NCBI RefSeq assembly: GCF_900142725.1 | Contig: NZ_FRBW01000002.1 | Location: 496,001 to 560,000, forward strand | DNA: 64,000 nucleotides | Direction: 5' to 3' | Origin: Roseibium suaedae | GTDB lineage: Bacteria; Pseudomonadota; Alphaproteobacteria; Rhizobiales; Stappiaceae | Shown here: in pieces, positions 1 through 64,000 of the stretch | How the letters are laid out: each line of letters begins with the position of its first letter | Numbering within the stretch: position 1 is the stretch's first letter | Position numbers and translations under genes: made by a program | Notes under the pieces: model-generated | Database searches by the model: none | Seen by the model: the letters and a program-made list of their open reading frames with translations, nothing else | What the model was told of the DNA's origin: nothing

Positions 1-2
1 CC

Positions 3-386
3 CTGCCCTGCCAGCAGCCGCCCTGGGGCTATGTGGCCGGTGTGGATCTGACCACGGGCAAGGTTGCGTACAAGCACAAGAACGGCACCGTGCAGGATCT
101 TGCTCCGGTTCCCGTGCCGATCGAAATGGGTGTGCCTGGCATTGGCGGCCCGATGATCACCAAGGGCGGTGTCGTTTTCATGGGCGCCGCTGTCGATAAC
201 TACCTGCGGGCCTATGACCTGACCAGCGGCAAGGAACTGTGGAAGGGCCGTCTGCCCGCGGGCGGTCAGGCAACGCCCATGACCTACGAGGTAGACGGCA
301 CCCAGTACGTGCTGATAGTCGCAGGCGGCCACGGCTCCATCGGAACCACGCCGGGTGACTATGTGGTCGCCTACAAACTGCCCTGA
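3..386 (+). CDS. gcd: PQQ-dependent membrane glucose dehydrogenase, C-terminal fragment
   Basis: The reading frame is open from the window edge and ends in TGA at 384-386, so only about the last 127 residues are visible. They begin with CQQPPWG, continue through GVPGIGGP and YLRAYDLTSGKELW, and end with LPAGGQATPMTY and GGHGSIGT. These are hallmarks of the last propeller blade of membrane-bound quinoprotein glucose dehydrogenase, which oxidises aldoses in the periplasm and passes electrons to ubiquinone. The tryptophan-docking style repeat (LTSGKELW) fits a PQQ beta-propeller. The membrane anchor and most of the propeller lie outside the window. Another member of the quinoprotein family (quinate or glycerol dehydrogenase) cannot be fully excluded from this fragment. 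Confidence 0.88.
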   Translation: MPCQQPPWGYVAGVDLTTGKVAYKHKNGTVQDLAPVPVPIEMGVPGIGGPMITKGGVVFMGAAVDNYLRAYDLTSGKELWKGRLPAGGQATPMTYEVDGTQYVLIVAGGHGSIGTTPGDYVVAYKLP

Positions 387-417
387 TCGAGGCGCAGCAT
401 CGTTGAACTTCCTGTCT

Positions 418-455
418 CGCCGGCGGCTTTCATGCAAAGCTGCCGGCGTCTTTTT
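418..455 (+). terminator. Rho-independent terminator after gcd
   Basis: A 12-bp GC-rich stem (418-429 with 437-448, one G-T wobble) with a 7-nt loop is followed by TCTTTTTT. It sits about 30 bp after the gcd stop and isolates gcd from icd. Confidence 0.85.
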
Positions 456-554
456 TGAAGGTGGATCCGGAAGACTGTCCTCTTGCCTTCGCAGTTGCGA
501 AATCGTATACAAACGCACACAATCATTCCCGCACCCAGAACAAGGTCCATTCCC

Positions 555-1769
555 ATGGCAAAGATCAAGGTAGCGAACCCGGTCGTCGAGATTGATGGCG
601 ACGAGATGACCCGGATCATCTGGCAGTTCATCAAGGACAAGCTGATCCATCCCTATCTGGACATCGATCTCGAATATTACGACCTGTCGATCCAGAAGCG
701 TGACGAGACCGACGACCAGATCACCGTCGACGCAGCCAATGCCATCAAGAAACACGGCGTCGGTGTCAAATGCGCGACAATCACCCCAGATGAAGCCCGC
801 GTTGAGGAATTCGGCCTGAAGAAGATGTGGCGGTCGCCCAACGGGACCATCCGCAACATTCTGGGCGGTGTGATCTTCCGCGAGCCGATCATCATGAGCA
901 ACGTGCCCCGGCTGGTTCCGGGCTGGACCCAGCCGATCATCGTCGGCCGTCATGCCTATGGCGACCAGTATCGCGCCACGGATTTCCGGTTCCCCGGCAA
1001 GGGCAAGCTAACGATCAAGTTCACCGGCGAAGATGGCGAGACCATCGAGCATGAAGTCTTTGACGCGCCGTCCGCAGGCGTGGCCATGGCCATGTACAAT
1101 CTGGATGACTCGATCCGCGACTTCGCCCGCGCCTCGTTCAACTATGCGCTCCAGCGCGGCGTGCCCTGCTATCTCTCCACGAAGAACACGATCCTCAAGG
1201 CCTATGACGGCCGCTTCAAGGATATCTTCCAGGAGATCTTCGATGCCGAGTTCAAGCCGGCCTTCGAGGAAAAGAAGATCTGGTATGAGCACCGCCTGAT
1301 CGACGACATGGTCGCCAGCGCCCTGAAGTGGTCCGGTGGCTATGTCTGGGCCTGCAAGAACTATGACGGCGACGTCCAGTCAGACATCGTGGCTCAGGGC
1401 TTTGGCTCCCTTGGCCTCATGACCTCTGTCCTGATGACACCGGACGGCAAGACCGTGGAAGCGGAAGCCGCCCACGGCACGGTGACCCGTCACTACCGCA
1501 TGCACGAGCGCGGCGAGCAGACCTCGACCAATCCGATCGCCTCCATTTTTGCCTGGACCCGGGGCCTGGCCCACCGCGCCAAACTGGACGACAATGCGGA
1601 TCTAGCCCGTTTCGCGGCCACGCTGGAGAAGGTCTGCATCGACACCGTGGAGAGCGGCCACATGACCAAGGATCTGGCCCTTCTGGTTGGTCCGGATCAG
1701 GGCTGGCTAACCACCAACGGCTTCCTCGACAAGATCGACGATAACCTGAAGAAGGTCATGGCCGCCTAA
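555..1769 (+). CDS. icd: NADP-dependent isocitrate dehydrogenase
   Basis: Oxidatively decarboxylates isocitrate to 2-oxoglutarate in the TCA cycle, making NADPH in the cytoplasm. The 404-residue protein starts [20 protein letters not shown], the signature of the eukaryotic-type homodimeric IDH found in alphaproteobacteria. Further landmarks are the substrate-loop region [12 protein letters not shown], the metal-binding DDMVA segment, and the NADP region [11 protein letters not shown] followed by [11 protein letters not shown]. The frame is open upstream to 483, but ATG 555 gives the family start and has AAGG about 10 nt upstream, so the extra 24 residues are not used. The gene is monocistronic between two terminators. 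In many Hyphomicrobiales icd lies near alaS and recA, as here. Confidence 0.97.
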
Positions 1770-1800
1770 GGCTCTTTCGCTTCGCGAGGCAGCTCATCTC

Positions 1801-1840
1801 AGGGCGCGAAAGTCTTTCAGCTTTCGCGCCCTTTCTCTTT
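1801..1840 (+). terminator. Rho-independent terminator after icd
   Basis: A perfect 12-bp inverted repeat (1801-1812 with 1821-1832, 8-nt loop) is followed by TTCTCTTT, 31 bp past the icd stop. The following 160 bp to the next gene are visibly AT-rich. Confidence 0.9.
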
Positions 1841-2001
1841 GAATATCGGACAACAGAAATAGAAAGAAGTAATCAGAACCTTGAAAAAATAACTCTCAAA
1901 CTCTCGCCACTCTATTTCCCGAGATCGAAACATTTTCTCCAAGAAATGACCAAATTTCAGTTCGATGAAAAGACAACTCAGTTTCTGCATCGAAGGTCAC
2001 G

Positions 2002-2787
2002 ATGGTCTCGCTCTATACAAACTTCCGGAACCAGCGCCGCACGCAGCGCTATGGTCGCAAGATCAGCGATCATCTGAAGTCCTTCGAAGACAAGGGCTAT
2101 GACAGCCCCATCATCATTACCGGATATCCAAAGTCAGGTAACACATGGCTGGCCAGAGTGGTGGCGGAAGCGATTGGCTGTCCGGTGCTGGGCTTTGCAG
2201 GACTGCGCGGGCATGAAGAAATCGCCATGGAAGGCTTTGAGCGTACCTCGCGCTCCTACGTGCTGAAGTCCCATCACACCCGCGACATGCTGGACCTGGT
2301 CTCCCACCCCAATCTCAAGATCCTCACAATCGTCCGCGACCCGCGCGATGTAGCTGTTTCCGGCAAACACTATCTGTTCAAGGGGCAGACCGACGCAGAA
2401 AGCAAAATGGTCGAAATCATGACCAATTGCGCAGGCGGCGCCGGATGGGACCGGCGCAGCTGGTCGGAGTATGTCGATCCGTTCCTCGACCCTTACATGC
2501 CAATGGCCCGCTATGAGGACATGCTCGAGGCTCCCTGCGACACCCTGCAGCTGCTCTTTCGCAAGGCACGGATCCCGGTCGACAAGGCCCGGATTGCAGC
2601 CGCGATAGAAAACCAGAGCTTCGAGAAGGCACGTCAGCGGTTTGAGGCCGAGAAGGATCCGGCCAAGCTGCATCATATGCGCCAGGGCCGCGCGGGCGCC
2701 TACAAGAACGAATTGTCCGACGAGAACCGTCAGCGCCTCACCCGCTCCCTCGCCCCTACCATGGTGGACCTAAGCTACCTCTCCTGA
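2002..2787 (+). CDS. Sulfotransferase-domain protein
   Basis: A 261-residue cytosolic-type sulfotransferase, predicted to move a sulfonyl group from PAPS to an unknown acceptor. The 5'-phosphosulfate-binding loop YPKSGNTWLARV is at about residues 41-52, and the 3'-phosphate-binding segment IVRDPRDVAVSGKHY at about 109-123. A C-terminal RQGRAGAYKNEL stretch resembles the RKGxxGDWKN element of PAPS binding. ATG 2002 has GAAGG 9 nt upstream. The gene stands alone behind a strong terminator and an AT-rich gap, so neighbours give no clue to the substrate. Candidates are glycans, lipids or small alcohols. The family is frequently exchanged horizontally, but codon use here does not stand out by eye. 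Confidence 0.85.
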   Translation: MVSLYTNFRNQRRTQRYGRKISDHLKSFEDKGYDSPIIITGYPKSGNTWLARVVAEAIGCPVLGFAGLRGHEEIAMEGFERTSRSYVLKSHHTRDMLDLVSHPNLKILTIVRDPRDVAVSGKHYLFKGQTDAESKMVEIMTNCAGGAGWDRRSWSEYVDPFLDPYMPMARYEDMLEAPCDTLQLLFRKARIPVDKARIAAAIENQSFEKARQRFEAEKDPAKLHHMRQGRAGAYKNELSDENRQRLTRSLAPTMVDLSYLS

Positions 2788-2987
2788 GACAGCAGAAGGC
2801 ACTTTTCCGGCTCTTGAAGAATTCCATCCCTCATCCGGACGACTTCGATTACTCTCATGACAGTCAGCCTCCCATGCCCAACCGGGCTGCGGGGCAGGCG
2901 TTTTCACATGACTTTTTGGGGTCCATATCTGGGCCCCGCCTGAGAGATCGACTGGAACATAAAGTGTCTTTTTTATGCCTTTCCCCC

Positions 2988-3452
2988 ATGCCTGCATCCT
3001 CAAGACAGAAGCCGTTCTCGCGCCTTCAGAAAATCGCGCTTGCAGCCTTCCTTGCCTTTTCGTGCATGCTCCAGGCACCGGCTCTTGCGCAATCCCCCAG
3101 TGAACCTGCCCGGGGATCCGTGGAGCGCAAGGAAATCCTCGACGCGGTGCGCCCGCTGGCAGAGGCCCGTCTGCGCACGCCGGTCGAATTCGTCGTCAGC
3201 TGGATGCGATCTGCAAACGGTTGGGCCTTCGTCAGCCTTGCCCCCCAACGCCCGGGCGGCGCGGCCATCGACCTCAAGACGACCGTCTTTGCGGATGAGG
3301 CGGAGTATATGGACGGAGCCCAGACCTATGCCTTGCTCCGTTATCAATTTGACCGCTGGAACATCATCGACTTCGCTGTCGGCCCAACCGATGTCTTCTG
3401 GCAAGGCGATCCGCTTTATAGGCAGGTTCCAGCTGGTCTGACGCCTTATTGA
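2988..3452 (+). CDS. Small secreted protein of unknown function
   Basis: The 154-residue product has a typical Sec signal peptide: basic start (SSRQKPFSRLQK), hydrophobic core (IALAAFLAFSCML), and probable cleavage after APALAQ. The mature part of roughly 118 residues contains VEFVVSWMRSANGWAFVSLAPQ and ends with the aromatic FDRWNIIDFAVGPTDVFW. I do not recognise a catalytic motif. The frame is open from 2814, but ATG 2988 places the signal peptide at the N-terminus. A few other in-frame starts are possible. It converges with the K+ channel gene across about 58 bp. Export to the periplasm is supported; no function can be assigned. Confidence 0.75.
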   Translation: MPASSRQKPFSRLQKIALAAFLAFSCMLQAPALAQSPSEPARGSVERKEILDAVRPLAEARLRTPVEFVVSWMRSANGWAFVSLAPQRPGGAAIDLKTTVFADEAEYMDGAQTYALLRYQFDRWNIIDFAVGPTDVFWQGDPLYRQVPAGLTPY

Positions 3453-3510
3453 GAGGGCAAGGCTCCCTCAGCCCACCAGTGGCCAAACGGGGAGACAGCA
3501 CTGTCCAGTG

Positions 3511-4770
3511 TCAGGCTGTCTCTTCCCCATCGGGCTTTTCCTCGAACAGCTCCGGCTGCTCCTCCACCAGTTCCTCGCGACCTTCCGCTTGTGCAATTTC
3601 CCCCTGCACCAGATCGCCGCTTTCCTTGCGCAGATCCGCCGTCCGCTCCTCCACTTCGGCCATGATCCGGGCCGCCAGTTCTGTCTTGGACGACATCAGA
3701 TCCGTCAGGGCATCCGCCTCCAGCACCAGGAGTTCGCAGTCATGAAAGGCACGGATGGTCGCGGTTCTCGGACGCTGGTGGAGCAGTGAGATTTCTCCGA
3801 AGAACTTTCCCTCTCCCAGATAGATCTTCTCCCTCGGCAGTTCGATCTCCACCTCACCATCGGAGATGAAATACATCCGGCTGGCCACATCGCCCTTTGA
3901 GGCAATAACCGTTCCGGCACGCACTCTTTGAGCCCGGAGAAGCTTTGCCACTTCGGCGATTTCCGCAGCTTTCAGATCTTCGAACAGCGGCACACGGGCC
4001 ACCATGGACCATGTCACCACGAAATCCCGGCTATGGATTTCACGTGCAAAGGCTGAGGCCACGATGCCGACCGGCAAGGCGATCAGGCCATAGCCGAGCA
4101 GCATGACGATACCGCCGATGACTTTTCCCAGACCTGTCACGGGCACCACATCGCCATAGCCAACGGTCGTCACCGTGGTCACCGCCCACCAGATCGCATG
4201 GGGAATACTGGCCAGCTTTTCCGGCTGCTCATCATGCTCGATGACATACATGAGTGTTGCAGCCATGAGCACAACGCCGCAGATGATGACCGTTGAGCCC
4301 ATGAGCGCATGGCGTTCCGAGGCAATCGCCGAGAGCAGGGAACGAAGGGCGGGCGAATAACGGGCCAGCTTGAGGAACCGCAACAGGCGAAGGATGACGA
4401 TGACCGTGACCGCGGAGTTGGGCAGGACCAGCACCAGGATCAACGGCAGAGCCGCGATCAGGTCGACAATGGCATCCGGCTGCAAGGCATAGCGCAACCG
4501 CGCACCAATCGGCCCATAGCGGCGCAAAGGGGGATGCAGATCGGCGATATAGAGCCGCAAGACATACTCAGCGACGAAGCCGACACCGCAGATGAGCTGA
4601 AAGATCATCAAAGGCCCCAAAGGGCGCGGCTCAAACCCCGGCAAGGTCTCCAGCACTGCACTTGCAACATTGATCAGAATGAGAAGGACAAGACCGCGCC
4701 GGATGAGCCTGGCGCCAATGCGCCGGTTGCCCGTGTCTTCCAGAAGATCATACAGAGTGCGTTTCAGCAT
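3511..4770 (-). CDS. Cyclic-nucleotide-binding-domain potassium channel (MlotiK1-type)
   Basis: A 419-residue inner-membrane ion channel. Six hydrophobic helices are visible in the first 260 residues, including an S4-like segment RLLRFLKLARYSP. Between helices 5 and 6 lies the selectivity filter TTVGYGD, which specifies K+. The cytoplasmic C-terminal half carries a cNMP-binding domain with phosphate-binding cassette FFGEISLLHQRPRTAT, where Glu and Arg are the usual ligand contacts. It should gate K+ flux on cAMP or cGMP binding. After the domain comes an unusual Glu-rich tail of about 50 residues. The frame is open to 5076, but ATG 4770 is preceded by AAGGAAGG and begins at the channel N-terminus. 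It lies downstream of alaS, past a terminator. Confidence 0.93.
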   Translation of the reverse strand: MLKRTLYDLLEDTGNRRIGARLIRRGLVLLILINVASAVLETLPGFEPRPLGPLMIFQLICGVGFVAEYVLRLYIADLHPPLRRYGPIGARLRYALQPDAIVDLIAALPLILVLVLPNSAVTVIVILRLLRFLKLARYSPALRSLLSAIASERHALMGSTVIICGVVLMAATLMYVIEHDEQPEKLASIPHAIWWAVTTVTTVGYGDVVPVTGLGKVIGGIVMLLGYGLIALPVGIVASAFAREIHSRDFVVTWSMVARVPLFEDLKAAEIAEVAKLLRAQRVRAGTVIASKGDVASRMYFISDGEVEIELPREKIYLGEGKFFGEISLLHQRPRTATIRAFHDCELLVLEADALTDLMSSKTELAARIMAEVEERTADLRKESGDLVQGEIAQAEGREELVEEQPELFEEKPDGEETA

Positions 4771-4903
4771 CGGCCTTCCTTGGCGGCGGCATGAAGTCTG
4801 ATCCGATCTATACCCTGCTTCACGCCACAAGACGACGATGCGGATCAACCGGACGGCATGAAAAGATCTCTCAAGGCATCCTTTCCTGGTCCCCGGCAAG
4901 AGA

Positions 4904-4939
4904 GCCAAAGAAAAAGGGCGGACAAATCTGCCCGCCCTT
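4904..4939 (-). terminator. Rho-independent terminator after alaS
   Basis: On the minus strand an 8-bp GC-rich stem (4939-4932 with 4921-4914) is followed by a U-run read from the A-rich bases 4904-4913. It ends the alaS transcript 28 bp after the stop codon. Confidence 0.85.
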
Positions 4940-4966
4940 CCTCTCTTACAATTCGTTTTTCTGCCG

Positions 4967-7627
4967 TTACAGACCGGCGAGATAAGCCTCGATCTGAGCA
5001 ACCGCTTCATCGGCCTTGGAGCCATCCGGGCCACCAGCCTGAGCCATGTCCGGACGCCCGCCGCCGCCTCGGCCACCGAGGGCTTCGGAACCGATCTTCA
5101 CCAGATCGACCGCAGTCACCTTGCTGGTCAGGTCCTTGGCAACAGCCGTGACGATGGCAGCCTTGCCGTCATCCGCAACGCTGATCAGAACAACAACGCC
5201 GGAACCGAGCTGTGCCATGGCTTCATCCGCCATGCCCTTCAGGTCCTTCGGGTTGATGCCATCGACCACGCGGGCCATCAGCTTGAAGGAGCCGGCTTCA
5301 CGAACGGGAGCTGCCCCGCCTTCGCCAGCGCCGCCCATGGCAAGCTTCTTCTTGGCATCGGCCAGATCGCGCTCCAGCTTCTTGCGGTCTTCCACAAGCT
5401 GGGCAACGCGTGCCGGAACGTCCGCAGCACCGACCTTCAACAGGGATGCCAGTTCGCGCATGCGCTTGTCCTGGGTGTCGAGATAGGTGCGGGCTGCCGT
5501 GCCGGTCAGAGCCTCGAGACGGCGCACGCCGGCTGCAACGGCACCTTCACCGACCAGGGTCACCAGACCGATGTCACCCGTGCGCTGAACATGGGTGCCG
5601 CCGCACAGTTCGACAGAATAGGACTTGCCGGCCTTCGGACCATGGATCGCCTTGCCCATGGTGACGACGCGGACTTCATCCCCATACTTCTCGCCGAAGA
5701 GCGCCATAGCGCCGCTCTCGATCGCCTCGTCCACGGCCATCAGGCGCGTGTCGACCGGGGCATTCTGCAGGATGATCTCGTTGGCGAGGGTTTCGACCAC
5801 CTTCAGCTCCTCATCGCTCATCGGCTTGGGATGAGAGAAGTCGAAGCGCAGGCGTTCGGAGGTGACCAGCGAACCCTTCTGCGCCACGTGGCCGCCGAGC
5901 ACTTCGCGAAGGGCTTCATGCAGCAGGTGGGTTGCAGAATGATTGGACCGGATCGCGCCACGGCGCTCATGGTCCACCACCAGCTGAACCGGCAGATCTA
6001 CCTTCAGCGTGCCTTCGGTTACAGTGACCGCATGAATGAAGAGACCATCGGCCTTCTTCTGAACGTCGGTGACGGCTGCCGAAACGCCATTGCCCTTCAG
6101 GACACCATTGTCGCCGATCTGGCCACCGGATTCGCCATAGAACGGCGTCTGGTTGAGGATCACATAGCCTGACTGGCCAGCGGCAATGGACGCAACCTCT
6201 GCACCCTCTGCGACGAGACCAGTGATGACGCCTTCGGCGACTTCCGTGTCATAGCCGAGGAATTCGGTCGCACCCAGACGCTCCTTGAGAGCGAACCAGA
6301 CCGTTTCGGTCGCAGCTTCCCCCGAACCGCTCCAGGCAGCGCGGGCTTCGGCCTTCTGGCGCTGCATGGCAGCATCGAAGCCAGCAGTGTCAACGCTGAC
6401 GCCCCGGGCGCGCAGAGCGTCCTGGGTCAGGTCGAGTGGGAAGCCATAGGTGTCGTAAAGCTTGAAGGCCGTCTCGCCATCCAGCTCTCCGCCTTCGCCC
6501 AGACCTTCCGTTGCCGTGTCGAGAAGACCAAGCCCCCGTTCCAGCGTCTTGCGGAAGCGGGTTTCTTCCAGCTTCAGGGTTTCGGTGATCAGCGCTTCGG
6601 CGCGGAGCAGTTCCGGATAGGCCTGGCCCATTTCGCGCAGCAGTGCAGGGACCAGCTTGAACATCAGCGGATCGCGGGCACCCAGCAGGTGGGCATGGCG
6701 CATACCGCGGCGCATGATGCGGCGCAGAACATAGCCACGGCCTTCGTTGGACGGCAAAACGCCATCGGCAATCAGGAAGCTGGTGGAACGCAGGTGATCG
6801 GCAATGACACGGTGGCTGGCCTGAGCCGCACCTTCCGCCTTCACGCCCGTGGCATTCTCGGAAGCGGCGATCAGCGCCTTGAACAGATCGATGTCGTAGT
6901 TGTCGTGAACGCCCTGGAGAACGGCAGCCACACGCTCCAGACCCATACCCGTGTCAATCGACGGACGCGGCAGGTCGAGACGGGCTTCCGGCGTCTGCTC
7001 ATACTGCATGAAGACGAGATTCCAGATCTCGATGAAGCGGTCACCGTCTTCCTCGGCAGAGCCCGGAGGGCCGCCCCAGATCTTGTCGCCATGATCGAAG
7101 AAGATTTCCGAGCAGGGACCGCAGGGACCGGTGTCGCCCATGGTCCAGAAATTGTCGGAGGTCGGGATGCGGATGATCTTGTCATCGCTCAGGCCCGCAA
7201 TCTTGCGCCAGAGACCAGCTGCATCCTCATCTTCGGAATAGACCGTGACGAGCAGCTTGTCCTTGGGAAGGCCGTATTCCTTGGTGATCAGGTTCCATGC
7301 GAGCTCAATGGCCCGGTCCTTGAAATAGTCGCCGAAGGAGAAGTTCCCGAGCATTTCGAAGAACGTGTGGTGACGCGCGGTGTAGCCGACATTGTCCAGA
7401 TCGTTGTGTTTGCCGCCGGCGCGGACAACCTTCTGAGCCGTCGCAGCGCGCTGATAGTCGCGCTTTTCAAGTCCGGTGAAGACGTTCTTGAACTGGTTCA
7501 TCCCGGCATTGGTGAACATCAGCGTCGGGTCATTGCGGGGCACCAGCGGGCCGGACTCGACCACCTGGTGGCCGTTCTTGGCAAAATAGTCCAGAAACGC
7601 ACTTCTGATTTCGTTTACGCCACTCAT
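4967..7627 (-). CDS. alaS: Alanyl-tRNA synthetase
   Basis: Charges tRNA-Ala with alanine and edits mischarged Ser or Gly. The 886-residue length is normal for the family. The N-terminal class II catalytic core shows [37 protein letters not shown] and the [15 protein letters not shown] region. The editing domain has the zinc-site histidines in [12 protein letters not shown] and the CGGTH motif near residue 670. The C-terminal C-Ala domain ends with a Gly-rich loop [16 protein letters not shown] that helps bind tRNA. It is transcribed in the same direction as recA but separated from it by a terminator and about 460 bp, so it probably has its own promoter. Confidence 0.98.
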
Positions 7628-8089
7628 CTAGGTCTCGCTCTCGGTCCTTCGGCAGACGGGTCGGAAGCGGGCGCACAGCCGAGGCGCACACGATGCTCTT
7701 TCCCGCGCAAGCATTTCAGAGCCTTTTATCTTTCGCTTCCAGCACTGTCCAGAAGCTTGCCGCGCGGTTCGGGCCGTAAGGCGGCAGTTTTCCTGAAGAC
7801 TTCAGCGGCTTTCTTGTCTTCTGCGCGCGCAAAAGCTTTCGTTCCCACTCCCTTAGGAGCGGAGGGTGCGACCGAGGAGACGAGAACAGGCCTGTTCGAG
7901 CGAGTCGCCAAGGCCTGCAGCTTGTACAAGGCACGTAAATTTCCCCCGGTCCCAGCCCTTGCTGAGCTCCATGGCCTTCACTCAGAAGGCTGCGCCCAAA
8001 AGAAAAAGGGCTCCCGGAGCAAGCCGGAAGCCCTTTGAACACTTTCTTCTTCTGGGTACAGGACCAAGAGAGCCCCGCATCAGGTCCGG
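7628..8089. other. Intergenic region between recA and alaS
   Basis: 462 bp holding the recA terminator at its right end and then about 370 bp of leader upstream of alaS. A 67-codon frame exists on the minus strand (7726-7929), but it has no recognisable product and no obvious ribosome-binding site. I therefore annotate no gene and recognise no riboswitch. Confidence 0.6.
7998..8036 (-). terminator. Rho-independent terminator after recA
   Basis: On the minus strand a 12-13-bp stem with one mismatch or wobble (8036-8024 with 8017-8005) has a 6-nt loop and is followed by a U-rich run (complement of the A-rich bases 7998-8007). It lies 53 bp after the recA stop. Confidence 0.85.
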
Positions 8090-9166
8090 TCAATCCTCAG
8101 ACAGACCGTCGTCACCCGCCCCATCCGGATCGATGATCGCATCGGCAATCAGGCCGGCGTTCTGGCGGATGGCCAGCTCGATCTCTGCCGCCATTTCCGG
8201 ATTGTCGCGCAGGAACTGCTTGGCATTCTCACGCCCCTGACCCAGCCGCTGGCTGTTGTAGGAGAACCAGGCACCAGACTTCTCGACCACGTTGCCCTTG
8301 ACGCCAAGGTCGATCAGTTCACCCATCTTGGAGACGCCCTCGCCGTAGATGATGTCGAACTCGACCTGACGGAACGGCGGCGCCACCTTGTTCTTGACCA
8401 CCTTGACGCGGGTCTGGTTGCCGATCACCTCGTCCCGGTCCTTGATCGCGCCAATGCGGCGGATGTCGAGACGGACAGAGGCGTAGAACTTCAGCGCATT
8501 ACCGCCGGTCGTGGTTTCGGGAGACCCGAACATCACGCCGATCTTCATACGGATCTGGTTGATGAAGATGACCATGCAGTTCGACTTGGAAATCGAAGCG
8601 GTCAGCTTGCGAAGGGCCTGGCTCATCAGGCGGGCCTGAAGACCGGGAAGATTATCACCCATCTCGCCTTCGAGTTCGGCCTTCGGCGTCAGGGCGGCAA
8701 CGGAGTCGATCACGAGCACGTCAATCGCGCCTGAGCGGACCAGAGTGTCGGCAATCTCGAGCGCCTGTTCACCGGCATCCGGCTGGGAAATCAGAAGATC
8801 ATCGATGTTGACGCCCAGCTTGCGGGCATAAATCGGGTCCAGTGCGTGCTCGGCATCGACAAAGGCGCAGATGCCGCCGTTCTTCTGGGCTTCCGCGACC
8901 GTGTGCAGAGCCAGCGTGGTCTTGCCTGAAGATTCCGGTCCATAGATCTCGATGATGCGGCCACGGGGAAGACCACCGATGCCCAGCGCAATATCAAGTC
9001 CGAGAGACCCGGTGGAAATGGATTGAATCTCGACGGCCTGCCCCTGGCCAAGCTTCATGATCGAACCCTTGCCAAAGGCGCGTTCGATTTGCGAGAGGGC
9101 GGCGTCAAGCGCTTTGGTCTTATCCATCTGGCTGCTTTCTACGAGACGAAGTGTGCTTTGCGACAT
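8090..9166 (-). CDS. recA: Recombinase RecA
   Basis: ATP-dependent strand-exchange recombinase and LexA co-protease. The 358-residue protein starts [20 protein letters not shown], the usual alphaproteobacterial start. It shows the Walker [10 protein letters not shown], the [14 protein letters not shown] Walker B region, the MSQALRKLT segment, and the loop 2 area [20 protein letters not shown]. The acidic tail ends [11 protein letters not shown]. An upstream in-frame start at 9244 would add 26 residues not found in the family, so ATG 9166 is chosen. An SOS box 120 bp upstream predicts LexA control. Confidence 0.98.
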
Positions 9167-9496
9167 GGCTTCCCGATCCTTATTCCACGATGGACGCGCC
9201 GTTTCAAACCATGGTTTTGTACTCTTTATGTTCTCATTTGACAAGCCCCCATGAGGTATTGAAAATTAACGAGAATATTCAACGTGTTCCCCTCATGTTC
9301 CGGACACCGGAAATGAAATTTACGTAAAGGCAATTCGATTTCAAATCAAACTTATGCCCAGAATCACGGCTTTCCTTTCCCCTCAGGAAACTTGCTGAGG
9401 CCGTTTCCAGCTGATACCGCCAGAACAAAGAGCGATGCGAAGGGTTGGCCCTGAGCAAAGCCAGTCCTTTCAAACCTCCTTCGAGCTTCGCCCTTG
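9167..9496. other. Divergent recA / psuK promoter region
   Basis: 330 bp between divergent genes. It contains the recA SOS box (9286-9300) and an AT-rich stretch at 9255-9280 that probably holds the recA promoter. I could not fix -35/-10 boxes with confidence and see no gene here. Confidence 0.6.
9286..9300 (-). promoter_or_regulatory. SOS box (LexA operator) of recA
   Basis: GTTC at 9286-9289 and GTTC at 9297-9300 are separated by exactly 7 nt. This is the direct-repeat GTTC-N7-GTTC (GAAC-N7-GAAC) LexA site established for Hyphomicrobiales and Rhodobacterales. It lies 120 bp upstream of the recA start. Confidence 0.88.
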
Positions 9497-10459
9497 ATGA
9501 CTTTCACGCCGCCGGCAAACGATCATTCTCCCATGGGAGACGCCGCTCTGCCCGTCGCCTGTTTCGGGGCCATTCACTACGACATCATCGCCCACGCGGA
9601 CCGGACGATCCTGCGCGAAACCTCGACCCCCGCACGCATCGACATGAAGCCGGGGGGCGTTGCCACCAACGTGGCACGAAGTCTCGCCAGACTTGGTACG
9701 CCGGTCACGCTCACGGGTATGGTCGGCAATGATTCAGCGGGTGCCTCCATTCAGCAGATCCTGAAGATGGAAGGTGTTGCCGCCGACCTTTCAGTGCGCG
9801 ATGGCCATACCACGGGCCAGTATCTGGCGCTCCATGACCCGGATGGTTCTTTGGCTGCGGCCTGCATCAGCGACACAGTGCTGACCTCTGCTCCCCTGCA
9901 TCTCTTCGAGGAAGCGGCAAGCCGCGCCGATAGCGAAGGCTGGTGGCTTCTGGATGCCAATTTGCCGGAGGCTGCCTTGAGCCTGCTGGCCAGGACCGCT
10001 CCCTCGGGCAGGCTTGCGGCGGAAGCTGTCTCGATTGCCAAGGCCCCCCGCCTCAGAGCAATCCTGTCCCGGATCTCCCTTCTGTTCCTGAACCGTGCGG
10101 AAGCTGCGACCCTTTCAAGCCTCAATGCTGAGGCCTCTCTCGATGCGCATTCGGAGAAGCTGCTGGCAGCGGGTGTCCAAACTGTCATCATCACCGATGG
10201 CGCTGGTCCTCTTCATGTCCGCAGTCCGGAACTATCCCTGTTTCTGCCGACACCGGATGCCAATGTCGTGGATGTCACGGGCGCCGGGGATGCGCTTGTC
10301 GCTGGAACTCTCTCAGCCCTCGGGCGCGGACTTCCCCTGGAAGCCGCCGCCAGCGCCGGACAGCAGGCTGCGCGCATTGCGCTGGAGACCACGGGCGCGG
10401 CTCCTGCAAACCTGACCTGGACGGCTGTTTCCAGAAACCTTCATGGGACGGCAGGCTGA
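9497..10459 (+). CDS. psuK: PfkB-family sugar kinase, probable pseudouridine kinase
   Basis: A 320-residue ribokinase-fold enzyme. The PfkB signature VVDVTGAGDALVAGTL (about residues 255-270) supplies the catalytic Asp and the anion hole. The N-terminal GAIHYDIIAHAD and KPGGVATNVARSLARLG match the substrate-binding half of PfkB kinases. The next gene encodes pseudouridine-5'-phosphate glycosidase, so phosphorylation of pseudouridine to its 5'-phosphate is the likely reaction. The function rests on context, since PfkB substrates are hard to read from sequence. Possible starts are TTG 9494, ATG 9497 and ATG 9533; I use 9497. It is divergent from recA and likely cotranscribed with psuG across a 115-bp gap. 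Confidence 0.82.
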   Translation: MTFTPPANDHSPMGDAALPVACFGAIHYDIIAHADRTILRETSTPARIDMKPGGVATNVARSLARLGTPVTLTGMVGNDSAGASIQQILKMEGVAADLSVRDGHTTGQYLALHDPDGSLAAACISDTVLTSAPLHLFEEAASRADSEGWWLLDANLPEAALSLLARTAPSGRLAAEAVSIAKAPRLRAILSRISLLFLNRAEAATLSSLNAEASLDAHSEKLLAAGVQTVIITDGAGPLHVRSPELSLFLPTPDANVVDVTGAGDALVAGTLSALGRGLPLEAAASAGQQAARIALETTGAAPANLTWTAVSRNLHGTAG

Positions 10460-10574
10460 ATTTTGCCAAGCCGCCCTGCGCGGTTCCGCCGCTCGACGGG
10501 GCAGCCCCCAAGGACTATAAGGCGCGTCAAACCGCCCAGACATTTTTCGTTTCGAACCACTGAGGATCCTACCC

Positions 10575-11489
10575 GTGCTCCCTGCTGACTTCATCGTTCC
10601 GACTGAAGAAATCCGTGAAGCGCTTGCCGCCGGCAAGCCGGTTGTCGCCCTGGAGTCGACCATCATCACCCACGGCATGCCCTATCCGGACAATGTCGAG
10701 ACTGCCCGCATGGTTGAACAGGACATCCGCGACAACGGCACCATTCCCGCGACGATTGCCGTTCTGGATGGCAAGATCCGCATCGGCCTCAGCGATGAAG
10801 ACCTGATCCGTCTGGCCAAGGCGGAAGGTGTCATGAAATGCTCGCGCGCCGACCTTGCGATCGCGGTATCCAGCGGACGCCCGGGATCCACCACAGTTGC
10901 TGCAACCATGATGGCGGCCCATGCGGCCGGCGTTTCGGTCTTTGCCACCGGCGGCATCGGCGGCGTGCACAAGGGGGCGGAAGAAAGCTTCGACATTTCC
11001 GCAGATCTTGACGAACTCGGCCGCACGCCCGTTCTGGTGGTATGCGCCGGCGCGAAGGCGCTTCTCGACATTCCGAAGACGATGGAAGTGCTCGAAACCC
11101 GCGGCGTTCCGGTCATTGCCTATGGAACCGATCAGCTCCCGGCCTTCTGGTCACGCAGTCTTGGCCTCAAGGCACCGTTCCGCATGGACAGCGCGGAAGA
11201 GATCGCCGCACTCCTCAAGGCTCGCGCTGCCTTTGGCGACCATGGCGGCGTCTTGATTGCCAACCCAGTGCCAGCAGAAAGCGAAATTCCGGCCGACGAA
11301 ATGGCCGGTTACATCGCAACAGCTCTGGAACAGGCCGAGCAACAGGGCATCAAGGGCAAGGAGGTTACCCCCTTCGTGCTGGGCGCGATCCTGAAGCTCA
11401 CCGGCGGCCGCAGCCTTGTGACCAACATCGCCCTGGTGCGCAACAATGCAAGGCTTGCAGCCCGCATTGCGGCAGCCGCCGCAGCCTGA
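10575..11489 (+). CDS. psuG: Pseudouridine-5'-phosphate glycosidase
   Basis: Cleaves the C-C glycosidic bond of pseudouridine 5'-phosphate to uracil and ribose 5-phosphate, the second step of pseudouridine salvage from RNA turnover. The 304-residue protein shows the family block VALESTIITHGMPYPDN with the catalytic Glu near residue 28. Further blocks are MKCSRADLA, the Gly-rich ATGGIGGVHKGAE, and VVCAGAKALLDI with the active-site Lys. The C-terminal block is TPFVLGAILKLTGGRSLVTNIALV. It starts with GTG at 10575, preceded by GAGGA. A strong terminator follows, so psuK-psuG forms a two-gene unit. Confidence 0.95.
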   Translation: MLPADFIVPTEEIREALAAGKPVVALESTIITHGMPYPDNVETARMVEQDIRDNGTIPATIAVLDGKIRIGLSDEDLIRLAKAEGVMKCSRADLAIAVSSGRPGSTTVAATMMAAHAAGVSVFATGGIGGVHKGAEESFDISADLDELGRTPVLVVCAGAKALLDIPKTMEVLETRGVPVIAYGTDQLPAFWSRSLGLKAPFRMDSAEEIAALLKARAAFGDHGGVLIANPVPAESEIPADEMAGYIATALEQAEQQGIKGKEVTPFVLGAILKLTGGRSLVTNIALVRNNARLAARIAAAAAA

Positions 11490-11518
11490 GCGTCGTCCCA
11501 CAGCGCAAGACTGCATTT

Positions 11519-11554
11519 GACCCCGGAGCGGCTGCCGCTCCGGGGTCTTGCTTT
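11519..11554 (+). terminator. Rho-independent terminator after psuG
   Basis: A perfect 13-bp GC-rich stem (11519-11531 with 11535-11547) with a 3-nt loop is followed by TTGCTTT. It lies 30 bp after psuG. The remaining 230 bp to the next gene hold no recognised feature apart from a strong AGGAGG ribosome-binding site at the end. Confidence 0.88.
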
Positions 11555-11786
11555 GCGACCCCAGGTCCCTTCAACCTTGACGCTCGCCTCAAGTCTTTGA
11601 GCAAGCGAACAATTCCAAAGGTTCGCGAGACCAAAAAGTGTCGCCCGCAGGTCACAGCGGCAATGCAAACCGGCCTATCCGGTTCGCGCAACGGTATCAG
11701 ACCGTTGACTCCTCCCTCGCAGCCTGAACAAAGTTATCGCGCTGCGGCATGGCCGGGCAAACGGTACAGGATGAGGAGGTTCGCCG

Positions 11787-12983
11787 ATGACGGAAGCGAC
11801 GACGGCGGTTGCGCCGACTACGGAAGGCGGCTTGACGCCCCTGAAATATCTGGATCGCGCCCTGAGCAAACTGCGTGAGATCGGCCTGCCGGTGGAAACC
11901 GAGACGGACGCTCCGATCAACGCGCTGCTGGAACAGATTTCCTCTCTTTCGCCGGACAAGGTGCTGATCATCACGCGCACCCTGGGCCAGGCATCCAACT
12001 TCAATGAAGTGGTGCGCAGCCAGATCCAGCAAATGGATATCGGCCAGCGCTACGAAGAGATCACCGACAGCTTCAACACCATCCGGGATGACGCCAAGGC
12101 GCTGGTGGATCAGCTGGCCGACGGCAAGATTTCCTTCACCGAAAGCCTTTCCAACAAGTGGCGCGACATGCGCCGCGGCACCATCTCGGACCGGTTCGAC
12201 ACGATCCGCAGCACCTACAAGGAAGTGGCCCGGGCCACCAAGGACCAGATCGAGCGCGAGCAGACGATCCTGGATTCCTACCGTGACTTCCGCGGTGCGC
12301 TGAAGCAGGCCGAAGTGCTGGCTCTGGAAATCCTGAAGACGGCAACCACCAAGCTTGACGAGGCCAAGGCCGCGCTGGAGGCGGCGTCCGCCGCTGTTGC
12401 CGGTCACACCGGCGACGACGCTGCCGCCAAGGCTCGTCTGGAGCTTGCCCGCGATGAAAAGCTGCGGGAAATGCAGGACGAGGAAAAGCGCTACCAGGTG
12501 GCCAAGGACCTCTCTGACAACCTGACCATCGGCTACAACACCTCCGAAATCATTATGGCGCGCCTGATGCAGACGACCAACGCCAAGGAGCGGGTCTATG
12601 CGCAGTCGGTGAGTTTCTTCTCCACCAACGAATCCGTTCTGACCGCCCTCAACGCGTCCTTCACCGGCCTTCAGGGACTGCATGAGTCCACTGAAACGCT
12701 GAACGCGATGAAGGACGGCATGAACAAGAGCCTGGAAACCCTCGCCGAGATCGGCGATGCGGTGCAGACTGAGGCGCTGAAGGCGGGCTACGGACCGACA
12801 GTGGCTGCAGCTTCGGTCAAGAAGCTCGTAGACTCCGTCATCAACTTCCAGGTCCAGTCGCGCGAGATCATCAACGAGATGCGCGACATGTCGACCAAGA
12901 ACTCGGAAGAGATCCGGACCGCCGTTGAAGACGGCAAGCGCAGACTGGCCAAGCTGGCTGCACAGGGCAATGCGCTGCGTTAA
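11787..12983 (+). CDS. Helical cytoplasmic protein with TelA-like architecture
   Basis: A 398-residue protein without signal peptide or membrane segment, almost entirely predicted alpha-helix and rich in Ala, Glu and Lys. Long heptad-like stretches occur around 95-260 (for example ARATKDQIEREQTILDSYRD). The middle segment TSEIIMARLMQTTNAKERVYAQS and the overall order of helices recall toxic-anion-resistance protein TelA / YceH. I judge this by eye only and it could be chance. It starts at ATG 11787 behind AGGAGG. It is the first gene of a compact operon with a membrane protein and a coiled-coil protein, gaps being 68 and 37 bp. Some databases label related proteins 'cell surface protein', which the absence of an export signal does not support. 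Confidence 0.72.
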   Translation: MTEATTAVAPTTEGGLTPLKYLDRALSKLREIGLPVETETDAPINALLEQISSLSPDKVLIITRTLGQASNFNEVVRSQIQQMDIGQRYEEITDSFNTIRDDAKALVDQLADGKISFTESLSNKWRDMRRGTISDRFDTIRSTYKEVARATKDQIEREQTILDSYRDFRGALKQAEVLALEILKTATTKLDEAKAALEAASAAVAGHTGDDAAAKARLELARDEKLREMQDEEKRYQVAKDLSDNLTIGYNTSEIIMARLMQTTNAKERVYAQSVSFFSTNESVLTALNASFTGLQGLHESTETLNAMKDGMNKSLETLAEIGDAVQTEALKAGYGPTVAAASVKKLVDSVINFQVQSREIINEMRDMSTKNSEEIRTAVEDGKRRLAKLAAQGNALR

Positions 12984-13051
12984 GGCGCAGGCTTGATGAA
13001 GCAAATGGGAACGCCGGGTCAAAGCCCGGCCGACCCCAGCGGAGACGCTTG

Positions 13052-13981
13052 ATGGCGGATAGGGCTGACGCGCCGCTTGATGATCTGATGATGGCCATGG
13101 ACGTTGTGGACACGCTGCGCCACGACGAGGCACTGATCATGAAGGAGCTGGCAACCGACGACCGGGACGACCGGATGATCGAGCGCCTTCGCCAGGTCTA
13201 TGCGTCTCAGGGCATCGATGTTCCCGATGATATCCTGAAGGCTGGCGTCGAAGGGCTGAAGGAAGACCGCTTCGTCTACTCGCCGCCCGCCTCCGGCTTT
13301 CAGCGCTGGCTTGCCCTGCTTTATGTCACCCGCATGCGCTGGTCCAAATGGGCGGCAGGCCTGGCGCTAGCCCTCATCCTGTGCCTTGCAGGCTGGCAGT
13401 TCCTTGTGGTGATGCCGCGGGAAAGAGCGGCAGCCGCGCTTCAGGTCGAACTCAGCGAAACCATCCCCCAGTCCATCGCCTCCCTGCGCAGCCGCATCGA
13501 AGGGCTGACCAGCGATGCCGATATTCTGGCAAGTGCCAAGCGGCTCGAAGAGGATGGCCTTGCGGCAGCGGCAGCCGGAAATGCGGAGGCTGCAAGAAAG
13601 TCGGCCTCCAGCCTGAACTCCATGGCGGCAGAGCTGGCGCTGACCTTTGAGGTCAAGATCGTTTCCCGTCCCGGCGTTCCGACCGGTGTCACCCGCATTC
13701 CCGAAGCCAATCAGCGGGCAAGCAACTATTACATCGTGGTGGAAGCCATCGGTCCGGATGGCAAGGCCCTGTCCCGTACGATCACCTCCGAGGAAGACGG
13801 CAAGTCTCACGAGGTTTCGATCTGGGCGCAACGGGTCAGTTCCTCCCTCTTCAACCGTGTGCGCGATGACAAGTCCGGCGACGGCATCGTTCAGGACACG
13901 CTTCTTGGCACCAAGGAGCGCGGCAAGCTGGCCGTGACCTGGAAGTCAGGTGTTCAGACGGGAGCGATCACCGAATGGTAA
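13052..13981 (+). CDS. DUF6384-like single-pass membrane protein
   Basis: The 309-residue protein begins with about 90 cytoplasmic residues containing LDDLMMAMDVVDTLRHDEALI and a repeated Asp/Arg-rich stretch (ATDDRDDRMIERLRQ). One strong transmembrane helix, WAAGLALALILCLAGWQFLVV, lies near residues 97-118. A coiled-coil segment of about 75 residues follows, then a beta-rich C-terminal domain (NYYIVVEAIGPDGKALSRTI) ending TEW. The pattern agrees with DUF6384 as I recall it. ATG 13052 follows GGAGACGCTTG; a TTG one codon upstream is also possible. It is the second gene of the trio and a plausible membrane anchor for the flanking helical proteins. No biochemical function is known to me. Confidence 0.75.
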   Translation: MADRADAPLDDLMMAMDVVDTLRHDEALIMKELATDDRDDRMIERLRQVYASQGIDVPDDILKAGVEGLKEDRFVYSPPASGFQRWLALLYVTRMRWSKWAAGLALALILCLAGWQFLVVMPRERAAAALQVELSETIPQSIASLRSRIEGLTSDADILASAKRLEEDGLAAAAAGNAEAARKSASSLNSMAAELALTFEVKIVSRPGVPTGVTRIPEANQRASNYYIVVEAIGPDGKALSRTITSEEDGKSHEVSIWAQRVSSSLFNRVRDDKSGDGIVQDTLLGTKERGKLAVTWKSGVQTGAITEW

Positions 13982-14018
13982 GGACCGAGCGGAACTTTCA
14001 CGCAAGGGAGACGCAGCC

Positions 14019-15479
14019 ATGCTGAACGGCCGTCAGACACTTGCAAGCCTTGACCAGGCCATGACGGATCTTCGCCGGGAGGAAACGGAGCTCGACACCC
14101 GCATCGAGCGCTCGACCCGGTCGCTCGCGGATCTGCGCAGCCGGCAGAACGACGGCTACCGCGAACTTGCCCGCTTCCGCCTCGACAATGACGCGGCAGA
14201 CGGCTTGACCCGCAGGCTGGATGACGCAGCGCGCGAAGTGCGCCGCCTGATGGAAAAACGCACCTCGGATTTTGCCACGCTGAATGCCCAGCTCCGGGAA
14301 AAGGAAACCGCCCAGGCCGATCTCAACAAGAGCCGCAGCAGCTTGAGCGAGACCCGTGAGCAACTGGCTGGCCGGATGGACGACCTCATGGAAGAGGTCG
14401 ACAAGGTGCTGGAAACGGACGCGGCTTTCATGACCCAGTCCGCCAAGGCGGAGGCCGCGGCCCGGACTGCAGAAGCTGCAACTGACAAGGCCCAGAGGGC
14501 CATTGCCGACGAGGAAGAAAAGGGCAAGGCTTATCTGGATGACCGGCTGTTCGTCTATCTGTGGGAAAGAGGCTTCGGCACACCGGACTATGCCTCGACA
14601 GGTCTGATCCGGTCTCTGGACCGCTGGGTGGCAAGACTGATCGGCTTTGAAGGCGCGCGGGCCAATTACGCCATGCTGACGCGCATTCCGGAGAAACTTG
14701 CGGCACATGCGGAAAAATGCCGTGTGGCGGCCGCCGCCGAACAGGATGTTCTTGCAGCCATGAGCCGCCAGAAGCTTGCTGATACGGCAGGCGAGGACCT
14801 GGCTGGACGCATCGAGGAGACCAACGCTCAGATTGCGGCCCTCGACAAGCAGCTGGAAGACTTGGAGCCGGTCATCGCCACCCTGACCCAGGCCCTGCAC
14901 GAGTTCTCCAATGGCGAGGACGACAATTTCAAGAAGGCGGAGGAGCAGTTGTCCGGCTCCTTGCGCGGCGATGATCTTCAGGACCTTTGGCGCGAGGCGC
15001 TCGCAACGCCCTCCCCCGAGGATGAAAAGATCGTGCGCCGTCTTGAGGATCTTGCTGATCAGATCGAGGCCGTCGAGAGGGACATCCGTCAGGACCGGGA
15101 ATTGCAGCGCGACATCACCGCGCGCAGGGCCGAACTTGCCTCCGTTGCCCAGAATTTCCGCCGCAATGGCTACGACGACTGGGACTCCACCTTTTCCGAC
15201 AACAGCCTGACCACCGTTCTTCTCGGTGAGCTCTTGAAAGGTGCGATCACCGGAGCAGATTACTGGGCACGGGCCCAGCGCAGTCACAAGCGGCGCAAGC
15301 CCAAGGGCGCCAAGGTCGGCTTCCCGGGCGGTTCAGGTCTGCCGCGCGGCATGGGCGGCGGTTTTGGTGGTCCATCCCGGGGCTCGTCTGGTGGATCATC
15401 AGGCGGGTTCGGAGGCGGCGGCTTCAAGACCGGCGGCGGCTTTGGCGGCGGTGGTTTCAAGACGGGCGACACTTTCTGA
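14019..15479 (+). CDS. Coiled-coil protein with Gly/Phe-rich C-terminal tail
   Basis: A 486-residue protein of unknown function. Residues 1-175 form long Arg/Glu/Ala-rich coiled coils (QTLASLDQAMTDLRREETEL onward). A globular insert around 180-240 holds FVYLWERGFGTPDYAS and LDRWVARLIGFEGARANY. A second coiled-coil region runs to about 400, then NSLTTVLLGELLKGAITGADYW. The last 60 residues are a basic linker (RSHKRRKPKGAK) and a Gly/Phe tail with the unit GGGFGGGGFKTG occurring twice. Such tails occur in TPM-domain and other envelope or condensate-forming proteins, but no TPM domain is visible. ATG 14019 has AAGGGAG upstream. It ends the trio operon. Confidence 0.75.
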   Translation: MLNGRQTLASLDQAMTDLRREETELDTRIERSTRSLADLRSRQNDGYRELARFRLDNDAADGLTRRLDDAAREVRRLMEKRTSDFATLNAQLREKETAQADLNKSRSSLSETREQLAGRMDDLMEEVDKVLETDAAFMTQSAKAEAAARTAEAATDKAQRAIADEEEKGKAYLDDRLFVYLWERGFGTPDYASTGLIRSLDRWVARLIGFEGARANYAMLTRIPEKLAAHAEKCRVAAAAEQDVLAAMSRQKLADTAGEDLAGRIEETNAQIAALDKQLEDLEPVIATLTQALHEFSNGEDDNFKKAEEQLSGSLRGDDLQDLWREALATPSPEDEKIVRRLEDLADQIEAVERDIRQDRELQRDITARRAELASVAQNFRRNGYDDWDSTFSDNSLTTVLLGELLKGAITGADYWARAQRSHKRRKPKGAKVGFPGGSGLPRGMGGGFGGPSRGSSGGSSGGFGGGGFKTGGGFGGGGFKTGDTF

Positions 15480-15531
15480 CTCCCATTGGTCCCGGTATCC
15501 GGGCGGACTTGATTTTGATGAGGCTATTTTG

Positions 15532-16023
15532 ATGGATCCGGCGCTTTACCGGGCCTTTGCCCACTATAATTCGTGGATGACCCGGCAGGTCTATGCGGCC
15601 TGTGCGGACATGCCCGATGCAGAGCGGCGGCAGGACAGAGGCGCGTTCTTCAAGTCGATCCACTCGACCCTGAACCACATTCTTTTCGGCGACCGCGTCT
15701 GGATGGGACGCTTCACCGGACGCAGCTACGATCACAAAGGCATGGGGGCCGACATTTTCGAGAGCTTCGCCGATCTGCAGGAAGCACACCTGGCGATGTC
15801 AGACGAGATTTCGCAATGGGTGGAAACCCTTGATGCGGACTGGCTGTCAGGCGATCTGACCTGGACAAGCACGGACGGCAAGCGTACGAGCTCGCGGCCA
15901 CGCTGGCTGCTGGTCTCGCATCTGTTCAACCATCAGACACATCACCGGGGGCAGATCACCACCCTGCTCTCCCAATCCGGACGGGATGTCGGGGTGACCG
16001 ATCTGCCGTTCATACCGCAGTAA
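15532..16023 (+). CDS. DinB-family metal-binding four-helix protein
   Basis: A 163-residue DinB/YfiT-fold protein. Two histidine-bearing helices form the expected metal site: IHSTLNHILFGDRVWMGRF near residue 40-58 and VSHLFNHQTHHRGQIT near 130-145, the latter with the HxxHHRGQ family motif. Members include thiol transferases (bacillithiol, mycothiol or glutathione dependent) and damage-inducible proteins of unknown activity. Nothing here fixes the substrate. ATG 15532 was chosen because it starts MDPALYRAFAHYNSWM, the usual first helix; the frame is open upstream inside the previous gene. It lies 52 bp after the Gly-rich protein gene and may be read through from that operon. Confidence 0.87.
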   Translation: MDPALYRAFAHYNSWMTRQVYAACADMPDAERRQDRGAFFKSIHSTLNHILFGDRVWMGRFTGRSYDHKGMGADIFESFADLQEAHLAMSDEISQWVETLDADWLSGDLTWTSTDGKRTSSRPRWLLVSHLFNHQTHHRGQITTLLSQSGRDVGVTDLPFIPQ

Positions 16024-16172
16024 TCCGGCCGTATGCGGCTGCAACAGGGTGTCAGCTGGCCTTTTCTCCCGCCAGACAGATGCCAGATAGACGCCAGACA
16101 AGAACACCGTTTCCAGCGCCGCACACGGACCATTGGTCCCGCCGCGCCCAAGCAAGATTTAAGGATCGCGCC

Positions 16173-16682
16173 ATGCGCCAACTCAAGACGCTTCTTCAGC
16201 TCACCGCAGTCACCGGTCTCATGGGACTTGCTGCCTGCGTCAGCTCCTCGCCCAGGCAGCAGGCACCGGCCGGCCCTGCCCAGCCGACGCTGGACGTTCC
16301 CGCTGGAGCCCAGAGCGTGAATATTGCTGCCGATCCGGCAACGATCCGCGCGACATTGATCGCCAGCGCCCAGCAGAAGGGAACGCCGGTGATCCAGGAC
16401 CAGGCCAACATGGTGGTGATGGAACGGGTGATGAGCGGCGCCAACCCGGCCCTTGATGCGGAGTTCGGCCCTTCCGACAATGGCACCCGCGTGATCCGGA
16501 TCCGCGTCCGCTTTACCGGCTCGGGCTGTCAGACCCTGGCTGTCCAGGACGTGGCAGTGGTCAACAATGTCCACACGGCCCTGGAACAGAGCTTCGTTCT
16601 TCCGGGCAACCCGAACACGATGGAAAGCCTGAACGGCCTGAAGCGCGACGCAGAGCGCAAGAGCGCCTGCCCGCGCGTCTGA
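16173..16682 (+). CDS. Putative outer- or inner-membrane lipoprotein
   Basis: A 169-residue lipoprotein precursor. The signal peptide MRQLKTLLQLTAVTGLMGLAAC ends in a clear lipobox (LAAC, Cys22). Ser at +2 does not signal inner-membrane retention, so outer-membrane sorting is likely. The mature part starts with a Pro/Gln/Ala-rich linker, then a compact domain with ADPATIRATLIASAQQKG, MVVMERVMSG and VIRIRVRFTGSG. This is suggestive of a small alpha/beta fold, but I do not recognise a family. ATG 16173 has AAGGA 8 nt upstream. No neighbour explains its role. Confidence 0.8.
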   Translation: MRQLKTLLQLTAVTGLMGLAACVSSSPRQQAPAGPAQPTLDVPAGAQSVNIAADPATIRATLIASAQQKGTPVIQDQANMVVMERVMSGANPALDAEFGPSDNGTRVIRIRVRFTGSGCQTLAVQDVAVVNNVHTALEQSFVLPGNPNTMESLNGLKRDAERKSACPRV

Positions 16683-16714
16683 CCGTTTCATATCCGCGAA
16701 GAGGAGCGCGACGC

Positions 16715-17137
16715 ATGACAGGACAAGCCACCAAAACCGTTCTCAAGGGCGGATGCCTTTGCGGCGCCGTCACCTTTGAGGCGACCGGCGTCTTCGACCG
16801 GTTTTTCCTTTGTCATTGCGAGCGTTGCCGGAAAGGCACCGGCACGGCGCATGCAGCCAATGTCTTTTCCACGGACTTCGAGCTGACATGGCTATCTGGT
16901 GAAGGGAACACCACAAAATTCCTTGTCGAGGGCACCCGCCACAGCCGCCATTTCTGCAACACCTGCGGATCGCCTTTGCCGCGCACGAGTGCGGATGGCG
17001 TGCGGCTTGTGGTGCCAGCCGGCAGCCTGGAAACACCCCTCCATCTGCGGCCTGAGGCGCATATTTTCACCGCAAGCCGGGCAGACTGGGATGACGAACT
17101 GGAGAATGTTCCTGCATTCCCAGGTTTCCCGAGCTGA
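16715..17137 (+). CDS. GFA/CENP-V-fold zinc protein
   Basis: A 140-residue glutathione-dependent formaldehyde-activating (GFA) family protein. The zinc ligands are all visible: GGCLCGAVTF (Cys14, Cys16), LCHCERCRKGTG (Cys33, Cys35, Cys38) and FCNTCGSPLP (Cys81, Cys84). The family is named for Gfa, which binds S-hydroxymethylglutathione, but most members have no proven activity and no formaldehyde dehydrogenase gene is nearby. ATG 16715 has GAGGAG upstream. It converges with the next gene across 48 bp. Confidence 0.9.
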   Translation: MTGQATKTVLKGGCLCGAVTFEATGVFDRFFLCHCERCRKGTGTAHAANVFSTDFELTWLSGEGNTTKFLVEGTRHSRHFCNTCGSPLPRTSADGVRLVVPAGSLETPLHLRPEAHIFTASRADWDDELENVPAFPGFPS

Positions 17138-17185
17138 CCGGCTGAGGAAAATGGCCTCACCCGAGCCATCCGCAATGGATGTTCG

Positions 17186-17461
17186 TCAGCTGATGAACTC
17201 GTTGCTGATGTTATAGGCGGGGGAGGCCAGTCCTGCTTCCCAGATCATATAGACAGACCTGCCATCGGTATTGAGAACGGACGGTCCTGTCTCGTTGCCA
17301 TCCGCATCCACAGGCACGAAGTGATACTGCTCGGCGGAATGCGCCGGTCCCCAGTCGAAGATCCTGTAGCATTGATCTGGTGCCAGAAACTTCGCTTCCC
17401 CCTTGATGAACGCGACCTTCTGATAGCCGTAGCTGTCGAACTCTCCTTCACCGATCCACAT
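17186..17461 (-). CDS. Hypothetical small protein
   Basis: A 91-residue protein of no recognised family, starting MWIGEGEFDSYGYQKVAFIKGEAKFL and containing FDWGPAHSAEQYHFVPVDADG and YMIWEAGLASPAY. The composition is that of a real small beta-rich protein, not a shadow frame. ATG 17461 has AAGGA 8 nt upstream. An alternative ATG at 17518 would add 19 residues but lacks a ribosome-binding site. It has no signal peptide from either start. It lies 75 bp downstream of, and on the same strand as, the DUF4105 gene, so the two may be cotranscribed. Confidence 0.6.
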   Translation of the reverse strand: MWIGEGEFDSYGYQKVAFIKGEAKFLAPDQCYRIFDWGPAHSAEQYHFVPVDADGNETGPSVLNTDGRSVYMIWEAGLASPAYNISNEFIS

Positions 17462-17536
17462 GCTTCCGTTCCTTTTTCTGCCGTCTGCACGCGCAACAGT
17501 ACAATCAGAAATAAACATTACCAAGACAAACAGCCC

Positions 17537-18538
17537 TTAATGGTTATTCGTGTCGTTCCCTCTTTGACCGCGAATGAAGTTTGAATAGTCGCCGCCTTCC
17601 GGCATCTGTTGTGCCCGCCCCGAGATCAGAGCTGCATCCTTGCGGGCATTCACGGTCCCCTCGCCGCCCAGAAGTCCGAGGTTCAGGAGATATTCCGGCA
17701 GGTGAGCGGACAGAACCAGACGCCAATCCATGGGCAGGTCCGGCTGCAGGGCCTTGGCAAGCTGATAGACGACCGTGGTGCAGTTGGCAGTCAAGGTGTT
17801 GTAAAAGGCAGGCTCTGCCTCCAGCTGCTGGGACAGGTCCACAAAGGACAGGAACATGGCTCTTCGCGCCTCGGCACTAAGGGTCAGCGGATAGAGCCGG
17901 ACTTCCTCGCGCCGGTAGTTGGTGCGCAGCTTGACGATGTCCCGCTCGGTTGCGCCAATCAGCACCAGTTCGAACTGCCGGAAGAAACCACCGATCTCGT
18001 TGAAGGCTTCGCCCTTCTCGCGCCGGATCTCGGCGGAAAAGACCACATGCTCCCCATCTGAGAAACCGAAGCTGACAAGCAGATGGGCAATGTCCGGGTT
18101 GCTCCAGACCGAGGTGAACATGTCGACGGACTGCAGTTGATCGAGGTCGAGGTCACGGGAGATCCAGCGGGGATCAGCCTCGGAAGCCGTGTGCCAGTCG
18201 AAATCGCGGATGTTGTCGAGCTGCACACGCGAACCTTCGACACGGGCAAGCACACCCCGGGACACATCAACGTCCCAATCCTTGTCGGACCTCGGCACGA
18301 TCGTCTGATACCAACTGCCGACAAGCAGGCATGCGGCGAGAAGAACCGCCCAACCCGCAATCCGCGACCGCCGATAGGCAACGGCTTCCACCAGGATCGC
18401 CAGCAGCAGGAGAGCCCACCCGGAAACCAACAGGACAGTCTGCAAATGAAACCAGAATGCTGTGGCGGCCCAGAGCACACCGGCGAGCAAGGCAATGGCA
18501 AACACCACATGCGGCAAAAACTTGAAGACACGGATCAC
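17537..18538 (-). CDS. DUF4105 (Lnb periplasmic-domain) membrane protein
   Basis: A 333-residue protein with two or three N-terminal transmembrane helices (FLPHVVFAIALLAGVLWAAT, VLLVSGWALLLLAILVEAVAY, AGWAVLLAACLLVGSWY) followed by an exported domain. The domain begins DIRDFDWHTASEADPRW-like and contains YNTLTANCTTVVYQLAKAL, where the Cys in NCTT is a conserved feature of the DUF4105/Lnb N-terminal domain, which has papain-like character. A peptidase or lipid-modifying role is possible but unproven. GTG 18538 is preceded by GGAG at proper spacing. The frame opens further upstream (18571) without a ribosome-binding site. Confidence 0.85.
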   Translation of the reverse strand: MIRVFKFLPHVVFAIALLAGVLWAATAFWFHLQTVLLVSGWALLLLAILVEAVAYRRSRIAGWAVLLAACLLVGSWYQTIVPRSDKDWDVDVSRGVLARVEGSRVQLDNIRDFDWHTASEADPRWISRDLDLDQLQSVDMFTSVWSNPDIAHLLVSFGFSDGEHVVFSAEIRREKGEAFNEIGGFFRQFELVLIGATERDIVKLRTNYRREEVRLYPLTLSAEARRAMFLSFVDLSQQLEAEPAFYNTLTANCTTVVYQLAKALQPDLPMDWRLVLSAHLPEYLLNLGLLGGEGTVNARKDAALISGRAQQMPEGGDYSNFIRGQRGNDTNNH

Positions 18539-18618
18539 GTCACAACTCCAGGCAGACGACCCAAGATACACCTCAACCAGCCAGGCGGGAGCTTTAAACT
18601 CCCGCCTGAGATGAGAGA

Positions 18619-18900
18619 TCAGTCATTGTCCTTCGCGGAAACCTCGGCCAGCAGCCGTTCCGTGCGGGCGTCCTCGATCTTGTTGTAGATCCGGTCGGAC
18701 TCTTCCTTGTCCCGGAAGGCCTTGGTGATCGAGGCCGTGGAATAGACCAGCATCAAAGCGGCCATGGCATAATAGCCCTTTGCCGAGAAGCTTGCCTCCA
18801 GGGACCAGATGCCCCCGGCCATCATCACGGCTGCCACGCCAAAGTTGAAATACGTGAACATGTTCCAGGCGTTGGAACCCTTCGGCTTGTATGCACTCAT
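18619..18900 (-). CDS. YiaA/YiaB-type two-helix inner-membrane protein
   Basis: A 93-residue protein with two close membrane helices, MFTYFNFGVAAVMMAGGIWSL-like (about 14-33) and GYYAMAALMLVYSTASITKAF (about 42-62), then a charged cytoplasmic tail (DKEESDRIYNKIEDARTERL). This matches the yiaAB two-helix domain family, whose function is unknown. ATG 18900 has AAGGAG 7 nt upstream. It lies 93 bp downstream of the pspA-like gene and is almost certainly in the same TetR-controlled unit. A small membrane partner next to a PspA protein is a common pattern in envelope-stress modules. Confidence 0.9.
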   Translation of the reverse strand: MSAYKPKGSNAWNMFTYFNFGVAAVMMAGGIWSLEASFSAKGYYAMAALMLVYSTASITKAFRDKEESDRIYNKIEDARTERLLAEVSAKDND

Positions 18901-18993
18901 CTGACTTCTCCTTGTCGCCGGTGTCCGGCCTTCTCCAGGGCGCCGTGCTTCTGACGGCGGTCACTCAATTCGGGGATTGGGTATTGCGGCGGA

Positions 18994-19671
18994 CTAGCCC
19001 GCCTTGGCCCTGAGGCGCTCAAGCACCTTGGCCGCATCAGCCTGAAGCGGGGTTCCACAACCAGCCGCAGCGAGCCGGGCGGCTGTTGCCGCCGCATTGG
19101 ACTGGCCGTTGAGATCGTCGAACGCCCGTTCCACTTCCTCACAATGGCTGTGGCGGACTTGCAGCCGCTCCAGAGTTGCCTCTGCCTCGCGCAAGCTGGC
19201 CAGAACTCCGTCAGGCATGGTGCCCTTGAGCTTATGGGTGCGCTCCGCCGCGTCGGCAATCTGCTTGCCCCGCTGAAGGGCACGCAAACGCAATTCGCAA
19301 ATCCCGACCTGATCGCGCAGCTTGGTGATTTCACGGGAATAATGGTCAATCGCCTTCAGGGTCGCGGTCTGTTCGGCCTCCACATCGGCGATCGCGGATG
19401 CAGCCTCTGCCGCAAGGTCTTCCCTGCCAATCCGGATCGCTTCCAGGGCACGGGCCTCCAGATCGGCCAATTGAGCTGCCAGCCGCTCCGCAGCCTTCGT
19501 CTCTCTGGCCGAATAGGCCATGACCACCGCAACCGCCCGCTTCGCCTTTTCCAGTCCGTCAGCGGCATCACGCAACTGCTGGCGCAGGATAGACAGGGCA
19601 TTCGCATCGGAAAAAGCTTCGGCAGCATCATGACTGCGTCCACGGATCAAAGTCGCCATCATCTTGAACAT
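18994..19671 (-). CDS. PspA/IM30-family membrane-stress protein
   Basis: A 225-residue nearly all-helical protein beginning MFKMMATLIRGRSHDAAEAF, the amphipathic start typical of PspA/IM30 (ESCRT-III-like) proteins. Long coiled-coil helices follow (LRQQLRDAADGLEKAKRAVAVVMAYSARET and later AIDHYSREITKLRDQVG). These proteins polymerise on and protect damaged inner membrane. The C-terminal part (residues 170-225) looks shortened or diverged compared with E. coli PspA. ATG 19671 has GGAGG 5 nt upstream. Regulation is unusual: a divergent TetR gene and three palindromes replace the PspF/sigma-54 system. Confidence 0.85.
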   Translation of the reverse strand: MFKMMATLIRGRSHDAAEAFSDANALSILRQQLRDAADGLEKAKRAVAVVMAYSARETKAAERLAAQLADLEARALEAIRIGREDLAAEAASAIADVEAEQTATLKAIDHYSREITKLRDQVGICELRLRALQRGKQIADAAERTHKLKGTMPDGVLASLREAEATLERLQVRHSHCEEVERAFDDLNGQSNAAATAARLAAAGCGTPLQADAAKVLERLRAKAG

Positions 19672-19688
19672 CTCAACCTCCACTGATA

Positions 19689-19701
19689 TGAACAACGTTC
19701 A
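19689..19701. promoter_or_regulatory. TetR operator copy 1 (pspA side)
   Basis: The 13-bp perfect palindrome TGAACAACGTTCA (within a 15-bp one) lies 18 bp upstream of the pspA-like start. It shares TGAAC and GTTCA arms with the two copies below. Confidence 0.75.
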
Positions 19702-19723
19702 TGAATTGCTTGTAGCGCAGCAC

Positions 19724-19736
19724 TGAACATTGTTCA
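19724..19736. promoter_or_regulatory. TetR operator copy 2
   Basis: The perfect palindrome TGAACATTGTTCA sits in the middle of the divergent tetR / pspA promoter region. Its centre is 35 bp from copy 1 and 23 bp from copy 3. Confidence 0.78.
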
Positions 19737-19746
19737 AGAACTTTTT

Positions 19747-19759
19747 TGAACAATGTTCA
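19747..19759. promoter_or_regulatory. TetR operator copy 3 (tetR side)
   Basis: The perfect palindrome TGAACAATGTTCA ends 7 bp before the tetR start codon. Occupancy would block tetR transcription or translation start, predicting autorepression. Confidence 0.78.
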
Positions 19760-19766
19760 TAGAAAG

Positions 19767-20375
19767 ATGGAAAGCATGGGATCAAACCGGGAAACCAAGC
19801 GGGCGGAGTTGCGGGAACGCCTGATTGAGGCGGCTGAAATAGAATTGCGGGACAAGGGTCTGGCAGGCTTGAAAGCCCGCGATGTGACAGCCAGAGCTGG
19901 CTGTGCACTTGGCGCGCTCTACAATGCGGTCGAGGACCTGGACATGCTGGTCCTGGAGGTCAATGCGCGCACACTTGCGAAGATGGGAACCGCCTTGCGC
20001 GCATCCCTGCCCGGCCCGGATGCCCAGCCGGTTGAATCGCTGCAAGCCCTGGCAGAAGCCTATATCGATTTTGCGCTTGAGAACCGGAGGATCTGGCTTG
20101 CCCTGTTTGAGCACCGCTTGCCGGAAGAAAGAACCGTGCCGGAAGAGCACAGGCAGAGCCATTCCGTGCTGATCGACGGCATTGCGGCCCCGCTTGCCCG
20201 GTTGCGCCCGGACCTGTCACCGGAGGCCCTTGCCCTGCGCGCCCGCACGGTCTTCGCGGCCGTTCACGGCGTCGTCCACCTGTCGCTTCAGGGCCAGTTC
20301 GTCGGCGTGCCACTTCAGGATCTGAAATCGGAAGTCCGGGCCCTGGTGGAGATCATGGCAAGGCGGGCCGGGTGA
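19767..20375 (+). CDS. TetR/AcrR-family repressor
   Basis: A 202-residue regulator. The N-terminal helix-turn-helix is clear: RERLIEAAEIELRDKGLAGLKARDVTARAGCALGALYNAVEDLDML (residues about 14-60), with the YNAVEDLD position where most TetR proteins have YYHFxxKD. A TetR_C-like effector domain follows (AYIDFALENRRIWLALFEHRL). It is divergent from the pspA-like gene across three near-identical palindromes, so the targets are most likely itself and pspA-yiaAB. The frame opens at TTG 19746, inside operator 3; ATG 19767 or ATG 19776 are better starts. The inducer is unknown. Confidence 0.9.
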   Translation: MESMGSNRETKRAELRERLIEAAEIELRDKGLAGLKARDVTARAGCALGALYNAVEDLDMLVLEVNARTLAKMGTALRASLPGPDAQPVESLQALAEAYIDFALENRRIWLALFEHRLPEERTVPEEHRQSHSVLIDGIAAPLARLRPDLSPEALALRARTVFAAVHGVVHLSLQGQFVGVPLQDLKSEVRALVEIMARRAG

Positions 20376-20414
20376 GACCGGCGCTCACTGTTACAAGCCT
20401 GTGAAGAAAAAGTG

Positions 20415-20540
20415 CGGAATGTCATCCCTGCGAAGGCAGGTATTCGTTAGCCCTCTGAAGGAGCTGCGTTTCTCAAGACCACACTCCGAGGGAACTGGAT
20501 CCCGGTTTTGGTGCAGGGCACCAAGCCGGGATGACATCCG
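20415..20540. repeat. Intergenic palindromic repeat element with terminal inverted repeats
   Basis: A 126-bp unit between tetR and cckA bounded by near-perfect inverted ends (CGGAATGTCATCCC at 20415-20428 and its counterpart at 20528-20540). Inside are two hairpins: CCTGC-GAAG-GCAGG near the left end, and an imperfect 13-14-bp stem of CCCGGTTTTGGTGC with GCACCAAGCCGGG near the right end. This looks like a dispersed REP/MITE-type element, since the GTCATCCC ends are typical of such alphaproteobacterial repeats. Only one copy is present in this window, so repetition is inferred. Confidence 0.65.
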
Positions 20541-20578
20541 AACTTTATAGCTTTGCCAGCATTCCCAGTCGAACAGCC

Positions 20579-23131
20579 TTAGCTGTTCAGAACGTCCTTC
20601 ACCGTCGTCGCAAGTTGCTTGAGGGTGAAGGGCTTGGGCAGGAAGAAGAACTTCTCGTTCTCCGGCAGGTTTTCCTCGAAGGCGTCTTCCGCATAGCCCG
20701 AAACGAAGATGATCTTCAGGTCTGGCTGGGTCTTGCGCAATTCGACCAGGAGCGTCGGGCCATCCATTTCAGGCATGACCACGTCAGAGACGACCAGATC
20801 GATCTTGCCGCCCGCCTCTTCCATCACCTCAAGCGCTTCCGTGCCCGAGGCTGCCTCATAGACCGTATAGCCGCGCGAGGCGAGTGCACGGGCGCCGAAG
20901 GCACGCACGGCTTCCTCATCTTCGACCAGCAGGATGGAGGCGGAACCGGTGAGATCGGCGACCTTCTCGCTTTCGACTTCCTTCGGCTTGACCACCACAT
21001 CCTCGACCGCTGCCGGAATGTGGCGCGGCAGGAAGATGCGGAAGGTGGTGCCGACATCCACTTCCGAGGTGCAGAAGATGTAGCCGCCGGTCTGCTTGAC
21101 GATGCCGTAAACCGTCGACAGGCCAAGCCCCGTGCCCTTGCCCACTTCCTTGGTGGAGAAGAACGGATCGAAGATCTTGGCCATGATTTCCGGCGGCATG
21201 CCATGCCCCGTATCGGTCACCTCGATCAGCATGTAGTCGCCCGGAGGCATGCCGCGGGTGTTCTCGAACTGGGTGGATTCGGCCTCGGTCACATTGCCGG
21301 TGCGGATCGTCAGCTTGCCGCCTTCCGACATGGCATCGCCCGCGTTGACCGCCAGATTGACGATCACCTGCTCGAGCTGGTTGATGTCAGCCATGATCGG
21401 CCACAGATCGCGGCCATGGATCACCTTCAGCTCCACCTTTTCGCCGAGAAGACGGTCGAGCAGGATGGAAAGATCGGCCAGAACGTCATTCAGATGCAGC
21501 TGCTGCGGACGCAGGGTCTGACGGCGCGAGAAGGCAAGCAACTGGCGCACGAGGCCGGCCGCACGGTTGGCGTTCTGCTTGATGTTCATGATGTCCTGAA
21601 AGGACGGATCGGTCGGACGGTGGCTGGCAAGCAGCAGATCCGAGAAGCCGATGATCGCGGTCAGGACGTTGTTGAAGTCATGGGCGACGCCGCCAGCCAG
21701 CTGGCCAATGGCCTGCATCTTCTGGCTCTGGGCAAACTGGGCTTCAAGCGCGCGTTGCTGGGTGGTCTCCAGCGCGTAGACAATGGCAGCTTCCCCGTCC
21801 CCTTCCCCGTCCCGCACGGCGGAAACGTAGAAGGTGGCAGAGCGCGGATCATTGCCGTCGTTCAGTGCAATATCGATGGGAGCAATCTCGCCGATGCCAT
21901 TGGCAGCCGCACTGAGCGAACGCCCCAGCTCTTCCTTGCCGCTCACCGCAACATAATTCTCGAGCTTCGGCGGCTCACCGGACAGATCCACTGCACCGAA
22001 CAGACGCAGGAACGGCGCGTTGGTGCGCAGCACCCGGCCTTCCTCGTCAAGCGAAGCAATGGCAATCGGCGTGTTGTTGAAGAAGCGGGCAAAGCGCACT
22101 TCAGCTGCACGCAGCGCTTCTGAAACTTCCTCGCCCCGAGACCGGTTGAGCACGAGCGTGCGGCTGTCCCCCGGCTGGCCGTTTTCGCCAAAGGGAACCC
22201 GGTGCAACAGGCGCACCGGAAGGCTGCGGCCATTGCGGGTGACAAAGTCGAGATCGAAAGTCTCGCTCTTCACTTCACCTGCCAGTCCCTTGACGGAGCG
22301 GATCAGTTCCGTGCCATCCCCGCGCACAATGTCGCTTAGGCCAAGGTCACCTGCCTCGAACTGGGCCAGGTCATGGCCCAGCCAGTCAGCCAGGGTGGCA
22401 TTGAGATAAAGAATACGACCTTCGCCGTCGCAGGAGAAAAAGCCTGCAGGCGCATGGTCGAGGAAATTGATGACCCGCTGCAGTTCCTGGAAGGAGTTTT
22501 CCTGGTCCGCCCGGTCCCGGGTGATGTCCGCAAGCTGCCAGACAGACAGACGGCGGCCGGAGCCACCTTCCTTGCGCGGGATCTGAAGCGGGCGCACGGA
22601 GACGCGATACCAGCGCGGATTGCCTTCATGGCGCCCGAGCGGATGGTGCATGCGGATTTCTTCCTGCGCCCGGCGCCCCTCACGGGTCGCCTGGGACAGG
22701 CGGAAAATGGCATCCGCCGCATCCGGGTCGGACGAGAACACGCGCTCCATGACACGGATCGCCGCAACGGTCTCGGCTCCGGTCAGGTCGGCATAGGACT
22801 GGTTGGCATAGAGAATGCGCCCGTCCGGATCAGTGATCAGGGCGCCATCGTCCAGGGAATTCAGGAAGGCTGCGGAAACGGGGTTGCCCTGATTGCGGGT
22901 GCCGAAGCGCAGGAAGCCAATGGCTCCCGCGAACATGCAGAAAACCCCGACAACCGCCAGAATGCCCAGCAAGCCGACAACGAAAGGCTGGGCCTGCTCC
23001 TTGCCGGCAATGGCAAAGCCGGCGGCGGCAGCCACCAGAGCCAAAGCCAGTCCGATCAGCAGCCAGATGTTTCCGGTCCTTTCGGGCCGGTCAATCATCG
23101 GCTCTCCCGGAGCACTGTCCAGTTCACTCAT
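20579..23131 (-). CDS. cckA: Hybrid sensor histidine kinase CckA
   Basis: Cell-cycle hybrid kinase at the head of the CckA-ChpT-CtrA phosphorelay. The 850-residue protein has two N-terminal membrane helices (about 21-42 and 50-75), tandem PAS domains ([49 protein letters not shown]) and a DHp box [17 protein letters not shown] with phospho-His484. The HATPase shows [19 protein letters not shown] and [13 protein letters not shown]-terminal receiver contains [12 protein letters not shown] with phospho-Asp783. ATG 23131 has GGGAG upstream; ATG 23170 would add 13 residues. It sits just downstream of flhB, an arrangement common in this order. Confidence 0.95.
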
Positions 23132-23215
23132 TCCTGTAACTCCCCGGCTCGAATCGTTCTGTCGAGCCATCCCAAAGCATTCTGTGCAATTCGCCGGAAT
23201 TCAACCGGCGCCTGC

Positions 23216-24295
23216 CTAATTCCGGCGTACCCCAACGCGTTTCCGCATCTTAAAGACGAAGCCGATCACTTCCGCGACGGCCTTGAAGTGTTCTTCCGGA
23301 ATTTCCTGATCCATTTCGACGGTCGCATAAAGCGCACGGGCGAGCGGCGGATTCTCGATCACCGGCACGTCATTCTCCTTCGCGATCTCACGAATACGGA
23401 GCGCGACTGCGTCAACCCCCTTCGCAAGACAGACCGGAGCCCCCATGCCGCTTTCATATTTCAACGCCACAGCGTAGTGGGTCGGGTTGGTGACCACCAC
23501 GGTCGCGCTCGGCACCGCCGCCATCATGCGCTTGCGGCTCCGCTCCATGCGCAACTGACGAAGCTTGCCCTTGATATGCGGATCCCCTTCGGTCTGCTTG
23601 TATTCTTCCTTGATCTCCCGAAGCGACATGCGCTGCTTCTCGTACCATTTGTGCCGCTGATAGAGAAAATCAGCCCCGGCCACCAGCGTCATCACTGCAA
23701 GGATTGCGCCCAGAAGCTGCAGAGACAGGTCGCGCGTTTCCTTCAGGAGCAAGGAAACGTCGGCAAAGAGCATCAGCTCCGCCTCGTCCTTGTGCGGCAG
23801 AAGCACCATGGTCATCAGGGCGCCGACAATGACGATCTTCACCAGGCCCTTGCCGAAGTTGACGAGGCTCTCGGAAGAAAACAGCCGCTTGAAGCCGGAG
23901 AGCGGCGAGACTTTGGAGAATTTCGGCTTGATCGGCTCGGAGGTGAAAACAATCTGGTGCTGGACCAGATTGCCGGCAACCGCCATGACAGCAATCACCA
24001 GAATGGGAACGGCAACGATCAGGGCCACGGACTGGCCCGTATCCCGCCACAGCGCCTTCAGTGCCAGCCCATCCATCGGGATTTCGTGGGCGTGCTCGAT
24101 ATAGCCTCTCAGCAGGGCCGTAAGAGACTGGACCATGCCCGGCGCGAAAATCGCGATCATCAGAGTGCTGCCCGCGAGGGTGAACCACGTGCTGACTTCC
24201 TGCGATTTCGGTATGTCCCCCTTTTCATGCGCTTCTCTCAAGCGCTTTTGCGTGGGGTCCTCGGTTTTCTCCGAGTCATCGGCTCCGTCTGACAT
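23216..24295 (-). CDS. flhB: Flagellar export-gate protein FlhB
   Basis: Inner-membrane component of the flagellar type III export gate that switches substrate specificity from rod/hook to filament. The 359-residue protein has a short charged N-terminus (EKTEDPTQKRLREAHEKGDIPKS), four membrane helices, and a cytoplasmic domain with the autocleavage site NPTH in VVTNPTHYAVALKYE. The C-terminal GVDAVALRIREIAKENDVPVIENPPLARALY is a family hallmark. It follows fliR by 9 bp in the minus-strand operon flgB-flgC-fliE-fliQ-fliR-flhB. Confidence 0.98.
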   Translation of the reverse strand: MSDGADDSEKTEDPTQKRLREAHEKGDIPKSQEVSTWFTLAGSTLMIAIFAPGMVQSLTALLRGYIEHAHEIPMDGLALKALWRDTGQSVALIVAVPILVIAVMAVAGNLVQHQIVFTSEPIKPKFSKVSPLSGFKRLFSSESLVNFGKGLVKIVIVGALMTMVLLPHKDEAELMLFADVSLLLKETRDLSLQLLGAILAVMTLVAGADFLYQRHKWYEKQRMSLREIKEEYKQTEGDPHIKGKLRQLRMERSRKRMMAAVPSATVVVTNPTHYAVALKYESGMGAPVCLAKGVDAVALRIREIAKENDVPVIENPPLARALYATVEMDQEIPEEHFKAVAEVIGFVFKMRKRVGVRRN

Positions 24296-24304
24296 CGGGT
24301 CTCC

Positions 24305-25078
24305 CTATCCAGCGATGAACTTGCCGATCGCTTCCTGGAAATGCTCCAGATAGACCGACATGATCGTGGTTATGAGAACGAGAAGCATCCCCAGCCCCAG
24401 CGCGATGTTCACAGGCATCGCGATGAAGAAGATCTGCATTTGGGGCATCAGCTTGTTGAGAAGACCGAGGCCGAAATAGAAAACAAGCCCCACGACAATG
24501 AAGGGCGCACTAAGCTGGATCGCAATGACGAAGACACCGGCCAGGGTCTGGGTCGCGAGTTCCGCGAAGTCCGAGACCGGCAGGCTGCCTCCGGGGGGAA
24601 ACAGCTCGAAACTGTCATGCAGCGCCGCAATCACCAGATAGTGGGTGTCTGTAACGAAGATCAGCGTCAGCCCAAGGATCGACAGATAGTTGCTGACGAG
24701 AGCACCCTGCTGACCGGAGTTTGTGACGTCCGCGCCGAGTGCCATGGACAGACCGATCTGACCGGCAATGATCACACCCGCAATCTGCAGGGCATTTGTG
24801 ATCAGCCGGGCGCAAAGCCCGATCCCGAAGGCAACGGCGAATTCCTGACCGAACAGGATCATCAGCCGGCCCGGGTTCTCCATCACTCCGAGTGGATAAA
24901 GGCTGGACGCGGTCGGGTACATGACCAGGGTCAGCATCAGCGCGATGCTGAGACGGCTGCGCATGGGAATGGACCGCTCGCCCAGCGCAGGCAGCAGCAT
25001 GACAAGCGTCCCCAGACGCGCGAACATCAGCATGAAGACCGCAGCCACCTCAGGCAGAAAGGAAAGCTGCAGGGTCAT
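24305..25078 (-). CDS. fliR: Flagellar export protein FliR
   Basis: Export-gate membrane protein of 257 residues. About six hydrophobic helices are visible, with MLMFARLGTLVMLLPALGERSIPMR at the start and the conserved GQIGLSMALGADV and GGSLPVSDFAELAT segments. In the assembled apparatus FliP, FliQ and FliR form the helical gate. Start ATG 25078; the gap to fliQ is 16 bp, consistent with one transcript. Confidence 0.97.
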   Translation of the reverse strand: MTLQLSFLPEVAAVFMLMFARLGTLVMLLPALGERSIPMRSRLSIALMLTLVMYPTASSLYPLGVMENPGRLMILFGQEFAVAFGIGLCARLITNALQIAGVIIAGQIGLSMALGADVTNSGQQGALVSNYLSILGLTLIFVTDTHYLVIAALHDSFELFPPGGSLPVSDFAELATQTLAGVFVIAIQLSAPFIVVGLVFYFGLGLLNKLMPQMQIFFIAMPVNIALGLGMLLVLITTIMSVYLEHFQEAIGKFIAG

Positions 25079-25094
25079 CGGCGCCCTCTCCCCA

Positions 25095-25364
25095 TCATGA
25101 AGGGGTGATGAGGATCATTTCACCGATCCGCGCCGTGAAGGAGGCCAGGAGCTGCCCCATGAAAGGCAGCGTCAGAAGCAGTGTCACGAAGATGGCAAGG
25201 ATCTTGGGAACGAAGACCAGGGTCATTTCCTGGATCTGGGTCAGAGCCTGGAACAGGGCGATGATCACGCCAATGACCAGACCGACAAGCATGGTCGGCC
25301 CGGCCACGAGGATCATGGTCCAGACCCCTTCACGCGCCAGATCAAGAACTTCTCCGCCGGTCAT
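25095..25364 (-). CDS. fliQ: Flagellar export protein FliQ
   Basis: An 89-residue two-helix membrane protein of the export gate. It starts MTGGEVLDLAREGVWTMILVAGPTM, has the family GLVIGVIIALFQALTQIQEMTLVFVPKI motif, and ends with a hydrophobic helix and TARIGEMI. Normal family length. It lies between fliE (32-bp gap) and fliR. Confidence 0.97.
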   Translation of the reverse strand: MTGGEVLDLAREGVWTMILVAGPTMLVGLVIGVIIALFQALTQIQEMTLVFVPKILAIFVTLLLTLPFMGQLLASFTARIGEMILITPS

Positions 25365-25396
25365 GACTTACCCTTCACAAGACACCAGCTTCGCAA

Positions 25397-25711
25397 TCAG
25401 ATCGACATTCTCATGATCTCTTCATAGGCAGAGATCACCCGGTCCCGGACCGTCACCATGGTTTGCAGGGCCGTTTCGGTTTCGGCGATTGCCGTTACCA
25501 CGTCCACCACGTCGGTCTTGCCTTCCAGCATGCCGATGGACTTGACGTCCATGTCCCGTCCCTTCTCGACGACACCACCAACGGCCTGCTCGACCATCTG
25601 GCCAAAATCCGTACCGCTGCGGGCAGAAAGCATGTCATCCGGCTTGCTGGCCTGCTGCGCAAGACGGGCAGCAGTCTGATAGGCATTGCTTGCAAGAGAA
25701 GGGGTCGCCAT
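25397..25711 (-). CDS. fliE: Flagellar hook-basal body protein FliE
   Basis: MS-ring to rod adaptor of 104 residues. The C-terminal half carries the family pattern VDVVTAIAETETALQTMVTVRDRVISAYEEIMRMSI. ATG 25711 (MATPSLASNAYQ) has AAAGG upstream. An ATG at 25729 would add six residues but lacks a ribosome-binding site. It is the third gene of the flgB-flgC-fliE unit, whose products build the proximal rod. Confidence 0.95.
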   Translation of the reverse strand: MATPSLASNAYQTAARLAQQASKPDDMLSARSGTDFGQMVEQAVGGVVEKGRDMDVKSIGMLEGKTDVVDVVTAIAETETALQTMVTVRDRVISAYEEIMRMSI

Positions 25712-25791
25712 GGCGTAATCGCCTTTCATGTTTTTCAGTTAGCGGCCCGGCCTGGTGCGCCGGATGGGGTCAGCGAAGCAGGAAGCCCGCC

Positions 25792-26202
25792 TCAGGATTT
25801 CAGGATGTCGATCGTCCGCTGCAGCATGGTGCGAGTCGATTCAATCACGTTCAAGTTGGCCTCATAGGACCGCTGGGCCTCACGCATATCCACCGTCTCG
25901 ATCAACGTGTTGACGTTGGGCAGCTTGACGTAGCCATTGGCATCCGCAGCCGGATGGCCCGGCTCATAGCGGGTTTCGAAAGCGCTCTCGTCCCGGGCAA
26001 CCTTGCCGAGTTCGACCTTCTCTGCGCCCAGTTCCTTGTCGAAATGAGCACGAAATGTCGGGATCTTGCGCCGGTAGGGATCTTCCTGCGGCGTGCGGCC
26101 GGTCGAGTTCGCGTTGGCGACGTTCTCGGCGATGATGCGCATGCGGCCATTCTGGGCCTTGAGGCCCGAAGCGGACACAAGCAGCGACTTGAGCAGATCC
26201 AT
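25792..26202 (-). CDS. flgC: Proximal rod protein FlgC
   Basis: A 136-residue rod subunit. It starts with the shared rod/hook N-terminal helix (SLLVSASGLKAQNGRMRIIAENVANANSTG) and ends with the matching C-terminal helix (NVNTLIETVDMREAQRSYEANLNVIESTRTMLQRTIDIL). The two helices pair in the assembled rod. It is 27 bp downstream of flgB. Confidence 0.97.
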   Translation of the reverse strand: MDLLKSLLVSASGLKAQNGRMRIIAENVANANSTGRTPQEDPYRRKIPTFRAHFDKELGAEKVELGKVARDESAFETRYEPGHPAADANGYVKLPNVNTLIETVDMREAQRSYEANLNVIESTRTMLQRTIDILKS

Positions 26203-26229
26203 ATGCGTTCTCCTGAAGCGCCTAGCGCA

Positions 26230-26634
26230 TTACCCAGACTTGGACAGAGCGGTCTTGATCAGGCCAAGACTGCGGGAATAGATCGAAGTGGCGGCCTGGA
26301 AGTCCATCTGGTTCTGGGTCACGAGCATCATCTGCTCTTCCAGATTGACGTTGTTCCCGCTCGGCGTGACTTCGAACATGTCTTTTTCTTCCACCTTGGC
26401 CTTGCCGCCACCCGTCATCGCGCCGGTGATGTGCCCCGACTTGGTCACGGCGGTCTGAAGACCGAATTCCGTGCGGCCGATATGGTCCGCGAAGGTGAAA
26501 TCCTTGAGTTCCTTGGCCTTGTAGAGCGGCGTATCTGAATTCGCGACGTTCTCGGCCAGCACGCCCTGACGCACCTGATGCCACTGCATCTTGGACTTCA
26601 AGGCCTGGAAGATCGGCAGATCGGTCAGAGCCAT
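26230..26634 (-). CDS. flgB: Proximal rod protein FlgB
   Basis: A 134-residue rod subunit with the family segment QVRQGVLAENVANSDTPLYKAKELKDF and the C-terminal QMMLVTQNQMDFQAATSIYSRSLGLIKTAL. ATG 26634 has AAGGTG 7 nt upstream; a GTG three codons earlier is less likely. It is the first gene of the minus-strand operon. A perfect CtrA-like site lies 51 bp upstream of the start. Confidence 0.96.
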   Translation of the reverse strand: MALTDLPIFQALKSKMQWHQVRQGVLAENVANSDTPLYKAKELKDFTFADHIGRTEFGLQTAVTKSGHITGAMTGGGKAKVEEKDMFEVTPSGNNVNLEEQMMLVTQNQMDFQAATSIYSRSLGLIKTALSKSG

Positions 26635-27065
26635 CTGATTCACCTTAACGTTAACGAACCCGGCAAAGATTGCCGCTTTAAAGGTTAATGAAAGGTTAAC
26701 ACCTCACCGCAACCTTAACCATTGCCCGCTGAAATCCGTGGATGACAGCAGCTCCCGTTTACCATTTGCGACCGGAAGCATGACCGGTACGGGAAAATTG
26801 TGCCGGGCTCTGTTAAGATTTGGGAGACGAAAGATTCGCGCAACCCCCTTCCTCCAGTGTCCCAAGGAGATTGAAGCGGTTCGCAAAAATCTGAAAAAGG
26901 AGACCGGACTTCTCCACCACCGGCTTCCCTGCCGATGACAAGTCAGCCGGGGGAAGTTATGACCGTTGCCAATACCCTCCGTACACCGGAGTGACGCTGG
27001 CAGGATTCGGACCGCGGGCAGTTGAATTGCCCGAAGGATCAGGTCCGGACTTTAACGAGGTAGGC
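26635..27065. other. Divergent flgB / fliO control region
   Basis: About 430 bp between divergent flagellar operons. It carries several TTAA-type motifs near flgB, including one full CtrA-like site (26685-26700). The remaining 360 bp toward fliO hold no recognised gene. Confidence 0.65.
26685..26700. promoter_or_regulatory. CtrA-like binding site upstream of flgB
   Basis: TTAA (26685-26688), 7 nt, TTAAC (26696-26700): an exact match to the established CtrA consensus TTAA-N7-TTAA(C). It is 51 bp upstream of flgB and could also serve the divergent fliO operon. Confidence 0.72.
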
Positions 27066-28994
27066 ATGTACAACTGGATCGCAGACACGTTCGGTCTTCC
27101 GGATGGACTGGCAAGAGGGCTGGCCTTCGCCGTCGCCCTGGCAATCGTCTTGCTGCTGATTGCCCTGTTCGTCTTCATCCTGAAGCGGCTCACGGGCGTT
27201 CGCCTGTCGTCAGGCCGCAACCGGCAACCGCGCCTGACGGTGATGGATGCCACCAATATCGACACGCGCCGCCGTCTGCTGCTGATCCGCCGTGACAATG
27301 TCGAGCATCTGATCCTGGTTGGCGGATCCAATGACCTGGTGATCGAACAGGGGATCGTGAAAGCCGCAAGCCTCGGAGCTGCGCCTCAGCCCCGCCAGAT
27401 GCCTGCCACCAACATGATGCATCCCCAGTCAGACACCAGCGCGCAGGCCCTTCCCTCCTCCCTGGCTGTCGCGGCCTACGCGGCACCTGCAACGCAGGAG
27501 GCGGAAGCACCCGCTCCAGTTTTCAACACTCCGGAAGCCCCCCGCTATCAGCCTCAGCCAAGCGCGGCTCTGGCAGCAGCTCCTTTGACGGCAGCTCCAC
27601 AGGCCAGCGCAACGCAAGCTGCCACCCATCGTCCGGAAACTGCCACGGCAAAATCCGCAACGGAACTGGCAGGCAGCCAGACCTTTCAGTCCCGCCCGGC
27701 CCGGCCGGTGAGCGAACCACGCCCGGGAACCACCTACCAGCGCCCTTTCGCTGCCGCGTCACGTCCCGCTGAGCAGCCCCAGCCGCAGGCAACCCCTGAA
27801 CACACGCTTGTACGCTCGGCTATTTCCAACCGCAACTTGAGCCCGTCCGCTTCCTCGCAAACAGCCACCGAGCGCAGCACCCCCGCCGCAGCAGCATCCA
27901 GCGCCACAGCAGCGCAGGCAAGCCAGATCCGCAGCGAATATCGCGCCCCGGCAACCTCCACCGCGCCTCAGGTCAGACATTCCGCAGCTCCGGCTTCGGG
28001 GACAGTGGCCCCGGCTATCTCCGGGACGCAGGCAGGCACACAAACCATCCAGACAACACAGAGCAGCCAGGTCGCAGGGTTTGCCAGGACCCTCGCCCGG
28101 CCTGCACTGACGCCATCCTCCGGGCAGCCGCTGCCACCACGTCAGGTAACGCCACCGTCATCGGGTCCGGCTGCGAAGGCAAAGACCGCTTTCCTTCAGC
28201 CCGTAGCAATGACTGCGACCGACCGTCCGACCGCAGCTGTTGCTCCTGCCATAAGCCCGGCAGAAGAGGAAGCTGTTCCTGTTGCAACCGCCACGGTCCA
28301 GCCTCCGGTTCAAGTTTCAACCATCAGCGAAACTCCAGCACCCACGGCACCTGCTCCTGCAAAGGCAGAAGAGCCGGCTGTTGAAGTTGCTTCCCTGGTT
28401 GAAGTTGAAGGCAATGGTCAGACCGAAGCTACGCCCGTTGCCTCCGCCGAAACCGAGACGCCGAACCAGACGGACACCCCGGCAACGGAAGCACCCGTTG
28501 AGGCATCTGCTGCCGAGAGTACGCCTGCAGAAGATGATGCTCTGCAGCTTGATGAGACCATGCTCGCCGAGCCGGAAACCGGCACCGCGCAAGAAGCGTC
28601 AACACCTGTCGAGCCTGTCGCGGCCGCGGAAGATGCCGATCTGTTCGAACCCGCTCTGGAAGCTGAAGACGGCAAAGCCACGTCCGATAACGCAGCTGAG
28701 GTCACTCCGGAAGCCCCCTCAGAAGAGATTGCAGCTCCGGTGCAAGCCGGCGCCGCTCTGGCCGAAACTCCGGAAGTGACGGCTGAGCCTGCAGCCCCTG
28801 TAGTCGCCGCTCCGTCCGCAGATCTTCAGCCGGGCATTGTCAAGGCACCGGAAATCAACATGGTCCGCACCAGCGAGACCAATGCCGCACCGGCAATTCG
28901 TATCGAGCGCCCGAAAGATGGCCCGCTGCCGAACCCGATTGAAGATGAAATGGCGAAGCTGCTTGAAGAGATGACCGGGCCGCAGAAATCATGA
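27066..28994 (+). CDS. fliO: FliO-domain protein with very long disordered tail
   Basis: Residues 1-100 form a FliO unit: short periplasmic start, membrane helix FAVALAIVLLLIALFVFILKRL, then a small basic domain (RQPRLTVMDATNIDTRRRLLLIRRDNVEHLILVGG). FliO helps assemble the FliP ring of the export gate. The remaining ~540 residues are Ala/Pro/Thr/Gln-rich and turn Glu-rich in the second half, with no recognisable fold, ending IEDEMAKLLEEMTGPQKS. The total of 642 residues is several times the usual FliO length. ATG 27066 has GAGG upstream. The stop overlaps the fliP start by 4 nt (ATGA), implying translational coupling. Confidence 0.88.
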   Translation: MYNWIADTFGLPDGLARGLAFAVALAIVLLLIALFVFILKRLTGVRLSSGRNRQPRLTVMDATNIDTRRRLLLIRRDNVEHLILVGGSNDLVIEQGIVKAASLGAAPQPRQMPATNMMHPQSDTSAQALPSSLAVAAYAAPATQEAEAPAPVFNTPEAPRYQPQPSAALAAAPLTAAPQASATQAATHRPETATAKSATELAGSQTFQSRPARPVSEPRPGTTYQRPFAAASRPAEQPQPQATPEHTLVRSAISNRNLSPSASSQTATERSTPAAAASSATAAQASQIRSEYRAPATSTAPQVRHSAAPASGTVAPAISGTQAGTQTIQTTQSSQVAGFARTLARPALTPSSGQPLPPRQVTPPSSGPAAKAKTAFLQPVAMTATDRPTAAVAPAISPAEEEAVPVATATVQPPVQVSTISETPAPTAPAPAKAEEPAVEVASLVEVEGNGQTEATPVASAETETPNQTDTPATEAPVEASAAESTPAEDDALQLDETMLAEPETGTAQEASTPVEPVAAAEDADLFEPALEAEDGKATSDNAAEVTPEAPSEEIAAPVQAGAALAETPEVTAEPAAPVVAAPSADLQPGIVKAPEINMVRTSETNAAPAIRIERPKDGPLPNPIEDEMAKLLEEMTGPQKS

Positions 28995-29785
28995 GCAGCC
29001 GTGCAAGCGCAATCATGATCCGCCTCGTCCGTCTTGCAGGACACTCAAGGTATGTTCGGATTGCCGGACTGGCAACAATTGCCCTCACGGCAGGTCTGGC
29101 TGGACAAGCCTTGGCGCAGGACGTCACCATCGGCCTTGGTGAAGGTACGACGCTGACCGAGCGGGCGGTTCAGCTCGTAGCCCTTCTCACTGTCCTGAGC
29201 CTTGCTCCTTCCATTCTGGTGATGGTGACCAGTTTCACCCGCATCGTGGTTGTGCTGTCGCTTCTGAGATCCGCAATCGGCCTGCAGACTGCGCCACCAA
29301 ACATGGTGATGATCAGCCTGGCTCTGTTCCTTAGTGCCTTCATCATGGCACCGACCCTTCAGACCGCCTATGACGAAGGCATCCAGCCGCTCGTAGATGG
29401 CACGATCGAGTTGAACCAGGCCTATGAACGGACATCCGCTCCGTTCAGGACCTTCATGCTGTCTCAGGTGCGGGAGAAGGATCTGGGCCTTTTCCAGGAA
29501 CTGTCGGGCCAGGAAGCCCCGCAGACGCCTGATGATCTGGAGATGAAGATTCTTGTGCCGGCTTTCATGATCAGTGAGCTGCGCCGCGCTTTTGAAATCG
29601 GCTTTCTTCTGTATCTGCCCTTCCTCATCATCGACATGGTCGTTGCATCCGTACTGATGTCCATGGGTATGATGATGCTTCCACCCGTGGTTATTTCCCT
29701 CCCCTTCAAGCTCATCTTCTTTGTTCTTGTCGATGGATGGAACATGGTGGCTGGAAGTCTGGTAAAGAGCTTCGGCGCGGGATAA
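28991..29785 (+). CDS. fliP: Flagellar export protein FliP
   Basis: Export-gate core protein of 264 residues. It has a cleavable signal peptide (ATIALTAGLAGQALAQ), as usual for FliP. The family blocks LAPSILVMVTSFTRIVVVLSLLRSAIG, PPNMVMISLALFLS, LVPAFMISELRRAFEIGF and MGMMMLPPVVISLPFKL follow. It overlaps the fliO stop codon by 4 nt. An AT-rich hairpin at 29801-29828 after the stop may end the transcript. Confidence 0.98.
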   Translation: MSSRASAIMIRLVRLAGHSRYVRIAGLATIALTAGLAGQALAQDVTIGLGEGTTLTERAVQLVALLTVLSLAPSILVMVTSFTRIVVVLSLLRSAIGLQTAPPNMVMISLALFLSAFIMAPTLQTAYDEGIQPLVDGTIELNQAYERTSAPFRTFMLSQVREKDLGLFQELSGQEAPQTPDDLEMKILVPAFMISELRRAFEIGFLLYLPFLIIDMVVASVLMSMGMMMLPPVVISLPFKLIFFVLVDGWNMVAGSLVKSFGAG

Positions 29786-29867
29786 AATGCAGCGGCACAA
29801 CTGAAAATAGAACTTCTATTTTCTTCAGCACACTGCGCAAAATCCGGCAGAGCGTAGAAAAATATTA

Positions 29868-31079
29868 ATGCATATCGCAAAGGATACGAGGTTAGACGGC
29901 CACGGAATATCCGTAGTCGTAACCAGTATCAGGAACCTCACTTTGCGAAAGCAACTCGAACAATTGGCGCGCATGAAGGAACCGGAAGCCCGGTCCCGGC
30001 TGATTAGAGCGCTTGTTGCCGAGTATGCCCGTTCCGATGGCCAGGAACCTTCCGACACGGAGCGCGATCTGTTTTCCATGATCGTGCTCTCCGTCTTCGA
30101 TCAGCTCGACCGCAGTGCCCGCTACGAACTGGTGGTACGCCTGGCAAAGACAGACCGGATCAGCACAGCGCTTGCCGACCGGCTCGCCCGAGAAGATTAC
30201 GAGCTGTCCGAACCGGTGATCGAATGTTCCCCGATGATCAGCCAGGACACGCTGAGGGCCATTTCCAAGGCCGGCAGCACACGGCAGAAGATGTCGGTGA
30301 CCCATCGCCCTGATCTCAGCGAGGAAATCACCGACACGCTGATTGCGAGAAGTCCCCGCCCGATTGTTCATTCGCTCTTGTCGAACCTTCAGGCCCCGAT
30401 CTCGGTCAAGGCCAATCTCGCCCTTCTAATCTTCGCCAACACCGAAGCCGACATTCTGGGCGGCATGGCCCAGCGTGCCCTGCTGGATCCGGAATTCCTG
30501 GAAACACAGATGGACATCCTGGAAGCAGGCTGCCCCCTCATTCCGAAGGCCTTCGAGAATGCCCTGCGCAAGGGCGAACTCGAACGGCTGGCCAAGGATA
30601 TCGGCACCCGCGGCGAAGGCATGGATATAACCATCGACGGAGTGACCTACTCCCGGCATGAAGCCAGCGTGCAGATCGCAAGCGGCGAGCTGTCTTTCGA
30701 CGCAATCCTTCTGACCCTGTGCAAGGAGCGGCGGTTCGATGCCGCCGCATGGCTGATCGGCCGCAAGATCCGGATGGAACATTCCGTGGTCCTGGAAACC
30801 TTGAAATCGGATTCCGATATCGCGCTGATGATGCTGCTTCTGGAAGCAGAGGTCAGCGAAGCCACCTACAAGGACATGATGCGCGAGCGCTGCGCCTGGC
30901 AGGACCGGAACGCCCGGATCATTCCGGATCTGGTTCAGCGCTACAAGAGCGAGAGCCGCAGGCGCAAGGCTGCAACAGAGCGAGCCTTGCAGCAGAAACA
31001 ACAGGCAGCTCAGGCAGCCCCCCCTATGCAGGACGCAACCGTTCAGGTGCTATTGCCGCTGGACATCGCCCTCGCCTGA
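29868..31079 (+). CDS. DUF2336 domain protein
   Basis: A 403-residue soluble, mostly helical protein. The DUF2336 pattern is seen in LRKQLEQLARMKEPEARSRLIRALVAEYARS, LVVRLAKTDRISTALADRLARED, VIECSPMISQDTLRAIS and SVTHRPDLSEEITDTL. These HEAT-like repeats are found across Alphaproteobacteria, often near flagellar or cell-cycle genes, without an assigned function. A Gln/Ala-rich tail follows. The gene lies downstream of fliP on the same strand, after 82 bp with an AT-rich hairpin. Confidence 0.85.
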   Translation: MHIAKDTRLDGHGISVVVTSIRNLTLRKQLEQLARMKEPEARSRLIRALVAEYARSDGQEPSDTERDLFSMIVLSVFDQLDRSARYELVVRLAKTDRISTALADRLAREDYELSEPVIECSPMISQDTLRAISKAGSTRQKMSVTHRPDLSEEITDTLIARSPRPIVHSLLSNLQAPISVKANLALLIFANTEADILGGMAQRALLDPEFLETQMDILEAGCPLIPKAFENALRKGELERLAKDIGTRGEGMDITIDGVTYSRHEASVQIASGELSFDAILLTLCKERRFDAAAWLIGRKIRMEHSVVLETLKSDSDIALMMLLLEAEVSEATYKDMMRERCAWQDRNARIIPDLVQRYKSESRRRKAATERALQQKQQAAQAAPPMQDATVQVLLPLDIALA

Positions 31080-31209
31080 TCAGGCGCTTGGGCACTACTC
31101 TTTTCAGCGCGCCTTTCCGGCAAGTTCCCCCTGACAATCACCAGACACACCTTTGCGCCCACCGCCATCAGCAAAATGGCGGTGCAAAGACAGGCTCATC
31201 CAAACCTGT

Positions 31210-34200
31210 TTAACCGTTGACGGTAGACGGGCTTCCTGCGGGCGGTGTGGCGTTCATCACCGAGCCATTGGTATCCGCAGACTTGTCCGGGGTCATGTAC
31301 TGACGCCGGTACTCTTCCATGAAAGTGTCCATCTCGTTGACGTTGGCGAGCTGGTTGGCCACCTGCAGGAACTCAACCCCTTGCGCTTCGATCGGCCGGG
31401 TCACAACCTCGAAGGCAGTTGCATTGGGGCTGTCAGCCATCTTGGCTGCAAACTTGGTCTGGAGGCGATTCAGACTGAGCTGATCCCCTGCCAGCGAATA
31501 GGCAATGCCTGCCTTGAGGATGTCCTGCTGTTCGCTGGCGTCCAGCGGAATGTTGTCGGACCAGCGCGAGCCATGCATCGCTTCCAGCTGCTCGCCGGCT
31601 TCGCGCCAGCTCTGGGCAGACCAGAACGTATCCGCACGCAAACGATCGACATCCGAGCCGCGCATGTTGCGAACCAGTTCCAAAGCCAGATCCGGACGCC
31701 CGCTTGCCGTCAACGCCCGGGCTTCCACAATGTTGCGCTGACGCTCCAGGGTCGAAGGAAGGCTTGCCTGACGGGTGACATTGAGAACCCGCAGCGCTTC
31801 TTCCGGCTTTCGGTCGATCAGATAGACAGCGGCCAGATCGGCAGCGACCTGAGCGCGGGCCGCCCCCTTCAGACGATTGTCGACCTGATGGCGCAGCAGT
31901 TCGGTCGCCTGATCCAGCAACTCCACTTCCACAAGGCGCTTGGCAAGACCACGGACCATTTCATCGCCCTGGCGGCCAATCGGGGTCAGCTCACGAAAGT
32001 CATAGAAGAGCGACAGTGCCTGGATCGGTGGCATCTGATCCGCCTTGCCATCCAGGAACAACGACGTGAAGAGGCTGTTCATCTCCTCCTGCAGCAGACG
32101 GGTGGTGTCTGCATTCGGATCAGCCTGGACCGCAGATTTCATGGCTTCAAACGCAAGGCGGTAATTGCCGGTTTCGGCCTGAAGCTGAGACAGGAAGCGC
32201 AGGGTCTTCAACTCGATTTCATCACCCCGCCAGGACGTGGCAAGTCCGGCAAGACGGTCAATCGTGTCATTGACGGAAAGCTCGCCATCTCGATAGCGAA
32301 TGCGCAGGGCACGGTATTCAGCTTCGGCGGCCCTTGGACGGTCGCTGGACTTGGCAACCAGGTCAAACGCGCGAAGGGCTTCTTCGGAGCGGCCCGATGC
32401 ATCGGCGATACGGCCGCGCAGGATATCGTAGCGGGCTGCCTGGGACGACGAAATGTCACTCGGCTCGATCTCGGCCAGAATGCCGTTGGCAACACCGAAG
32501 TCATTGGCCTCGACCATGGCCTGGGCGGCAGCCAGATTAAACTCGGTCTGGATCGGCTTGGGATAGTTGCCGATCACCGCGCGGCCTCTGGGCATGGCAA
32601 TCCGCGCTGCGGTCCAGTTTCCCATCTGAACTTCAACGATGGTTTGCCAGACAGCCGCATCCGGGCTGCTCTTCAGTTCCGGTCGGTTGAGAAACGGAAA
32701 GGCCTCTTTCGGCCGGCTTGCCAGCGTCTGGGCAGCACCCATCATCAGGTTGAAGGAACTGTCCTCGACAATGGCCGGATTTTCTTCCACGGCCAGTTTC
32801 ATTAGACCCAGCGCTTCCTGAGCGAACTGATGGGCCAGATAGAACTTAGCCAGTTCCATCAGCGCATTGTTGCGCCGGCCCGCTGTTGCGTTGGTAAGGT
32901 CAGACTGGAGGCGCTGAAACGTCTCCTGATAGATCTTCGGGTCCTCCGTCGACATGTTGACGAAGTCGACGAACCCTGGCTGGTTCGGGTCACTTGGACC
33001 ACTGAGCGCCCCCGTTCCGCCATTCAGGTGACGGTTGGACAGGGACAGACCATCGGACTTTTCGATGATCACGTCATCACCAAGGATCTTCATGGTCACG
33101 CCATCAGACTTGACCGCCATGGCAAAACCCTGGGCCGAGCTGAGCGCTTCCAGGTCGACGAAATTCTGCGCCTTCAGCAATCCGCGCGGGGGGCCGAAAC
33201 CCGTCACGATTGCAATCGTGTCACCAACGAAGGGATCCTGAATTTCGTGGATCTTCTGCGGGTCCTTGTAGATCACACGCAGAACCGAGCCGCCGTCGCC
33301 GCGCACGTTGCGCTCCAGACGCAGTGGCTTTGACGGCTCGAGCACCATGTCGCCAATTACGAGGCTCCAGGCATTACCATCCAGGCCGACCGTGGCAAGC
33401 ACCGGATCGCTGAGATCGATCCGCAGCACCTGATAGCCGTCCTTGGCTTCTGTCGTGACTCCATCCGCCGTCTCGGCCAGGGCGGAAGCAATCCCGCGCG
33501 TATCGATGGTGGCGCTGGTGTCGAAGATCATCCAGACGCTGTTGCCTCGGCGGAAGACCGCGCTCGAGGTCGGCTCGACAAAAGGAAACTCAACCCGGAC
33601 CGTATTGCCGATCCGACGTGCTTCCGCAGTCACAATATTGCGAATTTCTTGACCGAAGTCAGCCGGTGGCTGCTCGGGCGAGCGCTGAGCAAGCTGGGCA
33701 TCGAGCCCACCTGCAGCTCGCCATGCATCCTGACTGCTGTCTGAGGCGGAAGCCAGCGGCATGGGCGGCGGAATCTCTCCGGCCTGAGGAGCTGGCACCT
33801 CTGGCAGATCGGACACAGCCGCGGTCTTGTCCCCCGCCCCTTCAACCATTCGCGGCGGCATGACATCAGCAGGAAGCGGACGCGGCGGAATAGTGGACGT
33901 CAGGTCGATACCGTTAGGCGACGGAGCAGGAACCGCAGCCGCAACTTCCGGCGCGGGAATGACATCGGGCCGTGACGGGCTGGCCGTCGCAGTTTCCTGG
34001 ACGGCTTCCGGAGCATCCGGCTGCACCGCAACGGGGGCCACATCCGCAGTCATCGCCGTTTCGGGCTGTTGCTGGACGGTCTGAGGCTCTGCGGGAGCTG
34101 TTTCCACCGGCGGCGGAACATCTGCCGCAGGCATGTTCTCGCTTGCAGGAGCTGCTTCCGCCGTCTGAACCGGCGCAGCCTCACTGGCCGAGCCTGGCTT

Positions 34201-35481
34201 GGGACGAGGCACATCGCGCGGCAGATCAGACGCCGCCTGCTGATCTCCGAGGCTTTGACTGTCCTGTGCAGGAACGGGAGCTGCAGCCCCCGTCGGCTGA
34301 GGGATCAGTGCCGGAGCAGCTGGCGCGGCAGGCGCATCATCCGCCGCATTCAACGCAAAGGCCAGCCGTTCCGGTGCCGGGTTCTCAGGCTCCGAGACCG
34401 CTTCGAGCGGCTTGGCAGCAGACGAAGATGGCGACAGGGCATCGGACGGCGGCAAGGCTGCGGGTGCTGCATCCGCCGGTGCCATTGAAGGGGCAGGCGC
34501 AGTAGCCGGCTCATCAACGCGTTCGCCCGGCGATACGACCAGATCCTGATGACCTGGCTCGATCGTGACGCTCATTTCCTCGTTGATCTTGGCATTGGCA
34601 CTGTCGACCGGTGTCATGCTCTCCGGCGTGATGTCGATGACATAGGTGTCATCTTCACGGAATGCACGGATGTCCACTTTCGGATCAATGCGCATCAGAA
34701 ACTTCAGCTTGCCCTGATCCAGGAACGAGGTGGCATCAATTACGCCCGGAGGCATATGCGCCCGAAGCTTGGAAATGTCGAGCTGCGCCGGGTGGTTGAA
34801 GGTGACCTTGATCAGATCGTCTTCACGCACGAAAGCCGTATCGAAACGGATGGACCAGTCGAACACCAGACGGGTAAAGGTCGGATGCTCGCCGATGCGT
34901 AGTTCTACGGTCGGGCCTTCCTGGGCCTTCAGCCGGGCCTGTTCCAGCGCCCGCACCTTGCGCATCGCTTCTTCGGCGCGCTTGGCTAGATCCCGCACAA
35001 CATCATCAGGCAAACCCGGCGGCAAACCCTGCCAGTTGGACGGCAGAATATCGATGAACAGCTTCTCGCCAGCTTCCAGAGTGTTGATCTGAAACTGGCT
35101 CTTCAGAGCGAAACGAATGGCAGACCCGTCCGGGTCACGGCGGGCAATGGAGATGTAATCCGAGAGCTCCAGCGGAACGTCATCGACATTGACGTCGACC
35201 GGCTCCTCGAAGGAGATGCGCAGAACCCCACCCGTCACCACCGCATCATAATGCGGCAACAAGGTGCGGTCCTTGAAGGTCAGCATCAACCGGCCATAGC
35301 CTTGAGCCGGAACAACGGCGAGCTCAACAGGATCAAGCGCCTGCGCGAAAGAAATGGAAACGGGAGAGGACAGGAAAAGGGCGCACGAAACCATTGCGGT
35401 CGCAAAGGTCCGCTTAACTGCACACCGGGCCCACCGGTGTTTGCCCGTGTGCTGTTTCTGATCCCGAGGGTCTTTCAGCAC
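31210..35481 (-). CDS. Large exported TPR protein of the flagellar island
   Basis: A 1423-residue exported protein. An extended signal region ends near SSPVSISFAQA (about residue 48). An AMIN-like beta domain follows (to about 330), then a Pro/Ala-rich linker of roughly 280 residues. A second beta domain (VRVEFPFVEPTSSAVFRRGNSVW) precedes about 500 residues of helical TPR-like repeats (LRGRIADASGRSEEALRAFDLVA). It starts with GTG 35481, with AAGGA upstream. It lies directly downstream of motE-DUF6468-fliM-fliL on the same strand. A periplasmic scaffold for motor or stator assembly is plausible but inferred from context. It is far longer than rhizobial MotC and shows no obvious relation. Confidence 0.78.
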   Translation of the reverse strand: MLKDPRDQKQHTGKHRWARCAVKRTFATAMVSCALFLSSPVSISFAQALDPVELAVVPAQGYGRLMLTFKDRTLLPHYDAVVTGGVLRISFEEPVDVNVDDVPLELSDYISIARRDPDGSAIRFALKSQFQINTLEAGEKLFIDILPSNWQGLPPGLPDDVVRDLAKRAEEAMRKVRALEQARLKAQEGPTVELRIGEHPTFTRLVFDWSIRFDTAFVREDDLIKVTFNHPAQLDISKLRAHMPPGVIDATSFLDQGKLKFLMRIDPKVDIRAFREDDTYVIDITPESMTPVDSANAKINEEMSVTIEPGHQDLVVSPGERVDEPATAPAPSMAPADAAPAALPPSDALSPSSSAAKPLEAVSEPENPAPERLAFALNAADDAPAAPAAPALIPQPTGAAAPVPAQDSQSLGDQQAASDLPRDVPRPKPGSASEAAPVQTAEAAPASENMPAADVPPPVETAPAEPQTVQQQPETAMTADVAPVAVQPDAPEAVQETATASPSRPDVIPAPEVAAAVPAPSPNGIDLTSTIPPRPLPADVMPPRMVEGAGDKTAAVSDLPEVPAPQAGEIPPPMPLASASDSSQDAWRAAGGLDAQLAQRSPEQPPADFGQEIRNIVTAEARRIGNTVRVEFPFVEPTSSAVFRRGNSVWMIFDTSATIDTRGIASALAETADGVTTEAKDGYQVLRIDLSDPVLATVGLDGNAWSLVIGDMVLEPSKPLRLERNVRGDGGSVLRVIYKDPQKIHEIQDPFVGDTIAIVTGFGPPRGLLKAQNFVDLEALSSAQGFAMAVKSDGVTMKILGDDVIIEKSDGLSLSNRHLNGGTGALSGPSDPNQPGFVDFVNMSTEDPKIYQETFQRLQSDLTNATAGRRNNALMELAKFYLAHQFAQEALGLMKLAVEENPAIVEDSSFNLMMGAAQTLASRPKEAFPFLNRPELKSSPDAAVWQTIVEVQMGNWTAARIAMPRGRAVIGNYPKPIQTEFNLAAAQAMVEANDFGVANGILAEIEPSDISSSQAARYDILRGRIADASGRSEEALRAFDLVAKSSDRPRAAEAEYRALRIRYRDGELSVNDTIDRLAGLATSWRGDEIELKTLRFLSQLQAETGNYRLAFEAMKSAVQADPNADTTRLLQEEMNSLFTSLFLDGKADQMPPIQALSLFYDFRELTPIGRQGDEMVRGLAKRLVEVELLDQATELLRHQVDNRLKGAARAQVAADLAAVYLIDRKPEEALRVLNVTRQASLPSTLERQRNIVEARALTASGRPDLALELVRNMRGSDVDRLRADTFWSAQSWREAGEQLEAMHGSRWSDNIPLDASEQQDILKAGIAYSLAGDQLSLNRLQTKFAAKMADSPNATAFEVVTRPIEAQGVEFLQVANQLANVNEMDTFMEEYRRQYMTPDKSADTNGSVMNATPPAGSPSTVNG

Positions 35482-35531
35482 TAATGTTGTCCTTCGATGC
35501 CACCCAGCACCGCAACCTTAAGGGAACGGGC

Positions 35532-35546
35532 TTAACGCGACCTTAC
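35532..35546. promoter_or_regulatory. CtrA-like site upstream of the TPR gene
   Basis: TTAA (35532-35535), 7 nt, TTAC (35543-35546): one mismatch from the CtrA consensus. It lies 51 bp upstream of the GTG start, the same distance as the flgB site. Confidence 0.5.
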
Positions 35547-35574
35547 AGTGCACCCGTAAAAACCGGAGCAATTC

Positions 35575-36309
35575 TCAATTTGCACCGATCTTGGGAAGGG
35601 CGTCCGGTACATCGCTCACCGCAGAGGCAGGCACGGCACCTGCATCGGAAGCAATGGCCACGGTCAGGCGCTCAGCGGCCTCCGGCGACATTTTGGCGAG
35701 AATATCTGCCATCTTGCGGGGCTTCATCTGGCGCACGACCTTGAGAAGAACCGTCAGGTTCAGACGGTCAAAGATCCGGGCAGCGTCCTTGGGCTTCATG
35801 TTCTCATACATGGTCACCAGACCTGCAATCTCGCCTTCTTCCTGCTTCTTCTTTTCCTCGACGGCGCTCTCGATGCGCTTTTCCAGATCCTTCAGCTCAT
35901 CAACACGCTTTTGAACCCGCTCTTCGGTCGCCTGAAGCAGTTTTTCGCGCAGGTCCAGCTGGCCTTCGTGATCATCCAGCGTCCTGCGGCGCTTGCCGAG
36001 ACTTTCCAGCACAGCGCGCTCAGCGGCCGATCCGCCAATCTCCATGGAGCCGTCCAGCCCGGGAGGCGTCTGATCGGGCGAACCGCCGGGAATGGTGGCC
36101 TGTGCATCCGGCGCGGCCTGCTCCCCCGGAGCGGGCGGAGGCATCTGCTCACCGGCCGCATCCGGCGCGGTACCCGCAGCGGTTTCCTGAGCAACGGCGC
36201 CAGGAATCGCGCCACCAATCATGCCCGTTCCCATGACGAATCCCAACAGCTTCAGCGCCAATAAGGCGCTGGCTGAAATGACAAGCATGGGAAGCAGGCG
36301 TGGTGTCAT
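35575..36309 (-). CDS. motE: MotE-family motility protein
   Basis: A 244-residue exported or membrane-anchored protein. It has an N-terminal hydrophobic helix (LPMLVISASALLALKLLGFVMG) and a Pro/Ala-rich linker. A coiled coil follows (EGQLDLREKLLQATEERVQKRVDELKDLEKRIESAVEEKKKQEE), then an MgtE-N-like domain (LVTMYENMKPKDAARIFDRLNLTVLLKVVRQMKPRKMADILAKM). In rhizobia MotE acts as a periplasmic chaperone for MotC and is needed for swimming. Its start overlaps the stop of the DUF6468 gene by 4 nt. A 'flagellar protein FliJ-like' label is also used for related proteins. Confidence 0.85.
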   Translation of the reverse strand: MTPRLLPMLVISASALLALKLLGFVMGTGMIGGAIPGAVAQETAAGTAPDAAGEQMPPPAPGEQAAPDAQATIPGGSPDQTPPGLDGSMEIGGSAAERAVLESLGKRRRTLDDHEGQLDLREKLLQATEERVQKRVDELKDLEKRIESAVEEKKKQEEGEIAGLVTMYENMKPKDAARIFDRLNLTVLLKVVRQMKPRKMADILAKMSPEAAERLTVAIASDAGAVPASAVSDVPDALPKIGAN

Positions 36310-36992
36310 GCGGCAGCGCCCTCCGAGCGCTTACGGAAACGTTCAAGTCTTGCAGTCGCTTCTGCAGCGGCACTGCGGATATCTTCGGTGCTCAGGCCCC
36401 GTTTGCGCGCCTGAGGCTCAGGGGTAACTGCCATGCTTTGAGCCTGAACCTGCGGCGCAACAGCATAGGCCTGCTGTTCATAGCCCGCGTGCTGAGCATG
36501 CATTGGCGCATGATGAGCCGGGGCGTGATGAACAGGAGCCTGATGCATCGGAGCCTGGTGAGCCTGCGCGTGATGCATCGGCTCCTGATAGGCTTGGCGC
36601 TGCGCCATCATGGCAGCATGCGCTGCAGCTTCCTGGGCTGCTGCATCACGCTGCGCAGTGGCACCACGGACGGTTTCAGCGATCTGGCTGATCCGGCTGA
36701 AGATGCGCTCACCCTCTCCCACCTGCTCTGCCAGGTCATGAGACAGCTTTTCAGCGTCCTGCAGCCGTGCACCCAGAGACCGGTCGGCCTCGGAAGCGGT
36801 GGCCTTGAGACCCAGAATGGCGCGCTCTGCAATCTCCGTGGCGGTCATCAGCTCGGAAATCGTTGCCCGCAAGGTTTCCTCATCCGCGCGCAAGCGCTGG
36901 AGCCGGTGGTTGAGCAGCCAGCAATAACCGATGGTCACGACCAGAAGGACGGCGACGAGGCCCTCGATGATCATTCCGAGAGGCAGACTCAT
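36306..36992 (-). CDS. DUF6468 membrane protein with His-rich region
   Basis: A 228-residue protein: N-terminal membrane helix (MIIEGLVAVLLVVTIGYCWLL), a helical cytoplasmic part to about 125, then a low-complexity region. About ten histidines fall within 30 residues there (pattern MHHAQAH...VHHAPAHH). It ends with LSTEDIRSAAAEATARLERFRKRSE. The N-terminal part matches DUF6468, a family confined to flagellar clusters. The His-rich stretch may bind metal or be a variable spacer. It sits between fliM (4-nt overlap) and motE (4-nt overlap), so it is translationally coupled to both. Confidence 0.82.
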   Translation of the reverse strand: MSLPLGMIIEGLVAVLLVVTIGYCWLLNHRLQRLRADEETLRATISELMTATEIAERAILGLKATASEADRSLGARLQDAEKLSHDLAEQVGEGERIFSRISQIAETVRGATAQRDAAAQEAAAHAAMMAQRQAYQEPMHHAQAHQAPMHQAPVHHAPAHHAPMHAQHAGYEQQAYAVAPQVQAQSMAVTPEPQARKRGLSTEDIRSAAAEATARLERFRKRSEGAAA

Positions 36993-38221
36993 GGCGACTC
37001 CATTTCGCTTTGCATGGCGCGCTCGAATGCCGCGAGGGTCATCTTCGGTTTGCGCAGGTTACGGGAAACGCGGATGGCAATCGAATCCTCGACCTTGCCA
37101 AGTGTTCCCTCGGTTAACGGTGTGTTACCGCACTTGATCATCACCGGGTTGTCCGCCTCGATGTCGAAGACAAGGGTCTGACCGACATCCAGACTGAGCA
37201 CACGTCCCAGCGGCAGGTGCGTTTCGTAGAGCACCGCATCCACTTCAACTTCGGCCGAGAAGATCTCGGTGGCCAGGTGGCCTTCCCAGATCGGATCGCG
37301 GCCGAATTTTTCACCCATGAACATCTGGAGCAGCAGATCGCGGATCGGCTCCAGGGTTGCATAGGGCATCATGATCTCGACCGTACCGCCCCGGTCTTCC
37401 ATGTCGATGCGAAGCTCGACAAGGATTGCCGCGTTGGCCGGACGGGAAATCGCCGCGAAGCGCGGATTGGTTTCCAGGCGCTCCAGATTGAAATGCACCG
37501 GAGACAGCGGCGAGAAGGCAGACTCCATATCCTGCAGGATCAAGGCGACCATCTGCTGGACGAGGTTGGTTTCGATCGTCGTATAGGGCCGCCCTTCGAC
37601 GCGCACCGCTGTGGTACCGCGCCCGCCGCCCAGAAGCACGTCGATGATCGAATAGATCAGGCTCGATTCAACCGTGATCAGACCGAAACCGTCCCATTCC
37701 TCAGCCTTGAAGACGCCAAGAATGGCGGGCAGTGGAATGGAGTTCAGGTAGTCCCCGAAACGGACGGAGCTGATGGAATCCAGCGACACTTCCACGTTGT
37801 CCGACGTGAAGTTGCGCAAGGAGGTCGTCGTCAGGCGCACCAGTCGGTCAAAGACGATTTCCAGCATCGGCAGGCGTTCGTAGGACACCATTGCCGAGTT
37901 GATCAGGGCGCGGATACCGCTCTGGTCACCCGCGATCGTGTCCTCGATATTGAAGCCGAGGAGGTTATCGATTTCTTCCTGGTTGAGGACGCGGTCCGCA
38001 CCGCGGGTGGCATTCTCGAGATCCGGCTCACTGTCATCGATCATGGCCGCCCACTGGGCAGCCATGTCGTCTGCACCCCCGGCACCCTGCTCTTCAAGAG
38101 CAGCGCCCCAGGCCGCAGCCAGATCGTCATCGTCCGTGTTCCCGGCCCCCTGCTCGGCTAGAGCGGCGCCCCAGGCATCGGCGATGTCCTCATCGGACAG
38201 ATCGTCGTCGTCGTCAGCCAT
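36989..38221 (-). CDS. fliM: Flagellar motor switch protein FliM
   Basis: C-ring protein that binds CheY-P and sets rotation. The 410-residue protein has the CheY-binding-type motif LNQEEIDNLLGF (about 78-89). The middle domain follows (NSAMVSYERLPMLEIVFDRLVRLTTTSLRNF, GLITVESSLIYSIIDVLLGGG), and the C-terminal SpoA domain includes VLSLDVGQTLVFDIEADNPVMIKCGNTPLTEGTLG. Unusually, about 65 acidic residues precede the motif. They contain three copies of an Asp-rich helix-like unit (xDDxAxxWxAxL) with Trp17, Trp38 and Trp57. The gene lies 21 bp after fliL. Confidence 0.97.
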   Translation of the reverse strand: MADDDDDLSDEDIADAWGAALAEQGAGNTDDDDLAAAWGAALEEQGAGGADDMAAQWAAMIDDSEPDLENATRGADRVLNQEEIDNLLGFNIEDTIAGDQSGIRALINSAMVSYERLPMLEIVFDRLVRLTTTSLRNFTSDNVEVSLDSISSVRFGDYLNSIPLPAILGVFKAEEWDGFGLITVESSLIYSIIDVLLGGGRGTTAVRVEGRPYTTIETNLVQQMVALILQDMESAFSPLSPVHFNLERLETNPRFAAISRPANAAILVELRIDMEDRGGTVEIMMPYATLEPIRDLLLQMFMGEKFGRDPIWEGHLATEIFSAEVEVDAVLYETHLPLGRVLSLDVGQTLVFDIEADNPVMIKCGNTPLTEGTLGKVEDSIAIRVSRNLRKPKMTLAAFERAMQSEMESP

Positions 38222-38242
38222 TCCACATCACCATCACATGAC

Positions 38243-38755
38243 CTACTGAACGAGGATTTCCTTGAACAGGACACCCTCGACACGGGCCGGATAGACCGAA
38301 AGATTGATGCGCCTGAGCAATTCTTCCTTCAGGCGGAACAGACCCGCAGAGCCTTCAAGGTCCGCCGGGCGAAGCTCTCTCAGATAGATCTGGAAAGCAT
38401 CGAGAATGCGCGGCAGGTACGGCTCGATCTGCGAGATCATTTCCTTGTCCCGCACTTCCAGGGCAATGCGCACCTTCAGGTACGTGCCCCTGCCATCGGT
38501 TGCCAGGTTCACCGTCATTTCCGGCAGATCGTAAAAGACCACCGGTTTGGGTGCCTCTGGAGCCGGTCCGCCTGCAGGATCAACCGCCGGGGCGGAAGAT
38601 CCGCCGGACATGAAGAAGAAATAGTAGCCACCGCCCGCCGCTGCCAGCAGCACGACCAGCCCTATCGCACCGAAGAGGATCAGCTTTTTCTTGCGGCCAG
38701 AGCCGCCGTCTTCGCCTTCCGCGCCCTCTTCGGCTGCTGCGTCTTCATCAGCCAT
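38243..38755 (-). CDS. fliL: Flagellar basal body protein FliL
   Basis: A 170-residue single-pass inner-membrane protein that surrounds and supports stator units. It has an acidic cytoplasmic start, the membrane helix KLILFGAIGLVVLLAAAGGGYYFFF, a Pro/Gly linker, and a periplasmic domain with VFYDLPEMTVNLATDGRGTYLKVRIALEV and a C-terminal VEGVLFKEILVQ. ATG 38755 is preferred over the adjacent TTG. It is the first gene of fliL-fliM-DUF6468-motE-TPR. Confidence 0.96.
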   Translation of the reverse strand: MADEDAAAEEGAEGEDGGSGRKKKLILFGAIGLVVLLAAAGGGYYFFFMSGGSSAPAVDPAGGPAPEAPKPVVFYDLPEMTVNLATDGRGTYLKVRIALEVRDKEMISQIEPYLPRILDAFQIYLRELRPADLEGSAGLFRLKEELLRRINLSVYPARVEGVLFKEILVQ

Positions 38756-38813
38756 CAAACAACCCCAGTGCCCGACGCGCCTGCACGCGTATTAATTTCT
38801 AAAGAGTTAATGG

Positions 38814-38840
38814 TTAACGAATAGTTACCAAAACGTTAAC
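38814..38840. promoter_or_regulatory. Tandem CtrA-like sites between fliL and flgF
   Basis: TTAA-N7-TTAC-N7-TTAAC: three half-sites at strict 11-bp steps. They lie 59 bp upstream of fliL and 190 bp upstream of flgF. Each adjacent pair matches the CtrA consensus with one mismatch. Confidence 0.62.
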
Positions 38841-38948
38841 GCCTCCGACTCGGCAATTATTGCCCTCTGGTTAATATCTGCCGGAATCTCCTGCCGGGCG
38901 CACTTGTCAGTTTTCGCTTTTGCCCAGGTTTTTCAGCGATTTAAAAAC

Positions 38949-38963
38949 TGGCACGGTCTGTGC
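38949..38963 (+). promoter_or_regulatory. Sigma-54 (-24/-12) promoter of flgF operon
   Basis: TGGCACG-N4-GTGC with the essential GG and GC dinucleotides 10 nt apart; one mismatch (G for T) from TGGCACG-N4-TTGC. It lies 66 bp upstream of the flgF ATG. Confidence 0.7.
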
Positions 38964-39029
38964 TGTTAACCATACGAGCCGGCGTTCTGGGGAGTTCGGC
39001 GGCTCACCGGGGAGCAAAAGGAAGTTCAA

Positions 39030-39770
39030 ATGGAGAATGCGCAGCTCATATCGCTATCGCGTCAGATCACGCTCAGGAATCAGATGGACGTCGTCGCCAG
39101 CAACATGGCCAACGTCAATACATCGGGCTTCAAAGCGCAGCGCATGGTCTTCGAAGAAGTCACCATGCCCCTGGCAGATGCGACCGCGTTCAAACGGAGC
39201 GACCAGCGCCTGTCCTATGTCCAGGACTACGGCACTTCGTTCAACATGATGCAGGGGTCCGTCCGGCTGACCGGCAACGAGTTCGACGTAGCCGTTGACG
39301 GCGACGGCTGGTTTGCCATCGAGATGCCCAATGCAGGTGAAGCCTATACCCGTGACGGGTCCTTCAAGATCGACAACACCGGCAAGCTGGTGACGTCTGA
39401 AGGCAAGGCCGTACTGACCGATGGAGGCCCGATCGTTTTCACCCCGCAGGACGGCAAGATCACGATTTCTGACGACGGCACGATCTCGACCGAGCTTGGC
39501 CTGCGCGGCAAGCTGAAGATGGTGTCCTTCGAGACCCCTCAGATGGCCCGGGCGATCGGCGAGAACCTTTATACCTATGAAAACGCAATTCCGATGCGGA
39601 ACGGCAAGGTCATTCAGGGCGGCCTGGAAGGGTCGAACGTCAACGGCATCATCGAAGTGGCTCACATGATCGAGACCACGCGGGCTTACGAGACCGTGAC
39701 CAAGATGATGCAGAAGACCGACGACCTGCGTGAAAACGCCATTTCCAAGCTTGGCAGCCTACGGGCCTGA
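39030..39770 (+). CDS. flgF: Proximal rod protein FlgF
   Basis: A 246-residue rod protein. The N-terminal SLSRQITLRNQMDVVASNMANVNTSGFKAQ and C-terminal VAHMIETTRAYETVTKMMQKTDDLRENAISKLG are the paired rod/hook signatures. The middle contains the FlgG-like DVAVDGDGWFAIEMPNAGEAYTRDGSFKID block. ATG 39030 has AAGGAAG upstream. It begins the operon flgF-flgG-flgA-flgH, preceded by a sigma-54 promoter and CtrA-like sites. Confidence 0.96.
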   Translation: MENAQLISLSRQITLRNQMDVVASNMANVNTSGFKAQRMVFEEVTMPLADATAFKRSDQRLSYVQDYGTSFNMMQGSVRLTGNEFDVAVDGDGWFAIEMPNAGEAYTRDGSFKIDNTGKLVTSEGKAVLTDGGPIVFTPQDGKITISDDGTISTELGLRGKLKMVSFETPQMARAIGENLYTYENAIPMRNGKVIQGGLEGSNVNGIIEVAHMIETTRAYETVTKMMQKTDDLRENAISKLGSLRA

Positions 39771-39788
39771 TTGCGGGAGCCTTGATTT

Positions 39789-40571
39789 ATGAAAGCACTC
39801 CACATCGCAGCGACGGGCATGAAGGCTCAGGAGCTGAACGTTGAAGTCATCTCGAACAACGTGGCCAACATGCGCACGACTGGCTACAAGCGCCAGCGTG
39901 CCGAGTTCCAGGACCTGTTGTACCAGAACCTGCGCCGCATGGGCGCTGATACGTCCAACACCGGCACCATCGTTCCGACAGGCGTTCAGATCGGCTCGGG
40001 TGTAAAGACAGCAGCGACCGGCCGCATCATGTCCCAAGGCACGCTGGAGCAGACGGAAAAGGATCTCGATGTCGCCATCCGCGGCGAAGGCTTCTACCAG
40101 ATCCAGCTTCCGGACGGCACCACAGCCTACAGCCGCGACGGCTCCTTCGAACGCGATGCAGATGGCAACCTGGTCACCGTTGACGGTTATGCAATTCAGC
40201 CCGGCATCAACATTCCGGACGACACCCGCGACATCACCATTTCTGCCGACGGAACGGTGCAGGGCGTCGACGGTGCCGGCAACGCTGTCACGTTCGGACA
40301 GCTGGAACTTGCCCGCTTCGTCAACAAGTCCGGTCTGGAAGCCATTGGTGACAACCTGTTCCTGGAAACCGCTGCCAGCGGCGCGCCGCAGGTCGACGTT
40401 CCCGGTGCAGACGGTTTCGGTGACCTGCAGCAGGGCTACCTTGAAATGTCGAACGTGGATGCGGTGAACGAGATCTCGGATCTGATTGCCGCACAGCGTG
40501 CCTATGAGATGAACTCCAAGATCATCCAGGCCGCTGACGAAATGTACTCGACCACGTCGAACATCCGCTAA
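39789..40571 (+). CDS. flgG: Distal rod protein FlgG
   Basis: A 260-residue distal rod subunit of normal length. It starts MKALHIAATGMKAQELNVEVISNNVANMRTTGYK and has the central DVAIRGEGFYQIQLPDGTTAYSRDGSF. It ends VNEISDLIAAQRAYEMNSKIIQAADEMYSTTSNIR. The distal rod crosses the periplasm and passes through the P and L rings, whose proteins are encoded in neighbouring operons (flgI, flgH). It lies 18 bp after flgF. Confidence 0.98.
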   Translation: MKALHIAATGMKAQELNVEVISNNVANMRTTGYKRQRAEFQDLLYQNLRRMGADTSNTGTIVPTGVQIGSGVKTAATGRIMSQGTLEQTEKDLDVAIRGEGFYQIQLPDGTTAYSRDGSFERDADGNLVTVDGYAIQPGINIPDDTRDITISADGTVQGVDGAGNAVTFGQLELARFVNKSGLEAIGDNLFLETAASGAPQVDVPGADGFGDLQQGYLEMSNVDAVNEISDLIAAQRAYEMNSKIIQAADEMYSTTSNIR

Positions 40572-40583
40572 GGGGTCAGGATC

Positions 40584-41561
40584 ATGAAACGCATTCTCGC
40601 TTTGACCGGTCTGGCTCTCGGCCTCATGTCCTCGCTCAGCGCCCTGGCAGACAGCCGTCCGGTGCTGCGCTCCGAAATCGCGACCCTGTCCGAAGTGGTC
40701 ACCGTAGGCGACTTCTACGACAATGCCGGACCTTCTGCCTCCGTGCCTCTGTTCCGCTCGCCGGACCTTGGCACATCCGGCAGCGTTCCGGCTGCCGATG
40801 TTGCCGCCCGGGCCCGGGACGCCGGACTGCTGCAGGCCGGCACCGATGGCCTGTCGAGCGTCGTCGTCCAGCGCCGTGCAGAACCGTATGACGCCGAGCG
40901 CCTGAAGGCGATGGCAAAGGTAGCTCTTGCCGAGCGCGATGCCAGCCTCACGCCGGCAGATATCGATATCGCCTTCTACCGTACACCCGCAACGATCCAG
41001 GCAAATCCTGCCGCCGATCAGCCGGTTGCCGTGGACCGGGTCCTGTGGTCCCGCACCGACGGCCGCTTCACCCTGTTCCTGAGCATTGCCACTGCCTCTG
41101 GCATCCAGCAAACCAGTCTCACAGGTCAGGCAACGGAACTGATGGAAGTTGCCGTTCTCGCGCAGCCGCTTCGTCGGGGTTCGGTGCTGCGCGCAGAAGA
41201 CCTGACCCTCGTACGCCAGCCCCGCGCACGGGTTCCGGCCAACGCATTGATCGATGCAACCGAGGTTGCCGGTCTTGCCGCCCGCAACAACCTGCGTGCC
41301 GGCACACCGCTTCTGAAGACTGACTTCGAGCGTCCGATCCTGATCACCCGCGGTGAAAAAGTGACGGTGACCTACGAATTGCCGGGCATGAAGCTCACCA
41401 CCCGTGGGGAAGCCCTCGAAGACGGAGCGGAAGGGGATGTCATCGACATTCAGAACCTTCAGTCCAAGCGCAAAGTCCCAGGCGTTGTCACCTCTCGCGG
41501 CCAGGTCCGTGTAACCTCCTCCGCCCCTGTTCTTGCCAGCCTGAATGAGGCCGTGAAATGA
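40584..41561 (+). CDS. flgA: P-ring assembly chaperone FlgA
   Basis: A 325-residue periplasmic chaperone for P-ring formation. It has a signal peptide (MKRILALTGLALGLMSSLSALA). The SAF domain is clear near the C-terminus (VAVLAQPLRRGSVLRAEDLTLVR, LAARNNLRAGTPLLKTDFERPILITRGEKVTVTYELPGMKLTTRGEAL). The N-terminal half is longer than in enterobacterial FlgA, as usual in Alphaproteobacteria. It overlaps flgH by 4 nt (ATGA). Confidence 0.95.
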   Translation: MKRILALTGLALGLMSSLSALADSRPVLRSEIATLSEVVTVGDFYDNAGPSASVPLFRSPDLGTSGSVPAADVAARARDAGLLQAGTDGLSSVVVQRRAEPYDAERLKAMAKVALAERDASLTPADIDIAFYRTPATIQANPAADQPVAVDRVLWSRTDGRFTLFLSIATASGIQQTSLTGQATELMEVAVLAQPLRRGSVLRAEDLTLVRQPRARVPANALIDATEVAGLAARNNLRAGTPLLKTDFERPILITRGEKVTVTYELPGMKLTTRGEALEDGAEGDVIDIQNLQSKRKVPGVVTSRGQVRVTSSAPVLASLNEAVK

Positions 41562-42322
41562 CTGCAGCAGCCCTTAACAGCCACCGCTTCACCACGGCCA
41601 TCGGCAGCATTCTTCTGGCTGCAACCCTTGCCGGTTGCGGCGCAGGCGACCGGCTTGCCCAGGTCGGCCAGCAGCCAGCCCTGAACGCCATCCAGGATCC
41701 GACCACCACTGCAGGCTACCGGCCGGTCCAGATGCCGATGCCGGAACCGCAGAAGGCCCACTACAACCCGAACTCCCTGTGGCGTTCCGGCAACCGCGCC
41801 TTCTTCGAAGACCAGCGCGCCAAGCAGGTCGGCGACATCCTGACCGTGGTCGTGACGATTTCCGACAAGGCGCAGTTCGATAACGAGACCACCCGCAAGC
41901 GCGAAGATAGCTCTTCCCTCGGCGCAGGTGGTGCCCTTGGGACCGCAATCGACACGATCTTCATGCCTGCAGGTGTGGCCGCCAGCGACATCGCCTCCAC
42001 TGACAGTTCGAGCGACTTCAAGGGCACAGGCTCTGTCGACCGCAAGGAATCCCTGGAGACATCCGTTGCAGCAGTCGTGCTCCAGGTGCTGCCGAACGGC
42101 AATCTCGTGATCGAAGGCCGCCAGGAAGTCCGGGTCAACTTTGAAATCCGCGAACTCGTGGTCGGTGGCATCGTCCGGCCGGAAGACATCACCTCCGACA
42201 ACAAGATCGCCAGCGAGAAAATCGCAGAAGCGCGGATCGGTTACGGTGGGCGCGGCCAGATCACCGACGTACAGCAGCAGCGCTACGGCAGCCAGGTCAT
42301 GGACATCCTCCTCCCCTTCTGA
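41558..42322 (+). CDS. flgH: L-ring lipoprotein FlgH
   Basis: A 254-residue outer-membrane lipoprotein that forms the L ring. The signal peptide ends with the lipobox LAGC (about residue 27). Family blocks are NSLWRSGNRAFFEDQRAKQVGDILTVVVTI, ETSVAAVVLQVLPNGNLVIEGRQEVRVNFEIRELVVGGIVRPEDI and a C-terminal RIGYGGRGQITDVQQQRYG. It is the last gene of the flgF operon, followed within 100 bp by a strong terminator. Confidence 0.97.
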   Translation: MTAAALNSHRFTTAIGSILLAATLAGCGAGDRLAQVGQQPALNAIQDPTTTAGYRPVQMPMPEPQKAHYNPNSLWRSGNRAFFEDQRAKQVGDILTVVVTISDKAQFDNETTRKREDSSSLGAGGALGTAIDTIFMPAGVAASDIASTDSSSDFKGTGSVDRKESLETSVAAVVLQVLPNGNLVIEGRQEVRVNFEIRELVVGGIVRPEDITSDNKIASEKIAEARIGYGGRGQITDVQQQRYGSQVMDILLPF

Positions 42323-42416
42323 TGTCCGGCCTGACCTTCCTCTGCCTTCCCCAGGCATAATCAGCTCCCCCGGCGGCGGGTATGGGTGTTCTAGAAGCCC
42401 ATTCCTTGCCGCTGAC

Positions 42417-42464
42417 AACGGGCACGGTACCTCGCTCCCCGAGTACCGTGCCCGTTTTCATTTT
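42417..42464 (+). terminator. Rho-independent terminator after flgH
   Basis: A perfect 14-bp stem (42417-42430 with 42443-42456), a 12-nt loop, then TTCATTTT. It ends the flgF-flgG-flgA-flgH transcript. Confidence 0.9.
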
Positions 42465-42494
42465 GTCAGCACCGTTTGCTGAAAAGCCGCAGGC

Positions 42495-42528
42495 ACAAAA
42501 AAACCCTTCCGGCCAAACCGGAAGGGTT
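42495..42528 (-). terminator. Rho-independent terminator after dksA
   Basis: A perfect 11-bp stem (42528-42518 with 42512-42502) with a 5-nt loop is followed on the minus strand by a U-run from the A-tract at 42497-42503. It ends the dksA transcript 32 bp past its stop. Confidence 0.9.
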
Positions 42529-42559
42529 CGAAATTCCTGAAGTTTCCCCCCAGGCCTTA

Positions 42560-42976
42560 TCAGTCGTCCCGGTAGACTTTTTCGCGGCGCTCATGCGCCT
42601 CCTGCGCCTCGATCGACAGAGTTGCAATCGGGCGGGCTTCCAGACGCCGCAGGGAAATCGGTTCACCGGTCTCCTCGCAGTAGCCATAGCTGCCGTCTGC
42701 AATCCGCTCAAGAGCGGCGTCGATCTTTGAGATCAGCTTGCGCTGCCGGTCACGGGCTCTCAATTCAATCGAGCGATCCGTTTCAGAAGATGCACGATCA
42801 GCGAAGTCCGGGTGGTTCTGGCTTTCTTCCTGAAGGTTCGCGAGGGTTTCCTTGCTTTCCTTCAAAATGTCATCTTTCCAGTCCAGGAGCTTATTCTTAA
42901 AGTACTCCCGCTGCCGCTCATTCATGAACGGCTCGTCTTCCCTCGGACGATATTCAGACTCAAGTTCAACCGTCAT
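42560..42976 (-). CDS. dksA: RNA polymerase-binding regulator DksA (zinc-site variant)
   Basis: A 138-residue secondary-channel factor that works with ppGpp in the stringent response. It has the coiled-coil hairpin (NKLLDWKDDILKESKETLANLQEESQNHPDFADRASSETDRSIELRARDR), whose tip keeps the catalytic DFADRASSE acidic residues. The zinc-finger region reads YGYCEETGEPISLRRLEARPIATLSIEAQ: only one of the four zinc cysteines remains (Cys, then Thr, Ser and Ala). Such Cys-poor DksA proteins are known in Alphaproteobacteria and as P. aeruginosa DksA2, and act without bound zinc. ATG 42976 follows CGGAG. It stands alone within the flagellar island. Confidence 0.95.
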   Translation of the reverse strand: MTVELESEYRPREDEPFMNERQREYFKNKLLDWKDDILKESKETLANLQEESQNHPDFADRASSETDRSIELRARDRQRKLISKIDAALERIADGSYGYCEETGEPISLRRLEARPIATLSIEAQEAHERREKVYRDD

Positions 42977-43142
42977 CGATAGCTCCGGATTACCTTTGGG
43001 CCGCGCGCAATATATCGTCGGTGCACTCCAGCCACAACGACCGAATTCGCAAAAATAACTTGAGCAAAAACCTAGTCATTTCAGTCAGATATAACTAGAC
43101 CGCCCGTTTTTTACGCACCTCCTCCAAAAACAAGGCACAACC

Positions 43143-43562
43143 TCAGGATGGAAACCGGCCCAATTTCGCAAGCTCGACCTTTACCCTGAGTTCGATTTCC
43201 TTCACCACGCCATCTATGCGCGGATCACCGCTTTCCAGCGTGCCTTCGACCTGGTTGGCAAGAGCTTCAAGCTTGTCGGCCGAGACGATTCCGGCCAGCA
43301 GATCGGCTTTCAGATCCTCAAGCTGATCCAGCAAGGTATGCCCCCGCTTGGCGGCCTTGGACCGGCGATCCGGCTCATCGACCAGTTCCTGCAAAGCCAG
43401 TAGCGCGTCCATGCCCTGGATGCTGCTGTTGCTGGTCATTGCACTGGAGGCAGTCGTCTCGCTACCCATATCGGGCTCGAAAAATCCGCCATCGGATCCA
43501 ACCCGCCGCTTGCCGCCCCGGCCCTGAACGCCACTGATTGGCTTTTGTCCTGTAATGCGCAT
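43143..43562 (-). CDS. fliX: Flagellar assembly regulator FliX
   Basis: A 139-residue protein with an N-terminal MRITGQKPISGVQGRGGKRRVG segment, typical of FliX, and the C-terminal helical block LLALQELVDEPDRRSKAAKRGHTLLDQLEDLKADLLAG. In Caulobacter FliX links completion of the early basal body to sigma-54/FlbD-dependent class III genes. ATG 43562 gives the family start; the frame is open to 43646. As in Caulobacter it is divergent from flgI, and both share the intergenic region that carries a sigma-54 promoter. Confidence 0.9.
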   Translation of the reverse strand: MRITGQKPISGVQGRGGKRRVGSDGGFFEPDMGSETTASSAMTSNSSIQGMDALLALQELVDEPDRRSKAAKRGHTLLDQLEDLKADLLAGIVSADKLEALANQVEGTLESGDPRIDGVVKEIELRVKVELAKLGRFPS

Positions 43563-43764
43563 GCTCTTGGGTGTCCGAATTGGCCCGGCGGGGCGGAGCG
43601 TCAGAATCTGCCTAACAAGGTAAATGAGTCCGCACCCAGGGGGCAAGATTTGCCGGGCAGGTTCTCACCACCTCATTCAGAGGGACCGGAAAATACCCGT
43701 TGCATGAGGAAGTAAATGGCCATTTTCCGCGCCTTTTCAAGATACTGAACCTAGAAGCCCGAGT

Positions 43765-43779
43765 TGGCACGTCCCTCGC
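43765..43779 (+). promoter_or_regulatory. Sigma-54 (-24/-12) promoter of flgI operon
   Basis: TGGCACG-N4-TCGC: GG and GC are exactly 10 nt apart and there is one mismatch (C for T) from consensus. It lies 69 bp upstream of the flgI ATG, inside the tempting but unused upstream extension of the flgI frame. Confidence 0.75.
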
Positions 43780-43847
43780 ATTCTAGGAAGAGCAATTTCC
43801 GGCGGCCGGATGATACCGGCAGCCTTCTTCTTGAAACGGGACGACCC

Positions 43848-44963
43848 ATGACATCCGGCACCATCTACAGGCTCTTTGCTGTTGCGATCTGCTTGACGAT
43901 CCTGACGTCGGCTGCCCTTGCGGCTTCCCGGATCAAGGACATCTCAGATTTTGAAGGCATCCGAGAAAACCAGCTCATCGGCTACGGCCTCGTGGTTGGT
44001 CTGAACGGAACGGGCGACAGCCTGCGGAACTCTCCCTTCACCAAGCAGAGCTTGCAGGCAATGCTGGAACGCCTTGGCGTTAACACCCGTGACGTGGATC
44101 TGAACACCAACAACGTTGCCGCCGTCATGGTAACGGCCAACCTGCCGCCCTTCGCCACCCAGGGCACGCGGATCGACGTTTCGGTCAGCGCCCTTGGCAA
44201 CGCGGGTTCCCTGCAAGGCGGCACACTGCTTGTCACACCGCTGGTCGGCGCAGACGGCGAAGTCTATTCCATCGCGCAAGGGTCGGTCGCCATCGGCGGC
44301 TTCTCCGCCCAGGCCGACGCAGCCTCCGTTGTGCGCGGCGTCCCGACCTCCGGCCGTATCGCCAACGGCGGCCTGGTCGAGCGTGAAGTTGAGTTCAAGC
44401 TCGCTTCCCTGACAAGCCTGCGTCTGGCGCTTCGCAACCCTGATCTGACCACCGCCCGCCGCATTGCCCTGTCCATCAATGAGCTGATTGGCTTGCCGAC
44501 AGCAGAGCCCATGGATCCGGGCACGGTCCGTATTGAACTGCCGCGCCAGTATGATGGCAACATCGTCGACCTGATCACGGACATCGAGCAGCTCATCGTG
44601 GAACCGGATCTGGCTGCCCGGGTCGTCATTGACGAAAACTCCGGCATCATCGTCATGGGCCAGGATGTGAAGGTTTCGACTGTTGCCGTTGCCCAGGGCA
44701 ATCTGACGGTCACCATTGCCGAGAGCCCGCAAGTCTCACAGCCCCTGCCCTTCTCTCAAGGCCAGACTGCCGTCACCCCGCAATCAGACGTTCTGGTGAA
44801 TACGGATCCGGACGCGAAGCTCGCCATTGTCGGCGAAACCGTCACCCTCAAGCAGCTCGTGGATGGTCTCAACGCGCTCGGCATTGGCCCGCGCGACATG
44901 ATCACCATCCTGCAGGCCATCAAGGCCGCTGGCGCCCTTCAGGCCGATATCGAGGTTCTCTGA
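43848..44963 (+). CDS. flgI: P-ring protein FlgI
   Basis: A 371-residue periplasmic ring protein of normal length. A signal peptide (LFAVAICLTILTSAALA) precedes SRIKDISDFEGIRENQLIGYGLVVGLNGTGDS, the strongest family signature. Others are NVAAVMVTANLPPFATQGTRIDVSVSALGNAGSLQGGTLL and the C-terminal TLKQLVDGLNALGIGPRDMITILQAIKAAGALQADIEVL. The frame is open to TTG 43764, but that codon lies within the sigma-54 promoter, so ATG 43848 is the start. flgJ follows after 2 bp. Confidence 0.97.
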   Translation: MTSGTIYRLFAVAICLTILTSAALAASRIKDISDFEGIRENQLIGYGLVVGLNGTGDSLRNSPFTKQSLQAMLERLGVNTRDVDLNTNNVAAVMVTANLPPFATQGTRIDVSVSALGNAGSLQGGTLLVTPLVGADGEVYSIAQGSVAIGGFSAQADAASVVRGVPTSGRIANGGLVEREVEFKLASLTSLRLALRNPDLTTARRIALSINELIGLPTAEPMDPGTVRIELPRQYDGNIVDLITDIEQLIVEPDLAARVVIDENSGIIVMGQDVKVSTVAVAQGNLTVTIAESPQVSQPLPFSQGQTAVTPQSDVLVNTDPDAKLAIVGETVTLKQLVDGLNALGIGPRDMITILQAIKAAGALQADIEVL

Positions 44964-44965
44964 TC

Positions 44966-45274
44966 ATGTATGACAATATTCCGGCCGGAGGCCGCACCAA
45001 TCCGCTCCACACGCTGAACAACTTCAACCGCAAGGACAAGGCCAGCGTCCATGAGACCGCCCAGCAGTTTGAAGCCTCGTTTCTGAAGAACATGCTGGAA
45101 CCCATGTTCACGGATCTGGGCGAAGGCGGCACGTGGGGTGGCGGCACAGGCTCCGATGCCTGGCGCAGCATGTTGATCGACGAATACGCAAACACCATTG
45201 CAAAGGCCGGCGGCATTGGCATTGCCGGCGCGGTGGAACGTGAACTACTCGCCCTCCAGGAGAGCTCCCAATGA
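44966..45274 (+). CDS. flgJ: Rod-capping protein FlgJ (N-terminal-domain type)
   Basis: A 102-residue protein equal to the rod-binding N-terminal domain of FlgJ (ETAQQFEASFLKNMLEPMFTDL, SDAWRSMLIDEYANTIAKAGGIGIAGAVERELL). It lacks the muramidase domain found in enterobacteria, which is normal for Alphaproteobacteria; a separate peptidoglycan hydrolase would be needed. Related proteins are sometimes called CheL. Its stop overlaps the next start by 4 nt. Confidence 0.92.
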   Translation: MYDNIPAGGRTNPLHTLNNFNRKDKASVHETAQQFEASFLKNMLEPMFTDLGEGGTWGGGTGSDAWRSMLIDEYANTIAKAGGIGIAGAVERELLALQESSQ

Positions 45275-45759
45275 ATGCCCAGACCGAAACCAGCAAACTG
45301 CCTTTCTCTCTGGAACGGCCGACGACTCCGACAGAGGCGAACCAGTTTTGCGCAGCCCTCTCCACCACCATGGAAGGTCTTTTGCGGATCATTGAAAACG
45401 AGACCGCTCTGGTCCGGGACGGCAAGCTGCGCGAGGCTGGCACCCTCCAGCCGGAGAAAGCCCGCTTCATTCATGAATACACACGCGGCATGATGTGCGC
45501 GAAGGACAATTCGGTTGCCCTTGGCAATCTGGCGCCGGCCGCCGCACAGAACCTGAAGCGTCAGCATGCGGAATTCCAGCCGCTTCTGCGCATCAATCTG
45601 GCCGTTCTGGCAACCGCCCGGGAAGTGGCGAACAATATTGTTTCCAGCGTGGCCAAGGCAGTAGGCGCCCAGCAGAAGAGCACGACCTATGGTCCGGCAG
45701 GCTCTCACCCGCAGGCCCCGCGCCCCGCAAGCGGCATAGCCATCAACCGGTCTTTGTAG
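45271..45759 (+). CDS. FlgN-like export chaperone
   Basis: A 162-residue helical protein with the FlgN-like pattern FCAALSTTMEGLLRIIENETALVRDGKLREAGTLQPEKARFIHEYTRGM and LKRQHAEFQPLLRINLAVLATAREVANNIV. In other bacteria FlgN-type chaperones carry FlgK and FlgL to the export gate. Both substrates are encoded in this island. The Pro/Ala-rich C-terminus (AGSHPQAPRPASG) is probably disordered. Assignment is by pattern and by its position after flgI-flgJ (4-nt overlap). Confidence 0.8.
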   Translation: MNAQTETSKLPFSLERPTTPTEANQFCAALSTTMEGLLRIIENETALVRDGKLREAGTLQPEKARFIHEYTRGMMCAKDNSVALGNLAPAAAQNLKRQHAEFQPLLRINLAVLATAREVANNIVSSVAKAVGAQQKSTTYGPAGSHPQAPRPASGIAINRSL

Positions 45760-45803
45760 GGCGCGGCTTCCTGGCACGGCTGCCGTGCCTGCAAAGACAT
45801 CGG

Positions 45804-45837
45804 CCCGATACTTCAATGTATTCATTGAAGTATCGGG
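45804..45837. repeat. Perfect 15-bp inverted repeat (hairpin)
   Basis: Arms 45804-45818 and 45823-45837 pair perfectly around a TATT loop. No U-run follows, so it is not a standard terminator. It could be an RNA stabiliser or a protein-binding palindrome. Confidence 0.7.
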
Positions 45838-45894
45838 GCAGCGAAGACCTCGAGATCTCCCAATCCGTTCTTTTGACAGGACGTTCCAAGAAGC

Positions 45895-45933
45895 AAGGCA
45901 GCCGGATCACCCGATCCTGGCTGCCTTGCTTTT
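45895..45933 (+). terminator. Terminator of the flgI operon
   Basis: A 13-14-bp stem with one bulge (45895-45907 with 45913-45926) is followed by GCTTTTT. Confidence 0.8.
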
Positions 45934-46120
45934 TCCGCCATCATACCGGCACAAATCAGTGCAAAGGTCTTGACTTGGTCATTGACTGTTAGTCGAATCA
46001 AATAGCAGATCCGATCTAGTTAAAATTGTAATTATTTTATTAACAGAGGATTCATTCCCCCGTTTTATTGTTTTCCTGGAATCGGGTTAGTATTTTTGAG
46101 CAGACCCGGAGGATGAAACG

Positions 46121-46510
46121 ATGGAAACGGCATTTCTGAGAGCACCGTCGCCGTCTTATACGGCAATTACGCCGGCCGCACGCGCACCGGAACGGGTTGA
46201 ACCTGCAGCCACTACTGAGTTGCCGGTCTCCAGTACGGTAAAGCCCGCAAGCGACGTTACGGAACTTCGGCGCGCCGCCGAGAACGAACGCAACGATCTC
46301 CCCTTTGCTCAGGCCAAACTCGACAAGCAGAACATTCTCGACCCGGAGAGCGAAAGCTATATCTATGTCGCCACCAACAGCGACACGGGAGAGGTTGTCC
46401 GTCAGGTCCCCAGCGAGACACTTCGCCGCCTTAGGGCCTATGCCAAGGTTCTTTCCGAACAAGCAGCCGTGCCGCAGCAACAGGCCCAGTCAACGGTCAA
46501 GACAGCCTGA
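46121..46510 (+). CDS. FlaG-like flagellar protein
   Basis: A 129-residue protein with a disordered Ala/Pro/Thr-rich N-terminal half. The C-terminal domain has the FlaG pattern SYIYVATNSDTGEVVRQVPSETLRRLRAYAKVL. In Pseudomonas and Aeromonas FlaG affects filament length and attachment. It is encoded directly upstream of the flagellin array as a single gene with its own terminator. ATG 46121 has GGAGG upstream. Confidence 0.85.
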   Translation: METAFLRAPSPSYTAITPAARAPERVEPAATTELPVSSTVKPASDVTELRRAAENERNDLPFAQAKLDKQNILDPESESYIYVATNSDTGEVVRQVPSETLRRLRAYAKVLSEQAAVPQQQAQSTVKTA

Positions 46511-46550
46511 CACCCGCGTTACAACAGAGCAAGATCCTCCAAACCACCTG

Positions 46551-46583
46551 ACCCGCTTCGCACCTTCCGCGAGCGGGTTTTTT
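46551..46583 (+). terminator. Terminator after flaG
   Basis: An imperfect stem ACCCGCTTCGC with GCGAGCGGGT is followed by a run of T's (46578-46583). Confidence 0.85.
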
Positions 46584-46701
46584 CATGCACAACTAAGTAT
46601 ATCTCAACTATGGTAAATGAGATTAACTATAAAAATTGATAGAGTCTTAGCATTAAATTCCAGTAACCAAGTTAGTTAGGAATCAATACAAATATTCCCA
46701 G

Positions 46702-46756
46702 CAGAGTTCACTGGTCATTCAGAAGGAATGGCGTCAGTAAAACAGAAGGAACTCTG
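46702..46756 (+). promoter_or_regulatory. Flagellin 1 leader stem over the ribosome-binding site
   Basis: CAGAGTTC (46702-46709) is perfectly complementary to GAACTCTG (46749-46756), which overlaps the AAGGA ribosome-binding site and ends 2 nt before the ATG. A smaller CATTC/GAATG hairpin (46716-46730) nests inside. The sequence CAGAAGGAA occurs twice (46720 and 46743). The fold could hide the start site from ribosomes. Confidence 0.6.
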
Positions 46757-46758
46757 AC

Positions 46759-47919
46759 ATGGGTGGCATTACCATCTCCAGCGCCGTGCGCTCCAGCCTG
46801 AACTCTCTTCAAGCAACATCTTCTCTGATGAGCTCTGTTCAGGAAAAGCTCTCCACCGGCAAGAAAGTAAACTCTGCTCTCGACAACCCGAACTCGTTCT
46901 TCACCGCGAAGGGCCTCGAAAACCGCGCAAGCGATCTGAGCACCCTCCTCGATGACATGGGCCAGTCGGTGCAGACGCTGAAGGCAGCGGACAAGGGGAT
47001 CGAAGCCATCTCCGATCTGGTCGACGCAGCAAAGGCAAAGGCTAGCCAGGCTCAGCAGTCCTCCAGCCAGTCCGAGCGCAGCAAGTATGCCAAGGAGTAC
47101 AACGAACTCCTGACGCAGATCGAAGACGTTGCCAAGGACAGCGGCTACAAGGGCAAGAACCTGCTCGGCGGCACCGGTAACGACCTGAGCGTGACCTTCA
47201 ACGAAACCGGCTCATCCTCGCTATCGATCTCTTCGGTCGATTACACCGACACCACGTCCTCAACTGGTCTGAATCTTTCCGACCTGACGCTGGCAAGCGA
47301 AGGCACTTCCACCATCGCACTGAACTCCACGGCAACCGGCTCTGCAGCTCTGACTGCAGGCGACCTGCTGACGGACGATGCCGAGTTCACCGCAGGTGAC
47401 ACCCTCACCTTCACGGACTCCAACGGCACCGAAGTCGGCAGCCTCAAGATCACTGACGAAACCACCGTTCAGGATCTGCAGGATGCCCTGGATGATATCG
47501 AAGGTGTCAGCACCGACCTCACCGGCGGCTCCCTGACGACGACCTCCGATTTCAAGCTGACGATCTCGTCCAGTTCGACGGCTTTCAACAGCAACACCGA
47601 TCTGACCACGTCCAGCACGGACTCCTCCTTCGCGAAGGACTCCGACATCGAAAAGACGCTGAAGTCCCTGAAGAGCGCACAGGACACCCTGCGGTCCCAG
47701 GCCTCCACGTTCGGTACCAACCTGTCGATCGTGCAGAACCGTCAGGACTTCACCAACGCGATGATCAACACGCTGGAAGAAGGCGCCGGCAAGCTGACCC
47801 TGGCCGACACCAACGAAGAAGGTGCAAACCTTTTGGCCCTGCAGACCCAGCAGTCTCTGGCCTCCACGTCCCTGTCCCTGGCAGCCCAGGCACAGCAGAA
47901 CGTGCTTCGTCTCTTCTAA
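46759..47919 (+). CDS. Flagellin 1
   Basis: A 386-residue filament subunit. The conserved N-terminal D0/D1 helices read SSAVRSSLNSLQATSSLMSSVQEKLSTGKKVNSALDNPNSFFTAKGLENRASDLSTLL. The C-terminal D1/D0 reads LRSQASTFGTNLSIVQNRQDFTNAMINTLEEGAGKLTLADTNEEGANLLALQTQQSL and ends LRLF. The Ser/Thr-rich surface domain lies at about 150-290. It is the first of four tandem flagellins, each with its own leader and (for 1-3) its own terminator, so the copies are probably expressed separately. From residue ~170 on it is almost identical at DNA level to flagellin 2. Confidence 0.97.
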   Translation: MGGITISSAVRSSLNSLQATSSLMSSVQEKLSTGKKVNSALDNPNSFFTAKGLENRASDLSTLLDDMGQSVQTLKAADKGIEAISDLVDAAKAKASQAQQSSSQSERSKYAKEYNELLTQIEDVAKDSGYKGKNLLGGTGNDLSVTFNETGSSSLSISSVDYTDTTSSTGLNLSDLTLASEGTSTIALNSTATGSAALTAGDLLTDDAEFTAGDTLTFTDSNGTEVGSLKITDETTVQDLQDALDDIEGVSTDLTGGSLTTTSDFKLTISSSSTAFNSNTDLTTSSTDSSFAKDSDIEKTLKSLKSAQDTLRSQASTFGTNLSIVQNRQDFTNAMINTLEEGAGKLTLADTNEEGANLLALQTQQSLASTSLSLAAQAQQNVLRLF

Positions 47920-47939
47920 GGTTCACGAACCCATTGAAC

Positions 47940-47970
47940 GATGGCGGGTATTCGTATCCGCCATCTTTTT
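47940..47970 (+). terminator. Terminator after flagellin 1
   Basis: An 11-bp stem with one wobble (47940-47950 with 47955-47965) and a stable TTCG loop is followed by TTTTT. Confidence 0.88.
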
Positions 47971-48051
47971 GTTAAGTAATCTGTTAAGGTTAATTCTCAG
48001 TAACCATGTTCATTTACTTGCGATTTACTCGAGAAAATAGATTATCACCCT

Positions 48052-48098
48052 CGAGAACCAGGAAGGTTCTTGTAAATTTTAATTCTAGGAAGGAATTA
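48052..48098 (+). promoter_or_regulatory. Flagellin 2 leader: two AGGAA-loop hairpins
   Basis: Hairpin 1 pairs 48052-48059 with 48065-48072 around loop AGGAA (48060-48064). Hairpin 2 pairs 48080-48086 with 48092-48098 around a second AGGAA loop (48087-48091), which is the ribosome-binding site. The loops start 43 and 16 nt before the ATG, exactly as in flagellin 3. They probably bind a translational regulator (FlbT or CsrA are candidates). Confidence 0.6.
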
Positions 48099-48102
48099 GA
48101 AA

Positions 48103-49263
48103 ATGGGTGGCATCACCATCTCCAGCGCTGTGCGCTCCAGCCTGACCTCTCTTCAGTCAACTTCCAAGTTGATGAGTTCTGTTCAGGAAAAACTTTCTAC
48201 TGGTAAGAAAGTAAACTCTGCTCTCGACAACCCGAATTCTTTCTTCACCGCGAAGGGCCTCGAAAACCGCGCAAGCGATCTGAGCACCCTCCTCGATGAC
48301 ATGGGCCAGTCGGTGCAGACGCTGAAGGCAGCAGACAAGGGTATCGAAGCCATTTCCGATCTGGTCGACGCCGCAAAGGCAAAGGCCAGCCAGGCTCAGC
48401 AGTCCTCCAGCCAGTCCGAGCGTAACAAGTATGCCAAGGAGTACAACGAACTCCTGACGCAGATCGAAGATATCGCAAAGGACAGCGGCTACAAGGGCAA
48501 GAACCTGCTCGGCGGCAATGGTAACGACCTGAGCGTGACCTTCAACGAAGATGGTTCGTCCTCCCTCGCGATCTCGGCAGTTGACTTCACCGACACCACG
48601 TCCTCGACCGGTCTGAATCTTTCCGACCTGACGCTGGCAAGCGAAGGCACTTCCACCATCGCACTGAACTCCACGGCAACCGGCTCTGCAGCTCTGACTG
48701 CAGGCGACCTGCTGACGGACGATGCCGAGTTCACCGCAGGTGACACCCTCACCTTCACGGACTCCAACGGCACCGAAGTCGGCAGCCTCAAGATCACTGA
48801 CGAAACCACCGTTCAGGATCTGCAGGATGCCCTGGATGATATCGAAGGTGTCAGCACCGACCTCACCGGCGGTTCCCTGACGACGACCTCCGATTTCAAG
48901 CTGACGATCTCGTCCAGTTCGACGGCTTTCAACAGCAACGCCGATCTGACCACGTCCAGCACGGACTCCTCCTTCGCGAAGGACTCCGACATCGAAAAGA
49001 CGCTGAAGTCCCTGAAGAAGGCACAGGACACCCTGCGGTCCCAGGCCTCCACGTTCGGTACCAACCTGTCGATCGTGCAGAACCGTCAGGACTTCACCAA
49101 CGCGATGATCAACACGCTGGAAGAAGGCGCCGGCAAGCTGACCCTGGCCGACACCAACGAAGAAGGTGCAAACCTTTTGGCCCTGCAGACCCAGCAGTCT
49201 CTGGCCTCCACGTCCCTGTCCCTGGCAGCTCAGGCAGACCAGAACGTGCTTCGTCTCTTCTAA
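48103..49263 (+). CDS. Flagellin 2
   Basis: A 386-residue flagellin, same length as flagellin 1. The N-terminal third differs from flagellin 1 at scattered, often silent positions (for example LTSLQSTSKLMSS). From 48610 onward the DNA is nearly identical, with runs of 263 and 209 bp without a change. The product ends AAQADQNVLRLF. The sequence pattern points to recent gene conversion. It probably forms part of a mixed filament. The leader carries two AGGAA-loop hairpins and a terminator follows. Confidence 0.97.
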   Translation: MGGITISSAVRSSLTSLQSTSKLMSSVQEKLSTGKKVNSALDNPNSFFTAKGLENRASDLSTLLDDMGQSVQTLKAADKGIEAISDLVDAAKAKASQAQQSSSQSERNKYAKEYNELLTQIEDIAKDSGYKGKNLLGGNGNDLSVTFNEDGSSSLAISAVDFTDTTSSTGLNLSDLTLASEGTSTIALNSTATGSAALTAGDLLTDDAEFTAGDTLTFTDSNGTEVGSLKITDETTVQDLQDALDDIEGVSTDLTGGSLTTTSDFKLTISSSSTAFNSNADLTTSSTDSSFAKDSDIEKTLKSLKKAQDTLRSQASTFGTNLSIVQNRQDFTNAMINTLEEGAGKLTLADTNEEGANLLALQTQQSLASTSLSLAAQADQNVLRLF

Positions 49264-49289
49264 GAGATCTGAAATTCCCAAAACCAAAG

Positions 49290-49319
49290 CGGCGGGTCCT
49301 CGGATCCGCCGTTTTTTTT
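49290..49319 (+). terminator. Terminator after flagellin 2
   Basis: A GC-rich stem CGGCGGGTC / GATCCGCCG is followed by eight T's (49312-49319). Confidence 0.9.
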
Positions 49320-49381
49320 CGCAAGTTTCCATCAACTTGCGCGTTGATTCCCTAACGGAAATTTCCTTTTCCTGGAACGCC

Positions 49382-49397
49382 TTAACCGATTGTTAAC
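49382..49397. promoter_or_regulatory. CtrA-like site upstream of flagellin 3
   Basis: TTAA-N7-TTAAC is an exact consensus match, 108 bp upstream of the start. A second near-match, TTAA-N7-TTAG, lies at 49414-49428. Confidence 0.65.
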
Positions 49398-49455
49398 CCT
49401 ATTTTGGGAGGGTTTAACCATTGGTTAGGGTTAACAGAAGATGATCCTGCCTAAC

Positions 49456-49497
49456 CCGCTCAGGAAGAGCGGCTGAAATTCGGGACCCAGGAAAGGG
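49456..49497 (+). promoter_or_regulatory. Flagellin 3 leader: two AGGAA-loop hairpins
   Basis: Hairpin 1 is CCGCTC-AGGAA-GAGCGG (49456-49472). Hairpin 2 is a short CCC-AGGAAA-GGG (49486-49497) on the ribosome-binding site. Both AGGAA loops start at the same distances (43 and 16 nt) from the start codon as in flagellin 2, although the stems differ in sequence. Confidence 0.6.
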
Positions 49498-49504
49498 AAC
49501 ACTC

Positions 49505-51016
49505 GTGGATAAAGTTACACTCTCCGCAGGCGTGCGGCAGAACCTCCTCACCCTTCAGTCAACCGCAGAGATGATGTCTGGCGTCCAGAACAAGCTGGCG
49601 ACCGGTCTGAAGGTGAACTCCGCTCTCGACAATCCCAACTCGTTCTTCACCGCATCGGGCCTCAATTCCCGCGCGAACGACCTCAGCACCCTGCTGGATG
49701 ACATGGGCCAGTCCCTGCAGACCATCAAGACCGCTGACAAGGGTATTTCGACGATCACTGATCTGGTCGAGAGCGCCAAGGCGAAGGCCAACCAGGCCCT
49801 GCAGACCCAGAGCCAGTTCGAGCGCGCCAAATACGCCAAGCAGTACAACGACCTGCTTGAGCAGATCGAAGACGTAGCGAAGGACTCTTCCTACAAGGGC
49901 AAGAACCTTCTCGCAGGTGACGGCAACGATCTGACCACAATCTTCAACGAAGATGCGACGTCCAAGCAGACCATCACTGCAGTCGATTACACCGACACCA
50001 CCCTGTCGACCGGTCTGAACCTGACCGATCTGGCAGAAGCCAAGGGTGGCGCGAGCTCTTTCCAGCTCGAAGGCGGCAGCTCATCCATCACGCTGTTGGA
50101 TGGCAGCGGCGACGCACTGGGCTCCGGCTCCCTGCTCTCCGACTACACCGGCCTTGAAGTTGGTGACGTGATCGAACTGCGTACCGCAGCTTCCGGCGGC
50201 GGCAGCGTTGTCACGTCCTTGACTGTAGGCGCAACGACCACTGTTGCTGATCTCGTGACCGCGCTGGACGGTGTTGCTGGTGTGAAGGCTGAACTTGACG
50301 AGAAGACCGGCGAGCTGTCGATCACCTCGAACGATGATGTCTACCTCTACAATACCGATGCTGGTGCAGCCACCGCAGCTCCCGCAGATCTGACCTCCGT
50401 TACGAGCGCCAACTTCACTGCGTCCACGCAGCTTCTGACCGGTTCCGCATCTTTCGCCGTTGGCGATGTGCTGACCCTCGAAGACGGCAACGGCTACGAG
50501 CTGGGATCCTTTGAGATCGAAGAAGACTCCACGGTTGAAGACCTCATCGACTTTATCGATGACTTCAATGGCGTGAGCGCCTCCTTCAACACCGGTACGG
50601 GCAAGGTCACGATCGAAAGCGACACCGACCTGACGCTCGCAAGCGACAACAAGAACGACTTCAACGCCAGCGCCTTCACGGCAGATACTGTTGGTGTCAG
50701 CGTTCAAGCAGTCACTGACTCCGGCTTCTCTTCGGACACCAAGATCAACAAGGTTCTGGACCGCCTGAACACGGCTCTGTCCAACCTTCGTTCTCAGGCT
50801 TCTGAATTCGGTACCAACCTTTCCACGGTTGAAATCCGGCAGGACTACACGAAGAACATGATCAACACCCTTCAGGAAGGTGCAGGCAAGCTCACTCTGG
50901 CCGACACCAACGAAGAAGGCGCGAACCTGCTCGCCCTGCAGACCCGGCAGCAGCTCGCATCCACCTCCCTGTCGTTCGCGTCGCAGGCGGACCAGACGGT
51001 GCTGTCCCTCTTCTAA
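49505..51016 (+). CDS. Flagellin 3
   Basis: A 503-residue flagellin with a GTG start (49505) behind AAGGGA. The N-terminal region is VRQNLLTLQSTAEMMSGVQNKLATGLKVNSALDNPNSFFTASGLNSRANDLS; the C-terminal region ends TRQQLASTSLSFASQADQTVLSLF. The variable surface domain is about 120 residues longer than in flagellins 1 and 2. It contains several flagellin-hook-IN-like beta motifs (VGDVIELRTAASGGGSVVTSLTVGATTTVADLVTALDGVAGV). An upstream CtrA-like site suggests cell-cycle timing separate from flagellins 1 and 2. Confidence 0.97.
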   Translation: MDKVTLSAGVRQNLLTLQSTAEMMSGVQNKLATGLKVNSALDNPNSFFTASGLNSRANDLSTLLDDMGQSLQTIKTADKGISTITDLVESAKAKANQALQTQSQFERAKYAKQYNDLLEQIEDVAKDSSYKGKNLLAGDGNDLTTIFNEDATSKQTITAVDYTDTTLSTGLNLTDLAEAKGGASSFQLEGGSSSITLLDGSGDALGSGSLLSDYTGLEVGDVIELRTAASGGGSVVTSLTVGATTTVADLVTALDGVAGVKAELDEKTGELSITSNDDVYLYNTDAGAATAAPADLTSVTSANFTASTQLLTGSASFAVGDVLTLEDGNGYELGSFEIEEDSTVEDLIDFIDDFNGVSASFNTGTGKVTIESDTDLTLASDNKNDFNASAFTADTVGVSVQAVTDSGFSSDTKINKVLDRLNTALSNLRSQASEFGTNLSTVEIRQDYTKNMINTLQEGAGKLTLADTNEEGANLLALQTRQQLASTSLSFASQADQTVLSLF

Positions 51017-51459
51017 TAAGAGACGGGGTCGTTGTCACAACGACTCACAACCTGACAATCAGACACAGATTGCGGCGGTCCCCACGGGCCGCCGTTTTCG
51101 TTTCTGGCCTCCTGCGATAGCCGCGGCTAAGCCTCTCAAGGACATCGAATATTACGCCTCAGCGGCAAATCCGACTCAGAATCGATGGACTCAAATTACG
51201 GCAAACAACGGGTGTGTTTACGAGATTTCCCTTCCCCACCCGCTCGAAAAGGTTAATCCATTCATTGAGCATGATTTTTTTATTCATATTTTTCATATAG
51301 TTAAAAGAATTCTCTTGGTAACCTCTGTTACCAAAACATTATCACTCGCAACTCCGGTTAACTTTCCATTTACACTTAAGGCTCTCAACCTTCATGCTGA
51401 AGGTGTTGAACAGTTGCACCTGATTTCCTGGGTGCTGCATGTAGATGTGGTAAAGTCAG
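51017..51459. other. Long intergenic region upstream of flagellin 4
   Basis: 443 bp with the flagellin 3 terminator (51073-51103), then an AT-rich stretch (51250-51400) with a perfect palindrome GGTAAC-CTCT-GTTACC at 51317-51332. A TTAC-N7-TTAT sequence overlaps it. An open frame reads through from flagellin 3, but it has no flagellar or other recognised product. The promoter of flagellin 4 must lie here. Confidence 0.6.
51073..51103 (+). terminator. Terminator after flagellin 3
   Basis: A 9-bp stem with one wobble (51073-51081 with 51086-51094), a 4-nt loop, then TTTTCGTTT. Confidence 0.85.
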
Positions 51460-52965
51460 ATGAGCGATATCGTCCTTTCCAGCGCCGTTCGCGACAACCT
51501 TCTGTCGCTTAAGAACACAGCCAAGCTCCAGTCCACGACGCAGAACCGTCTGGCTACGGGTCTGAAAGTGAACTCGGCGCTCGACAATCCAAACTCATTC
51601 TTCACTGCAGCAGGGCTTAACGACCGCGCCAGTGATCTGACCAACCTGCTCGACAACATGGGCCAGGCTGTTCAGACCATCAAGGCAGCGGACAAGGGCA
51701 TCACCAGCATCACAAAGCTTGTGGAATCCGCCAAGGCAATCGCCAACCAGGCGCTTCAGACCCAAAGCGAGTTTCAGCGCAAGACATACGCCGAACAGTA
51801 CAACGAGATCCTGGAGCAGATCGAAGATCTTGCACGCGACTCCGACTACAAGGGCAAGAACCTTCTCGCCGGTGCCGGCAACGAGCTCCAGGTCATCTTC
51901 AACGAAGACAGCACCTCGAACCTGACCGTCCATCCGGTTGACTACACGGACACGAGCCTTTCCACGGGTCTGTCGCTTTCGGATCTCGGTACAGGAGCAG
52001 GAGCAACCTCTGCCTTTACCCTTGCTGCCGGTTCGACCACCATTGATCTGACCGGGCTTCAGGCCTCTTCCAAGCTGACGGACCTTGCCTCCTGGGCGGA
52101 CGGTGATGTCGTGACAGTTTCGGACGGCACCACATCCAAGACCTTCACGGTCGGATCCGGCACCGGAGAGATCGAAACGGTGCAGGATTACATCAACGCC
52201 CTCAATGACCTTCAGGGCGTGAAGGCAAGCTTCGACGAAACCACGGACCAGATCACCATTGTCTCCGGCATGGATCCTGCCGTGACACTCAGCGTTTCCA
52301 AGGACAACGCAGGCGGCGGTACGGCAACGAACGGCGGCGTTGGCACCGGCACGACGACCTTGACCACGACCGTCATGACCGCAGCGGCTTCCCTTTCGGA
52401 TTCAGGCGGTTTCAAGGTTGGCGACACGCTCTACATCACCGATGGCAATGGCTATGAAGCAGCCTCTCTCGAAATCGACGAAGACACCACTGTCAGTGAC
52501 CTTGTCAGCCTGATCAAGGGCGTCAAAGGCCTTGATGCAAACTTTGCCTCAGGCAGCGTCAGCCTGATCGGTGATGTGTCCTTTGACATCACGAGCAGCA
52601 ACAAGGACTTCAACATTGACCGGCTTGCCACGACCGACGGCACCGTCAAGCTGACCGCAACAGACTCCGACTTCGCGGCCGACACGGACATCGAGCGCAT
52701 CCTTCAGTCGATCAATGCGGCCCTCGACGAACTGCGGTCCAGCGCCGGAAACCTGGGCACCAGCCTGTCCACCGTGCAGATCAGAACCGACTTCACCAGT
52801 GAGTTGATCAACACTCTGGAAGTGGGCGCTGGCGCACTGACGATTGCGGACATGAACGAGGAAGGGGCGAACATGCTGGCTCTCCAGACCCGGCAGCAGC
52901 TCTCGTCCACAGCCCTGTCCCTCGCCAACCAGGCAGAACAGAGCGTTCTGAGCCTCTTCGGTTAA
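51460..52965 (+). CDS. Flagellin 4
   Basis: A 501-residue flagellin, the most diverged of the four. It starts MSDIVLSSAVRDNLLSLKNTAKLQSTTQNRLATGLKVNSALDNPNSFFTAAGLNDRASDLTNLLDNMG and ends TRQQLSSTALSLANQAEQSVLSLFG, with one residue past the usual final Phe. The surface domain has Gly/Thr-rich strands and FlgK/hook-IN-like units. Its ribosome-binding site is weak and it lacks the AGGAA-loop leader of flagellins 2 and 3, suggesting different control. No clear terminator separates it from flbT, 89 bp downstream. Confidence 0.96.
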   Translation: MSDIVLSSAVRDNLLSLKNTAKLQSTTQNRLATGLKVNSALDNPNSFFTAAGLNDRASDLTNLLDNMGQAVQTIKAADKGITSITKLVESAKAIANQALQTQSEFQRKTYAEQYNEILEQIEDLARDSDYKGKNLLAGAGNELQVIFNEDSTSNLTVHPVDYTDTSLSTGLSLSDLGTGAGATSAFTLAAGSTTIDLTGLQASSKLTDLASWADGDVVTVSDGTTSKTFTVGSGTGEIETVQDYINALNDLQGVKASFDETTDQITIVSGMDPAVTLSVSKDNAGGGTATNGGVGTGTTTLTTTVMTAAASLSDSGGFKVGDTLYITDGNGYEAASLEIDEDTTVSDLVSLIKGVKGLDANFASGSVSLIGDVSFDITSSNKDFNIDRLATTDGTVKLTATDSDFAADTDIERILQSINAALDELRSSAGNLGTSLSTVQIRTDFTSELINTLEVGAGALTIADMNEEGANMLALQTRQQLSSTALSLANQAEQSVLSLFG

Positions 52966-53054
52966 ACCAAAGAGGCCAAAAGTAAAAAAACTCGGGTGTC
53001 CCGTTAACTTTTGCTCAATGTTGCTGCGGGATACTTTCTTTTGGAGGTCAAGGA

Positions 53055-53468
53055 ATGGCGCTCAAGGTCGAGTTGAAACCAGGTGAGCGGATTATCATTG
53101 GCGATTCAGTCATCACGAATGACAGCCAGCGAACCCGTCTTTTCATCGAAGGCAAGGCGCCCATACTCAGGGAAAAGGACATCCTCACCCCAGCTACGGC
53201 GAATACACCAGCCAAACGCGTCTATCTCGCGGTTCAGCTCATGTATCTCTCCAGCGACGTTGATAAGGTTCAGGAGAACTACTTCACCCTAGTAAATGAC
53301 ATCGTGAAGGCAGCGCCGAGCACCATTCCATACGTTACACGTATTAGTAATGCGATCATCTCGGGCGCCTTCTACAAGGCCCTAAAAGAAGCACGAAAGC
53401 TCATCGATTACGAGAGGACGCTGATCGGTCATGTACAAGCAGGCAGCGCAGGCATATCAGAAGACTAG
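53055..53468 (+). CDS. flbT: Flagellin mRNA regulator FlbT
   Basis: A 137-residue protein with the FlbT pattern VELKPGERIIIGDSVITNDSQRTRLFIEGKAPILREKDIL and VYLAVQLMYLSSDVDKVQENYFTLVNDIVKAAP. In Caulobacter FlbT binds the leader of flagellin fljK mRNA and promotes its decay when the hook is incomplete; in Brucella it acts positively. ATG 53055 has GGAGG upstream. It overlaps flaF by 38 nt. Its likely targets are the flagellin leaders just upstream. Confidence 0.95.
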   Translation: MALKVELKPGERIIIGDSVITNDSQRTRLFIEGKAPILREKDILTPATANTPAKRVYLAVQLMYLSSDVDKVQENYFTLVNDIVKAAPSTIPYVTRISNAIISGAFYKALKEARKLIDYERTLIGHVQAGSAGISED

Positions 53469-53805
53469 CCAGGTAGCGGTTTCGCCTCGTGAACTCGAAG
53501 CGACGCTACTCATGAAAGCTGCGGCACGCCTCCAGTTGATCAAGGACGAATGGGACGACATGTCCTTCGCCGAGAAAGATGAAGCGCTGACCTACAATCG
53601 CAAGCTCTGGACGGTCCTCGTGACCTCTGCGACCAGCGACGAGAACCCCCTCCCCCAGGATGTGAAGAACAATCTGGCGACCCTTGGCGTTTTCGTCTTC
53701 AAGCAGACCATGGCCGTTATGATGGATCCCCAGCCGGAAAAACTCGGCACCCTGATCTCCATCAACCGCAACATCGCCGAAGGGCTGCGGGCACGGGCCG
53801 AATAA
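53431..53805 (+). CDS. flaF: Flagellar biosynthesis regulator FlaF
   Basis: A 124-residue helical protein with the FlaF signatures YKQAAQAYQKTSQVAVSPRELEATLLMKAAARLQ and NRKLWTVLVTSATSDENPLPQDVKNNLATLGVFVFKQT. FlaF is required for flagellin translation or secretion and works opposite FlbT in Caulobacter. Its start lies within flbT, which extends 38 nt further. This long overlap implies coupled translation and a fixed FlbT:FlaF ratio. A terminator follows. Confidence 0.95.
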   Translation: MYKQAAQAYQKTSQVAVSPRELEATLLMKAAARLQLIKDEWDDMSFAEKDEALTYNRKLWTVLVTSATSDENPLPQDVKNNLATLGVFVFKQTMAVMMDPQPEKLGTLISINRNIAEGLRARAE

Positions 53806-53832
53806 TCCGGAAAAGACCAGAGATCGAACAGA

Positions 53833-53873
53833 AACGGGCCGAAGCGCTTTCAAGAGCTGCTCCGGCCCGTTTT
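53833..53873 (+). terminator. Terminator after flaF
   Basis: A 9-bp perfect GC-rich outer stem (53833-53841 with 53863-53871) is followed by a short T-run. It lies between the convergent flaF and flgL genes and may serve both. Confidence 0.75.
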
Positions 53874-53921
53874 CGTTAACGATAGTGACTGATCGCCCTG
53901 GTCAGCAAAACGCCCTCAGGG

Positions 53922-55457
53922 CTAGAGATAGTTCACGAGGCTCAAATTGTAGACGATGGACGATGCCCTGTAGGACGCCTCGATGTTCGTCTGCAGTTGC
54001 AAAATCTCGGCCGCAAGAAGCTCCTTGTCCACCCCTTCGATCTCGTCGATGGTCGTCTGATAGCTGGACTTCATCTGAAGGTGCCGGTCGGACGTCGCGG
54101 ACAGGGTCCGGTGTGCGATCGAGACTTCCGTCGAAATGTCCACGATACCGGATTGATCCGTCGTCGAAGGCTGGAGAATGCCGCGCAGATTGGTCGCAAG
54201 CTGCGAGTAGTAGATCTCGTCCTGATCCGTCCCGCCGGTAAAATCGGTGGCGACAAAGATCGCGAGAGACTTCACCACATCTGCCAGGCCCTGCTCGTTG
54301 GCACGGGCGCCGTAGTTGATGATCAGGTTGTCATCGATCGCAGCGCTCTTGTCTTCACGGGCATTCGTCGTCGCCGTGTTCTCGCCTGTGTACCAGGAGA
54401 CAGTGGTCGATCCACCTGCGACCAGACCTGTCGCAGTGTCGAAGGGAGGCCCGTCGACGCGCATGGGCTCCGTCCCACCAAAGGTGTCAAAGAACTGGCT
54501 GCCCGCCCATTCATCGGACGCTGCCCGAAGGGTGGTGGATGCCTGCTCTTCCAGAGCCGTGCTGATGGCAGCCCGCAGGTTTGCCGCAGTCTCCTCAAGG
54601 TCTGCGCCGATCGCGAAACTGTCTGCCGAATTTGCGGACGACTTGGCTGTCAGCTCGATGGTCACCGGCTCGGTATGATCCGGCGGCAAGGTCAGCGTGA
54701 TGGAGATGGTCTCACCGACAGTCGGCTGGCCTGTGAAGGAAATATCAAAGCTGTCCGGATCCCCGCCGCCCGGGCCAGTCACGGCAACATTGGAAAGACC
54801 GTTGGTGACAGAGGAAATATCGAAGCCGAAATCATGGGCCCCATCTTCTGCGATCGTGAAGGTGGAGTCCGTTGGGATCGGACCGGCATAGTTCGTCGTG
54901 AGCGCGGACACGTCCAGGCGTCCATTGTTGTTCGGACCGAGGTTCGCCTCAGCATATTCGGACATGACCGTCCGCAATCCGTCCTTGCCGTCTGCTCCGT
55001 CGAGAATGGCGCTTACGGCTGAAACCGGGTTCTGGTCCGCATCCGAGCCCCCGAACAGGAAGTATCCGGCGACTTCCGTATTCAAAAGGCTGACGGCCTC
55101 GTACAGAAGCACCTCTGCGGTCGCCTGCGAACGGGTCTGGCCATCGGACTGCAGCTCGAAGTCGTTCGGATCGATGGCGGACTTGGAATCGATGCGCAGC
55201 TCTTCCATCCGCTCCAGCGTCAGGTTGAGCGACTTGATGTGCAATTCCGCGGTGACGATGGTGTCCTGGTAGGCCTCGATCCGCCCGACCTTTTGGGTCA
55301 GCTCCAGATCGAGCAGGCGGCTGTTGCCGACCCCGCCATAGGTGTTGGAGACCTTGCCGGTCGCAAGCTGGGTGGTCTTTTCCTGCAGCGTCTTGCTCAG
55401 GGTGGTGACCTGCTTGGTCATGTAGGCACGGGACGTGGTGATCTTGTCGACTGCCAT
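53922..55457 (-). CDS. flgL: Hook-filament junction protein FlgL (HAP3)
   Basis: A 511-residue junction protein. The N-terminal region is ITTSRAYMTKQVTTLSKTLQEKTTQLATGKVSNTYGGVGNSRLLDLELTQKV. The C-terminal region is GVDKELLAAEILQLQTNIEASYRASSIVYNLSLVNYL, flagellin-like as expected for HAP3. The middle contains a GYFLFGGSDADQNPV block seen in FlgL. It is longer than enterobacterial FlgL because of an inserted Thr/Gly-rich domain. It is the last gene of flgE-flgK-flgL, 8 bp after flgK. Confidence 0.95.
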   Translation of the reverse strand: MAVDKITTSRAYMTKQVTTLSKTLQEKTTQLATGKVSNTYGGVGNSRLLDLELTQKVGRIEAYQDTIVTAELHIKSLNLTLERMEELRIDSKSAIDPNDFELQSDGQTRSQATAEVLLYEAVSLLNTEVAGYFLFGGSDADQNPVSAVSAILDGADGKDGLRTVMSEYAEANLGPNNNGRLDVSALTTNYAGPIPTDSTFTIAEDGAHDFGFDISSVTNGLSNVAVTGPGGGDPDSFDISFTGQPTVGETISITLTLPPDHTEPVTIELTAKSSANSADSFAIGADLEETAANLRAAISTALEEQASTTLRAASDEWAGSQFFDTFGGTEPMRVDGPPFDTATGLVAGGSTTVSWYTGENTATTNAREDKSAAIDDNLIINYGARANEQGLADVVKSLAIFVATDFTGGTDQDEIYYSQLATNLRGILQPSTTDQSGIVDISTEVSIAHRTLSATSDRHLQMKSSYQTTIDEIEGVDKELLAAEILQLQTNIEASYRASSIVYNLSLVNYL

Positions 55458-55465
55458 AACTGCAC

Positions 55466-57319
55466 CTATACCGCGTTCAACAGGGCATCGAAGAGTTCAT
55501 TGACCGTCTGCATGACCCGCGCATTCGCCGAATAGGCGTTCTGCAACTGGATCAGGAAGGCCATCTCGGCATCCACATCCACCGAATAGCTCTCTTCATA
55601 TCGGATCGCCAGGTTCGAGGTCATTGTCTGCTTGGCCTCTGAGTAGGCCTGAGCATCACTTGCCTGATTGCCCTGATAGGAAATCACCTGGTTGACGTAG
55701 GACAGGATCGACCCTTCAAAAGGGGTCTTCGAGCTGCCAATCCCGGTCGACGGATCAAAGGACGTTCTGCCATTGGCCAGCGCGTTCATCAGATACTCAG
55801 CGCGCGAGGAGTCATTGGCCGAATTTGTGTCCGGGATCGTCTCATAAGTCACAAGCTGGCTGCTATCGGCCAACAGACCGGAGCTGACCGCAATTGACGC
55901 GGCATAGCCCGTACGCTGACCACCATTTTCCAGAGCATCCGTGAACAGCTCTTCACCGTTGCGGGTGTCCACAAAGATGGCCAGACCAAGCCCCTGATCG
56001 GTTGATGCGGTCGGAGTGACGTTTGCGCTGAGGCTCGTGACACTTGTGTTGGTCGCCGTATCGCCCAGCACCTGAAGATTGCCGGAACCATCATCGCTGA
56101 CAGCAAGGTCCGTCGCTGCCAGAGCTGCGATGATCTGGGTGACATAGTCGGCCGTGTTGCCGCTGGAAATATCGATCCCGTAGACCACATCATCCGCACG
56201 GGCCGTCGCAGAATTGTCCAGGGGAAGCAGGGAGGCATCGTCGACCGCAACGAAGGAAACGTTCTGCGTGTTGCCGAGGGAGTCCACGTAGCTCAGGGAA
56301 ACCGTATTGCCCGACTGCAGGCCAGACAGATCCAGCGTATAGCCGCTCTCTGCGCCCACAGTGGTCTCTGTGCCCGCAACATTGACGTTGGACATGGCCA
56401 GCGACATTTCAGCCGCAATGGTGTCCAGCTGCGCCTGAGCCTCGACCAGCACATCGTCGCGGATCTGCGCCAGCGCCACCATGGAGCCGGAAGAAGAGGC
56501 CTGGATCAGATCATACTTCGAGCCCCCCGGCGTCGTCACAACGACCGTTGCGCCAGTCTGCCCCGGCTGCAGGGAGGGAGTTGCCTCAAAGCTCAGGGTA
56601 GAGACGCGATTGTCTGCATAAAGCTGCTGGGCATTCTGGGTGGAGATCTTCAGGGTGCCGTTGCTGTCTTCCTCGACCCGGATATCGAGATAGCCGGAGA
56701 GCTGCTCCACATAACGGTCCCGCTGATCTTCCAGTTCAGCCGTGGCGATGCCCAGCGCCTTTGCCTCGAGAATCTTGTCGTCAACGTCCTTGATGTTGCC
56801 GAGCAGATTGTTGACGTCCTGGGTCTGTACCCGCAGGGAGGAGTCCGCGTCCTGACGCAGGTCATCAATCTGGGCGTAGGTGCGGTTCAGCTGGCGTGCC
56901 AGCGCATCCGCAGCTGCAACAACCTCTGCCTGGGCAGAATTGGAGCTGGGATTATTGACCAGAGCCGAGAGACTGTTGGCAAATTCCGTAGCCAGGTTTG
57001 CAAGACCTGACCCGTCATCCAGCGTGCCGATAATATTGTCCAGACGATCCGTAAAATCGGCGATCTGGTTGGCGTATTTGTTGTCGGCAAGAGAGGAGAA
57101 ATAGGCGCTCTGGATCCGTTCATCGATCTTGCGGATGATATCGGAGGAGACGATGCCGGTCACATTGCCGGAAGAATCGAAGAAGACGTTCGCCTGAACG
57201 GATTTCGCGGAATATCCGACAGTATCTGCATTGGCGACGTTTCCAGCCGTAACGTCGATCTGACGCTGGTTATACTGGATGCCGAACAATGCCGTATTCA
57301 GGGCAGAGGTCAAACCCAT
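55466..57319 (-). CDS. flgK: Hook-filament junction protein FlgK (HAP1)
   Basis: A 617-residue junction protein. It starts MGLTSALNTALFGIQYNQRQIDVTAGNVANADTVGYSAKSVQANVF and has the family TDRLDNIIGTLDDGSGLANLATEFANSLSALVNNPSSNSAQAEVV block. It ends EESYSVDVDAEMAFLIQLQNAYSANARVMQTVNELFDALLNAV. It joins hook to filament together with FlgL. It lies 64 bp after flgE with a GC-rich hairpin in the gap. Confidence 0.96.
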   Translation of the reverse strand: MGLTSALNTALFGIQYNQRQIDVTAGNVANADTVGYSAKSVQANVFFDSSGNVTGIVSSDIIRKIDERIQSAYFSSLADNKYANQIADFTDRLDNIIGTLDDGSGLANLATEFANSLSALVNNPSSNSAQAEVVAAADALARQLNRTYAQIDDLRQDADSSLRVQTQDVNNLLGNIKDVDDKILEAKALGIATAELEDQRDRYVEQLSGYLDIRVEEDSNGTLKISTQNAQQLYADNRVSTLSFEATPSLQPGQTGATVVVTTPGGSKYDLIQASSSGSMVALAQIRDDVLVEAQAQLDTIAAEMSLAMSNVNVAGTETTVGAESGYTLDLSGLQSGNTVSLSYVDSLGNTQNVSFVAVDDASLLPLDNSATARADDVVYGIDISSGNTADYVTQIIAALAATDLAVSDDGSGNLQVLGDTATNTSVTSLSANVTPTASTDQGLGLAIFVDTRNGEELFTDALENGGQRTGYAASIAVSSGLLADSSQLVTYETIPDTNSANDSSRAEYLMNALANGRTSFDPSTGIGSSKTPFEGSILSYVNQVISYQGNQASDAQAYSEAKQTMTSNLAIRYEESYSVDVDAEMAFLIQLQNAYSANARVMQTVNELFDALLNAV

Positions 57320-57346
57320 GTCGGTGTCTCCTTCACCTCAGGGACG

Positions 57347-57375
57347 GACCCGGCGGGCTTCTCCCGCCGGGGGTC
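57347..57375 (-). repeat. Intercistronic hairpin between flgE and flgK
   Basis: An 11-12-bp GC-rich stem (57347-57357 with 57363-57375, one bulge) with a 5-nt loop and no U-run. It is more likely an mRNA-stability or attenuation element setting the hook:junction ratio than a terminator. Confidence 0.6.
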
Positions 57376-57383
57376 AGGTTCTG

Positions 57384-58766
57384 TTAGCGGACCATGTTGA
57401 GCGCGGAGTCCAACATGTCGTTGGACGAGGTCACGACCTTGGAGTTCGCGGAGTAGGCCTGCTGGGTGATGATCAGCTTGGCAAACTCGGAAGCGATATC
57501 CGCGTTGGACAGCTCAAGACGCTTGGCAAGGATCGAGCCACCGCCAGTCAGGGACGCAACACCGGAAGTCGGAGTTGCCTTGAAAGCAGCACCATTGACG
57601 CGCTCAAGGTTCTGGTCAGCTTCGAAGGTCGCCAGCGGGATTTCGAACAGGCCACGGGTCTGGCTGTTGGAGTAGGTCGCGTTGATGCGGCCGGACTCAT
57701 CGATCGAGATCCCGACGATCTCACCTGCCGCGTAACCGTTCTGCTCAAGCGAGACGGAGGTAGCGACACCGGTGGAGTCGGAGTACTGGGTCAGAGAAGT
57801 TGAACCAAAGGACACTTCGATACCCGTTGCAGTCACATCACCAACGGTGAGCGAAGCGATGTCAAAGCCATCGCCAGTGCCATTGACTGTACCAGTGGTA
57901 CCAGCCACGAGGCCCGTGATCTTGCCGCTGCTGTCGAAGGTCGCATTGCCGACTTCCAGCCATGCCGGATCATTGCCGCCGGAGCTGACGAACATGCTCC
58001 AGGTATCCTCGACAGGCACGGAAGCGTCAGCATTGACGGTTTTTGCCCAGCGCACTTCAACGGCAAGCGGCGTACCATTTTCGTTATAGGCCGTGATGGA
58101 GCCGCCGGAGATCGACTGCGCAATGAAGGCATCTTCATCAGCCGCAGCAATGTCACCCGTTCCGAGCGTTGCTGTATCCAGCAGGGCCGTATCCCGGTCC
58201 ACACCGTCGTAGTTGGTGGTCTTCGGAACCAGCGGCAGGTTGGCCTGATAGTCGATGCTGGTCGTCGCCTTTGCCGGGATCGGCTCATCATTGATCTGGA
58301 TGACCGACGGCGTATCGCCAACAGCGTTGCCGGTGGTCGCATCGAGAGCAAAGCCCGTCAGATAGTAACCGGCAGAGTTGACGAGATAGCCATCATCATC
58401 GATGTCGAAGTCACCAGCACGGGTGTAGTAGCTCTCGTTGGCGAAGGTGGTCTTACCGTCAATCACGTCGGAAGCCGTCGTCACAACGAAATAGCCGTCA
58501 CCATTAATCGCCATGTAGGTATCGACATCCACGGAGGAGATATCGCCCTGCAGACCATTCGTGGCACGAGAGGTCGCATAGGTGGTCCCGGCAACCTGAT
58601 CCGCCTGACGAGACCCTGCTCCGGACACCAGATCCGAGAAGGTCGTATCGAGACGCTTGTAACCGGTGGTTTGCGAGTTGGCGACGTTACCAGACAGGTT
58701 CTCCAGCGCCTTGGATTGCGCCGTGAGCCCGGACACCGCCGAATTGATTGCCCCGTAGATACCCAT
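57384..58766 (-). CDS. flgE: Flagellar hook protein FlgE
   Basis: A 460-residue hook subunit. The N-terminal region is MGIYGAINSAVSGLTAQSKALENLSGNVANSQTTGYKRLDTTFSDLVSG. The central block is YMAINGDGYFVVTT, and the C-terminal region is GGGSILAKRLELSNADIASEFAKLIITQQAYSANSKVVTSSNDMLDSALNMVR. Length and Asp/Thr-rich middle domain fit alphaproteobacterial FlgE. It is the first gene of flgE-flgK-flgL, behind a sigma-54 promoter 55 bp upstream. Confidence 0.97.
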   Translation of the reverse strand: MGIYGAINSAVSGLTAQSKALENLSGNVANSQTTGYKRLDTTFSDLVSGAGSRQADQVAGTTYATSRATNGLQGDISSVDVDTYMAINGDGYFVVTTASDVIDGKTTFANESYYTRAGDFDIDDDGYLVNSAGYYLTGFALDATTGNAVGDTPSVIQINDEPIPAKATTSIDYQANLPLVPKTTNYDGVDRDTALLDTATLGTGDIAAADEDAFIAQSISGGSITAYNENGTPLAVEVRWAKTVNADASVPVEDTWSMFVSSGGNDPAWLEVGNATFDSSGKITGLVAGTTGTVNGTGDGFDIASLTVGDVTATGIEVSFGSTSLTQYSDSTGVATSVSLEQNGYAAGEIVGISIDESGRINATYSNSQTRGLFEIPLATFEADQNLERVNGAAFKATPTSGVASLTGGGSILAKRLELSNADIASEFAKLIITQQAYSANSKVVTSSNDMLDSALNMVR

Positions 58767-59072
58767 TTCACATCCTCTTAAGTGACACAGGCCCAGCCTG
58801 AAAAAACTGAGAAGAGGATCGCAAAGGGCATGCCAACTGCCAGGCGATTTTTTATTTCTATAAAATTCAATATCTTAGAAGAAATCTGACTTCTTTTTTT
58901 CCAATGTTTGCCCGGCATAAAACGACCCGGCGGCAAAAGTTTCCCTGCTTGTCCGGCAATTTCTTCAGGCTGCAGCAAACACTGCATAGCAACTCTTGCC
59001 CACCTGCCGCTGTCTTGCCCTCCCCAGGTCCTGCCTCTACTCTTTGGTCAACAGAAGGAGCGGACGTCCATC
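58767..59072. other. Divergent flgE / moxR region
   Basis: 306 bp that mark the right end of the flagellar island. It contains the flgE sigma-54 promoter and an AT-rich block at 58840-58910. The moxR frame is open back to 58908 but has no start as good as 59073. No gene is seen. Confidence 0.6.
58821..58835 (-). promoter_or_regulatory. Sigma-54 (-24/-12) promoter of flgE operon
   Basis: Read on the minus strand: TGGCAT-N5-TTGC, with GG and GC 10 nt apart and a perfect TTGC; one mismatch from TGGCAC-N5-TTGC. The proximal edge is 55 bp upstream of the flgE ATG. Confidence 0.75.
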
Positions 59073-59918
59073 ATGCGTTTTGAAGGCACTGAGAGCTATA
59101 TTGCCACTGAAGATCTGCGGATCGCCGTCAATGCGGCCGTTGCCCTGGAGCGGCCGCTTCTGGTCAAGGGGGAACCGGGCACCGGCAAGACCATCCTTGC
59201 TGAACAGGTTGCTGCCGCCCTTCATGCACCATTGATCGAGTGGCACGTGAAATCCACCACACGGGCGCAGCAAGGCCTTTATGAATACGATGCCGTCTCC
59301 CGCCTGCGCGACAGCCAGCTGGGCGACGAGCGCGTCCGCGACATCCGCAACTACATCCGCAAGGGCAAGCTTTGGGAAGCCTTCACGGCACCGGAACGGC
59401 CTGTGCTCTTGATCGATGAAATCGACAAGGCAGACATCGAGTTTCCGAACGATCTGCTGCTTGAGCTCGACCGGATGCAGTTCCACGTCTACGAAACGGG
59501 CGAGACCATCAAGGCCATTCGTCGCCCGGTGGTCATCATCACCTCCAACAACGAGAAGGATTTGCCTGACGCCTTCCTGCGCCGGTGCTTCTTCCACTTC
59601 ATCAAGTTCCCCGACAAGGAAACGATGGCCGAAATCGTGGAAGTTCACTTCCCTGGCCTGAAGCAGCGCCTCCTGAACGAGGCCCTGACACTGTTCTACG
59701 ATATCCGTGATGTGCCGGGCCTCAAGAAGAAGCCGTCGACCTCCGAGCTGATCGACTGGATCAAGCTTCTGGTCAATGAGGACATCGACCCGGAAGTCCT
59801 GCGCCGGTCCGATACCGCCAGCGTCATCCCGCCGCTGCATGGTGCCCTGCTGAAGAACGAGCAGGATGTGCATCTGTTCGAACGGCTGGCCTTCATGAAC
59901 CGGCGGGAGCGGCAGTAA
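59073..59918 (+). CDS. MoxR-family AAA+ ATPase
   Basis: A 281-residue ATPase with Walker A GEPGTGKT (about 33-40), Walker B VLLIDEIDKAD, the sensor region RPVVIITSNNEKDLPDAFLRRCFFHFIKFP, and a helical lid domain. MoxR ATPases act as chaperones that insert metals or remodel partner enzymes, typically with a VWA-domain protein. Such a protein (CoxE-like) begins at 63901 on the same strand, separated here by four other genes. ATG 59073 follows AAGGAG. Confidence 0.93.
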   Translation: MRFEGTESYIATEDLRIAVNAAVALERPLLVKGEPGTGKTILAEQVAAALHAPLIEWHVKSTTRAQQGLYEYDAVSRLRDSQLGDERVRDIRNYIRKGKLWEAFTAPERPVLLIDEIDKADIEFPNDLLLELDRMQFHVYETGETIKAIRRPVVIITSNNEKDLPDAFLRRCFFHFIKFPDKETMAEIVEVHFPGLKQRLLNEALTLFYDIRDVPGLKKKPSTSELIDWIKLLVNEDIDPEVLRRSDTASVIPPLHGALLKNEQDVHLFERLAFMNRRERQ

Positions 59919-60442
59919 TGCAGCTCAAGCTGCTGACAGCTGCCCTGCTCGCCCTGCTGACCTGGCAGGGGGCCTTGGCGCAGGTCAAAAACAACGACGA
60001 GAGCGAATGGACGCCGGACGTCTATGGCGTGCGCCATTTCTCCGGCCTGCGCTGCCCGGATGTGGTCGGCTTCGTCTTCCGGACAAAACTCCTGTCGGCC
60101 GATGCAGACCGGATGGCAGGATGTGTTTATGCCGGGGACGCCGGGATGCAGCTTGTGCTGCGGTCTCACCTTGGCGGAACAGGCGCCAAGGCGGCGGAAG
60201 CCTTTCTGCGTGACTACAAGGCCGCGGGCTTCCGCGAGGTTTCCCTGACCGGCCCCGCCAGCCGCGGCATTTCCTTCCAGACCCGGGACTGGGCACCGGG
60301 CATCCTGTGCGAAACACTCTGGTACTTTAACGGCAAGAAGTCGGATTACAGTCTCTGGATGTCTTATTCTCTCCCCTCTCAGGAGGGAGATATCGCACCC
60401 GTCCTCAAGGCGTTCGAAGACCTGCTTGCCCGGCAAAACTGA
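59918..60442 (+). CDS. Small secreted protein of unknown function
   Basis: A 174-residue protein with a Sec signal peptide (MQLKLLTAALLALLTWQGALA, cleavage near AQV). The mature domain contains YGVRHFSGLRCPDVVGFVF, RMAGCVYAGDAGMQLVLRSHLGG and GILCETLWYFNGKKSDYSLWMSYSL. Three cysteines could include a disulphide. I recognise no family. Its ATG overlaps the moxR stop codon (TAATG), so the two are translationally coupled. Confidence 0.78.
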   Translation: MQLKLLTAALLALLTWQGALAQVKNNDESEWTPDVYGVRHFSGLRCPDVVGFVFRTKLLSADADRMAGCVYAGDAGMQLVLRSHLGGTGAKAAEAFLRDYKAAGFREVSLTGPASRGISFQTRDWAPGILCETLWYFNGKKSDYSLWMSYSLPSQEGDIAPVLKAFEDLLARQN

Positions 60443-60551
60443 TCTGGAACTGATCTAGAACTGATCCGGCACGAACCTTATCTGAGGGGCTGGCGAAAAC
60501 TCCTGGGGTCGCTTACATGGCGGGTATCCAGATCCCACTCAGGAGGAACTC

Positions 60552-61073
60552 TTGGCCCGCCTCATCCTGCTGCGCCATGCAAAATCAGACTGGTCCGACA
60601 GCACCTTGACCGATGCGGACAGACCTCTGAACCCCAGGGGTCAGAAAGCCGCACCCGTGATTGGGCAATTCATGGCGGCAAACCGCCTGTTTCCGGATCT
60701 GATCCTGTGCTCAACCGCCCAGAGAACCCGCGAGACCCTGGCCGGCATCATGCCCTTCCTGCCACGCGAAGGTGAAATACGGCTGCTGCGCGCACTCTAT
60801 GACCAGAGCGAAGACACCTACCTTCCGCAGATCCGCAAACAGGGCGGCTCCTCCCGCACCCTGCTGGTCATCGGCCACAATCCGGCAACCGAAGAAACGG
60901 CTCACGAGCTGTTCGGGACAGGGCCGGCAGACCTGAAGGCGGATATGGAAGCGAAGTATCCGTCCGGCGGTCTTTGCGTTCTGGATTTCGACCTGGAAGA
61001 CTGGAGCAAGCTGGAGCCGGGAACGGGCGCTCTTGTCCACTTCATCAAGCCGCGGAACTTGCCCGGGATGTGA
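60552..61073 (+). CDS. sixA: SixA-type histidine phosphatase
   Basis: A 173-residue histidine-phosphatase-superfamily enzyme. The catalytic RHG-type motif is LILLRHAKSDWSD (His9 phospho-acceptor); the second histidine is in LLVIGHNPATEETAHEL, and the CSTAQRTRETL arginine motif is present. Length and RHAKSDW fit SixA, which dephosphorylates phospho-His on HPt or NPr domains. Here a ChpT- or NPr-directed role is only a possibility. The start is TTG 60552 behind a perfect AGGAGG. Confidence 0.87.
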   Translation: MARLILLRHAKSDWSDSTLTDADRPLNPRGQKAAPVIGQFMAANRLFPDLILCSTAQRTRETLAGIMPFLPREGEIRLLRALYDQSEDTYLPQIRKQGGSSRTLLVIGHNPATEETAHELFGTGPADLKADMEAKYPSGGLCVLDFDLEDWSKLEPGTGALVHFIKPRNLPGM

Positions 61074-61145
61074 CCCCGCCGGTCAGCGGCGGCCAATTGC
61101 AGGCTGCCGCTCCGCTTCCTACATGCGGTTCTGGAGGTCCATCAT

Positions 61146-62651
61146 TTGGCAAGCTTTCAATCTCTCGCGGACGAAGCCCGTCTGGCTCTGGCAAATCTCG
61201 GCGATGCGGCCACCGGCCTTGCGGTTCCGACCCTTCGCATTGGTGTCACCGGTCTCGCCCGCTCCGGAAAGACCGTGTTCATCACCGCGCTGGTGCACAA
61301 TCTCATCCATGGCGGACGGCTCCCGCTCTTCTCGGCGGCCTCTGGCGGCCGGATATCCCGCGCCTATCTGCAGCCGCAGCCCGACGACGCCGTACCGCGC
61401 TTCGACTATGAAGCCCATGTGGCCGCGCTGACAGGCGACCGGGTCTGGCCCCATTCGACCCGGCAGGTCTCCGAACTGCGCCTGACAATCGAGTTTGAGA
61501 GCACTTCCTATCTCAGCCGCAAGCTGGGACCGGGCAAACTTCACCTCGACATCATCGACTATCCGGGCGAGTGGCTTCTCGACCTGCCGCTGCTGAAGAA
61601 GTCCTACGCCGAGTTTTCTGCAGAGGCCGTCCGCCTTGCGCGCAGCACCAACCGGTCCGCCCTGTCGGACGAATGGCTGTCGATTGCGTCCAGCCTTGAT
61701 CCGCAGGGCCCGGAAAGCGAGATGGAGGCCCAGCGCCTTTCCTCGGCCTTCAAGACCTATCTTGCCGCCTGCCGGACCGATGCCCTTGCCTTGTCGATGC
61801 TGCCCCCTGGCCGCTTCCTCATGCCCGGAGATCTGGATGGCTCGCCTGCGCTCACCTTCGCCCCGCTGGACATTCCCTTCGATGCCATAGCAGGCCGGCC
61901 CGGCACTCTTCAGGCCATGATGGAGCGCCGCTTCGAGGCCTACAAGACCCACGTCATCCGCCCGTTCTTCCGCGATCATTTCGCCCGCCTTGACCGGCAG
62001 ATCGTGCTTGTCGACGCGCTTCACGCCCTGAATGCCGGACCGACTGCCCTGTCTGACCTGCAGTCCGCCCTGAGCGAGGTCCTGACCGCCTTCAGGCCCG
62101 GAAAACGGTCCTGGCTGAGTTCCATCCTGACCCGGCGGATCGACCGCATTCTCTTTGCCGCAACCAAAGCCGACCACCTTCACCGGGACGATCATGACCG
62201 GTTGCAGAAGATCCTGAAGCGGTTGGTGGCAAAGGGCATAGAGCGGGCAGAATTCAGCGGCGCGGAGGTCGAAGTGCTGGCCATGGCAGCCGTTCGGGCA
62301 ACCCGTGAAGCGACCGTCAAACAGGACGGACAGGAGCTGCCCGCCATTCTGGGAACGCCACTTCCCGGTGAGACAATCGACGACCGCGCCTTCGACGGCG
62401 AACGGGAAATCGCCATGTTTCCCGGAGACTTGCCGGAAAATCCGGACTCACTTTTCGAGGCCTTTGACTCACAGTCTGAGGGACTTCAAGACGAAGCTCA
62501 GAAGACCCATGAAGACCCGGGAACAGACCTCCGTTTCCTGCGCTTCCGTCCTCCCCGCCTGGACAGGACTGCCGAAGGCATGCCCCTGTCACTGCCTCAC
62601 ATCCGCCTCGACCGGGCGCTTGAATTCCTGATCGGAGACCGGCTGACATGA
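61146..62651 (+). CDS. ycjX: YcjX-family GTPase-like ATP/GTP-binding protein
   Basis: A 501-residue P-loop protein of the YcjX (DUF463) family. Walker A is GLARSGKTVFITALVHNL near residue 36; the switch-like LHLDIIDYPGEWLLDLPLLKKSY follows. A late RILFAATKADHLHRDDHDRL holds the base-specificity TKAD. In E. coli ycjX-ycjF are sigma-32- or Psp-linked stress genes; here too ycjF follows (4-nt overlap). The start is TTG 61146 with GGAGG upstream. Confidence 0.93.
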   Translation: MASFQSLADEARLALANLGDAATGLAVPTLRIGVTGLARSGKTVFITALVHNLIHGGRLPLFSAASGGRISRAYLQPQPDDAVPRFDYEAHVAALTGDRVWPHSTRQVSELRLTIEFESTSYLSRKLGPGKLHLDIIDYPGEWLLDLPLLKKSYAEFSAEAVRLARSTNRSALSDEWLSIASSLDPQGPESEMEAQRLSSAFKTYLAACRTDALALSMLPPGRFLMPGDLDGSPALTFAPLDIPFDAIAGRPGTLQAMMERRFEAYKTHVIRPFFRDHFARLDRQIVLVDALHALNAGPTALSDLQSALSEVLTAFRPGKRSWLSSILTRRIDRILFAATKADHLHRDDHDRLQKILKRLVAKGIERAEFSGAEVEVLAMAAVRATREATVKQDGQELPAILGTPLPGETIDDRAFDGEREIAMFPGDLPENPDSLFEAFDSQSEGLQDEAQKTHEDPGTDLRFLRFRPPRLDRTAEGMPLSLPHIRLDRALEFLIGDRLT

Positions 62652-63709
62652 GCGATCAATTCCCCAATGCCGGACCAGGCAACGGACGGCGCAAACCGGC
62701 AGCCTTTGTTCTCGACGAAGACAAGGTGCGCTTCGGGCCGGACGATCTGGGCCGCCCCCTCAAGGGCGAAGCCGTCATTCTTCCCGACCTGACGGAAGAC
62801 GATCTTGCTGCCGGGGCCAGTACTGCGAGCCTTCCCGCCAAACGGAAAAAGACAGGCTTTGGCAAATGGCTCGCCATCGGCCTTGGCGGACTTGTCAGCC
62901 TTTCCGTGGGCCTTGCTGTCGATTCCCTGATCCGGGATCTCTTCACCCGCACCGACTGGCTGGGCTGGACCGGTGTTGCTCTGGCTGCCCTGGCCGTTTG
63001 CGGTCTTCTCGGCCTGATCGCATCCGAACTCCTGTCCCTGCGCCGGGTGGCCAAGATCGACCACCTGCGGGAGGCTTTGAGCGACGCTGCAAGCCGGAAC
63101 GATACGAAAGCTGCCCAGAAAAGCCTGGGAGAGTTGACGGCACTTTATTCCGGCCGTCCCGAAACCGCCCATGGCAGGCAGATTCTGGCCGGCCACATGC
63201 GGGAAGTGATCGACGGACGGGATCTCGTCATTCTGGCCGAACGGGACCTTCTGGCTCCACTGGATGCCCAAGCCCGCGCCCTGGTCATGTCCAGCGCGAA
63301 ACACGTCTCGCTGGTGACCTCTGTCAGCCCCCGCGCACTCGTGGACCTTCTGGCCGTGCTCTATGTCAACATGCGCACCATCCGCCAATTGTCAGAACTC
63401 TACGGCGGGCGGCCCGGCACGCTTGGCTTCCTGCGCCTGGCCCGCCACGTTGCTACCCATCTGGCGCTCACCGGCGGCATGGCGGCTGGCGACAGTCTCG
63501 CCTCCCAGGTGCTGGGTCACGGCCTGGCAGCCCGCCTCTCGGCCCGTCTGGGCGAAGGGGTGATCAACGGGCTCCTCACCGCCCGCATCGGCATCGCCGC
63601 CATCGCCGTCTGCCGCCCCGCCCCCTTCCTCGCTGGCAAGGGCCCCAAGCTCTCGGACTTCATGGGCGAACTGGTGAGCCGCGCTGAAAAGCAAGACAAG
63701 CAGGGCTAA
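62648..63709 (+). CDS. ycjF: YcjF-family (DUF697 / TIGR01620) membrane protein
   Basis: A 353-residue inner-membrane protein. The cytoplasmic start (KPAAFVLDEDKVRF, typical of the family) is followed by two membrane helices (WLAIGLGGLVSLSVGLAVDSL and WTGVALAALAVCGLLGLIASELL). The DUF697-like C-terminal part has SVSPRALVDLLAVLYVNMRTIRQLSELYGGRPGTLGFLRLARHVATHLALTGG and GEGVINGLLTARIGIAAIAVCRPAPF. It overlaps ycjX by 4 nt and probably anchors it to the membrane. Confidence 0.93.
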   Translation: MSDQFPNAGPGNGRRKPAAFVLDEDKVRFGPDDLGRPLKGEAVILPDLTEDDLAAGASTASLPAKRKKTGFGKWLAIGLGGLVSLSVGLAVDSLIRDLFTRTDWLGWTGVALAALAVCGLLGLIASELLSLRRVAKIDHLREALSDAASRNDTKAAQKSLGELTALYSGRPETAHGRQILAGHMREVIDGRDLVILAERDLLAPLDAQARALVMSSAKHVSLVTSVSPRALVDLLAVLYVNMRTIRQLSELYGGRPGTLGFLRLARHVATHLALTGGMAAGDSLASQVLGHGLAARLSARLGEGVINGLLTARIGIAAIAVCRPAPFLAGKGPKLSDFMGELVSRAEKQDKQG

Positions 63710-63854
63710 CCCTCACCCGGCGCTTCGCGCCGACCTCTCCCAGCATTGGGAGAGGTGCAAACAGAGTTTGCCGCCCCCATCCCCCGGTCTCTCGAATGCC
63801 CCCAATCACCTCTCCCGGGACCGGGAGAGGTCGGCGCGAAGCGCCGGGTGAGGG
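63710..63854. repeat. Composite palindromic repeat element
   Basis: Perfect 32-bp inverted repeats at 63710-63741 and 63823-63854 flank an 81-bp core. Inside each arm region is a smaller hairpin (63733-63756 and 63808-63831). It starts immediately after the ycjF stop. The arms contain GGCGCTTCGCGCC, typical of dispersed intergenic repeats in this order. No coding potential. Confidence 0.8.
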
Positions 63855-63900
63855 CCTAATGCCCCTTCCCCGCCCCAGCCTTTCCCGCTACCCTCTTCCC

Positions 63901-64000
63901 ATGTTCATCAATTTCTTCACAGAACTGAAATCAGCCGGAGTTCCCGTTTCCTTGCGGGAATATCTCACGCTCATGGAAGCGCTGGAGAAGGATCTGGCGG
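63901..64000 (+). CDS. VWA-domain (CoxE-like) protein, N-terminal fragment
   Basis: The frame runs off the window after 33 residues: MFINFFTELKSAGVPVSLRE then YLTLMEALEKDL. This N-terminus is typical of CoxE-like VWA proteins (FFxxLRxAGVPVSLREYLxLLxAL) that partner MoxR ATPases such as the one at 59073. Only the first helices are visible, so the VWA metal site itself is unseen. Confidence 0.75.
   Translation, partial: MFINFFTELKSAGVPVSLREYLTLMEALEKDLA

Follow-up and report, generated by a model that had tools for sequence, protein, structure and literature searches.

FlbT of Caulobacter reportedly binds a flagellin 5' UTR, a result that is said to go back to Anderson and Gober in 2000. Passages in two published accounts describe FlbT as binding Caulobacter flagellin 5' UTRs, with translation blocked or decay promoted; the same passages give no recognition motif, call the mechanism unresolved, and describe the FlbT of Brucella as an activator, so that control may not have the same sign throughout (PMC4347634, PMC3930126). 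The part of a further account that deals with this system states that Caulobacter FlbT interacts with only one flagellin, FljJ, and that secretion of FljJ lifts the repression of the other five (PMC7591256). FlbT and FlaF have also been called a possible analogous system to that of CsrA, in a passage of a fourth paper (PMC4894983).

We analysed a stretch of 64,000 nucleotides (the window) from the marine bacterium Roseibium suaedae, whose genome is 99.96% complete. Four flagellin genes lie here together with flbT and flaF, inside one flagellar cluster. The genes and leader structures, all on the plus strand and with loop positions given relative to the start codon, are as follows.

46702 to 46756, plus strand: outer stem of the flagellin 1 leader, CAGAGTTC (46702-46709) with GAACTCTG (46749-46756), enclosing hairpin 1
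46714 to 46732, plus strand: hairpin 1 of the flagellin 1 leader, GTCATTC-AGAAG-GAATGGC
46759 to 47919, plus strand: flagellin 1 (PF00669, PF00700)
48054 to 48070, plus strand: hairpin 1 of the flagellin 2 leader, AGAACC (48054-48059)-AGGAA (48060-48064)-GGTTCT (48065-48070), loop at -43
48077 to 48101, plus strand: hairpin 2 of the flagellin 2 leader, over the ribosome-binding site, TAATTCT-AGGAA (48087-48091)-GGAATTA, loop at -16
48103 to 49263, plus strand: flagellin 2
49456 to 49472, plus strand: hairpin 1 of the flagellin 3 leader, CCGCTC (49456-49461)-AGGAA (49462-49466)-GAGCGG (49467-49472), loop at -43
49486 to 49497, plus strand: Shine-Dalgarno (SD) copy in the flagellin 3 leader, CCC-AGGAAA (49489-49494)-GGG, loop at -16
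49505 to 51016, plus strand: flagellin 3, GTG start
51460 to 52965, plus strand: flagellin 4, adjoining flbT, its leader without the hairpin element
53055 to 53468, plus strand: flbT (PF07378, 3e-44), candidate reader of the hairpins
53431 to 53805, plus strand: flaF (PF07309, 2.9e-34)

The coordinates confirm the original prediction that AGGAA loops lie at exactly -43 and -16 in the leaders of flagellins 2 and 3. The 6-bp first stems of the two leaders are completely different in sequence yet pair, and their interpretation as compensatory change was upheld by covariation in relatives (below). The closing pair of hairpin 2 of flagellin 2 is U-G. Two features of the locus had been overlooked: the leader of flagellin 1 carries a variant hairpin, and the hairpin element is missing from that of flagellin 4 (start 51460). 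In flagellin 1 the outer stem pairs over the SD sequence AAGGAA, and relatives are arranged alike. The element was also absent from the leader of the flagellin that belongs to the second flagellar system of this genome. When folding energies were compared with those of shuffled sequences, z was -2.90 for flagellin 1, -2.55 for flagellin 2 and 0.07 for flagellin 3. Energy alone is therefore no proof of the element, since folding of the flagellin 3 leader does not surpass that of shuffles; comparison between genomes proves it.

The coding DNA of flagellins 1 (46759-47919) and 2 (48103-49263) is nearly identical over most of its length, and the leaders are wholly different. This likeness looks like gene conversion, or like a recent duplication in which the leaders were held apart. 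The closest named matches of FlbT were from R. limicola and R. litorale. A weak match to suhB/mmgR (49248-49326, plus strand; 32 bits against a cut-off of 41) covers the end of flagellin 2 and its terminator; it was rejected as a member of that family, and is probably the flagellin 2 terminator resembling an sRNA terminator.

We examined the element in 301 distinct flagellin leaders, which came from Roseibium and other Rhizobiales and from a sample of the whole class. CAGRANG motifs at -25 or further upstream occurred at 0.60 per leader, compared to 0.053 per 65 nt elsewhere. These 181 motifs peaked at -42 and lay mostly between -46 and -36, so that hairpin 1 keeps a narrow, though not a fixed, spacing. 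Stems of at least 4 bp flanked 82% of the leader motifs, as against 7.2% of the 4310 motifs found elsewhere in the same loci, and motifs were selected by their seven letters only. When ANRAN-pentaloop hairpins were counted without such selection, 94 were found in Roseibium (2.4 expected), 73 in other Rhizobiales (2.5 expected) and 21 in the class sample (1.1 expected). In Rhizobiales A, G and A prevail at loop positions 1, 2 and 4, either G or A stands at position 3, and position 5 is the freest.

Covariation was tested with 166 motif-anchored sequences, picked by loop and position and not by pairing, on a tree of the flagellin proteins, with columns simulated independently 200 times. In hairpin 1, stem pairs 2 to 6 exceeded every null value and were the five highest among all column pairs; covariation across related leaders, on which the original prediction had staked its claim, is thus present. 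No signal was seen in these sequences for pairs 7 to 9, and the stem is consequently taken to be 6 bp long. Among 51 diverse leaders, 86.7% of the pairs were formed (62.4% in shuffles) with 91 double changes (38 in shuffles), and RNAalifold recovered hairpin 1 when no structure was supplied. The situation at the SD sequence was different. The copy there is conserved among relatives as CCYAGRA..GG, its pairing register varies, and neither the column-pair test nor RNAalifold gave clear covariation for hairpin 2. The 'second hairpin' therefore rests on conserved sequence and not on compensatory change. Taken together, conservation, covariation and placement at the SD sequence bear out a conserved RNA element positioned for translational control of flagellins. 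The leader element is real, conserved and covarying: a new RNA motif within a type of regulation already known. No Rfam family covered the flagellin leaders, and the flg-Rhizobiales RNA (RF01736) did not match them at its gathering score. A sub-threshold copy of that RNA (38975-39075, plus strand; 35.6 bits against a cut-off of 55) sits ahead of flgF (39030) and runs into its start, and similar weak matches were seen in two Roseibium relatives and in one other genome (G030).

A covariance model was built from 51 leaders, and in a search of the whole genome only 48051-48102 and 49453-49504, the leaders of flagellins 2 and 3, matched at E<0.01; the training set included the flagellin 2 leader and a close orthologue of that of flagellin 3. 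A third match (position 916154 of contig C5, E 0.034) was rejected as a further target, with no recognisable flagellar gene behind it. Across Roseibium, the element was present in 88 of 97 leaders of flagellins 1-3 versus none of the 36 distinct leaders of the flbT-adjacent flagellin 4. The flbT clusters of the second flagellar system in some Roseibium had no flagellin in the stretches examined. The element is spread through Rhizobiales (Pannonibacter, Pleomorphomonas, Devosia, Pseudovibrio and others), and three tandem copies of the motif per leader, counting the SD copy, were found in two leaders of Pseudovibrio and one of Methylobrevis. Leaders of fljK type in Caulobacter and related genera carry two tandem AAAAN hairpins (GAGC-AAAAT-GCTC and CCGACGTC-AAAAC-GACGTCGG), and within the genus Caulobacter such paired hairpins numbered 34 versus 0.54 in shuffles. 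We take these leaders to be of fljK type from a best identity of 92% to an approximate FljK query. A divergent flagellin beside fljK in Caulobacteraceae is without the usual tandem pair, and in some Caulobacter species FljJ-like leaders retain a single altered hairpin.

FlbT is encoded in 52 of 61 relatives as well as in the window. Our class sample comprised 172 genomes, of which 107 were flagellin-bearing alphaproteobacteria; FlbT was found in 56 of these, CsrA in 32, neither in 20, and both in one genome compared to 16.7 expected (p=2e-12, a value that ignores shared ancestry). In genomes with FlbT, 5 of 20 leaders lying away from flbT had a clear hairpin, and genomes with neither protein had one ANRAN hairpin in 14 flagellin leaders. 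Similar hairpins numbered 15 in 26 flagellin leaders of csrA-bearing alphaproteobacteria, where loops were of the CAGGA(T/A)G type and some were AUGAA or AAGAA, indicating that hairpins of this type are not confined to FlbT genomes. The near-total mutual exclusion and the likeness of the hairpins in the two groups suggest that one regulator replaced the other.

FlbT is most likely the reader of the leader hairpins, as binding is inferred from the presence of its gene downstream, the AAAAN hairpins in fljK leaders of Caulobacter and the split between 88 of 97 and none of 36 leaders. The naming of FlbT as a candidate binder in the original prediction is supported by the downstream gene and by the same kind of element in Caulobacter leaders of fljK type. 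The near absence of ANRAN hairpins from genomes with neither protein, the restriction of covariance-model matches to flagellin leaders and the lack of the element in the second flagellar system also speak for FlbT. Against it count the similar hairpins of csrA genomes, the small share of leaders away from flbT with a clear hairpin in FlbT genomes, the activator described in Brucella, the missing covariation of hairpin 2 and the altered hairpin of FljJ-like leaders. We consider it probable that the cis-acting loops and the SD copy are together read by FlbT, which would block flagellin translation. The element consists of one AGRAN-pentaloop stem-loop (two in some relatives) with a closing C-G pair, some 42 nt ahead of the start codon, and of the loop motif repeated as CCYAGRA..GG at the SD sequence. 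FlbT could hold the upstream hairpin as an anchor along with the copy at the SD sequence, which would keep ribosomes away and destabilise the mRNA for as long as the hook-basal body is unfinished. The block would then be lifted by FlaF and by secretion of a regulatory flagellin. With no element in its leader, flagellin 4 would be beyond the control of FlbT, and it may serve as an FljJ-like co-repressor, a role suggested by the fit between the split among leaders and the reported action of FlbT and FljJ on the other five flagellins. FlaF is proposed to be an antagonist or a chaperone, and its weak similarity to FliS (6.7e-5) fits the role of antagonist.

Other explanations for the loops were considered. 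CsrA/RsmA binds GGA in loops and blocks translation, as on Campylobacter or Bacillus flagellin mRNAs, and the CAGGANG loop resembles CsrA sites, with two sites of which one overlaps the SD sequence. Such hairpins occur on flagellin leaders of csrA-bearing alphaproteobacteria, and a GGA pentaloop can bind a protein of the RsmA family (PMC3791407). However, a search for CsrA (PF02599) gave no match in this genome or in 30 relatives, with E. coli, B. subtilis and T. maritima positive as controls, and the GGA is not conserved, loops of AGAAA, AGAAC and AGAAT being common in Rhizobiales and AAAAN in Caulobacteraceae. The resemblance to CsrA/RsmA targets pointed out in the original prediction is thus real, and csrA genomes are alike in this respect, but CsrA was rejected as the binder in this organism, a rejection that stands unless an unrecognised CsrA exists; we regard control by CsrA here as very improbable. 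The leaders could instead act independently of protein by folding over the SD sequence, in the manner of an RNA thermometer or a standby site, in which case the purines of the loops would be the SD sequence and its echo. The leaders of flagellins 1 and 2 do fold well over the SD sequence, but that of flagellin 3 does not exceed shuffles. Moreover, the upstream hairpin leaves the SD sequence out and yet combines a near-invariant loop with a freely changing stem, a signature which argues that the loop is read by a partner, and we find purely protein-independent folding unlikely. The partner could be another trans-acting factor, for instance an RNase, or an antisense sRNA that base-pairs with the AGGAA loops, and a CU-rich sRNA could indeed pair with unpaired purine loops. 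The identity of the loop nevertheless drifts by clade (AGRAN, AAAAN) while its size is fixed, and the leaders have no match to an Rfam family, which makes such a factor quite unlikely.

A further possibility extends reading by FlbT rather than competing with it, namely that FlbT is a very divergent CsrA-type protein. Its five N-terminal strands would read loops as CsrA does, a C-terminal helical bundle would sense flagellin, and FlbT would have taken the place of CsrA in most flagellated alphaproteobacteria, with the hairpins left as they were. A profile of 172 FlbT sequences covered CsrA residues 2-45 with a score of 22.9-27.3 (P 1e-3 to 1e-4), column shuffles reached 17.2 and 20.4, and CsrA scored best in comparison with 61 unrelated families, the next reaching 20.6. 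The conserved start of FlbT (LKVELKPGERIIIGDSV...APILREKDI) can be aligned on that of CsrA (LYLTRKVGESVIINDNI...ASVLRREIY). CsrA is built of strands b1-b5 followed by a helix, and AlphaFold2 models of FlbT (pLDDT 88 and 86) place strands at residues 2-7, 12-15, 18-21, 27-32 and 37-39 and then a helix, in the order of CsrA. The invariant FlbT blocks KVELKPGE and PILREKDI fall on the RNA-holding strands 1 and 5 of CsrA, and the exclusive distribution of the two proteins also favours kinship. R39 of FlbT aligns with Arg44 of CsrA, which is essential for RNA binding in RsmA (PMC3791407), but the second type of FlbT does not conserve R39. Against kinship, the hhalign probability was only 22-58%, a shallow profile of Rhizobiales FlbT alone aligned elsewhere, the FlbT sequence did not match PF02599 in Pfam at E up to 10, and a sequence search of the PDB gave no CsrA and only weak, unrelated helical matches. 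CsrA was also missing from the Foldseek candidates for the N-terminal model, the best being TRAP (Z 3.4, rmsd 1.8 over 40 residues); a monomer model was used, which would not reproduce CsrA because CsrA is a strand-swapped dimer. TRAP was rejected as kin, as it showed no profile similarity (score 12). Residues 50-137 of FlbT (coding DNA of the whole protein 53055-53465) are predicted to form a four-helix bundle, and the fold list of the whole model was filled by bundles of this kind, FliS-flagellin complexes among them at a Z of about 7; this likeness is not decisive and may simply reflect a common arrangement. On balance, we regard FlbT as a CsrA-type protein as a tentative possibility. The fuller proposal, that FlbT joins a CsrA-superfamily domain to a flagellin-sensing bundle and displaced CsrA, and that the FlbT/FlaF/FljJ and CsrA/FliW/flagellin circuits are homologous, is slightly more doubtful. 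We found no claim of homology in the open literature on FlbT and CsrA, and such kinship, if true, would unify two textbook systems.

With FlbT as the probable reader, an element that covaries and has a well-defined loop would be the missing cis half of FlbT control, known since 2000, and it opens the mechanism of FlbT to tests with single mutants of loop and stem. The open-access papers searched gave no account of the hairpin motif, part of which may be described in the binding study of 2000. Among known systems, the flg-Rhizobiales RNA (RF01736) is likewise a conserved leader RNA of Rhizobiales flagellar genes, but differs in structure and place, its copy in the window lying before flgF and not in the flagellin leaders. 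The target hairpins of CsrA/RsmA (ANGGAN, flaA/hag) share the purine loop, the short hairpin, two sites, overlap with the SD sequence and a flagellin mRNA; unlike these, the element occurs in a Roseibium genome without csrA, and GGA is met in flagellins 2 and 3 but is not required across the family. In comparison with the FlbT system of Caulobacter crescentus, the loops of Roseibium are AGRAN instead of AAAAN, one copy sits directly on the SD sequence, and binding in Roseibium is what we infer; the two systems share the flagellin leaders, FlbT and FlaF alongside, an expected block of translation and tandem ANRAN hairpins.
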